From: Prochlorococcus sp. AG-436-C05
Lineage (GTDB): Bacteria; Cyanobacteriota; Cyanobacteriia; PCC-6307; Cyanobiaceae
Assembly: GCA_003209795.1 (NCBI GenBank)
Contig: QCPB01000011.1
Span: forward strand, 1-38,090
DNA: 38,090 nt
Direction: 5' to 3'
The notes beneath the pieces are model-generated. The model did no database searches. It worked only from the letters and a program-made list of their open reading frames with translations, and was not told the origin of the DNA. Positions 1 to 38,090 of this stretch are shown here, in pieces. The position numbers and the translations under genes are program-made. The number at the start of each line of letters is the position of its first letter. The stretch's first letter is position 1.

Positions 1-1
1 A

Positions 2-988
2 ATTAAACAGGCAGTTGAAGGAACTCATACATCTAACGTGATTGAGGGTATTGGTGGATTCGGAGGTTTATTTAGAATTCCTCTAGATGGACTAAAAAAA
101 CCTGTTTTAGTATCGGGAACTGATGGCGTAGGAACAAAATTAGAATTAGCCCAGAATAAAAAATTTCATTTTGAAGTTGGTATTGATTTGGTTGCTATGT
201 GCATGAATGATATTGTTACTAGTGGTGCAAAACCTTTATTTTTTCTTGATTATATTGCTACAGGTAAGCTTGAGAAGAAACAATTATTAGAGGTTGTTAA
301 AGGTATTTCTTATGGTTGTAGAGAAAATAACTGTGCTTTACTTGGTGGGGAAACTGCTGAAATGCCAGGATTTTATTCAAAAAATAAGTATGATTTAGCA
401 GGATTTTGTGTAGGTATAGTCGATGAAGATAAGCTAATTAATGGTAAAAAAATATCTGATAATGACTTGATAATTGCATTGAAAAGTAATGGTATTCATA
501 GTAATGGATTTAGTTTAGTAAGAAAAATTATTGATAATACAAATTTCATAGATAAAGAATTTGAAAAAGTTAATCACTTAAATTTTTATGATGAATTATT
601 GAAACCAACAAAAATCTACAATAATGTAATTAATCAAATCCTATCCGAGAATATAGAAATTAAGGCAATGTCTCATATCACTGGTGGAGGAATTCCAGAA
701 AATCTGCCTAGATGTATTCCTGTCAATTTTATTCCTTATATAGATACTAAATCTTGGGATATTCCAATTTTATTTAAATTTCTAAAAGAAGTTGGTATGA
801 TTCCTGAAAAGGATTTTTGGAATACTTTTAATCTGGGTGTTGGTTTTTGTCTAATTATTGATAAACAATTTAAAAATCCAGTCTTAAGTATATGCGAAGC
901 TAATGATATTGAGAGTTGGGAGATTGGAAAAATAGTTCAAAAAGATAACTCAATAAATAATAAATTTCTGCCTGAGATCTTAACTTAG
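2..988 (+). CDS. purM: Phosphoribosylformylglycinamidine cyclo-ligase (AIR synthetase), 5'-truncated
   Basis: PurM closes the imidazole ring in purine synthesis, converting FGAM and ATP to AIR in the cytosol. The open frame runs off the left edge of the window: codons from base 2 read IKQAVEGTHTSNVIEGIGGF, so the ATG at 38 is internal. Family landmarks are visible: VSGTDGVGTKLELA, the CMNDIVTSGAKPLFFLDY block, the LLGGETAEMPGFY ATP/substrate loop, the SNGIHSNGFSLVR segment and the HITGGGIPENLPR motif near the C-terminus. About 328 residues are present, so only a short N-terminal piece is missing. It ends about 135 bases before the next gene and shows no sign of decay. Confidence 0.96.
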   Translation: MKQAVEGTHTSNVIEGIGGFGGLFRIPLDGLKKPVLVSGTDGVGTKLELAQNKKFHFEVGIDLVAMCMNDIVTSGAKPLFFLDYIATGKLEKKQLLEVVKGISYGCRENNCALLGGETAEMPGFYSKNKYDLAGFCVGIVDEDKLINGKKISDNDLIIALKSNGIHSNGFSLVRKIIDNTNFIDKEFEKVNHLNFYDELLKPTKIYNNVINQILSENIEIKAMSHITGGGIPENLPRCIPVNFIPYIDTKSWDIPILFKFLKEVGMIPEKDFWNTFNLGVGFCLIIDKQFKNPVLSICEANDIESWEIGKIVQKDNSINNKFLPEILT

Positions 989-1060
989 AGTCAGATTAAT
1001 AAATTGGTTATAGAACTTAAAAATTTAATTGTTATACACAAATAAAAAAGTTAGGTGTAA

Positions 1061-1066
1061 TATAAT
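1061..1066 (+). promoter_or_regulatory. Candidate -10 box (TATAAT)
   Basis: A perfect TATAAT lies 57 bases upstream of the ATG at 1124, within the 135-base gap after purM. No -35 element is evident, which is common in cyanobacteria. In AT-rich DNA such hexamers arise by chance, so this is an inference from position only. Confidence 0.3.
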
Positions 1067-1123
1067 AAAATTACCACCGAATTATATCGGAAGTTTAAGT
1101 ATTAAGATTTAATTTCTAATTCA

Positions 1124-1753
1124 ATGCCCTTTGAAAATAATAGAAGAATTACTCGTAGACGTAGTTCTGCAGGTCCTACACCTCCCAAAAGACCATTAGG
1201 TAATGGAGATTTCAATGGTCGACAGAATCAACTGCCAAGGCCTACTTTCTTAACATTAAGAGATCATGGGAAAGTTTTTGTAGCTGATTTACCAAATTTA
1301 TCTGATGGTCAGTTAGCTCATATCAGCAAAGAAGCAAATGAAGTATTAAATAGTTTGGAAAAAAGGTTAAACGATCTTGAGAATGAACCATCTGTTAGTA
1401 ATCCTGAAAATGATACTTTAATAAAAGCATCCACCAAAAGAGATGTGACACTAAGATTTATAAAATCTATAGAAGAAGAACAAGAACATAGAAAGAATAA
1501 TCCTGCTTTGAGAGATGCCGCCTCAGAATCATTACCAAGAACTTTTCTTGAAGTTGCAAGACACAGATTGCCAGGGGCAACTTTTGATTCACTTCTAAGA
1601 GAAGCACTTGAGGCATGTGCTGTTGATGAAAGTAATGAAGAAAGTGAAATTAATGAAGAGCCTAAAGAAACTGTCAAGATTATGGATATACCTTCTTCCA
1701 CCACCAATACCTCTCTTGTAGTTAGTATTGACTCAAATAAAAATTCCCAATAA
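1124..1753 (+). CDS. Conserved-looking hypothetical protein with basic N-terminus and coiled-coil middle
   Basis: I do not recognise this 209-residue protein. The N-terminus is basic and Arg/Pro-rich (NRRITRRRSSAGPTPPKRP), which suggests a nucleic-acid or membrane-surface contact. Residues about 60-125 are charged and helical (LSKEANEVLNSLEKRLNDLENE-type heptads). After a mid-section RDAASESLPRTFLEVARHR, the C-terminal 50 residues are strongly acidic (ESNEESEINEEPKE) and end in a Ser/Thr/Asn-rich tail. There is no signal peptide, membrane span or catalytic motif. Its stop overlaps the start of the next small gene by one base (TAATG), so the two are probably translated together. Confidence 0.8.
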   Translation: MPFENNRRITRRRSSAGPTPPKRPLGNGDFNGRQNQLPRPTFLTLRDHGKVFVADLPNLSDGQLAHISKEANEVLNSLEKRLNDLENEPSVSNPENDTLIKASTKRDVTLRFIKSIEEEQEHRKNNPALRDAASESLPRTFLEVARHRLPGATFDSLLREALEACAVDESNEESEINEEPKETVKIMDIPSSTTNTSLVVSIDSNKNSQ

Positions 1754-1920
1754 TGGAACTATTTGATTCAAAACACGAGTTAAAAAGTTTACAATCTCAA
1801 AATAAAATTCAAAGCTATTATGCTTCAAATAATGATGTCATTTTATGTAATCATTGCCAAAGAACTGCATCTAATGGGATTAGATGTTTAGGAATGTGTG
1901 TGGCAGATAACGATTATTAA
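1753..1920 (+). CDS. Small Cys-rich (zinc-ribbon-like) protein, 55 aa
   Basis: A 55-residue frame starts at the ATG inside the upstream gene's TAATG stop/start overlap. The last third holds four clustered cysteines: CNHC, then a short spacer, then CLGMC, ending VADNDY. The CxxC...CxxxC pattern is what small zinc-binding ribbons look like, so metal binding is inferred, not shown. The N-terminal 30 residues are polar and carry no hydrophobic segment. Translational coupling to the 209-residue gene suggests a joint role. The product is unknown to me; the one-base overlap and Cys pattern argue that it is a real gene. Confidence 0.6.
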   Translation: MELFDSKHELKSLQSQNKIQSYYASNNDVILCNHCQRTASNGIRCLGMCVADNDY

Positions 1921-2020
1921 ACTAATTAATGTAATTCGGAATTTAATATTTGATCCATAATGAATATTTTTATTAGATTCATTGGAAATTGTAATAACTA
2001 TTGTTTTGATAAAACTTTCT

Positions 2021-2039
2021 GTAAGAGAATTTAGCTTAC
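2021..2039. terminator. Weak hairpin between convergent genes
   Basis: GTAAG (2021-2025) pairs with CTTAC (2035-2039) around a 9-base loop, in the gap between the plus-strand gene ending at 1920 and the minus-strand gene ending at 2057. The stem is only 5 bp and neither side has a long U-tract, so a shared terminator is only a possibility. Confidence 0.2.
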
Positions 2040-2056
2040 GTTAAAAAGTCAGTTTT

Positions 2057-3256
2057 CTATTTATATTCTACTTTTATATCTTTGATTGTTTTTAAGAATT
2101 CTGTAGAAAAGTTCAACATTATTAAATACTTCGCATTAGGAATAATTGTAGGAACACACCCGTTACCAATATCATTACAGCCAAATAAAGAAAATTTAGG
2201 AACTACTCCTTTTGAAGTTGGTAAAAATTTAATATTTTCATTATTTGGACAGTTATATGCATTACATGAAAATCTAAATATTAATTCTTTGCGTGAATTA
2301 AATAAACTTATTGACGGTGCACTATATCTCAATTCATTAATTTCGTTCCTTATATCTTTAAACAAATAAATTTTAGGATTGATTGGTCTATTAATTGCGA
2401 TCTGTAAATCATTATTTTTACCCAAGGATCGAGTTGCAGCATGAAAATGACCATTTTGATTTAGATAAAATATACGAGATTTTGTTTTTTCAAAAATACT
2501 TTCTACATTTTTTAGAAACTCTTTATTTATTGAAACCTCTACTTTTGCAAGAATCACGTTATTGTTCTGGAAACTTCCACATCCCCTCAACAAACTTTGA
2601 TAGTAAAAGTTTCCTAGGCAAAAACTATTCCAGTTATTTATGAATTCCCAATCTCCTATTTTTAAATCGTAAACAGAACCTTTAGTTAATGGTTGAATAA
2701 TTTTATTATTAATTAATTCTGCTTTTGATTTTTTATTATTTAAATTCGTTTCTATCACTGAAGAAATTTCTGCACCTGGAAAACTTGACTCTGCAAAGGC
2801 AAATTTTTTAATAAATTTTGAAAATTCCCCCTCAATAACTTCAACCTTTGCTTCAATGATAACAATCCCATTTCTTTGTTCTGTTTTTAAAATCTCAAAG
2901 TATTTAATAGAACCTTGAGAATAATCTTGCGTATCTCTATTTATCGTTTTTGATAATTGAACTATTCCATTATTGATTTCCGTTTTTTTACTAATAAGAG
3001 TTTCTGAATCTATAAAAGAACCAACCACTTGTTTTAATGCATTCTTTAGAGCATTTTGTGATGCTTCGTCTACGGTCAAACCAAAACCTTTGGTGATTAC
3101 AGTTTTTACTTTGTTGTTCGAGGCAATTAAACTATTTTTTAAATTTATTTCGGGAAAAACTAAACTTTTTAATTCAGAAGAATATATAGGTAAATATACT
3201 ATACCCATAATAAAAAATAAGGCATTTATTGAGATGAACTTTATCAATGCTCTCAT
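2057..3256 (-). CDS. Secreted protein with FlgT/LPP20-like N-terminal domain
   Basis: This 399-residue protein begins with a short basic stretch and a hydrophobic segment (about residues 5-27, ending IYSSELKS), read as a Sec signal peptide or anchor. Residues about 55-145 carry a pattern I associate with the FlgT/LPP20 family: GFGLTVDEASQNAL, then KQVVGSFIDSETL, a hydrophilic helix, and a strand pair ending IIEAKVEVIEG. Family members are envelope or outer-membrane-associated proteins; there is no lipobox Cys here and Prochlorococcus has no flagellum, so a flagellar role is excluded. The C-terminal 200 residues hold several cysteines (CLGNFYYQ, CGSF, CNAYNCP, CNDIGNGC), plausible periplasmic disulfides. 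It stands alone, convergent with its left neighbour and divergent from the next gene. Confidence 0.7.
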   Translation of the reverse strand: MRALIKFISINALFFIMGIVYLPIYSSELKSLVFPEINLKNSLIASNNKVKTVITKGFGLTVDEASQNALKNALKQVVGSFIDSETLISKKTEINNGIVQLSKTINRDTQDYSQGSIKYFEILKTEQRNGIVIIEAKVEVIEGEFSKFIKKFAFAESSFPGAEISSVIETNLNNKKSKAELINNKIIQPLTKGSVYDLKIGDWEFINNWNSFCLGNFYYQSLLRGCGSFQNNNVILAKVEVSINKEFLKNVESIFEKTKSRIFYLNQNGHFHAATRSLGKNNDLQIAINRPINPKIYLFKDIRNEINELRYSAPSISLFNSRKELIFRFSCNAYNCPNNENIKFLPTSKGVVPKFSLFGCNDIGNGCVPTIIPNAKYLIMLNFSTEFLKTIKDIKVEYK

Positions 3257-3342
3257 TTTTTAAAAAATAAAGTTAGTGAGATTAAATAAATACTATATGT
3301 TATAACAATACATAATTAATAAAGAGGATAAATTTCGACAAA

Positions 3343-3390
3343 TATCTCAAATATTTTCTATAATTTACCAATCTTCAATATTATGAGATA
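3343..3390. repeat. Imperfect 13-bp inverted repeat in divergent intergenic region
   Basis: TATCTCAAATATT (3343-3355) is matched by AATATTATGAGATA (3377-3390), giving 13 pairs with one bulged T around a 21-base AT-rich spacer. It lies in the 209-base gap between two divergent secreted-protein genes. It could be an operator or a hairpin in one leader. The arms are AT-rich but longer than expected by chance in one gap. Confidence 0.5.
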
Positions 3391-3443
3391 ATTTAAAGAA
3401 ATTTTTTTAGAATTTCAAAATTCACCTTTTAATTACACTTTAA

Positions 3444-3449
3444 TATAAT
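3444..3449 (+). promoter_or_regulatory. Candidate -10 box (TATAAT)
   Basis: A perfect TATAAT sits 16 bases upstream of the ATG at 3466, which would give a leader of roughly 10 bases. No -35 element is evident, and chance occurrence is likely in such AT-rich DNA. Confidence 0.3.
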
Positions 3450-3465
3450 TTAAAATCTAAGTTTT

Positions 3466-4053
3466 ATGATTAATTTAAAAAGCAGATTAAAAATTCTTTT
3501 TAAAATCCTAATCTGCGCTACTTTCTCTTCAATACAAACTTCAAGTATTATTGAATCTAAAGCAGAAATGATTGCTAATAATTCCCCAGCAATGTTTGGT
3601 ATTGAAAGTGTTGGTTCTGATTCGTTAACAACTCTATATCTTAATAGAACTGTTTATGTTGGAGAGTGCCCAGGTATAAGAAATAAATCAACTACTGGCT
3701 ATTTTGTGGATTATGAGACTGATGTTAGAGAGGACTTAGTAGTTGTTTTGAGGAATTTTACTAGAGGATTATCACCAAATAATCCACCTTCAGTAGAAAA
3801 AGATTATGATTCTGGAAGAGCTTCTGACAAAATAAAATTTAAAATTTCAAGTAAGCGAAATAAAGTATACCTATCAATGCAGCCTGGAAAAAATATAATT
3901 AAATATCAAATAATAGATGAAAGTGACAGAAAAAATAAAAAAGTAATTAAGGATGGATCGTTTTTCTTAGATGTAAAATTCAATGATACAGTCTATAGAA
4001 GAGACAAAGAATGGAGCTCTGAAAGTAATAGTTACTACTGCCCATTTTGGTAA
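3466..4053 (+). CDS. Hypothetical exported protein, 195 aa
   Basis: I do not recognise this protein. Residues about 8-30 form a basic-then-hydrophobic start (KSRLKILFKILICATFSS), a plausible signal peptide, followed by a polar region. The body is rich in short alternating strands: SLTTLYLNRTVYVGECPG, EDLVVVLRNFTRG, KVYLSMQPGKNIIKYQII and GSFFLDVKFNDTVYRR. Together these suggest a small beta-sandwich-like periplasmic domain. Only two cysteines are seen in the mature part (ECPG and the C-terminal YYCPFW), which could form a disulfide. It is divergent from the FlgT/LPP20-like gene across a 209-base gap containing the inverted repeat. Product and partner are unknown. Confidence 0.7.
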   Translation: MINLKSRLKILFKILICATFSSIQTSSIIESKAEMIANNSPAMFGIESVGSDSLTTLYLNRTVYVGECPGIRNKSTTGYFVDYETDVREDLVVVLRNFTRGLSPNNPPSVEKDYDSGRASDKIKFKISSKRNKVYLSMQPGKNIIKYQIIDESDRKNKKVIKDGSFFLDVKFNDTVYRRDKEWSSESNSYYCPFW

Positions 4054-4078
4054 ACTAGGTAAAGATCTTTCTGGAAAT

Positions 4079-4200
4079 TTATATAATATCAGCATTACCT
4101 ATACCTACTAATAAAAATGCTCCTAAAGTAATAGTCCAACTATATGCATATTTTTTTGATAGAGATATTTTGCTTGAACAATCAGAACAAGCTGAGGCAT
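4079..4200 (-). pseudogene. Remnant of a small CxxC membrane protein, no in-frame start
   Basis: On the minus strand the frame ending at the TAA of 4079-4081 reads NASACSDCSSKISLSKKYAY followed by SWTITLGAFLLVGIGNADII. That is a CxxC pair, a basic linker and one hydrophobic membrane-like helix. The frame is open only to 4237 and contains no ATG, GTG or TTG. An ATG at 4200-4198 is off by one base: a single added base directly after it would give a clean 40-residue protein. It may be a decayed gene, a sequencing error, or a gene with a non-canonical start. The protein-like composition is seen; everything else is inference. Confidence 0.35.
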
Positions 4201-4207
4201 TAAGGAA

Positions 4208-4411
4208 ATGAAGAAAGAATATAATTATGCAGGTGGATTATATAATTACATTGTTTTGAAGGAAGAGAAGGAAGTTATCTTTTATTTGCATAATCCCTAT
4301 CCAGATTGCTTGGAAATTCCTGCAATAATGAAGGCAAGATTCCCAGAGGATTATAAGAGCATAGTTGTAAATTCTTTGGATGAGTTTAAACAGTATGGAG
4401 AGACAGTATGA
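4208..4411 (+). CDS. Hypothetical protein, first gene of a three-gene coupled micro-operon
   Basis: This 67-residue protein starts MKKEYNYAGGLYNYIVL and continues with VIFYLHNPYPDCLEIPAIM and ARFPEDYKSIVVNSLDEF. It looks like a small compact alpha/beta fold. There is no signal peptide, membrane segment or motif I can name. AAGGA lies immediately before the ATG, closer than the usual Shine-Dalgarno spacing. The stop overlaps the next start as ATGA (4408-4411), and the pattern repeats at the following junction, so the three genes are almost certainly co-translated. Tiny coupled genes of this type are typical of phage or island cargo; that origin is not demonstrated. Confidence 0.65.
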   Translation: MKKEYNYAGGLYNYIVLKEEKEVIFYLHNPYPDCLEIPAIMKARFPEDYKSIVVNSLDEFKQYGETV

Positions 4412-4587
4412 GTTCTAAATGGGATGACACTTCTTGGCAGAAAGAATTTTTGGAGATGAAGTCACATCCACCTTCAGATGTAAGACTCCTAATGGAAGGT
4501 GCAAAAGGATTTAGGGATGCTTGGCATTTAGGTTTTCTGCACGAGGAATACAAAAGACTAAAGAAAAGACAAGAGGAACAGCAATGA
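4408..4587 (+). CDS. Hypothetical protein, 59 aa, paralogue of its downstream neighbour
   Basis: The ATG lies in the ATGA overlap with the gene ending at 4411, and GGAG about 7 bases upstream can serve as ribosome binding site. The product has 59 residues. Its pattern W-QKEFLEM, then LLMEGAKGFRDAWHLGFLHE and EYKRLKKRQ matches the next gene's W-KKEILES, LLENGAKNFMQGIYLGYM and SRYRKIRG, so the two are tandem paralogues. It is charged and helical, ends in a basic coil, and has no membrane span. Its own stop again overlaps the next start (ATGA at 4584-4587). Function unknown. Confidence 0.6.
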   Translation: MSSKWDDTSWQKEFLEMKSHPPSDVRLLMEGAKGFRDAWHLGFLHEEYKRLKKRQEEQQ

Positions 4588-4814
4588 AAGAAGACATTAA
4601 TTGGAAAAAGGAAATTCTTGAAAGTGGGCAGTTCAATGGCAAGTTTGAAAAGAACCTTTTAGAAAATGGTGCAAAGAATTTTATGCAAGGAATCTATCTG
4701 GGTTATATGTATTCCAGATACAGAAAGATAAGAGGTTTAGAGAAAGATGATTCAAAAGAAAATACAGGGCAGATGCAATCATCATTCAAAGACTTTGAGG
4801 ATAAAATCAAGTAA
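4584..4814 (+). CDS. Hypothetical protein, 76 aa, tandem paralogue of the 59-aa gene
   Basis: I chose the ATG at 4584 rather than 4521 because it sits in the ATGA overlap with the preceding stop, has AGAGGAA about five bases upstream, and aligns the start with the paralogue. The product has 76 residues: MKEDINWKKEILESGQF, then NLLENGAKNFMQGIYLGYMY and a basic patch SRYRKIRG, followed by an acidic, polar tail absent from the 59-residue copy. It is predicted helical and soluble. It is the last gene of the micro-operon, and the coding-like remnant preceding tRNA-Cys begins just after it. Function unknown. Confidence 0.6.
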   Translation: MKEDINWKKEILESGQFNGKFEKNLLENGAKNFMQGIYLGYMYSRYRKIRGLEKDDSKENTGQMQSSFKDFEDKIK

Positions 4815-4816
4815 GA

Positions 4817-5026
4817 ATGAAATTTCAAACCTTTTTAATTACGCCATTTCTATTAGGGAACTTCCCCTATGGGCGGTAAATGAGATAATAAAATTAGGTA
4901 CAAAAAAACCTGATAATTTATTAGCAAACTTATCACACACTCTGAACGATTTGAAGTATAAAAATCGCTACGAAAAACTTCAGTTATTGGAACGCTTTAC
5001 AGCGAATATTGTCACTAATTTTAAAA
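4817..5026 (+). pseudogene. Coding-like remnant abutting tRNA-Cys, start and stop out of frame
   Basis: Frame 1 from 4822 reads a protein-like sequence: ISNLFNYAISIRELPLWAV, then NEIIKLGTKKPDNLLANL and KYKNRYEKLQLLERFTANIV. The composition is that of a real helical protein. The nearest ATG (4817) is one base out of frame; adding one A to the ATGAAA run would give MKISNLFNYA. No stop precedes the tRNA, and the frame continues antisense through tRNA-Cys into the LpxB-like gene. I read it as a decayed or mis-sequenced small gene of about 70 residues. An alternative is a genuine N-terminal extension from the ATG at 4747 or the TTG at 4792. Confidence 0.4.
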
Positions 5027-5097
5027 AGGCGGCACCCAGATTCGAACTGGGGATAAAGGATTTGCAATCCTCTGCCTTACCACTTGGCCATGCCGCC
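5027..5097 (-). tRNA. tRNA-Cys (GCA)
   Basis: The minus strand folds as a 71-base cloverleaf. The acceptor GGCGGCA pairs with TGCCGCC, the D-arm is short, and the anticodon stem-loop GGATTGCAAATCC gives anticodon GCA. The T-arm is CCCAGTTCGAATCTGGG. The discriminator is U, as expected for cysteine tRNAs, and CCA is not encoded. Its 3' end faces the accessory patch at lower coordinates. Confidence 0.95.
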
Positions 5098-6369
5098 GAT
5101 GAAGCCTTAGTTGAATCTCTTAATGATCCTAACAGTAATAGAACTCAATCACTATTAATTATATGCAATGGTCATGGCGAAGATGTGATTGCATTGGAGA
5201 TAATTAAACGATTATTAAAAAAAATAAAAATAAATCAGATAGAAGTTTTACCTTTAGTAGGTAATGGTGATGTATTTAACTGCCTTAAGTCAAAGAATTT
5301 TCATAAAATCGGACATCTAAAGGAATTGCCTAGTGGAGGTTTTAGTAATCAAAGCTTTAAAGGATTTATTCTTGATTTATTAGCAGGATTTTTAATTGAT
5401 AATTTAAAAAACTTCCTACTTGTAAGGCAAAAGTCTAAATATAATTGCAAAGTTATTGCAGTGGGGGATTTATTACCATTATTCTTTGCATGGAGTTCCG
5501 GTTGTGAATTTAGTTTTATTGGAACTCCTAAAAGTGATTACACATGGAGTAGTGGACCAGGTTGGGCGTTAAGCGATTTTTATCATAAATTGAAAGGTTC
5601 TGAATGGGACCCTTGGGAAATATTGCTAATGAAATCTCCCCGATGTAAGACTTTGATAATGAGGGATGAAATTACGGCCAATAATTTGAATAGAAGAAAA
5701 ATTCCTGCAAAATACTTTGGTAATCCCATGATGGATTTTGTACATGAAAATAATGAACAAATTTCAAATATTCTTAATTTTCAGAGAATAATTTTGTTAA
5801 TAGGAAGTCGCTACCCCGAAGCATTAAATAATCTTTCAATGTTTCTAGATTGCTTGAAAGATTTAAATTTAGCCAAGGATTCTTTAATTCTTTTGCCATT
5901 GAGCATTAACGCTAATGAAATTAAAATAACAAGTTACTTGAAAAAATATGGTTTTTTCAAACAGAGCAAAGTTAACTTTATGGTTGGAGAAGATTCGGTT
6001 TGGAGATATAAAGAAAAATATATTTTAATAGGAAAAGGAAAGTTTAATTTATGGGCAAATATGGCAATTGTTGGATTGTCAAATGCAGGAACTGCTACAG
6101 AGCAAATTACTGGTCTTGGGGTACCTTCTCTTTCTCTGCCAGGTAATGGTCCACAATTTACAAAATCATTTGCAAAAAGGCAATCTAGATTATTAGGTGG
6201 AAGTGTTTTAGTTTGCAATAGCAAGAAAATTCTTCTAAGACGTTTAATTTCACTGTTAAATAAAGAAAATTATAGATTGGAACAATCTAAAGTTGGGAAA
6301 GAAAGAATGGGAACAACTGGTGCTAGTCAGAAGATTGTAGATTGTATAAACTTTAATTTGTTATCTTAA
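5062..6369 (+). CDS. Lipid-A-disaccharide synthase-related (LpxB-like) glycosyltransferase
   Basis: The protein resembles the cyanobacterial lipid-A-disaccharide-synthase-related family, GT-B-like enzymes about 400 residues long. The conserved part starts at SLLIICNGHGEDVIALEI (about 5150). It continues with VGNGDVF, AVGDLLPLFFAW, FIGTPKSDYTW, RDEITANNL, YFGNPMMDF and VGLSNAGTATEQITGLGVPS, the last being the donor-binding region. The start is unresolved: the frame is open back to 4747 through antisense tRNA-Cys, but nothing before about 5110 looks like this family. The only near in-frame standard codon is the TTG at 5062, inside the tRNA. An ATG at 5123 is one base out of frame. The substrate is unknown. 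Confidence 0.75.
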   Translation: MQSSALPLGHAADEALVESLNDPNSNRTQSLLIICNGHGEDVIALEIIKRLLKKIKINQIEVLPLVGNGDVFNCLKSKNFHKIGHLKELPSGGFSNQSFKGFILDLLAGFLIDNLKNFLLVRQKSKYNCKVIAVGDLLPLFFAWSSGCEFSFIGTPKSDYTWSSGPGWALSDFYHKLKGSEWDPWEILLMKSPRCKTLIMRDEITANNLNRRKIPAKYFGNPMMDFVHENNEQISNILNFQRIILLIGSRYPEALNNLSMFLDCLKDLNLAKDSLILLPLSINANEIKITSYLKKYGFFKQSKVNFMVGEDSVWRYKEKYILIGKGKFNLWANMAIVGLSNAGTATEQITGLGVPSLSLPGNGPQFTKSFAKRQSRLLGGSVLVCNSKKILLRRLISLLNKENYRLEQSKVGKERMGTTGASQKIVDCINFNLLS

Positions 6370-6402
6370 TAAAGTAGGATTTTTAAAGTATTAAAGTTTT
6401 TC

Positions 6403-6669
6403 ATGTATCCAATTAATGATCGGGAATATCTAAAAATATGTGCAGAAATAGCAAAAATAATGAGTATTAGCTTGTCCTCTGCTAAAAAGAAAGTAGAAAT
6501 TAAGATTGCACAAAAAGGTTCGAAAACTATAGAAGAAAAAAGACAAGTTGCTCAAGATCTATTAAAAATATGCAAAAAAGATGAGGGACAAAAAATAAGT
6601 TCATCAAAAATACTTGATAAGCTAATGGAAACTCTAGATGATGAAGATAATTTTCTGACTGAAGATTGA
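6403..6669 (+). CDS. Small conserved-looking hypothetical protein, 88 aa
   Basis: This 88-residue, highly charged, helical protein begins MYPINDREYLKICAEIAKIM and continues with SLSSAKKKVEIKIAQKGSK, then VAQDLLKICKKD and an acidic tail (ETLDDEDNFLTED). No membrane segment, signal peptide or named motif is visible. It starts 33 bases after the LpxB-like stop on the same strand, so it may be co-transcribed with it, and is convergent with the RNase D-like gene four bases downstream. I cannot assign a function. Confidence 0.7.
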   Translation: MYPINDREYLKICAEIAKIMSISLSSAKKKVEIKIAQKGSKTIEEKRQVAQDLLKICKKDEGQKISSSKILDKLMETLDDEDNFLTED

Positions 6670-6672
6670 TTG

Positions 6673-7314
6673 CTAATGTTCAAAAATATTTGAGAATTTT
6701 AATATATCTAAATCAGCATGGACTGGAACAGTGTTAAAACATTTTTGAGCTAAATCCAGTCTACCTTCTCTTTTAAGAATGACTCTTAGTTTATGCATCG
6801 CTTCAATTAAATATCTAACGTCATTTGCAGCATAATCGACTTGATCACTTGTTAAATCTTCATCACGACCCCAATCACTGCTTTGTGAACTTTTGTCTAA
6901 TTCTATTCCTAAGAGTTCATTTATTAGGTCTTTTAATCCATGTTTATTTGTGTATGTTCTTGCTAATTTACTGGCTATTTTTGTACAAAAGATGTTCTTT
7001 GTATTAATTCCAAGGTTGCATTTAAGAGCCGCGACATCAAACCTTGCATAATGAAAAATTTTAATTATTTTTTCATCTTCAAATAAGTTTTGTAAATTAG
7101 GAGAAGAAGAAGTGTTAAGTTCAATTTTTATACAAGAAGTTAAGTTTAATTCATTAGATAGTTGGACTAAACATAATCTATCTCTCCCATGAATTAGTCC
7201 CATGGCTTCAGTATCCACTGCAATATATGATGAGGTTTTATAAAGATTATATAAATCGCTACTTATATCATTATGATAAATATTGATGTTTTTATTTTCT
7301 TCACTTTTCTCCAT
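6673..7314 (-). CDS. RNase D-like 3'-5' exonuclease (DEDDy)
   Basis: The protein is a stand-alone DEDDy exonuclease domain, as found at the N-terminus of ribonuclease D. Motif I is IAVDTEAMGL (Asp34, Glu36), motif II is FHYARFDVAAL (Asp93), and motif III is VDYAANDVRYL (Tyr161, Asp165). At 213 residues it lacks the HRDC domains of E. coli RNase D, which is usual for short cyanobacterial and alphaproteobacterial versions. It probably trims 3' ends of tRNA or other small RNAs. It is transcribed alone and is convergent with the 88-residue gene. Confidence 0.88.
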   Translation of the reverse strand: MEKSEENKNINIYHNDISSDLYNLYKTSSYIAVDTEAMGLIHGRDRLCLVQLSNELNLTSCIKIELNTSSSPNLQNLFEDEKIIKIFHYARFDVAALKCNLGINTKNIFCTKIASKLARTYTNKHGLKDLINELLGIELDKSSQSSDWGRDEDLTSDQVDYAANDVRYLIEAMHKLRVILKREGRLDLAQKCFNTVPVHADLDILKFSNIFEH

Positions 7315-7428
7315 AACTATTTAATATAGATCTATTAATTTTAACTTTAAATTATTTCGAAAAGTTTTTTATCAAAAGTATTTCTTACGTTTTAATATAT
7401 TTATTAATAGAAGAAACTTTAGAAAAAT

Positions 7429-7434
7429 TATAAT
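7429..7434 (+). promoter_or_regulatory. Candidate -10 box (TATAAT)
   Basis: TATAAT lies 48 bases upstream of the ATG at 7483 in the 168-base divergent gap. It is the best -10 match there, but the region is so AT-rich that chance occurrence cannot be excluded. Confidence 0.3.
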
Positions 7435-7482
7435 ATGATATAAGTTAAATTTTTATTATAGATTTATAGAGAAATTATATAA

Positions 7483-8040
7483 ATGTCTTATTCACTAAAT
7501 TCAACATTATTGCTGACAATACTTCTTGCAATAGGTTTATTTTTTTTCCTAAGAGCTTCTAGCAAGGATAGAACTACAGTTGTTGAAATTTCATCTTCAC
7601 AAAAACCAGTAAAAGTTTTAAATGATCTATATGAATGGCTTAATTTAAGGGGCTGGAAACAGATTGGTGGTGATTTTGATCAAAGAATTTTAATATTCAA
7701 GGGACAGGTTGTTTCTAGTAAATTCTTAGCAATCTTTTTAGGAATTCTTGGTGGATTTGGATCTTGTGCCTTGGGATTAGTAATTATTCAAATTTATCCC
7801 GCATTGGGCTGGTGGCCAATTCTTTTGGGATTTATTGGAGGTCCTTTATCAGGAATGGTTTATTTCAAAAGATCAGCTAGAGAGGAAAAGTTTGAGTTGA
7901 GATTGATAAATAAAGATGATGATATGATGACTTTTATGAGATTAAGAGCCCATAGAGATGAATTAATATCTCTTGAAAATGAACTAGGCGATAGGCTGGA
8001 GTTGAAAAGTGATGGTTCTTTATTTAAAACTCCTATTTAA
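7483..8040 (+). CDS. CCB-type cofactor assembly of complex C (cytochrome b6f) family protein
   Basis: I place this 185-residue membrane protein in the CCB/DUF3529-type family (cofactor assembly of complex C subunit B), from its overall pattern. Plant and algal CCB proteins help attach haem c_n to cytochrome b6. Visible are an N-terminal span (STLLLTILLAIGLFFFLRAS) followed by a charged KDRTTVVEI segment, a soluble part with YEWLNLRGWKQIGGDF, and two further spans (about FLAIFLGILGGFGSCALGLVI and WWPILLGFIGGPLSGMVYF). The C-terminal domain is acidic and ends DRLELKSDGS. The thylakoid is the expected location. The family call is from memory; the three-span topology is seen. Confidence 0.6.
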   Translation: MSYSLNSTLLLTILLAIGLFFFLRASSKDRTTVVEISSSQKPVKVLNDLYEWLNLRGWKQIGGDFDQRILIFKGQVVSSKFLAIFLGILGGFGSCALGLVIIQIYPALGWWPILLGFIGGPLSGMVYFKRSAREEKFELRLINKDDDMMTFMRLRAHRDELISLENELGDRLELKSDGSLFKTPI

Positions 8041-8070
8041 AAATTTTTAATTTAGAATTTTAATATAGTT

Positions 8071-9099
8071 TTAATCGAAAATATTATTTTCTAAACAGAA
8101 TTTTTCTAAGCTCTTATCGTTTTGCCAATCTTGTGGTTTTGTAAAAATTGAAGTTAGAAAATCTTCTCTGGAGTCTTTTTTAGCCTTATATCCATATTCC
8201 CATCGAGCTAAAGGGGGTAAGGACATTAATATAGACTCAGTTCTGCCATTGGTTTGTAATCCAAAAATTGTTCCTCTATCCCAAACCAAATTAAATTCCA
8301 CATATCTTCCTCTTCTATAAAGTTGGAATTCTCTTTCTTCTTTTGTAAACTCTTGCTTAACCCTTTTTTCAATTATTGGTAGATATGCAGGAAGAAATGC
8401 ATTCCCACAATTTTCTGCTAAACAGAATAAATTATCCCAATTTAATTTTGAATCCCCAACATCTTTTGAGGTTTGAAAGGCTATACCGTTTTTATTATTT
8501 CCTTTATAAATACTTCCAGAACCATCTTGATAATCATAAAAAATACCTCCAATTCCTCTTGATTCATTTCTATGTTTTAAAAAGAAATATTCATCACACC
8601 ATGGTTTGAAAACTTTGTGTAAATCTTGATCAACTTTGTCACAGGCTTTTTTATGTTCTTCATGAAAATGTCTTACATCAGAAAGATAAGGGTAATAGGG
8701 TGTAAGATCTGCACCTCCCCCAAACCACCAAACTGGACCAGCTTCAAAGTAACGGTAATTAAGATGGACTGTTGGTATAAAAGGATTTCTGGGGTGTAAT
8801 ACCATTGAAGTCCCAGTAGCAAACCATTCATGTCCTTTAGCTTCTGGCCTTTGAGAAATTATTGATTGTGGTAATTCTTTGCCGTGTACTTCAGAGAAAT
8901 TCACTCCAGCCTGTTCAAATATGGAACCATTTTTTAAGACTCTTGATCTTCCACCACCACCCTCGTCTCTTTGCCATGATTCTTCAATAAATTTTCCTTT
9001 ACCGTCAGCAATTTCAAGGCCTTCACAAATGTTATCTTGCAATTTTAATAAGAGATTTTTAGTTTTATCTCTTGAGTTCTTAGGAGGTTCTTTAAACAT
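8071..9099 (-). CDS. hemF: Oxygen-dependent coproporphyrinogen III oxidase
   Basis: HemF performs the aerobic oxidative decarboxylation of coproporphyrinogen III to protoporphyrinogen IX for haem and chlorophyll. The signature is complete: [57 protein letters not shown], then [10 protein letters not shown] and [18 protein letters not shown]. The 342-residue length is normal. The ATG at 9099 fits family starts. The gene is monocistronic, convergent with the CCB-like gene and divergent from the Mrp gene across a 161-base gap with a GC-richer inverted repeat. Confidence 0.97.
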
Positions 9100-9148
9100 C
9101 TAATTTCTTAAATTATAGAAGAATTAAATTTTTATGTTAATTATTATT

Positions 9149-9177
9149 TTCCCTTTATAATTTCCTTTAAAGGGGAA
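9149..9177. repeat. Inverted repeat between hemF and the Mrp gene
   Basis: TTCCCTTTA (9149-9157) faces TAAAGGGGAA (9168-9177), nine pairs with one extra G, around a 10-base spacer. It contains one of the few G/C runs in this AT-rich divergent gap. It may be an operator for one or both genes, or a leader hairpin. Confidence 0.4.
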
Positions 9178-9260
9178 TTATTTCCTATTATTTGATAGTT
9201 CGACATAGTTCTTAATCTTTTAAAGCGTCGACTAGCATGTAAAAACAATCGAAAACTTTA

Positions 9261-10328
9261 ATGACCACAATAGAAGATGCGAATTATGCATTATCAAAGA
9301 TTATAGATTCTGGATCAAAGAAGAATGTAATTGAATTAGCATGGATTAAAAATGTAAGGGTAATCATACCAAGAGCAATCGTCACACTCTCCTTGCCATC
9401 ATTTGCTAATTCTCAGAGAGAGAGAATTGTCAAAGATGTCAGAAATACGCTTCTTAATTTTGAAGATATCAATGATGTACAAATAGAACTTGATAATAAC
9501 CCTGCTCAATCAAAATCTCCAAGTGAAAATAATGTTACTGATTTAAAGAATATAGAGGGTATTAAACATATTATCGCTGTAAGTAGTGGCAAAGGAGGGG
9601 TAGGTAAAAGTACAATCGCAGTAAATATTGCATGTTCTTTAGCTAAATTAGGATTAAAAACTGGTTTATTGGATGCTGATATATATGGGCCTAACACTCC
9701 TTCGATGTTGGGTGTTTCAGAAGAGAATCCAAAAGTTACAGATGGTATTGGCAATGAACAGAGATTAATACCAATTAACAAATATGGTATTTCATTAGTA
9801 TCAATGGGTTTTCTTATAGAAGAAGGTCAACCTGTTATTTGGCGAGGACCAATGTTAAATAGCATAATACGTCAATTCCTTTATCAAGTTGAATGGAATA
9901 ACCTTGATTTTTTAGTGATCGATTTACCTCCAGGCACAGGTGATGCTCAAATATCATTAGCACAATCTGTACCTATTTCTGGAGCAATTGTTGTTACAAC
10001 TCCTCAGCAAGTTTCTTTGCAAGATTCAAGAAGGGGATTAGCAATGTTTAGGCAACTTGGTGTTCCCTTGTTGGGTATCGTAGAAAATATGTCGGTATTT
10101 ATTCCGCCGGATATGCCTAATAAGAAATATGAAATCTTTGGTAAAGGGGGTGGAAAGATCTTAGCTGAAGAAAATAATTTACAATTACTTGCTCAAATTC
10201 CTATTGAAATTCCTCTTGTTGATGAGAGTAATAAAGGAATACCTATTTCATTAAGTCAACCAAATAAAGAGAGTTCTATGAAATTTAAAAAATTGGCTCA
10301 ATTGATAAAAAATCAATTTGTTAATTAA
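9261..10328 (+). CDS. Mrp/ApbC-family Fe-S cluster carrier ATPase
   Basis: Mrp/ApbC/Nbp35-type P-loop ATPases carry and deliver Fe-S clusters. Residues 1-75 form the N-terminal MIP18-type (DUF59) domain, and the deviant Walker A VSSGKGGVGKSTIA sits at about residues 108-120. It is followed by LLDADIYGPNTPSML, the switch DLPPGTGDAQIS and VENMSVF. Canonical Mrp proteins have a CxxC near the C-terminus; here that region reads PPDMPNKKYEIFGKGGG without cysteines, so cluster binding may differ. At 355 residues it is full length. It starts 161 bases from hemF, whose pathway does not itself need this protein, and is followed after six bases by rodA. Confidence 0.93.
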   Translation: MTTIEDANYALSKIIDSGSKKNVIELAWIKNVRVIIPRAIVTLSLPSFANSQRERIVKDVRNTLLNFEDINDVQIELDNNPAQSKSPSENNVTDLKNIEGIKHIIAVSSGKGGVGKSTIAVNIACSLAKLGLKTGLLDADIYGPNTPSMLGVSEENPKVTDGIGNEQRLIPINKYGISLVSMGFLIEEGQPVIWRGPMLNSIIRQFLYQVEWNNLDFLVIDLPPGTGDAQISLAQSVPISGAIVVTTPQQVSLQDSRRGLAMFRQLGVPLLGIVENMSVFIPPDMPNKKYEIFGKGGGKILAEENNLQLLAQIPIEIPLVDESNKGIPISLSQPNKESSMKFKKLAQLIKNQFVN

Positions 10329-10334
10329 CAATTA

Positions 10335-11606
10335 ATGCTCAAAGAAATATCTTTATTTAGTAAAAGACAATTTTTTCAAAAGAAAGAAAATTCAATAAGA
10401 AGATATTTATTATCTCCACTTCTTTTGATCCCTTTATCTTTAGTAGTTATTTCTAGTGTTTTAATAAAAAGTATACAAAGAGATTTTTTAGTATCTGATT
10501 TTTTAAGCCATCTTTTGACTGGTATTTTTGGTTATTTTATAGCGTTTCTTATTTCATACGTACCTTTAGATAGATTGAAAAGGTATTTGATACCTTTTTA
10601 TTTTTTCTCTTTAATATCATTATCGCTTATATATTTTTTCGGAATCTCAGTCTATGGAGCTCAAAGATGGCTTAGCTTGGGAATTTTCTCTTTTCAGCCT
10701 TCAGAAGTCGCTAAATTAAGCACAATCCTAACTCTTGCTTTAGTCCTTGATAGAAAAATAATTTCGAAAGTAAATGATTTAGTATTACCTTTTTTTATTG
10801 TTATTATCCCATGGTTATTAATATTTTTTCAACCTGATTTGGGTACATCTTTAGTCTTGATAGTTTTTACTTTTGTAATGCTCTATTGGTCTCAAATGCC
10901 CATAGAGTGGATACTAATTGTAGTTTTCTGTATTGCTACGGCAATTTTATATTTTGTTTCAATACATTTTCTTATTTTTTGGATCCCATTTATTGGCTAC
11001 TTAGCTTATAGATCCTCACAAAAGAAAATTATTTTTTCAAGTTTGGCAATTTCGCTTCATTTATTAGTGGCAAAATTGACACCAATTTTGTGGAAATTCG
11101 GTTTAAAAGATTATCAAAAAGACAGATTGATTTTATTCTTAGATCCTGGTAGAGATCCATTAGGTGGTGGATATCATTTATTGCAAAGTAAAATAGCAAT
11201 TGGTTCTGGAGGCTTTTGGGGTTCTGGTTTATTAAGAGGTAAACTTACTTATTTGCAATTTATACCTGAGCAACATACAGATTTTATTTTTAGTGCGTTA
11301 GGAGAAGAATTAGGATTCTTTGGTTGTATACTCATTTTATTTTTATTTTTTGTTTTGATTTGGCAACTTATTGAAATTGCTAAAAATGCTAGAACTAATT
11401 TTGAGTCATTAATAGTTATTGGGGTCGCTTCAACTTTCTTATTCCAAATAATTATTAATTTATTTATGACTATTGGATTAGGCCCAGTGACTGGCATTCC
11501 TCTACCTTTTATGAGTTATGGCAGAACTTCTTTGCTGATTAATTTTATATCTATTGGACTTGCGTTATCTATATTCAAACGCTCTAGATCATTAAGAAAT
11601 CCATGA
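10335..11606 (+). CDS. rodA: Rod shape-determining SEDS glycosyltransferase RodA
   Basis: RodA is a SEDS-family peptidoglycan glycosyltransferase working with a class B PBP in lateral wall growth. The 423-residue protein is almost entirely membrane spans. The family motifs are present: YGAQRWLSLGIFSFQPSE, then QPDLGTSLVL, the extracellular loop LDPGRDPLGGGYHLLQSKIAIGSG cut by the usual spacing, QFIPEQHTDFIFSALGEELG, and the terminal GIPLPFMSYGRTSLL. It follows the Mrp gene by six bases and overlaps the histidine kinase start as ATGA. Confidence 0.93.
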   Translation: MLKEISLFSKRQFFQKKENSIRRYLLSPLLLIPLSLVVISSVLIKSIQRDFLVSDFLSHLLTGIFGYFIAFLISYVPLDRLKRYLIPFYFFSLISLSLIYFFGISVYGAQRWLSLGIFSFQPSEVAKLSTILTLALVLDRKIISKVNDLVLPFFIVIIPWLLIFFQPDLGTSLVLIVFTFVMLYWSQMPIEWILIVVFCIATAILYFVSIHFLIFWIPFIGYLAYRSSQKKIIFSSLAISLHLLVAKLTPILWKFGLKDYQKDRLILFLDPGRDPLGGGYHLLQSKIAIGSGGFWGSGLLRGKLTYLQFIPEQHTDFIFSALGEELGFFGCILILFLFFVLIWQLIEIAKNARTNFESLIVIGVASTFLFQIIINLFMTIGLGPVTGIPLPFMSYGRTSLLINFISIGLALSIFKRSRSLRNP

Positions 11607-12967
11607 AGTCAACAATTACGATAAAAAAAATTCAAGATTTTCTGCTTAAAGGATTTCAAACTATATATGTTGATGATGATACTTCAAGGCGTATGTGGTG
11701 GGCATCCTTAGAAGTTGTTCAAAAAGAGTTTCTTTCTCAACATTATTATGAGGGTGGTATATGGGTTTCCTCCCCTTTGCCAGCGCTTAATGAAAAAAAA
11801 TTTTTTACTAAACTAAAAGGTTGGTTATGGTCACCAGAAGGATTTCCATATTTTAAAAAAGAGAATGCTGGCTTTTTACCAGGGCAGAACTCTAAGACAA
11901 TTAAAGATGATTATGATTTTATTAGTCATTACAAAGTCTTAAATCTTGATCCCCAAGATGGTTATGAACCTTTTTTGATGATTATTACTCCAAATTTTCA
12001 ATGCGTTCTAACAGTCGCTGGAGAAAAAGATCAGAAGATTTTATTGATGCGATGTGATGAAGAGAGCTTAAAAACTGTTATTGAATTAATTAATGCAAAG
12101 TTTAATCAAGAAAATTACGATGAAGGTATTAAGTTTCGCAATGCAATCAATAACTTAGGAGAACTTAATTTCAATGATCAATTTGCAAAAAACTTTTGGC
12201 CAAGTTTGTCAGCTAAATTGTCTAAATTGATTCCTAATTTAACTGTTAAGAATTCTATTAAAAATGATAATAAAACTGTTCAAATAACAGAAGCAAAATT
12301 GTTAAAGGCAATTTCTCATGAAGTGAGGACCCCTTTAGCAACTATAAGAACACTAATAAGTTCTACTTTAAGAAAATATAATATGGATGAATCAATGCGT
12401 AATCGTCTAATTCAGATAGATAATGAGTGCAACGAACAAATTGATAGATTTGGCCTAATTTTCAATGCCGCAGAACTTGTAAGTAATGAAACATCTCCTC
12501 TAAATCAACTTGCAAAAATAAATTTATCTGAAATCTTCAACAAATTAACTCCAGTTTGGAGAAAACAACTTAGTCGTCGTGGAATATTACTTAAAATTGA
12601 TATTCCTAGCCAGCTGCCTGAAATTTTGAGTGACTCTGGAAAATTAGAATTAATGTTAAGAGGACTAATTGATAAAAATACTAGAGGGTTAAAAGAGGGA
12701 AGTACATTGATTTTAGAATTGCGCCCAGCTGGTCAGAAACTTAAACTTCAACTAAAAGTACAAAAATTGGATAGTAGTAAAAATGAGATATCTAGAAAGG
12801 AAAATGGATCTGATATTGGTCCAGTACTAAATTGGAATCCTCAAACAGGAAGTTTACAATTAAGTCAAATTGCGACTCAAAAGTTACTAGCTAGCTTGGG
12901 TGGATATGTTACGCAAAGGCGAGATGCTGGGTTGACAGTTTTTTTCCCGATTTCGGATTCAAAATGA
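11603..12967 (+). CDS. Soluble sensor histidine kinase with degenerate ATP-binding domain
   Basis: The 454-residue protein has no membrane segment. The N-terminal 200 residues are an unassigned sensory region (SRRMWWASLEVVQKEFLSQ, GIWVSSPLPAL, LTVAGEKDQKILLMRCDEE). The H-box at about residue 239 is intact (KAISHEVRTPLATIRTL). The ATPase part is unusual: the N-box RNLLDNA equivalent reads RGLIDKNT, the G1 region reads DIGPVLNW, and G2 is TGSLQLSQIATQKLL. The usual Asn and second Gly are therefore missing or displaced. It is translationally coupled to rodA by ATGA. No response regulator lies nearby. It could be a divergent kinase or a pseudokinase/phosphatase. Confidence 0.8.
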   Translation: MKSTITIKKIQDFLLKGFQTIYVDDDTSRRMWWASLEVVQKEFLSQHYYEGGIWVSSPLPALNEKKFFTKLKGWLWSPEGFPYFKKENAGFLPGQNSKTIKDDYDFISHYKVLNLDPQDGYEPFLMIITPNFQCVLTVAGEKDQKILLMRCDEESLKTVIELINAKFNQENYDEGIKFRNAINNLGELNFNDQFAKNFWPSLSAKLSKLIPNLTVKNSIKNDNKTVQITEAKLLKAISHEVRTPLATIRTLISSTLRKYNMDESMRNRLIQIDNECNEQIDRFGLIFNAAELVSNETSPLNQLAKINLSEIFNKLTPVWRKQLSRRGILLKIDIPSQLPEILSDSGKLELMLRGLIDKNTRGLKEGSTLILELRPAGQKLKLQLKVQKLDSSKNEISRKENGSDIGPVLNWNPQTGSLQLSQIATQKLLASLGGYVTQRRDAGLTVFFPISDSK

Positions 12968-13060
12968 TAAGGAAAATGAAATATTTTTTTTAAATTTATT
13001 AAATAATGTAGAAACTTTTCTAATAATTCGGAGATTTGTAAAATAGTAATGCTAGTTTCT

Positions 13061-13070
13061 TATTATAAAT
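13061..13070 (+). promoter_or_regulatory. Candidate psaD -10 region
   Basis: TATTATAAAT lies 16 bases upstream of the psaD ATG, giving two overlapping -10-like hexamers. This would make a very short leader. Evidence is sequence similarity and position only. Confidence 0.25.
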
Positions 13071-13085
13071 AACTTAAAAATTAGG

Positions 13086-13508
13086 ATGACTGAAACTTTA
13101 GTTGGTCAATTTCCAAAGCATATAGGTAGTACTGGGGGGTTATTAAACTCAGCAGAAACTGAAGAAAAATATGCAATAGTATGGAATAGTTCCCAAGAAC
13201 AAGCATTTGAATTACCTACTGGTGGTGCAGCTGTAATGCATGAAGGGGATAATTTAATGTATTTTGCAAGAAAGGAACAATGTCTTGCACTAGGCACACA
13301 ATTAAGAGGTTTCAAACCTAGAATTGAAGACTTTAAAATTTATAGAGTTTTTCCTGGTGGAGATATTGAGTATTTACATCCTAAAGATGGAGTATTTCCT
13401 GAAAAAGTTAATGAGGGTAGAGAGATAGTTGGCCATAACCCAAGAAGGATAGGCGAGAATCCTAATCCTGCGGGTTTGAAGTTTACAACTAAAAAAACTT
13501 TTGAATAA
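13086..13508 (+). CDS. psaD: Photosystem I subunit II (ferredoxin docking)
   Basis: PsaD is the stromal-side PSI subunit that docks ferredoxin on the cytoplasmic face of the thylakoid. The 140-residue protein has the conserved [17 protein letters not shown] start, [32 protein letters not shown], the [30 protein letters not shown] block cut here for length, and the basic tail ending KFTTKKTFE. Its length matches the family, with no transit extension. It is followed after 60 bases by trpE, a neighbourhood typical of marine picocyanobacteria. Confidence 0.98.
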
Positions 13509-13567
13509 ATTTCCAAAAGTTGATATAAAAGAAAAACTTATTTATAATTCGGACTGACATTATTGAT

Positions 13568-15088
13568 ATGATCAGTTCTAATAAGGAGAGTTTCTTAAAG
13601 GCTTACGAAGATGGGAAGAATTTTATACCTATCACTCAAACATGGCCTGCAGATTTAGAAACTCCTCTATCAACATGGTTAAAATTATCTGAAAAGGATT
13701 CACATGGAGTTTTTCTTGAATCAGTTGAGGGTGGAGAAAATTTAGGTAGATGGAGTATTGTTGCCACAAAGCCACTTTGGGAAGCAGTATGTTATGGCGA
13801 GGAAATAGTTAAAACTTGGAATAATGGTAAAACTGAAATCCATAATGGAGATCCCTTTAAAATCTTGAGGGATTGGACACAGGAATATAAATCATTTAGT
13901 CTTAATGATTTGCCATCTGTTGGACAATTATATGGTTCTTGGGGTTATGAATTAATAAATCGAATTGAGCCTAGCGTAAAAATCAATCATATAGATTCGA
14001 AAGATATTCCTTATGGATCTTGGATGTTTTTTGATCAATTAGTAATTTTTGATCAAATAAAAAGATGTATAACCGCAGTAAAATATGCTGATATAGATTC
14101 TTCAGGAGGTCTTTCGCTTGAAGAAATTTATCAAGAATCTATAAGTAAAATCAATCAAATTAGAAATTTAATGAGGGTTCCTCTAAAAGAAACAGAGTTT
14201 TTAGATTGGAATGAAAATGAGCATATTAATTTTAATTTTACAAGTAATTGGGAGAAACAGGAGTTTGAAAATGCAGTACTCTCTGCAAAGGAATTTATAA
14301 GAAAAGGAGATATCTTCCAAATTGTTCTCAGTCAGAGATTTCAATCGAATGTTAATAATGATCCTTTTAATTTATATAGAAGTTTAAGGATGGTTAATCC
14401 ATCTCCTTATATGGCTTTTTTTGATTTTGGTTCTTGGTATCTCATAGGTTCTAGCCCAGAAGTTATGGTTAAAGCTGAGAAAAACAAAAATAATCAAATC
14501 GTAGCGAGCTTAAGACCAATTGCTGGTACTAGACCTAGAGGAAAAGATACACAACAAGATCTACAATTAGAAAAAGATTTATTAAATGATCCAAAAGAGA
14601 TAGCTGAGCATGTAATGCTGATAGATCTTGGAAGAAACGATTTGGGAAGAGTTTGTGAAGTTGGCACTGTAGAGGTCAAAGATTTAATGGTTATTGAAAA
14701 ATATTCACATGTTATGCACATCGTCAGTGAGGTTGAAGGGATCTTAAAAAACAACACTGATGTATGGGATTTGCTAAAAGCATGTTTTCCCGCTGGTACA
14801 GTAACTGGGGCACCCAAAATAAGAGCTATGCAATTGATAAATAGCTTCGAAAAAGATGCAAGAGGAGCGTATGCAGGTGTTTATGGATCTATAGATATTA
14901 ATGGTGCATTAAATACGGCAATTACAATAAGAACCATGATTGTTACTCCTTCAGGTAAGGATTCATATAATGTTTCAGTTCAAGCTGGAGCAGGAATAGT
15001 TGCAGATTCTTCTCCTGAAAGTGAATATCAAGAGACTATTAATAAAGCCAAAGGAATTTTCAAAGCTTTATCTTGTTTGGATAAATAA
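13568..15088 (+). CDS. trpE: Anthranilate synthase component I
   Basis: TrpE converts chorismate to anthranilate using ammonia from TrpG. The 506-residue protein shows the N-terminal feedback motif variant FLESVEGG, and catalytic blocks RKGDIFQIVLSQRF, LIGSSPEVMVK, RPIAGTRPRG, LIDLGRNDLGRV, the PAGTVTGAPKIRAM loop and GAYAGVYGSID. No trpG lies in the window and there is no TrpG fusion. I see no Trp-codon leader peptide upstream. The stop is directly followed by the gshA ATG with no spacer, so the two are likely co-translated. Confidence 0.97.
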   Translation: MISSNKESFLKAYEDGKNFIPITQTWPADLETPLSTWLKLSEKDSHGVFLESVEGGENLGRWSIVATKPLWEAVCYGEEIVKTWNNGKTEIHNGDPFKILRDWTQEYKSFSLNDLPSVGQLYGSWGYELINRIEPSVKINHIDSKDIPYGSWMFFDQLVIFDQIKRCITAVKYADIDSSGGLSLEEIYQESISKINQIRNLMRVPLKETEFLDWNENEHINFNFTSNWEKQEFENAVLSAKEFIRKGDIFQIVLSQRFQSNVNNDPFNLYRSLRMVNPSPYMAFFDFGSWYLIGSSPEVMVKAEKNKNNQIVASLRPIAGTRPRGKDTQQDLQLEKDLLNDPKEIAEHVMLIDLGRNDLGRVCEVGTVEVKDLMVIEKYSHVMHIVSEVEGILKNNTDVWDLLKACFPAGTVTGAPKIRAMQLINSFEKDARGAYAGVYGSIDINGALNTAITIRTMIVTPSGKDSYNVSVQAGAGIVADSSPESEYQETINKAKGIFKALSCLDK

Positions 15089-16207
15089 ATGATTATTGAT
15101 AATTTATATAAGGGGTTTGAGGTCGAGCTCTTCACAGGTAATCTAAATTCTCATATTGGAGTTTCAGATGAGATTGAAAAAACTTTTTCTAATTTTGTTA
15201 AAGAGCCTGATAAGAGGAATGTTGAATATATAACTACTCCGGGGAAAGACTATAAAGGTATATATCGTAAATTATTAACTCCAAGAATCAATTTAAGAAA
15301 ATGGTTACTAAAGAGAGATTTGACTATTATTCCTTCATCTACGCTTTGCTTTACACATAATAGTCGATTTCAACGCTCTGATATTGATAATATTTATCAT
15401 CAATTTATTCAAGATAATTATGGAATATCTATTGCCACTTCAAGTGTTCACATAAATATAGGTATTGATAATTTAGAGCAACTTTTTGCTGCTATTAGAT
15501 TGGTTAGGTGTGAGGCTGCTCTCTATCTTTCTATAAGTGCCAGCTCACCTTTTTTAAACAATGAAATTACTAATAATCACTCACAGAGGTGGATGCAATT
15601 CCCAAAAACACCAAAAGAAGTACCTTTTTTTATAAATCATGAAAGCTATATTAAGTGGATTAAGAGGAATATAGCCAATGGGAATATGCAAAATATTAGA
15701 CATCTCTGGTCATCAATTAGACCTAATGGTCCTAACAGGCCTTTAATTTTGGACCGCTTGGAATTAAGAGTCTGCGATTTCGTTTCAGATATTAATTTGT
15801 TATTAGGAATAACTGCCTTGCTTGAATTGCGAATTTTAAATTTATTTGAAAATATAACAACTTTAGACCCTATGAATACAAGTATTTTTTCTTTGGATGA
15901 ATTATCAAAAATATGTGATCAAAATGAAATTAAAGCTGCAAAAAATAGTTTAAATGCAGAGTTAATTCATTGGAAAGATGGTAGAAAAATAATTTGTACC
16001 GAATGGATAGAAAATTTACTATCAGATTTATCGTTTACTGCTGAAAAGTTTAATATGACTCATCTTTTGAAACCTATCTATAGAGTTCTAGAAGAGGGTA
16101 ATCAATCTATGAAATGGATAAAACAATATGAAAAAGGACTATCTATTGAGGAAATAATGAAATGTGCTATTTATGATATGGAAAAAAGTGAAAAAGAAAG
16201 TATTTAA
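15089..16207 (+). CDS. gshA: Glutamate-cysteine ligase, cyanobacterial type
   Basis: This 372-residue protein matches the cyanobacterial glutamate-cysteine ligase family, which makes gamma-glutamylcysteine in the first glutathione step. Recognisable are KGFEVELFTG near the N-terminus, STLCFTHNSRFQRSD, the SVHINIGIDN block with its conserved His, LSASSPFLNNE-type sequence and RPNGPNRPLILDRLELRVCDF. The ATG immediately follows the trpE TAA, and 53 bases separate it from ppc. The family call is from motif pattern and length; a distant relative of EgtA-type ligases is the main alternative. Confidence 0.88.
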   Translation: MIIDNLYKGFEVELFTGNLNSHIGVSDEIEKTFSNFVKEPDKRNVEYITTPGKDYKGIYRKLLTPRINLRKWLLKRDLTIIPSSTLCFTHNSRFQRSDIDNIYHQFIQDNYGISIATSSVHINIGIDNLEQLFAAIRLVRCEAALYLSISASSPFLNNEITNNHSQRWMQFPKTPKEVPFFINHESYIKWIKRNIANGNMQNIRHLWSSIRPNGPNRPLILDRLELRVCDFVSDINLLLGITALLELRILNLFENITTLDPMNTSIFSLDELSKICDQNEIKAAKNSLNAELIHWKDGRKIICTEWIENLLSDLSFTAEKFNMTHLLKPIYRVLEEGNQSMKWIKQYEKGLSIEEIMKCAIYDMEKSEKESI

Positions 16208-16226
16208 TAATTTAAACAAATATTTG

Positions 16227-16238
16227 ATATGAACATAT
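16227..16238. promoter_or_regulatory. Small dyad upstream of ppc
   Basis: ATATG-AA-CATAT forms a 5-bp dyad 23 bases before the ppc ATG in a 53-base gap. It could be a regulator site, but a dyad this short and AT-rich may be chance. Confidence 0.2.
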
Positions 16239-16260
16239 TCACTTGTGACATAATACATAT

Positions 16261-19230
16261 ATGGAATCTATAGAAAAGTTAGCAAATAATAAGGTGGACC
16301 TTATAAATAACAATGATCCGCTAGATAAAAATCGAGCATTAATAGAAGATTTGTGGGAATCAGTCTTAAGAGAAGAGTGTCCATATGAACAGGCCGAGCG
16401 TTTAATACAGCTTAAAGAATTAAGTTATTCCACCCCAGTTGATGAGCATACTTCCAAAAAATTTAAAAATGAGATAGTTGATATTGTCAATTCTATGGAT
16501 TTAGCAGAATCCATCTCTGCGGCAAGAGCTTTTTCATTATATTTTCAACTAGTTAATATTCTGGAGCAAAGAGTCGAGGAAGATAGATATATTCAAAGTT
16601 TTACGAATAAGAATGTTCACAAATCCCCCGATAATCTTGATCCTTTTGCTCCTGCATTGGCGAGGCAAAATGCACCTGTCACATTTAGAGAATTGTTTTA
16701 TAGGCTTAGGAAATTAAATGTTCCTCCTGGTAAATTAGAGGATTTATTGCAGGAAATGGATATTCGTTTGGTCTTTACGGCGCATCCTACGGAGATAGTA
16801 AGACATACAATTAGGCATAAGCAAACTAGAGTGGCAAATCTCTTAAAAAAAATTCAGGTCGAAAACTTTTTAACAATAGAAGAAATTAATTCTTTAAAAA
16901 CACAATTAAAAGAGGAAGTAACACTTTGGTGGAGGACGGACGAACTGCACCAATTCAAGCCTTCAGTATTAGACGAAGTTGATTATGCCTTACATTATTT
17001 TCAACAAGTTCTGTTTAATGTGATGCCTCAGTTGAGAGGTAGAATTGCCTCATCACTTACCGAAAATTATCCAGATGTTCAGATGCCATCTCAATCATTC
17101 TGTAACTTTGGTTCTTGGGTAGGTTCTGATAGGGATGGCAATCCATCAGTAACGCCGGAAATAACATGGAGAACTGCCTGTTACCAAAGAAAATTAATGT
17201 TGGAAAGATATATTAATGCGATATCCAATCTTAGAGATCAATTAAGCGTTTCAATGCAGTGGAGCCAAGTAAGTTCTTCTCTCTTGGAATCACTGGAAAT
17301 TGATAGAGTTAACTTTCCAGAAATTTATGAATCAAGAGCAACAAGATATAGGTCAGAACCTTACAGATTGAAATTAAGTTATATTTTAGAAAAATTGAGA
17401 CTAACCCAAGAAAGAAATAATCTATTAGCAGAAACTGGGTGGAAGTTAGTTTTAGAAGGAAAATCAGATATTAAAAATTTAGAGCAAGTTGAGAAATTTC
17501 ACTACAAATCAGTCCATGAATTTACTTATGATCTTGAATTAATAAAGAATAGCCTGAATAGTACAGATTTAAGCTGCCAGGCGGTAAATACATTACTAAC
17601 ACAGGTACATATTTTTGGGTTTTCTTTAGCAAGTTTAGATATACGTCAAGAAAGTACTAGGCATAGTGATGCAATTCAAGAGCTTTCAAATTATCTTGAT
17701 TTGCCTGTCCAATATGATCAGATGTCTGAGGAGCAGAAAATTGAATGGTTAATAGAAGAGTTAGATACAAAAAGGCCTTTAATTCCTTCAGAAGTTAGGT
17801 GGAGTAAAACTACAGAAGAAACCTTTTGTGTTTTTAAAATGGTTAAGAGGCTGCAAGAAGAATTTGGAAGTCGCATTTGTCATTCTTATGTAATTTCAAT
17901 GAGTCATAGTGCATCTGATTTGCTTGAAGTCCTACTTCTGGCAAAAGAGATGGGACTTCTGGATCAAAATTCGCAGAAGTCAAAACTGTTAGTTGTTCCT
18001 CTATTCGAAACTGTGGAGGATCTTAAAAGAGCTCCAGAAGTAATGGATAAGTTATTCCAATTAGATTTATATAGATCACTTTTACCAAAAGTTGGGGAAT
18101 CATTTAAACCTCTTCAGGAATTAATGCTAGGTTACTCAGATAGTAATAAAGATTCAGGATTCCTTTCTAGTAATTGGGAAATTCATAGAGCTCAAATTGC
18201 TCTTCAAAATCTTTCAAGTAAAAATAATATACTTCTCAGACTTTTTCACGGTAGAGGAGGTTCTGTAGGGCGAGGAGGAGGGCCTGCTTATCAAGCAATC
18301 TTAGCTCAGCCAAGTGGTACCCTAAAAGGAAGAATTAAAATAACAGAACAAGGAGAAGTTTTAGCTTCTAAATATAGTCTTCCTGAACTAGCTTTGTATA
18401 ATTTAGAAACCGTTACTACAGCAGTTATTCAGAATAGTTTAGTTAACAATAGGCTCGATGCAACCTTAGAATGGAATGAATTAATGACTAGGTTAGCAGA
18501 CACATCAAGATCTCACTATAGAAAATTAGTTCATGAGAATCCTGATTTGTTAATGTTCTTTCAAGAAGTCACTCCAATCGAAGAAATTAGTAAATTACAG
18601 ATATCAAGTAGACCTGCTAGAAGAAAAAAAGGAGCTAAGGACTTATCAAGTTTAAGAGCTATTCCATGGGTTTTTGGATGGACACAAAGTAGATTCCTTT
18701 TGCCAAGTTGGTTTGGTGTAGGAACTGCACTATCAGTGGAATTAAAATCTGATCCCCAACAAATTGAATTATTAAGAGTACTTCACCAAAGATGGCCATT
18801 TTTTCGGATGCTTATTTCAAAAGTGGAAATGACATTATCTAAAGTAGACTTAGAAGTCGCAAAATATTATGTGGATACTCTAGGCAGTCCAAAAAATAGA
18901 GTTTCTTTTGAGGATATTTTTGATGTAATTTCTAAAGAATATAATCTGACAAAAACTTTAATACTTGAGATAACTGGTAAAAATAAGCTTCTTGAGTCTG
19001 ATAGAGACTTAAGATCATCTGTGAATTTAAGAAATAAAACAATAATCCCTTTAGGGTTTTTGCAAGTTTCACTTTTAAGAAGGCTTCGAGATCAAACAAG
19101 ACAACCTCCAATTAGTGAGTCTTTAATTGATAAGAATGAATCTAGAAGAGCTTATAGCCGCAGTGAATTATTGAGGGGAGCACTTTTAACTATTAATGGT
19201 ATAGCTGCAGGTATGAGAAATACAGGTTAA
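16261..19230 (+). CDS. ppc: Phosphoenolpyruvate carboxylase
   Basis: PEPC adds bicarbonate to PEP to form oxaloacetate, the anaplerotic supply for amino acids in cyanobacteria with an incomplete TCA cycle. The 989-residue protein has the catalytic His motif [12 protein letters not shown] (His175), the [15 protein letters not shown] motif, [18 protein letters not shown], the [14 protein letters not shown] loop and the C-terminal MRNTG. The N-terminus shows no acid-SDKD phosphorylation motif of the plant type. It sits between gshA and the GNAT-like gene. Confidence 0.98.
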
Positions 19231-19233
19231 TAA

Positions 19234-19680
19234 TTGCAATATTTTTCTAAAAAAAAACTTATTCTTCCAGAGGGTTATTTTGTTAATTCTTCTCATATTC
19301 CATTAGCTAAAGATGTCAATAAACTTTTAGCAAATTGTGGCTCTGAGACTTTTCCAATCAAAGCACTGTCAAAAGCTATTCAGATAAGTAATTTCTTTTT
19401 TGTCATACAAAACGAATCTGAAAAAAAGATCTATGGGTTCGTTAGGGTCACTTCAGATAGAGGATTAAATGCGAATTTATGGAACTTATGTGCTCAATCA
19501 GGCGAGAATCAGACACTGTTTTATTCGATACTTCTGCAAGCAACACTTGAAAAAATTAATAGAGAAATGCCAGGATGCAGTATTTCTGTACAAGCGCCAG
19601 TTTCCTCCTTTAAAAGTTTAGAAGACAGTGGATTCATATTAGATCCAAATGGAATTAGAGTAATGAGTTATAAACTTTAA
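19234..19680 (+). CDS. Probable GNAT-like acetyltransferase, 148 aa, TTG start
   Basis: The protein has GNAT-like layout: an N-terminal helix with HIPLAKDVNKLLANCG, a strand pair FFFVIQNESEKKIYGFVRVTSD, a mid-section LWNLCAQSGENQTLFYSILLQ and a final strand-helix-strand SLEDSGFILDPNGIRVMSYKL. The acetyl-CoA loop (Q/RxxGxG/A) is not recognisable, so activity is uncertain. The only nearby start is TTG, three bases after the ppc TAA, implying read-through coupling with ppc. Its stop is 13 bases from the 3' end of the oppositely oriented tRNA-Arg. The substrate is unknown. Confidence 0.6.
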   Translation: MQYFSKKKLILPEGYFVNSSHIPLAKDVNKLLANCGSETFPIKALSKAIQISNFFFVIQNESEKKIYGFVRVTSDRGLNANLWNLCAQSGENQTLFYSILLQATLEKINREMPGCSISVQAPVSSFKSLEDSGFILDPNGIRVMSYKL

Positions 19681-19692
19681 GTTTTTATGCTA

Positions 19693-19766
19693 CGAGCATG
19701 GAGGGATTCGAACCCCCGACTCTCAGAACCGGAATCTGATGCTCTATCCAACTGAGCTACATGCCC
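19693..19766 (-). tRNA. tRNA-Arg (CCG)
   Basis: The minus strand forms a 74-base cloverleaf. The acceptor GGGCATG pairs with CATGCTC (one G-U), the D-arm is GCTC-AGTTGGATA-GAGC, and the anticodon arm TCAGA-TTCCGGT-TCTGA gives anticodon CCG. The T-arm is GGGGG-TTCGAAT-CCCTC. CCA is not encoded. The 5' end lies 53 bases from the preferred recF start, head to head. Confidence 0.95.
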
Positions 19767-19819
19767 CTAAATTTTTCAATTTCTTTAAAGAAAATCTAAA
19801 TATTTTAAATTTAGCTAAT

Positions 19820-20932
19820 TTGACAAAGGAATGCATAAAAACAATTTTCTTAAATAACTTAAAAATAAAGAATTTTCGTAACCATAAAAGTTTCGAAATT
19901 GATCTTAAGGAGCAAAGATCAATTGTTCTAGGCTGTAATGGCATTGGCAAATCAAACTTGCTTGAATCAGTTGAATTTCTTAGCCAACTAAAATCTAGTA
20001 GATCTTTAAGCGATAAAGATTTAATAGAAAACGATAGTGATTTGGCTGTGATTTGTGGTCAAATTGATTTTAAGGATGACTTAAAAGTAAATTTATTAAG
20101 AAAAGGGGCTAAAACAGTCTATGTCAATGAAACATTATTGAAAAGAAACAGTGAGATAAAGAATTATATTCGGAGTATATGTTTTTGTTCTAATGATATA
20201 GATATTGTTAGAAGTGAACCTAGTTATCGAAGAATATGGATAGATAAGGTTGTGTCTCAGCTTGAACCAGTATATGTTGAATTGCTTAGTAGATTTAATA
20301 GGCTTTTAAAACAAAGAAGTCATTTTTGGCGTTCAGAAATTTTTCTAAAAGATAAAGTTTCAGAAATTCTTGACAGTTTTGATATTCAAATGTCATTAAT
20401 AAGTACAAGGATTTTTAGGCGTAGAAGAAGAGCTTTATTAAAAATCACACCATATGTTAAATATTGGCATAGTCACTTGAGCAAATCTCAAGAGCAAATT
20501 GGCATAAATTATCTGTCGGGGATAGAAGATATAATTCAAGAAGAAGAAGAAGAAGTAATTAGCAAGAAAATAGCAGAACAATTATATAAGCAGCGTTCAA
20601 TAGAGGAATTAACAGGTAAATGCAATTTGGGACCCCATCGTGACGATATAGAGTTTCTTATTAATGATATTTCAGTAAGAAAATATGGTTCCTCTGGCCA
20701 GCAACGCACTTTTATCTTAGCTCTAAAGATGGCTGAGCTGGACTTATTGAGTAAAACCTTCAATGAGCCACCAATATTGATATTGGATGATGTTTTGGCA
20801 GAACTAGATATAACAAGACAAAATTTATTATTAAATTCTGTTGGTAAAGATAGCCAATGTCTTATAAGTGCTACACATCTAGATAAGTTCAATCAATCTT
20901 TTATAGGCTCTTCACAAATGATTTACCTATAA
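19820..20932 (+). CDS. recF: DNA replication/repair protein RecF
   Basis: RecF loads RecA at gapped DNA with RecO and RecR. It has the SMC-like N-terminus LNNLKIKNFRNHKSFEI, Walker A GCNGIGKSNLLESV, the signature GKCNLGPHRDDIEF, the SSGQQRTFILALKMAEL block and Walker B ILILDDVLAELD. The frame is open back to 19739, but the first dozen codons are antisense tRNA-Arg. I choose TTG 19820 (370 residues), which places the start a dozen residues before the conserved region. An ATG at 19831 would need one base deleted to be in frame. No Shine-Dalgarno helps decide. A GAA/AAG-rich run near 20537-20556 encodes an acidic stretch. Confidence 0.92.
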   Translation: MTKECIKTIFLNNLKIKNFRNHKSFEIDLKEQRSIVLGCNGIGKSNLLESVEFLSQLKSSRSLSDKDLIENDSDLAVICGQIDFKDDLKVNLLRKGAKTVYVNETLLKRNSEIKNYIRSICFCSNDIDIVRSEPSYRRIWIDKVVSQLEPVYVELLSRFNRLLKQRSHFWRSEIFLKDKVSEILDSFDIQMSLISTRIFRRRRRALLKITPYVKYWHSHLSKSQEQIGINYLSGIEDIIQEEEEEVISKKIAEQLYKQRSIEELTGKCNLGPHRDDIEFLINDISVRKYGSSGQQRTFILALKMAELDLLSKTFNEPPILILDDVLAELDITRQNLLLNSVGKDSQCLISATHLDKFNQSFIGSSQMIYL

Positions 20933-20961
20933 TTATAAAAAGGTGTGTTTTTTAGCTAATC

Positions 20962-20967
20962 TATAAT
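20962..20967 (+). promoter_or_regulatory. Candidate speD -10 box (TATAAT)
   Basis: A perfect TATAAT sits 17 bases before the ATG at 20985, in the 52-base gap after recF. It predicts a leader of about 10 bases. No -35 box is evident. Confidence 0.35.
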
Positions 20968-20984
20968 TCATATAAATTTCATTA

Positions 20985-21419
20985 ATGGATCCCTCAAAAA
21001 AAAATCATATTTTAAAAGCATTCAATAATGAAGATCATTTAGCCCATCAAAGTAAGCATATTTTGTTAGAGCTTTATAAATGTGATTACGAAAAATTAAA
21101 TGACGAATCTTTTTTACGTTGTGCAATAAGCAAGGCTGCAAAATCTGCTAATGCAACAGTTCTAAATCTTATAAGTAATAAATTTGAACCTCAGGGTGTT
21201 ACAGCAATCGCTTTATTAGCCGAATCTCATCTTTCAATACATACATGGCCTGAATCAAATTATTCTGCAGTAGATATCTTTACATGTGGCCACAATATGA
21301 AGCCAGAAAGAGCTAGTGAATATTTAATTGAAGCTTTGATGGCTAAAGAACATCTCTTGCGTATTATTAATCGAAATCCTCCTTCAACAGTTCATAACCA
21401 AATTAGAACTAAAGTTTAA
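20985..21419 (+). CDS. speD: S-adenosylmethionine decarboxylase proenzyme
   Basis: This small pyruvoyl enzyme makes decarboxylated SAM for spermidine synthesis. Self-cleavage is expected between Glu80 and Ser81 in LLAESHLSIHTWPE, creating the pyruvoyl group. The catalytic His86 and Cys101 (DIFTCGHNM) are present. The 144-residue length fits the bacterial class 1B (SpeH-type) proenzyme. The gene stands alone after recF and ends nine bases before convergent larE. Confidence 0.95.
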   Translation: MDPSKKNHILKAFNNEDHLAHQSKHILLELYKCDYEKLNDESFLRCAISKAAKSANATVLNLISNKFEPQGVTAIALLAESHLSIHTWPESNYSAVDIFTCGHNMKPERASEYLIEALMAKEHLLRIINRNPPSTVHNQIRTKV

Positions 21420-21428
21420 ATTGGAATG

Positions 21429-22277
21429 TTATCTATTTAATTTTCCACTTATTAATCCTTCAAGATCTAGGCTTGTACAATTAAAACCTAAATTAGAGAA
21501 ATATTGAACTATTTTATTAAAATCATAATTCTTAAAAAAATTTTCTAATTGATCTTGAGGAATTTCTATTCTGGCTGTTGTACCTTGACATCTCACTCTC
21601 ACTTCTGATATTCCACCTTTCTTTAAGTATTCTTCTGCCTTTTCAACCATTTTTAGTCTTTTATTTGTTATTTCATCCCCATAAGGAAATCTTGATGATA
21701 AGCAGGGTTGAGCAGGTTTCTCCCACCAAGGGAAGCCTAATGCTTTCGAAACATCCCTTATATCTTTTTTAGTAAATTTAAATTTAGCCAGGGGAGAAAT
21801 TACTCCGGCTTGTTTGGCTGCTTCAATTCCAGGCCTATAATCTGCAAGGTCATCTAAATTAACTCCATCTAAAACAATTTTGTAATTAAGTTTTGTAGAC
21901 AAAAATGTTGTGTGTTTGTGCAGCTCTTTTTTGCATGCAAAACATCTATCTTTTGGGTTTTTACTATAACCTATATGATCTAATTCTGATGTCTCAATTT
22001 CTAAATGTTTAATCCCAATCCATTTCGCTTGACTTCTTGCTTCTTCAAGTAGTGTTTTAGCTAAGGCAGGTGAAACACCTGTAATCGCAATTGCTTTACT
22101 GCCTAATTGCTCGAAGGCCAATGAGGTTACCAATGTACTATCTACTCCACCTGAATAAGCGACACATACACTATGAAGATTCTTGATATAACTTCTAATG
22201 GTATAAAGTTTTTCATTTTGTTCATTAGAGAGGATTTCTAGTTGATTGAACATGCTAATGACTTTAAAATTTAACAA
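21429..22277 (-). CDS. larE: LarE-type ATP-dependent sulfur transferase, three-cysteine form
   Basis: LarE adds sulfur to a pyridinium dicarboxylate precursor of the nickel-pincer cofactor. The PP-loop YSGGVDSTLV lies at residues 41-50, with LDGVNLDDLADYRPG and the PCLSSRFPYG region following. Three cysteines are in positions matching [4Fe-4S] LarE types: Cys112 and Cys115 in RCFACKKE and Cys192 in PCLSSR. Single-Cys LarE uses only the last as sacrificial sulfur. The frame opens at 22277; the internal ATG at 22253 (MFNQLEIL) is an equally likely start. No larA, larB or larC lies in the window, so the acceptor is unproven. Confidence 0.85.
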   Translation of the reverse strand: MLNFKVISMFNQLEILSNEQNEKLYTIRSYIKNLHSVCVAYSGGVDSTLVTSLAFEQLGSKAIAITGVSPALAKTLLEEARSQAKWIGIKHLEIETSELDHIGYSKNPKDRCFACKKELHKHTTFLSTKLNYKIVLDGVNLDDLADYRPGIEAAKQAGVISPLAKFKFTKKDIRDVSKALGFPWWEKPAQPCLSSRFPYGDEITNKRLKMVEKAEEYLKKGGISEVRVRCQGTTARIEIPQDQLENFFKNYDFNKIVQYFSNLGFNCTSLDLEGLISGKLNR

Positions 22278-22358
22278 TATGAATAGGTTGAATTTATTAT
22301 TAAATTTTTAATAATATTCATTCATTTATTTTAGATTAAATTTACTCACCTTGTTCAA

Positions 22359-23519
22359 TTGACAAATACAAGTAGAAATAGAGGTATTGGAATCGTTACC
22401 GCAAGTGACAGCCAGGAAAGATCAAAAGGTCAACTTCATATCTATGACGGAGAAGGTAAAGGGAAGAGTCAAGCTGCTTTAGGTGTTGTGCTTAGAACAA
22501 TAGGATTAGGAATATGCGAAAAAAGACAGTCAAGAGTTCTTTTACTCAGATTTCTGAAAGGTCCTGAGAGGTCATATGATGAAGATTCAGCAATAGAAGC
22601 ATTGCAAAGAGGATTCCCACACTTGATTGATCATGTGAGGACAGGAAGATCTGAATTCTTTAATGCTGAGCAAGTGACAAAATTTGATATTTCTGAGGCA
22701 GAGAGAGGTTGGAATATTGCTAAAGGTGCAATTGCGAGCTCACTTTACTCAGTAGTTGTTCTAGATGAATTAAATCCAGTCCTAGATTTAGGAATGCTTG
22801 ATATAGAGGAAGTTGTAAGTTCGTTAAAACATCGTCCTGATGGATTGGAGATAATCATTACGGGAAGAGCAGCTCCTTCCTCTTTGGTCAGAATATCTCA
22901 GCTTCATTCAGAGATGAGACCGCGTTTTAGAAGAGATGTAAATTCTACAAGCAGGCAAATTAATGGTTCTGGTGGAATTGAAGTTTATACTGGCGAAGGA
23001 AAAGGTAAATCTACAAGTGCACTTGGTAAAGCTCTTCAAGCTATTGGGAAAGGAATTTCTCAAGACAAGAGTCATAGAGTTTTAATTTTGCAATGGCTAA
23101 AAGGAGGTAATGGTTATACTGAGGACGCTGCTATAGAAGCTTTGAGAGATAGTTATCCTCATTTAGTTGACCATTTGCGTTCAGGCAGAGATGCCATTGT
23201 ATGGAGGGGCCAGCAACAACCAATTGACTACGTTGAAGCTGAAAGAGCATGGGAAATTGCGAAAGCGGCTATTCTTAGTGGTTTATATAAAACTATTATT
23301 TTGGATGAATTGAATCCAACTGTCGATTTAGAACTTTTACCAGTTGAATCAATTCATCAAACTCTCTTAAAAAAACCTACAGAAACAGAGATTGTTATTA
23401 CTGGAAGATGTAAGAATGAACCTTCATACTTTGAACTTGCTGATGTTTACTCTGAGATGGTTTGTCATAAACATTACGCAAATGTTGGAGTCGATTTAAA
23501 AAGAGGAGTAGATTATTAA
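22359..23519 (+). CDS. Tandem-duplicated CobO/BtuR-like P-loop protein (corrinoid adenosyltransferase family)
   Basis: Both halves resemble CobO/BtuR ATP:corrinoid adenosyltransferases. Copy 1: Walker A GEGKGKSQ at residues 31-38, HLIDHVRTGR, LDELNP at 135-140 and ITGR at 167-170. Copy 2: GEGKGKST at 212-219, HLVDHLRSGR, LDELNP at 315-320 and ITGR at 347-350. The C-terminal motifs repeat at exactly 180 residues. Normal CobO has one domain of about 190 residues, so this 386-residue protein is a fused duplication. Prochlorococcus makes pseudocobalamin, so an adenosyltransferase role fits but is not proven. The start is TTG. It is divergent from larE. Confidence 0.85.
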   Translation: MTNTSRNRGIGIVTASDSQERSKGQLHIYDGEGKGKSQAALGVVLRTIGLGICEKRQSRVLLLRFLKGPERSYDEDSAIEALQRGFPHLIDHVRTGRSEFFNAEQVTKFDISEAERGWNIAKGAIASSLYSVVVLDELNPVLDLGMLDIEEVVSSLKHRPDGLEIIITGRAAPSSLVRISQLHSEMRPRFRRDVNSTSRQINGSGGIEVYTGEGKGKSTSALGKALQAIGKGISQDKSHRVLILQWLKGGNGYTEDAAIEALRDSYPHLVDHLRSGRDAIVWRGQQQPIDYVEAERAWEIAKAAILSGLYKTIILDELNPTVDLELLPVESIHQTLLKKPTETEIVITGRCKNEPSYFELADVYSEMVCHKHYANVGVDLKRGVDY

Positions 23520-23534
23520 AATATCCTCAAAGTT

Positions 23535-24686
23535 TTAGTTGACTATACTTTTTTGAATCTTTTCAATACCACCTTCGATTGATCTTGATTGAATACTAAA
23601 TTTTGACAAAAGCTTTGCAGCTTTTTCAGAACGTTTGCCCAATTGACATAAAGTAAAAACTTCTTTAATTAAACTTTCTTTTTTAATAAATTCTAAATGA
23701 GTTTTTTGGTCTAGATTACTAAGTGGGATAGATATAGAGCCTTCAATAGATGAATTAGAGAATTCTTCATTTTCTCTAACATCTATTAGAAGTATTTTGT
23801 CGGGTTTTTCTTTATATAAACTCTTAAATTCGTTGGCATTTATTCTCTCAATTTCAATATTATGGTTCGAACATTCTGTGTCGGTGTAAAAATCATTGAA
23901 CTGAGCAAGATTTTTGATTGTTTTATATGCCTTATCAGCTTTTAAATTTAATTTTTTTATTTTCATAGTTAATAGATTAAAAATCAAAATTGTTCCATCA
24001 AGAATTTCACCTTTTTCAAGGATAATTTTAATTATTTCATTGCTTTGAAGAACTCCTATAAGACCAGTTGAAACTCCTATAACCCCAAATTCCTCACAGC
24101 TAGGGACAGTTGTTTTCGAAGGAGATTCTGGAAGTAAGTCTCTTAAATTAGGACTATTTTGAAAAAGATTGAAAACACTTATTTGGCCTTCAAAGCCTTG
24201 AACACTTCCAAAAACTAAAGGTTTATTAAGTATTAAACAAGCATCATTTATTAAATATCGAGTTCCAAAGTTATCTGAGCAATCACAAATAACATCAAAA
24301 TCTTTAATAATATCTAGCACATTCTTTGAATTAATTCTTTTTTGAAAAATTAATACTTCAGTATTAGGATTTAATCTTTGAATTCTTTCTCGAGCAGACT
24401 CAATTTTCAGATTACCAACAGTATCTGTTTCATGAATGATTTGTCTTTGGAGATTAGACTTCTCAACTTGATCGTTATCAACTATCCCAATTTTACCAAC
24501 TCCAGCGGCTGCCAGATAAAGTAAAACAGATGATCCAAGACCTCCTGCTCCAATACATATTACTGAGCTATTTTTTAGTTTTAATTGACCTTCAATTCCT
24601 ATTTCCTGAAGAGTTAAATGTTTTTGGTATCTTTCTTTTTCATCTATACTTAAGAAATTGTATTTGAAATCTTTTGATATTTTCAT
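23535..24686 (-). CDS. MoeB/ThiF-like E1 adenylyltransferase with C-terminal rhodanese domain
   Basis: The protein adenylates the C-terminal Gly of a ThiS/MoaD-type sulfur carrier and loads sulfur through its rhodanese domain, as MoeZ/MOCS3 do. Residues 1-250 are the E1 domain: IGAGGLGSSVLLYLAAAGVG, QRQIIHETDTVG, CDCSDNFGTRYLIND and PSCEEFGVIGVSTGLIG. The zinc CxxC pairs of E. coli MoeB are absent (NLRDLL and KADKAYKT in their places), as in MoeZ-type proteins. The rhodanese domain covers about 290-383 with active loop CQLGKRS. Whether its partner is thiamine, molybdopterin or another carrier is unknown. It is convergent with the CobO-like gene. Confidence 0.9.
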   Translation of the reverse strand: MKISKDFKYNFLSIDEKERYQKHLTLQEIGIEGQLKLKNSSVICIGAGGLGSSVLLYLAAAGVGKIGIVDNDQVEKSNLQRQIIHETDTVGNLKIESARERIQRLNPNTEVLIFQKRINSKNVLDIIKDFDVICDCSDNFGTRYLINDACLILNKPLVFGSVQGFEGQISVFNLFQNSPNLRDLLPESPSKTTVPSCEEFGVIGVSTGLIGVLQSNEIIKIILEKGEILDGTILIFNLLTMKIKKLNLKADKAYKTIKNLAQFNDFYTDTECSNHNIEIERINANEFKSLYKEKPDKILLIDVRENEEFSNSSIEGSISIPLSNLDQKTHLEFIKKESLIKEVFTLCQLGKRSEKAAKLLSKFSIQSRSIEGGIEKIQKSIVN

Positions 24687-24911
24687 TACTTAATTCTTAA
24701 AAAGTCTATGAAAATATAATAATTTAAATCAAAAAAATAGCATTTTAAACTTTTCCTATTTATGAATTTTTTTAATGTTTATGTTAGTACTAGGAAACAT
24801 TTTAAAGTTTTTGTAAATCGTATTTAATCTTAAATATCTTCAAAATCTAAATATACCAATACATCTTCAAAAATACCAAATGTTTCGGTTCGGCATTACG
24901 CATAACAAAAA

Positions 24912-24972
24912 GGTGGTCAACAGAGGTTTTTTCCGATACTGTCTGGTTCATATATATTAATTTGCCACCAGA
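24912..24972 (+). promoter_or_regulatory. Competing inverted repeats upstream of the CURT1/CAAD gene
   Basis: The 292-base gap between 24686 and 24979 holds no gene that I can see. Near its right end CCACCAGA (24965-24972) can pair in two ways: ACCAGA with TCTGGT (24942-24947), or CCACC with GGTGG (24912-24916). These exclude each other and lie just before the start codon. Stems are short (5-6 bp), so a switch is only a hypothesis. Confidence 0.25.
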
Positions 24973-24978
24973 TTGTTC

Positions 24979-25344
24979 ATGAGTGACAACACTTCCGAGT
25001 CAAATCAAGACTCTGGCTCCAATACAACTACTGAAAACAAAAGTTTTTCAGAGACTTATTCTGATGTAATGGGAAAAGTCAACGAAACTCTTGGAAATGT
25101 TGATTGGACCCAAATGGGAAAATACGGTAAAGCGGCAGGTATTGTTGCTGTTGTCGTTATTGCTCAAATAATAATTAAAATTGTTATTGACACGATTAAC
25201 TTTTTCCCAATTCTTCCAGGTTTACTAGAACTCCTCGGCGTTGTAGTTGTTGGCCAATGGAGTTGGCAAAATCTTCGCACTAGTGAAAATCGTGAAGCAG
25301 TTATAGATAAGGTTCAAAATCTTAAAAAGACATACTTAGGATGA
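24979..25344 (+). CDS. CURT1/CAAD-type thylakoid membrane protein
   Basis: The 121-residue protein has the CAAD/CURT1 layout: a polar, Ser/Asn/Thr-rich N-terminus, an amphipathic helix VMGKVNETLGNVDW, two transmembrane spans (about AAGIVAVVVIAQIIIKIVI and INFFPILPGLLELLGVVVVG cut at the end), and a C-terminal amphipathic helix ending NLKKTYLG with WSWQNLRT between. CURT1 proteins bend thylakoid membranes; CAAD domains also occur fused to aminoacyl-tRNA synthetases, but none is fused here. I prefer ATG 24979 to the upstream in-frame TTG 24973. It converges on fructosamine kinase seven bases later. Confidence 0.85.
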   Translation: MSDNTSESNQDSGSNTTTENKSFSETYSDVMGKVNETLGNVDWTQMGKYGKAAGIVAVVVIAQIIIKIVIDTINFFPILPGLLELLGVVVVGQWSWQNLRTSENREAVIDKVQNLKKTYLG

Positions 25345-25351
25345 CTTAAGA

Positions 25352-26230
25352 TTACAGGGTTATTATTCTTTTGATGTAATCTTGTACTTGACGCATATAT
25401 GAACCTCCAAACATATTGGCATGATTCAATATGTGATAAAAATTATATATAATAACTCTTTTTTCGAATCCTTTTTTTAATGGAATAATTTTATGATATT
25501 CCTCATAAAATTCTATATTGAAACCTCCAAATAATCTTGTCATTGCAATATCCACTTCACTATCAGCCCACCAAGATGCAGGGTCAAATATAACCCCCTT
25601 ACCATTTTGTTCTGTACCTTTATTGCCTGACCATAGATCACCGTGAACAAGAGCATTCATTGGTTGATGTGAAATAAGTTCTGATTTAATTTTTTCTTTA
25701 ATTTTGTTTTTAGTTTTTATGTCTAAGAAAACATGTCTAAGGATTGATAATTGAGGTTCAATTCTTAAATTAATAAAACAATCTATCCAATTATTTTCCC
25801 ATCCTCTCTCTTGCTTTGTAATACCAATAAAACCTTCAACAGGATATCCGTATTTCTTTGGATTAGATTCATTCGATTTCAAATGCATTTCTCCCAAACC
25901 TTTTCCTAGTTTTTTTTGATCACTGTTTTGCATATCAATCCATTCCATTACAAGAAGTTCTACATCTAAAAGTTCTAAATATAAAATCACTTTAGGAATA
26001 GTTAGGTTTTCGTCATTAATATTTTCTTGTAGCTTTCGAAGACAATATTCTTCAAATTTAAGAAGCTTTTTCTGTCTTTTATTTCTTTTAATAAAGAATT
26101 TCTTTTTTTTGAATTCTATTTCCCATGAGTTATGAATATTGCCTCCATATATTTGTTTAATACTTTTTGGATAGCTCATTCCTAAGTGATGACAAATTTC
26201 GCTAACTTCAATATGAGATAAATTTTCCAT
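25352..26230 (-). CDS. Fructosamine/ketosamine-3-kinase family protein
   Basis: Members of this aminoglycoside-phosphotransferase-like family phosphorylate ketoamines on glycated proteins so that they break down. The 292-residue protein has the N-terminal GGNIHNSWEIEF, the Lys-containing strand KFFIKRN, LLVMEWID hinge, catalytic ALVHGDLWSGN and the metal site VIFDPASWWADSEVDIAM followed by RLFGGF. Its start lies only four bases from the crtD start on the other strand, so its promoter must be inside crtD coding sequence or shared. The physiological substrate in cyanobacteria is not known. Confidence 0.9.
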   Translation of the reverse strand: MENLSHIEVSEICHHLGMSYPKSIKQIYGGNIHNSWEIEFKKKKFFIKRNKRQKKLLKFEEYCLRKLQENINDENLTIPKVILYLELLDVELLVMEWIDMQNSDQKKLGKGLGEMHLKSNESNPKKYGYPVEGFIGITKQERGWENNWIDCFINLRIEPQLSILRHVFLDIKTKNKIKEKIKSELISHQPMNALVHGDLWSGNKGTEQNGKGVIFDPASWWADSEVDIAMTRLFGGFNIEFYEEYHKIIPLKKGFEKRVIIYNFYHILNHANMFGGSYMRQVQDYIKRIITL

Positions 26231-26234
26231 TTCT

Positions 26235-27740
26235 ATGATTAAGACTGAAGTTTTGGTAGTTGGTGCTGGTATAGCGGGATTAACTTCAGCTGCAATTTTA
26301 TCAAAATTAGGCTTTTCAGTTACATTAATTGAATCTCATACTCAATCAGGAGGGTGTGCAGGTACTTTTAAAAGAAAAAATTATGTTTTTGATGTTGGAG
26401 CAACTCAAGTTGCTGGTCTAGAGAAGGGAGGGATACATTCAAAAATTTTTGATTTTCTTGATATTAAAATTCCAGATGCAACTATTTTAGATCCAGCTTG
26501 CATTGTTGATTTAAAAGATGGTAGTAGTCCAATACCTATTTGGTATAAAAAAAATGACTGGATTGCTGAGAGGGAAATTCAGTTTCCAGGAAGTCGTAAA
26601 TTTTGGGAACTATGTTCTTACATTCACCAAAGTAATTGGACCTTCGCTAATAAATATCCTGTATTGCCAATTAATAACTTTTGGGATTTTTCCCAACTTC
26701 TAAGAGCATTGGCTCCATCAAATTTAGTAACAGGGATATTACTGAAATCTACTGTATTTGATCTATTACGTATTTGTGGTTTATCTAGGAATGAGAGGCT
26801 GATAAACTTTCTGAATTTGCAATTAAAGCTCTATTCTCAAGAAGATGTTTACAATACTGCAGCTTTATACGGTTCTACAGTCCTCCAAATGTGTCAACAG
26901 CCACATGGACTATGGCATATGAACAAATCTATGCAGTCTTTAAGTGAAGGCTTAGAAGATTCATTAAATAAAACTGGGGCTCATATATTTTTTGGACAAG
27001 AAGTAAATTCTATAATTTTTGATAGTCAAGCTAAATTTTGGAAAGTATTTGTAAAATCTAAAAACAGTTATCTTGAGTATCAAGCTAATGATATAGTTTA
27101 TACTCCACCGCCACAATCTTTACTAAAGCATTTAAAGGACCTTTTAAGTAAAGAACAAAGTTATAAAAATCGGTTAACAACTTTACCTGCTCCTTCTGGA
27201 GCTTTAGTTTTTTATTCAGCATTGAAAAAAAAACATATCAAAAGAATCTCTTCTAATCATTATCAATTTGTTTCCAATGAATTAGGTTCACTTTTTGTTT
27301 CCATAAGTAAAGAAGGCGATGGGAGAGCACCTAAAGGGGAGATTACTTTAATAGCTAGCCTGTTTACCAAGGCAAAAGATTGGTTTGATTTAGAAAAAAA
27401 GGAGTATATAGAGAAAAAAAAAGAGTATCTCGAAAAAATCTCTTTTGAGTTAGAAAGTCAATTTAATATTGCTTCAGACAATTGGCTGCATAAGGAATTG
27501 GCAACCCCATTAGGATTTAAAAAATGGACAAATAGGCCAAATGGAATTGTAGGAGGTCTAGGCCAAAATCCCGATATCTTTGGATTATTTGGGTTGTCAA
27601 GTAGAACTCCCTTCCAAGGTTTATGGTTATGTGGAGATTCAATTTATCCAGGAGAAGGTACAGCAGGTGTTAGTCAGTCTGCTTTAATGGTCTCTAGGCA
27701 AATTTTAGCCTCTAAAGGTATCTATAATTTTAATTTATAA
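26235..27740 (+). CDS. crtD: CrtD-type carotenoid desaturase (CrtI/CrtH superfamily)
   Basis: This 501-residue FAD protein has the N-terminal dinucleotide motif VVGAGIAGLTSAAILSKLG and IESHTQSGGCAGTF, then DVGATQVAGLEKGGIH, which I associate with cyanobacterial CrtD C-3',4' desaturases rather than CrtH. The C-terminal FAD contact GLWLCGDSIYPGEGTAGVS is intact. CrtD acts in myxoxanthophyll synthesis, a pigment Prochlorococcus is not known to make, so the true substrate may differ. A lysine/glutamate duplication (KKEYIEKKKEYLEK) lies near residue 400. The start is nearly back to back with fructosamine kinase, and the 3' end overlaps tyrA by 11 bases tail to tail. Confidence 0.85.
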   Translation: MIKTEVLVVGAGIAGLTSAAILSKLGFSVTLIESHTQSGGCAGTFKRKNYVFDVGATQVAGLEKGGIHSKIFDFLDIKIPDATILDPACIVDLKDGSSPIPIWYKKNDWIAEREIQFPGSRKFWELCSYIHQSNWTFANKYPVLPINNFWDFSQLLRALAPSNLVTGILLKSTVFDLLRICGLSRNERLINFLNLQLKLYSQEDVYNTAALYGSTVLQMCQQPHGLWHMNKSMQSLSEGLEDSLNKTGAHIFFGQEVNSIIFDSQAKFWKVFVKSKNSYLEYQANDIVYTPPPQSLLKHLKDLLSKEQSYKNRLTTLPAPSGALVFYSALKKKHIKRISSNHYQFVSNELGSLFVSISKEGDGRAPKGEITLIASLFTKAKDWFDLEKKEYIEKKKEYLEKISFELESQFNIASDNWLHKELATPLGFKKWTNRPNGIVGGLGQNPDIFGLFGLSSRTPFQGLWLCGDSIYPGEGTAGVSQSALMVSRQILASKGIYNFNL

Positions 27741-28569
27741 AATTAGCCCTTACCTTTTTTGCTTGTGAAAGTTTTTTAGAAAGTAATTCCCAATTTTTAT
27801 CTTTGATAATTGATTCCAATTCGCTAATTTTATTTTTGAATTCCTTTATTGCATTTAAAATATTAGTTTGATTATTAATAGCCAAATCAAGACCTAATTG
27901 AGGGTTTCCGCCTCCAACTCTTGTTGTATCAGTAAATCCCGAAGCTGCAAGTTTTTGAGTTAATTTTAATAATGAATTATCTTTTTCCTTGTGTGCAGTT
28001 TCTATTAGAGCAGAAGCTAAAAATATAGGCAAATGTGAAATTAAAGAAACTGCTTCATCATGCTCTGTTGGGGATGCTTTGCAAATTTCACATTCCATAG
28101 AAGTAATTAGTTTGGAAAGTTTATTAACAGCATTTAAATTACTATTTAATGTAGGTGTAATAATCCATTTTGCATTTTTTAAAAGATCTTCAAAACCTGA
28201 ATCAACTCCTTTTTGCTCTGTTCCTGCCATTGGATGTGATCCAATAAATAAAGGATGTATTTTTTCCCATGTATTTATTATTGGTTTTTTAATAGAACCA
28301 ACATCGGTTACTATTGCATCTCTAGGAATTGCCTGTATTAATTCATTAGAAGGTTTTATTAAGTCTTTAATAGGCAATGCCAAAAATATGAGCGAACAGT
28401 CCTTTAATATTCCTAAATCGCAACTAATAACATTTGCAAGGTTTCGTTCTTTTGCTTTTTTTTCATTGATTTCATTATTTGTGACTCCATAAATAATGTG
28501 TTTTAAACTTTGGAGCTTTAATCCTATTGAACCGCCAATTAGACCTAATCCTACTATTCCTATTTTCAT
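27730..28569 (-). CDS. tyrA: Prephenate/arogenate dehydrogenase
   Basis: TyrA performs the oxidative decarboxylation step of tyrosine synthesis; cyanobacterial forms usually prefer arogenate and NADP. The N-terminus has the Rossmann motif IGIVGLGLIGGSIG, followed by LIFLALPIKD, IVTDVGSIKKPI, the catalytic-region GSHPMAGTEQKGVDS and the helical C-terminal dimer domain with SLISHLPIFLASALI and GFTDTTRVGGGNPQLG. At 279 residues there is no chorismate mutase or ACT fusion. The last 11 bases overlap the crtD 3' end on the opposite strand. Confidence 0.93.
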   Translation of the reverse strand: MKIGIVGLGLIGGSIGLKLQSLKHIIYGVTNNEINEKKAKERNLANVISCDLGILKDCSLIFLALPIKDLIKPSNELIQAIPRDAIVTDVGSIKKPIINTWEKIHPLFIGSHPMAGTEQKGVDSGFEDLLKNAKWIITPTLNSNLNAVNKLSKLITSMECEICKASPTEHDEAVSLISHLPIFLASALIETAHKEKDNSLLKLTQKLAASGFTDTTRVGGGNPQLGLDLAINNQTNILNAIKEFKNKISELESIIKDKNWELLSKKLSQAKKVRANFIN

Positions 28570-28663
28570 TGATTTATTAATTTGAGAATTTTTTATATTG
28601 ATAACAATTTTTTGTATATTAGAGTCATAATTTTTTGTGAATTTGATATTAAATAAATTATAA

Positions 28664-30112
28664 ATGCTTGAAATATTAAGTCATCAATTCTTGAAAAAAT
28701 ATGTGAGATCGCACAGTTTAGATTGGGATCATATTTACTCTTTTGGGAGAATACTTTCTAAGTGTATTCAAAATGACTCTACGTATTTAATTAATTCAGA
28801 AATTTTCTATACCCAGGATTGGATAGTTGCTGTTTTTATTTCACTATTTTTATACCAAGAAGATTCAACTTTTGTTCTAAATAGTGAAAAAATTAGATTT
28901 TTCAAACATAATCAAATGGAAGATTTGAAAAATCTTGGATTTAAATATATTTTAGAAAATGATCAATTAGTTTTTTCAAGTCATCGTGTTCGATTAGTAA
29001 CACTTAAAGACTTATTAAATGATTCAAATTCCTTGAGGTTGAATAACCATCGAGTTGTCTTTTCGGGAATTGAAGAAATAAAACAAGATTTAAAAAATAA
29101 TTTGAGGATTTCATTATTGAAAAAGGATTGGTTTAATCAAGTTAAGCAATCAGAACATATTTATCAACATGTAATTAACACATACAACTTTTTCAAGAAA
29201 AAGTTTTTCTTAAGAAAAAGTTTAGGTAATTGTTATTTATATTTAGAAAAAGAAGAACTAAGTTTTTTTGTCAAATTTTTTAATGAAAATGCTTATTTTT
29301 CTGAACAATTTTTGAGAGTAAGTAATGCATTATCTCAAGGATGGGCATGCTGGGTAAAATTAGATAATACAAATTTTGAGTGGATTTTTTATTTAGAGCC
29401 TATAGATGAACTTTGTCAAATTAAAGAATTTTTAACTAGTAATAAATTTGTTTTTTTATCGGCTTTGAGAAAAGATAATTTTTTTCAAAAATATCTTAAA
29501 ACCCATCGTTTAGATGTTGATTTGGTGGTCAATTTTAAAAGTAATTTTCGTGAAAAAAAAATATCATTGTATGTTCCTCCTAAACAGATGCTTCCTAATA
29601 ATCCACTATTTAATAGTGAAATTCTAGATAAGTGTAAAAAACTAACAATTTTTAGAAAGGGTTTGACTTTAGTTTTATCTGATGATGTTTATTTAAAAAA
29701 TTATCTTGCTACAGAATTAGCATCAGTATATGGGAAGAGGGTGTACCTAGAGACAATACAGTCTTTTGAAAATGATATTTTATGCGCAAGTTTTGACTGG
29801 TGGATTAAGAATTCTATTTTAGTAGAAACTCCAGAACAAATTATTATTCCTCTCCTACCAATTCCAAGTCTTTCAAAACCAATTAATTTAATTACTGTTT
29901 CTTATAATAAAAAACTTTCAAAAGATTGGTTTAGAGAATTCTTACTTCCTGAAGCAAAAGTAAAATTAGAAAGGTCTATTTCTCCTTTAAGAAAAAATTC
30001 TGGTAAGTTAATAATCCTTGATGGAAGAGCTAATAAAAGAAAGTGGGGGAGATTACTTCTGCAAAGTATTAAACCCTCGAAACACATTAACTATATGCTA
30101 CCTTTCGATTAG
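28664..30112 (+). CDS. DinG/XPD-like helicase relic lacking Walker motifs
   Basis: The 482-residue protein resembles a cyanobacterial DinG-like helicase family in layout: an N-terminal SHQFLKKYVRSHSLDWDH block, a middle LSALRKDNFFQKYLKTH followed by FREKKISLYVPPKQMLP, then LVLSDDVYLKNYLA, IIPLLPIPSLSKP and a C-terminal KLIILDGRANKRKWGRLLLQSI. The last two correspond to the PFP loop and the DxR-type end of DinG. Walker A (GxGKT) and the DEAH box are missing, and motif VI reads RSISPLRKNSG rather than QGIGRLIR. It is very AT-rich and Phe/Lys-rich but has no stop. It is probably not an ATPase; the assignment is from memory of family pattern. Confidence 0.55.
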   Translation: MLEILSHQFLKKYVRSHSLDWDHIYSFGRILSKCIQNDSTYLINSEIFYTQDWIVAVFISLFLYQEDSTFVLNSEKIRFFKHNQMEDLKNLGFKYILENDQLVFSSHRVRLVTLKDLLNDSNSLRLNNHRVVFSGIEEIKQDLKNNLRISLLKKDWFNQVKQSEHIYQHVINTYNFFKKKFFLRKSLGNCYLYLEKEELSFFVKFFNENAYFSEQFLRVSNALSQGWACWVKLDNTNFEWIFYLEPIDELCQIKEFLTSNKFVFLSALRKDNFFQKYLKTHRLDVDLVVNFKSNFREKKISLYVPPKQMLPNNPLFNSEILDKCKKLTIFRKGLTLVLSDDVYLKNYLATELASVYGKRVYLETIQSFENDILCASFDWWIKNSILVETPEQIIIPLLPIPSLSKPINLITVSYNKKLSKDWFREFLLPEAKVKLERSISPLRKNSGKLIILDGRANKRKWGRLLLQSIKPSKHINYMLPFD

Positions 30113-30140
30113 GTTATGATTTAGTAAATATCTTTTAAAC

Positions 30141-30386
30141 ATGGGAGAAGCAAAAAGGCGTAAAACATTAGGTATGCCTCCAAAAAAAAATAATATTAAA
30201 TCCAAAGAAGATAATTCTCCTAGATTATTTGAATGGCTTCCTTTCACAATTAATCAAAGAGATAGTTTTATGAAATTAAGTATTAAAGCTAGTTGGTTTG
30301 GAATTGGAGGGTTAGTTCTTTTATGGGTTGTCGTCAGATTTATTGGACCGGCTGCAGGGTGGTGGACTTTAGCTGATTCGTTATAA
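30141..30386 (+). CDS. DUF2839 small membrane protein
   Basis: The 81-residue protein starts MGEAKRRKTLGMPPKK, the hallmark of this cyanobacterial family, has a polar middle LFEWLPFTINQRD and one membrane helix (about ASWFGIGGLVLLWVVVRFIGP) followed by AAGWWTLAD. Function is unknown; a thylakoid or plasma membrane location is inferred from the helix. It follows the helicase-like gene by 28 bases on the same strand and converges with recA two bases later. Confidence 0.88.
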   Translation: MGEAKRRKTLGMPPKKNNIKSKEDNSPRLFEWLPFTINQRDSFMKLSIKASWFGIGGLVLLWVVVRFIGPAAGWWTLADSL

Positions 30387-30388
30387 AT

Positions 30389-31498
30389 TTAAGCTACTGT
30401 CTTTATATCATTAGCAACGTTTGTATTACTTTGATTGTTATTTAGTGCTTTTATTGAATTAGAGCTTACTTCACTACCTTCTGTTAGTTTGCTCTTAACA
30501 ATAGACTCTACTTTATTCCTTACCTCTATGTTTTGATCTAGCCAAATAATTGTGTTATCTCTTCCTTGTCCAATATTTTCTCCTTCATAACTGTACCAAG
30601 CTCCTCTCCTAATTATGATGTTAGTCTCTTCTGCTAAATCTAATAAACATCCGGTTGTGCTAATGCCTGTGCCGAATAAAATATCAAATTCAGCGATTCT
30701 AAAGGGAGGTGCAACTTTGTTTTTTGCTACTTTGACTTTTGCTCTTATTCCGTATTCTTCTGTACCTCTTTTAAGAGTTTGAATTCTTCTAATATCAAGT
30801 CTTACTGATGCGTAAAACTTTAATGCATTTCCTCCTGTGGTTGTCTCTGGATTTCCATAAGTAACACCGATTTTTAAACGCAATTGATTTAGGAATATTA
30901 CTGTACATCCAGATTTTCCAATATTCCCGGTGATTTTTCTCATTGCTTGACTCATTAGTCTTGCCTGACTCCCTATCACATGATCTCCCATTTCCCCCTC
31001 TATTTCTGCCCTTGGAGTAAGTGCTGCTACGGAGTCAACAACCACAAGATCTACGGCACTCGACCTAATAAGTTGATCAACTATTTCCAGGGCCATTTCA
31101 CCTGTATCTGGCTGTGAGACTAATAAATTTTCAACATCAACCCCTAGAGAAGCTGCATAAACTGGATCTAAAGCATGCTCAGCATCTACAAATGCGGCTA
31201 CGCCCCCATTTCTTTGAACTTCTGCTATTGCATGTAGCGTCAGTGTTGTTTTCCCAGAACTTTCAGGCCCGTATACTTCAACTACTCTTCCTTTTGGATA
31301 GCCTCCTCCTAATGCTAAATCTAATGTCAGGGCTCCAGTTGATATTGTTTCTACTTTCATTCTAGAAGCATCACCAAGTCTCATAATTGATCCTCTTCCA
31401 AAGTTCCTTTCTATTTGGCCTAGGACGAGACTTAATGCTTTGTCTTTTTCTTTAGATATCACTTCTTTTGATTCGTTTTTTCTTTCTTCAAAACCCAT
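30389..31498 (-). CDS. recA: Recombinase RecA
   Basis: RecA drives strand exchange and SOS induction. The 369-residue protein has the N-terminal [13 protein letters not shown], Walker [26 protein letters not shown], the [22 protein letters not shown] block, loop L2 near [22 protein letters not shown] and the C-terminal acidic/Asn-rich tail. A sequence matching the cyanobacterial LexA box lies about 85 bases upstream (31583-31596), which supports SOS-type control. It is convergent with DUF2839. Confidence 0.98.
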
Positions 31499-31582
31499 TT
31501 CTGTATTTATTGATGAATTTTCATAATTATTCTAAATTCAGAATTTATTTATTGAATCCAAATTTAATAATTAGAATTTATA

Positions 31583-31596
31583 GTACATGTGTACTT
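31583..31596 (-). promoter_or_regulatory. LexA box upstream of recA
   Basis: AGTACATGTGTACT fits the cyanobacterial LexA consensus RGTACNNNDGTWCB at every constrained position and is a near-perfect palindrome. It lies in the 105-base gap between the HAD gene stop and the recA start. The consensus is from published cyanobacterial work, recalled and not searched; repression is inferred. Confidence 0.8.
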
Positions 31597-31603
31597 TAGC
31601 GTG

Positions 31604-32386
31604 TCATTTTGATATTGCAAGTAAATCTTCTAGATTTCTTAATTTTAATAATCTTATATCTTTTGTCAAACTACTCCTATCTGACTCTTTTAAATATCCC
31701 CAGTCAGCCAAAAAACATGGAATACTTTTTGTATCAGGGTTTTGTTTTATATCGATTAGGGTTTTTATCCTGTCTTCTATGAAACCTAAAATTTCATATT
31801 TTTTATCTAGTTCTTTAGCTATTTCAGTTTTTGTTCCTGATTCATAACCAAAAATAAATTCAGGAAAAATATTTAATTTTTCGAGAATTTTTGTAGCAAA
31901 TATTTTACCTTTTGTTGTTATTATTCCTGTCTTTATTTTTTGTTGCTTTAACTTTTCCATAAATGCTATAACTTCATCAAATGGTTTATGTAAATTTACC
32001 CACATTTCAAAATCTTTATCTATTTGATATTTGCGAGACTCATCTAGGAATTTCTGTAAATCTTCGGCAAGCCAAGAATTATCGTCGAGTATCTTTTGAC
32101 AATTTAGATGATATTTATTAATAAAATTCTTTTTATTATTTTTGTCTAGTGGATTTTCTATTTTGATTATTTCGTGAACGATGATAATCATTTCCCATCC
32201 ATATTTTACAAAGGGTCTAATTTCTTTAAAAGTATTTGAAACCTTCTTATAAAGATTTTGTTTAATTTGTATATCTGGTGAATTTAGATATTTTTCGCAT
32301 GCTAATAAAGAACTGTGCCAATATTCATTCATTCCATCAACAATAACGCCGTCAAAATCAAAGAGAAATAATTTTTGCCCGTCCAC
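31604..32386 (-). CDS. HAD-superfamily hydrolase (phosphatase-like)
   Basis: The 260-residue protein has HAD motif I at the N-terminus (FLFDFDGVIVDGM, nucleophile Asp10 and Asp12), an all-helical cap region, motif II in KTGIITTKGKIF, a basic motif III region and motif IV near GFIEDRIKTL. The layout is that of small cap-type phosphatases such as phosphoglycolate phosphatase, but the substrate cannot be deduced. It sits between tRNA-Gln and recA on the same strand; the LexA box is only eight bases past its stop, so recA has its own promoter. Confidence 0.85.
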   Translation of the reverse strand: MDGQKLFLFDFDGVIVDGMNEYWHSSLLACEKYLNSPDIQIKQNLYKKVSNTFKEIRPFVKYGWEMIIIVHEIIKIENPLDKNNKKNFINKYHLNCQKILDDNSWLAEDLQKFLDESRKYQIDKDFEMWVNLHKPFDEVIAFMEKLKQQKIKTGIITTKGKIFATKILEKLNIFPEFIFGYESGTKTEIAKELDKKYEILGFIEDRIKTLIDIKQNPDTKSIPCFLADWGYLKESDRSSLTKDIRLLKLRNLEDLLAISK

Positions 32387-32403
32387 TCAACTAACCGTTA
32401 AAA

Positions 32404-32475
32404 CTGGGCCGCTAGGATTCGAACCTAGGAATGTCGAGACCAAAACCCGATGCCTTACCACTTGGCGACGGCCCA
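32404..32475 (-). tRNA. tRNA-Gln (TTG)
   Basis: The minus strand forms a 72-base cloverleaf. TGGGCCG pairs with CGGCCCA, the anticodon loop TTTTGGT gives anticodon TTG (UUG), and the T-arm is CCTAGGTTCGAATCCTAGC-like. The discriminator is G and CCA is not encoded. It precedes the HAD gene, 18 bases from its start. Confidence 0.95.
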
Positions 32476-32578
32476 ATGAATTTTTATTTTAATACATGAA
32501 AAGATTTTTTTCTATTAAAAAATACAAAGTTATTTTAAAAACTCAGGATGATTTCAAAATTTAGAAAAATAAATTGAA

Positions 32579-33589
32579 TTAATTTTTTTTCCATGGTTTT
32601 AGCAATTTCTTTGCTTCTTTGATTGCTAAAGCCATTATTTCAGGGTATTCATATAATTTTTTGTTATTTTTGTTAGCAAATTGAATAAATGGCTGCATTA
32701 TTTTTCTTGCAGAACTTCCAAATGCAATTCCATCAGGGAAATTATTTCCGTTTAATAATTCATGAGTTTTTCCATTTGTTCCTCCAGCTAATTGAATTAA
32801 ACCTGGAGGCATATGAGATCCTATCGTTTCAAATAATTTAACTGTATCTCTACCTGTTGTTGGAGCTAGATCACCAGACATTGGTCTGCCATCAAGTTGC
32901 CAAATAATGGGAAGATTAAGTTCACAGAGCACTTCATATCTTTCCCAAAGAGCTTTCAAAAGATCATTTGGGGATTGTGGGGATTGATTTAATCCACAAC
33001 TTACAGATATTCTTTTTAATTTAGTTTCTGAATTTTTTAGAATGCGCACTACTTCTATAAAAGGAGCTATTCGATTTATTTCGGTATGAATTTCTACTGC
33101 ATCAGGCTTGATTATTTGAAGTGATGATGGCAGATTATCTTTGGAAAAATTAAATTCGTATTCAGAAATTAAATTTAAGGGACAACTTTTTATACACCTT
33201 CCGCAGCCATAACATTTGCTCTCTGTTACACCGTAATTATCAATTGCAAAGGTAGGACAAATATTTTCACATGGTCTTGGACAATTAGGCGGGCATTTCA
33301 ATGGGTCAAATTTTGCTTTGCGAAAATGTATATCTTTACCATCACAAATGCTTATCATTAAACCTGGGCAAGTGCCAAAAAATTCTTTCGACCATTGGAT
33401 ACCATTTCTTGCGGCTTGAGCTATCGACTGTTCAGCCGCAACATCAATGTAGTCGACTCCAGCAGCGGAATAAATAGCACACAAATCTTCAATAGCGTCA
33501 ATATCTTCATTGCTAGCACCACAAATTAACTTAACCCATTTATCCAATGTCTTTTTATTCTTTTCAAAAACTTCAACTTTAGAATTCAT
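32579..33589 (-). CDS. ldpA: Circadian light-input iron-sulfur protein LdpA
   Basis: LdpA senses redox/light state and tunes the period of the Kai clock in Synechococcus. The 336-residue protein has an N-terminal region, then two ferredoxin-like cysteine clusters, [14 protein letters not shown] and [12 protein letters not shown], able to hold two Fe-S clusters. The LdpA C-terminal domain follows with [34 protein letters not shown] and [12 protein letters not shown]. It overlaps the ndhN 3' end by 11 bases, a pairing that fits a redox link. Prochlorococcus has a reduced clock lacking KaiA, so its output may be altered. Confidence 0.92.
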
Positions 33590-34049
33590 TCAAAATGTAA
33601 TCATTGAGTGGTCTCCATTCAAGTTTTCTGGAACCTCCCATTTCAATTACAATTTGAAGTTTATTATCTTTAGTACAAATTGTAATTAAGCTTTCAAGTT
33701 CATCTTGAGATAAGACTTGACCTTCTAGTAACCACAATAATTTATTTTTGTCATTTTCATTAAATAATTCAGATGCTTGGGGTATAACTTGTTGAACTTC
33801 TCCAAGAGCACCATTTCTTCCTACACTTTGATGACCTAGGTGAGGAGGTCTGATGCCGTGCAATTTCATTAAAAACACTTCAGGATCTCCTAATCCTCTA
33901 GCGGAGGTTATGTAAGTTTTATAACCTTTAGCTCTCATTCTTCTTAAAAGACGAGTTTCATATCCACCCTCAAGAGGGGCAAACATCGCTAAACATTTAT
34001 TGTTTTTTAGATCATTATGAAACTTTTTTCCGGTAAGAAGTAATGGCAT
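33579..34049 (-). CDS. ndhN: NAD(P)H-quinone oxidoreductase subunit N
   Basis: NdhN is a cyanobacterial/plastid-specific NDH-1 subunit in the membrane-proximal arm, used in cyclic electron flow and respiration. The 156-residue protein has [13 protein letters not shown] at the start, [48 protein letters not shown] and the C-terminal [19 protein letters not shown] is placed about nine bases before the ATG, a usable ribosome binding site. Its 3' end overlaps ldpA by 11 bases, so the two are one transcription unit divergent from rplC. Confidence 0.96.
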
Positions 34050-34110
34050 AAAGATTTCCTTTATTTATATATTATTTCATTTTATGGTACTTGATGATGT
34101 ACAATTGAAA

Positions 34111-34145
34111 CTCGGTGAATTTTTAAGCTCGAAAGCTAGCCGAGC
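34111..34145 (+). promoter_or_regulatory. Hairpin region with alternative pairings upstream of rplC
   Basis: CTCGG (34111-34115) can pair with CCGAG (34140-34144) around an inner AGCT-CGAA-AGCT stem (34126-34137). Alternatively GCTCG (34127-34131) pairs with CGAGC (34141-34145). The two folds exclude each other. The position is in the ndhN-rplC gap; strand and transcription are not known. Confidence 0.35.
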
Positions 34146-34187
34146 CTCTGTAATTTTCACATTTTTTAGCGTTTCGTTAAAAAAATT

Positions 34188-34240
34188 AGGATGGGTTAAC
34201 CCAAAGAGAAACTATCTATTTTTTAGATAAGTCTCATCCT
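34188..34240 (+). promoter_or_regulatory. Candidate branched leader structure of the ribosomal operon
   Basis: AGGATG (34188-34193) pairs with CATCCT (34235-34240). Between them are GGGTTAACCC (34193-34202, sharing G34193) and the 6-bp hairpin TATCTA-TTTTT-TAGATA (34213-34229). A further small stem, CCTTT/AAAGG, is at 34268-34285. The array lies about 90 bases before the rplC ATG, as would suit an r-protein autoregulatory leader. Function is inferred. Confidence 0.45.
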
Positions 34241-34331
34241 TATAAAATTGTTTTTTGATTAGCTACCCCTTTAACTATTAAAAGGTTTAGAAAATTCAAA
34301 AATTAATTATCAGCTAGTCTACTCAAATCTT

Positions 34332-34985
34332 ATGTTGATAGGAATTTTAGGAAAGAAATTGGGCATGTCCCAACTTTTTGATGATGATGGTAATGCCGTA
34401 CCAGTCACTCTTATAGAGGCTGGTCCATGTCGTGTTACCCAATTAAAAACCCAGGCTTTGGATGGTTATACTGCCGTTCAAATAGGTTACGGTTTATCAA
34501 AAGATAAGCAGATGAGTAAGCCTGAGAAGGGACATTTACTGAAGTCAGGTGAAGAACTTTTAAAGCATTTGAAAGAATATAGAGTTGAAGAAACCTCCAC
34601 TTATGAAGTTGGAAATCAAATAACGGTTAATAATTTTGAGGTTGGTCAAAAAGTTGATATCAGTGGCAAATCTATGGGTAGAGGGTTTGCTGGTTATCAG
34701 AAAAGACATGGTTTTAGCAGAGGGCCCATGAGTCATGGTTCAAAAAATCATAGAGCTCCAGGATCCACAGGTGCAGGTACTACTCCAGGTAGAATTTATC
34801 CTGGTAAAAGAATGGCAGGAAGATATGGAGGAAAAAAAATTACTACTAAGGGTTTATTAGTAGTCAAGATTGATGACCAAAAAAATTTACTTGTGGTAAA
34901 AGGTTCTGTACCAGGTAAGCCCGGCTCAATTGTCAACATTAAGCCTAATAATGTTGTAGGAAAAAAAGGAGGTGAAAAATCATGA
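34332..34985 (+). CDS. rplC: 50S ribosomal protein L3
   Basis: L3 is an early-assembly 23S rRNA binder. The 217-residue protein has the N-terminal [32 protein letters not shown], the [21 protein letters not shown] loop reaching the peptidyl transferase centre, and [14 protein letters not shown]. It is the first gene of the operon in cyanobacteria, because rpsJ is elsewhere. No Shine-Dalgarno is seen before the ATG, unlike rplD, and the 282-base gap upstream is rich in stems. The stop overlaps the rplD start as ATGA. Confidence 0.98.
34967..34975 (+). promoter_or_regulatory. Strong Shine-Dalgarno for rplD
   Basis: AGGAGGTGA lies inside the end of rplC, about seven bases before the rplD ATG at 34982. 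It is the strongest ribosome binding site in the window and sets the rplD start. Confidence 0.8.
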
Positions 34986-35614
34986 AAACTCTCGACACTC
35001 TTAAGTGGGACGGTAAAAAAGCAGGTAAGGTCTCGATCGATTTAAAAGTAGCTAAGGAAACTTCTTCTGCCGACTTAATACATAGAGCAGTTCTTAGACA
35101 ATTAGCAAATAAGAGACAAGGTACCGCATCTACCTTGACAAGAGCTGAAGTCAGAGGTGGTGGTAGAAAACCATACAAACAGAAGGGTACTGGAAGAGCT
35201 CGTCAAGGATCAATAAGAACTCCTTTAAGACCAGGCGGTGGAATAATTTTCGGACCTAAACCACGTTCTTACAACTTAGATATGAATCGCAAAGAAAGAA
35301 GGTTAGCTCTTAGAACAGCACTTATGTCAAGAGTTAATGATATTAAGGCTGTAGAGAATTTTGGGTCTACATTAAATCAGCCAAAAACAAGTGAAATCAT
35401 TAATGGTCTTGCTCGTTTAGGAATAGAAAAGTCAGAAAAGGTTTTGGTAATTCTGGATAGTCCTTCGGATGTAATAAAAAAATCTATTAATAACATTGAA
35501 AAAGTAAAATTAATTGCTGCTGATCAATTAAATGTATTTGATATTCTTAACGCTAATAAGTTAGTTATAGGTCAATCAGCAATAAATAAAATTCAAGAGG
35601 TTTATGCATCATGA
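34982..35614 (+). CDS. rplD: 50S ribosomal protein L4
   Basis: L4 lines the exit tunnel and, in E. coli, represses its own S10 operon by binding the leader. The 210-residue protein shows the long loop region [39 protein letters not shown] and the C-terminal [13 protein letters not shown]. The start has a strong Shine-Dalgarno and an ATGA overlap with rplC; the stop overlaps rplW in the same way. Leader control by L4 is plausible here but is not shown in cyanobacteria by this sequence. Confidence 0.98.
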
Positions 35615-35913
35615 ATAAATTATTTGATTCACGTTTAGCAGATGTAATAAGGAAGCCAGTTATTACAGAAAAAGCTACAAATGCACTAGATCTTAACCAA
35701 TATACTTTTGAAGTCGATCATAGAGCTTCGAAACCTCAAATAAAATCTGCAATTGAGGCCTTATTTAGTGTTAAAGTTATAGGAATTAATACTATGAATC
35801 CTCCTAGGAGAACAAGAAGAGTCGGTAAATTTTCCGGTAAACGTTCTCAAGTTAAAAAGGCTATTGTACGTCTTGCTGAAGGAGACAAAATTCAACTATT
35901 TCCAGAATCTTAA
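35611..35913 (+). CDS. rplW: 50S ribosomal protein L23
   Basis: L23 sits at the tunnel exit and is a docking site for trigger factor and SRP. The 100-residue protein has [16 protein letters not shown], the [15 protein letters not shown] segment and [18 protein letters not shown] near the rRNA-binding loop. It starts inside the ATGA overlap with rplD, with AAGAGG about ten bases upstream. rplB follows after 12 bases. Confidence 0.97.
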
Positions 35914-35925
35914 GGAGTTTTAATC

Positions 35926-36789
35926 ATGGCAATTCGTAAATTTAAACCTTATACACCTGGAACTAGACAAAGAGTAGTTACTGACTTTAGTGAGATAACC
36001 AGTTCAAAACCAGAAAGATCTCTAATAGTTTCAAAACATAGACTTAAAGGGAGAAATAATCGAGGGGTAATTACCTGCCGTCACCGTGGAGGTGGCCACA
36101 AAAGACAATATAGATTAGTTGACTTTAGAAGAGATAAAAGAAACATAAATGCTAAAGTTGCAGCTATTCACTACGATCCTCATAGAAACGCTAGGCTTGC
36201 ACTTTTATTTTATGAAGATGGAGAGAAGAGATATATCATTGCGCCAGCAGGGATAAAAGTTGGTCAAAATGTTATTGCTGGTGAAAGTGTTCCAATTGAA
36301 GATGGAAATGCAATGCCTCTTTCATTTATGCCATTAGGATCAAGCGTGCATTGCGTTGAACTATATGCTGGCAAAGGTGCGCAAATGGTCAGATCAGCAG
36401 GCTCTAGTGCCCAAGTTATGGCTAAAGAGGGTGATTATGTTGCGTTAAAACTCCCATCTACTGAAGTTCGACTTGTAAGGAAGGAATGCTATGCAACTCT
36501 TGGAGAGGTTGGTAACTCCGAAATAAGAAATACTAGCCTTGGTAAAGCAGGAAGAAGAAGATGGCTTGGAAGGAGACCTCAAGTAAGAGGAAGTGTAATG
36601 AACCCTTGTGACCATCCACATGGAGGAGGAGAAGGAAAAGCACCAATTGGTAGAGCAGGTCCTGTCACTCCATGGGGGAAGCCTGCCCTCGGTTTAAAGA
36701 CACGTAAAAAGAATAAACCAAGCAATAAATTAGTAGTTCGAAAGCGTCGTCGTGTTTCTAAGAGGAGTAGAGGAGGCAGAGACTCTTGA
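35926..36789 (+). CDS. rplB: 50S ribosomal protein L2
   Basis: L2 helps join subunits and supports peptidyl transferase activity. The 287-residue protein has the N-terminal [33 protein letters not shown] (split by motif limits), [16 protein letters not shown], the [19 protein letters not shown]-terminal loop and a basic tail ending [14 protein letters not shown] good Shine-Dalgarno (AAGGAG) precedes the ATG. A 38-base gap separates it from rpsS. Confidence 0.98.
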
Positions 36790-36827
36790 TTACTTCAATT
36801 ATTACTTTAATTTCTATTTTATAAATC

Positions 36828-37106
36828 ATGGGACGTTCACTAAAAAAAGGACCTTTTATCGCAGATAGCCTGCTCAAAAAGGTAGAAAAACAAAATACTG
36901 ATAATGACAAGTCTGTTATCAAAACTTGGTCTAGATCCTCTACAATATTGCCTGTAATGATTGGCCATACAATTGCGGTACATAACGGTAAGGCGCATAT
37001 CCCCGTTTTTATTACTGAACAAATGATTGGCCATAAATTAGGTGAATTTGCCCCCACACGTACTTATCGTGGTCATATAAGAGATAAGAAAGGAGCAAAA
37101 TCATGA
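36828..37106 (+). CDS. rpsS: 30S ribosomal protein S19
   Basis: S19 is a late-assembling head protein of the 30S subunit contacting the A-site tRNA region. The 92-residue protein begins [19 protein letters not shown] and contains [24 protein letters not shown], cut here for length, and [14 protein letters not shown]. Unlike most of its neighbours it has no clear Shine-Dalgarno in its 38-base gap, and the stop overlaps rplV as ATGA. Confidence 0.97.
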
Positions 37107-37498
37107 CACAAACACCCGAAACAACAAAAACAGCAAAAACAGCAATTGCTCATGGGAACTATATTCGTGGTTCAGCTTCAAAAGTAAGAAGAGTTCTAGA
37201 CCAAATTAGGGGAAGATCCTATAGGGATGCGTTAATTATGTTGGAATTCATGCCTTATAGATCTACTGATCCTATTACTAAAGTTTTAAGATCAGCAGTC
37301 GCTAATGCAGAACATAATTTTGGAATGGATCCATCAACCTTGGTTATTGCCTCTGCTTGGGCTAATAATGGCCCTGTAATGAAAAGGTATAGGCCTAGAG
37401 CTCAAGGAAGAGCTTTCTCTATTAAAAAACAGACTTGCCACATAAGTATTTCTGTGGAATCTGCTCCTACTCAAACTAATGCGGAGGTACAAAACTAA
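37103..37498 (+). CDS. rplV: 50S ribosomal protein L22
   Basis: L22 lines the exit tunnel and binds 23S rRNA domains. The 131-residue protein has a Thr/Lys-rich N-terminal extension ([12 protein letters not shown]) followed by the conserved [29 protein letters not shown], the tunnel loop region [13 protein letters not shown] and CHISISVE. The start has AAAGGAG about six bases upstream and overlaps rpsS by ATGA. The stop overlaps the rpsC start by one base (TAATG). Confidence 0.97.
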
Positions 37499-38090
37499 TG
37501 GGACATAAAATACATCCTTCGGGACTTAGATTAGGGATAACAAAAGAGCACCGTTCCAAATGGTTTGCCACTTCTAAAACTTACCCAATTCTTCTTCAAG
37601 AGGATTTTAAAATTCGTACTTTTATACAAAAGAAATATGGTTCAGCTGGAATTAGCGATGTTTTAATAGCCAGAAAAGCGGATCAACTGGAACTGGAATT
37701 AAAAACAGCAAGACCAGGAGTAATCGTAGGAAGGCAGGGAAGTGGCATTGAAGAACTGAGATCAGGGATCCAAAAAACTATTGGAGATAGGACAAGACAA
37801 GTCAGAATAAATGTTGTCGAAGTAGAGCGAGTTGATGCAGATGCCTTTTTACTTGCTGAATACATTGCACAACAACTAGAAAAAAGAGTTGCTTTTAGAA
37901 GAACCATTAGGATGGCATTACAGAGAGCTCAAAGGGCTGGTGTTTTAGGTCTAAAAATACAAGTTGGAGGAAGATTAAATGGCGCTGAAATTGCCAGAAC
38001 TGAATGGACAAGAGAAGGAAGGGTCCCATTACATACCTTAAGAGCTGAAATTGATTATGCTACTCGCGAAGCAAATACAACTTATGGAGT
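37498..38090 (+). CDS. rpsC: 30S ribosomal protein S3, 3'-truncated by the window
   Basis: S3 is a KH-domain protein at the mRNA entry site. The first 197 codons are present: [20 protein letters not shown], the KH-type [47 protein letters not shown] and [13 protein letters not shown], running off the right edge in [16 protein letters not shown] lies about nine bases upstream of the ATG at the TAATG junction with rplV. Confidence 0.97.

Follow-up and report, generated by a model that had tools for sequence, protein, structure and literature searches.

What does the gap between ndhN and rplC hold, and which ribosomal protein would control the operon that starts there? The stretch of DNA analysed here (the window, 38,090 nt) is contig 11 of an HL-type Prochlorococcus genome, and the named records nearest to it come from single cells of Prochlorococcus. 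Within it, ndhN lies on the minus strand (33579–34049) and rplC, the open reading frame for L3 and first gene of the operon, on the plus strand (34332–34985), with the leader between them. The S8 gene, rpsH, follows on the same strand ~6.2 kb past rplC in the relatives checked, with closely packed co-directional genes in two of them; the window contig itself ends before rpsH. The original prediction placed an r-protein autoregulatory leader in this gap, bound possibly by L4 or by another operon product. An “rplCD operon leader” had already been predicted as cluster 5 in Prochlorococcus SS120 and MIT9313 and in Synechococcus WH8102 (Axmann et al., 2005; PMC1242208). It shares with ours the gene position, a structured leader and a suggested autogenous control, which was put forward as a prediction only; unlike ours, it was not found in the HL strain MED4 and was likened to the L4-controlled S10 operon, and the main text names neither ligand nor anatomy. 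Besides, a 2020 survey of new ribosomal leaders does not mention cyanobacteria (PMC7247131), and a 2024 review sees no advance in the phylogenetic study of spc autoregulation and describes S8 operon control beyond E. coli and its relatives as unstudied (PMC10931766). We found no report of a cyanobacterial S8 operator in the main texts of the open-access literature searched.

The transcript is predicted to start at about 34111–34113. A −10-like hexamer, TACAAT (34100–34105, plus strand), is proposed from the sequence and from comparison with HL relatives, which conserve GATGATGTACAATTG; a sigma-70 scan did not list this hexamer among its reported promoters. The block TTTTATGGTACTTGATGATGTACAAT (34080–34105) is strongly conserved across HL genomes and probably holds the promoter, and the ndhN promoter on the opposite strand may overlap it.

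Comparison across relatives gives strong evidence of a conserved, structured leader in the gap. Folding the window sequence by itself proves little: the z-score of the fold energy is −1.4 for the entire gap (321 nt), too weak to serve as proof of structure, and −2.7 for the 137-nt domain at 34107–34243. The family set comprises 228 usable leaders from HL and LL Prochlorococcus, Synechococcus and relatives (148 HL, 80 non-HL), across which a hairpin P1 with a 9-nt loop ending mostly in GCUAGC, a hairpin P2 and a three-way junction P3 recur. The consensus fold of 31 non-HL leaders has both-sided changes in 18 of 32 pairs. A covariance model trained on these 31 picocyanobacterial leaders (R1) fully matches the window at 34107–34243 on the plus strand (E 9.8e-15), which is its sole match in window and genome, and it recovers all 71 leaders that were left out of training. 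Covariation was evaluated with our own R-scape-style implementation, using an APC-corrected G-test and a null in which substitutions are reshuffled along the tree. Against this phylogeny-aware null, 19 of 42 structure pairs are supported at E<0.05 in 98 aligned leaders, in an alignment that was fitted to the covariance model and thus leans toward the structure, P1 and P3b being visible from sequence anchors alone as well. In the all-against-all test eight pairs pass, and all are part of the structure. With a sequence-only alignment, almost nothing was significant among all column pairs because the helices slip out of register, and the analysis was redone with the covariance-model alignment and a two-set test. 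Aligned across picocyanobacteria and tested for covariation, the proposed structure is therefore kept, and uncompensated pair-breaking substitutions, which would have counted against it, were sought and none was seen. In Rfam searches, neither the window nor nine other cyanobacterial loci yielded a leader family above the gathering threshold, and eleven family leaders searched up to E=1 produced nothing plausible.

The conserved domain is built from three parts. An outer stem, P1b (GUGAA at 34115–34119 with UUCAC at 34156–34160), is the worst-aligned helix of the leader (73% paired), with five of its eight pairs covarying at E<0.05. Inside it lies the P1 hairpin GCUCG(AAAGCUAGC)CGAGC (34127–34145), near-universal in the picocyanobacterial family, whose stem is exchanged among relatives (GCUCG/CGAGC, GCCCG/CGGGC, GCUUG/CAAGC) and for which a competing AGCU/AGCU pairing offers an alternative fold. 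P2 (UUUUUUAGCG/CGUUAAAAAA, 34162–34183) is a 9-pair helix with 99% of cells paired and covariation in six of nine pairs (E<0.05). The three-way junction P3 (34188–34240), supported by consensus fold, covariation and window fold, has a closing stem AGGAU/AUCCU around P3a and P3b; in the window, AGGAUG (34188–34193) and CAUCCU (34235–34240) enclose GGGUUAACCC and an AUCUA...UAGAU hairpin. P3a, GGG(UUAA)CCC (34193–34202), varies in length within the family and keeps its pairing, and P3b (34204–34237) contains the internal loop discussed below. Further downstream, a small stem CCUUU/AAAGG (about 34268–34285) is apparent from the sequence, and comparison gives no support for a function. The hairpin with two folds, the branched element and the small stem had all been recognized at these positions in the original prediction; P2 and a pairing of the P1 loop with the region of the start codon had been missed. 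A long-range pairing (P4) of P3 with el3, the start-proximal partner of the P1 loop, is not claimed; the consensus fold gave no support for it. HL leaders also carry a run of six to seven U ~10 nt past P3 (34250–34255 in the window; e.g. loci L003 and L051), which is missing in other groups; the run adjoins no stem and is thus not a canonical terminator. An intrinsic terminator scan of the window returned none in the leader, the sole terminator-like site lying inside rplC at 34359.

The internal loop of P3b bears on the ligand. All 228 family leaders keep GA(A/U)ACU, a stem, (A/C)AGUC and the closing pairs. In the window these strands are GAAACU (34208–34213) and AAGUC (34229–34233), which by sequence comparison are equivalent to G639–U644 and A595–C599 of 16S rRNA. 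They are identical to the E. coli 16S strands (AAGUC at 595–599, GAUACU at 639–644) but for one bulged base, and the window genome's own 16S, reading AAGUC…GGAAACU, has the same core letters as the leader. At the S8 site in helix 21 of E. coli 16S, base triples form around G597-C643-U641 and A595-(A596-U644), and A642 is invariant (PMC4176348); the STS motif contacting A642 is retained in S8. The window contains both core strands of such a site, A595-A596-G597-U598-C599 and G639-A640-N641-A642-C643-U644 with N641 and A642 bulged, and helices flank the core on both sides (GA/UC outside, AUCUA/UAGAU inside), both of which covary; the match consists of eleven core letters plus flanking pairs. The equivalent of A642 is A34211. 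Relative to helix 21, the leader site is circularly permuted, with AAGUC lying 5' in 16S and 3' in the leader, an order that the leader shares with the E. coli spc operator. That operator, read from MG1655 as AUGGCGAAACUGCAUGA…UCAUGCAAGUCCC, has GAAACU at +6..+11 and AAGUC at +80..+84, and its U+11, A+80 and A+81 agree with the numbering of the published S8–mRNA complex (PMC4176348). Judged by these comparisons, P3b carries the core by which S8 recognises both 16S helix 21 and the spc operator, and S8, not L4, is the likely ligand of the leader. The presence of this core inside the branched element is new here.

The same hairpin occurs well beyond the picocyanobacteria. Of 53 cyanobacteria from outside the family, 46 have it in the 500 nt preceding rplC (one case, L315, being doubtful), and a strict pairing filter leaves 31 hairpins against 0.26 expected from shuffled sequences, with none on the opposite strand. 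A second covariance model, R2, was built from 24 S8 hairpins, all from cyanobacteria outside the family. In genome-wide searches of 15 genomes, every one of its seven matches with E<1e-3 is upstream of rplC. R2 is short and does not attain genome-wide significance in picocyanobacteria; in a local search of 50 family loci, 17 matched at E<0.05, and P3b is its best match in the window (E 8.8e-5). Applied to the E. coli spc region, R2 did not match the operator, probably due to its 68-nt loop, and the site was read directly instead. A second, weak R2 match in the window (7161–7219, minus strand, E 0.29) is probably due to chance; in a genome of another family, a second S8-hairpin-like match (G391:C1:1708085-1708116, E 0.007) was seen outside the rplC leader. 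R1 gave only weak partial matches outside the family, and P1, P2 and the loop-to-start pairing were not found there, unlike the S8 hairpin, which is the only leader part found across cyanobacteria. By these comparisons, almost every cyanobacterium sampled has the same probable S8 device ahead of its main ribosomal operon or, where that operon is split, ahead of the part with rpsH.

Gene order in the exceptions helps to tell the candidate ligands apart. Seven genomes have no hairpin within 500 nt of rplC, and in five of these (G393, G412, G425, G486 and G477) rpsH is apart from rplC. Here 3.6–4.3 kb separate the hairpin from rpsH downstream of it, and the hairpin immediately precedes rplV or rpsS, whichever opens the unit. 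In the other two, it lies ~650 nt upstream of rplC (G388) or near a contig end (G418). Loci L330–L334, from genomes of families f13 and f33, show a ribosomal cluster interrupted ahead of rplV or rpsS, and rplC is found elsewhere. Since all five split genomes keep the hairpin upstream of the rpsH unit, it stays with rpsH and not with rplC or rplD. That the ligand is another product of this shared part (L22, S3, L16, L29, S17, L14, L24 or L5) and the likeness to an S8 site coincidental is very improbable. These genes likewise accompany the hairpin where the operon is split. However, the match to the solved S8–mRNA complex extends to the two strands, their order, the asymmetric bulge and the pairs on either side, and it recurs across cyanobacteria.

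Classical S10-type control, with L4 from the second gene as the leader-binding repressor known from E. coli, is hardly more plausible and in our opinion very unlikely. The operon does include rplD, Axmann et al. likened the leader to the E. coli S10 operon, and P1 and P2 are conserved in a role for which S8 does not account. The E. coli S10 leader bound by L4 is also structured and located upstream of the rplC-rplD-rplW-rplB genes. However, its first gene is another one, the cyanobacterial leader matches no Rfam family, and the S8 hairpin is the sole part of it conserved across cyanobacteria. In the split genomes this hairpin leaves rplC and rplD and follows rpsH, and thus the element does not stand upstream of the rplC/rplD operon, the position expected of an S10 (L4) leader. 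The idea of an r-protein autoregulatory leader is therefore well supported, whereas L4 as its ligand is not supported, and the other option named at the outset, another operon product, was the right one, the conserved internal loop being the S8 recognition core.

With S8 as the likely ligand, the closest relative is the E. coli spc operator in the rplE initiation region. Both have the core GAAACU...AAGUC, the strand order, the asymmetric two-base bulge and an operon encoding S8; rpsH lies inside the controlled unit of the cyanobacterial site as judged from synteny only, and it is also downstream of the hairpin in the split genomes. In contrast, the spc operator spans the start codon of rplE inside the operon, whereas the cyanobacterial site belongs to the rplC leader, where it precedes all genes of a longer, fused operon and is part of a multi-helix domain. 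We therefore class it as an S8-type site at a position new for this kind and not as a spc operator. The distance from the S8 site to the AUG is ~100 nt here and roughly 115–430 nt in other cyanobacteria, too far for the kind of direct block on initiation that S8 exerts at rplE in E. coli.

Within the picocyanobacteria, the P1 loop offers a possible connection to the start codon. In all 228 family leaders, six of its bases (el1; GCUAGC at 34135–34140 in the window) are complementary to an element, el3, whose centre is ~17 nt 5' of the AUG; in the window, el3 is GCUAGU at 34313–34318, 14–19 nt 5' of the rplC AUG. Parsimony on the leader tree places 15 substitutions in the six-pair el1–el3 core, and each of the 15 keeps a standard pair (G-C to A-U and U·G to C-G are among the exchanges), compared with none of 15 for the adjoining seventh position. 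The el1–el3 duplex is predicted to be worth −7.7 kcal/mol in the window, and −11.6 kcal/mol in Synechococcus. In the covariation test the el1–el3 pair scores were not significant; both elements vary little, and the support comes from the event count. The loop sequence recurs downstream of P3 as el2 (GCUAG) in 78 of 80 non-HL versus 1 of 148 HL leaders, and this additional copy could compete. At non-HL loci such as L155 and L187, the stretch from el3 to the rplC AUG is pyrimidine-rich (e.g. TACCTCCC) and has no Shine-Dalgarno sequence, a composition that would suit S1-dependent initiation.

Based on these comparisons, we consider it highly probable that the leader of the fused S10–spc operon carries an S8 operator. 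We infer that excess S8 binds P3b and thereby represses the operon, beginning with its first gene, and that in picocyanobacteria the output is likely translational, via a clamp formed by el1 and el3. S8, encoded by rpsH about 6 kb downstream, would bind P3b when it exceeds 16S rRNA and would thereby stabilise the P1-P2-P3 domain. In the folded domain, the P1 loop (GCUAGC) could then pair with GCUAGU or GCUGGC, located around positions −19 to −14 relative to the AUG of rplC. Such a clamp would hinder initiation at rplC, and the rest of the operon would follow via coupling or decay. Since we observed el1–el3 complementarity in no cyanobacteria but the picocyanobacterial family, the clamp cannot be the general mechanism. 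Going one step further, the picocyanobacterial leader may be an S8-operated two-state RNA switch, in which el1 and, outside HL, el2 compete for el3, and S8 on P3b decides on operon translation without a Shine-Dalgarno sequence; we offer this extension tentatively, as one that may well prove wrong.

The alternative that survives best keeps S8 as the ligand, like our preferred explanation, and departs from it solely in the output: S8 may act on mRNA stability or transcription elongation and not on rplC initiation, and the el1–el3 pairing may be a separate constitutive feature. This would agree with an S8 site far from the start codon, with E. coli S8, which also acts by mRNA destabilisation on upstream genes (reviewed in PMC10931766), and with the U run behind P3 in HL leaders. 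Nevertheless, the run comes without an adjoining terminator hairpin and is missing outside HL, and the el1–el3 pairing is conserved and adjoins the AUG. We regard an output of this kind as a live possibility, somewhat short of an even prospect.

Taken at this strength, our data point to a single S8 operator that fronts the main ribosomal operon of almost all cyanobacteria sampled and is kept with rpsH when the operon breaks up. The expected regulator would shift from L4 to S8, and the comparison gives the exact letters to mutate. Cyanobacteria are thought to initiate translation largely without Shine-Dalgarno sequences (PMC5607370), and the RNA loop-to-start clamp proposed here would operate in organisms of this kind.
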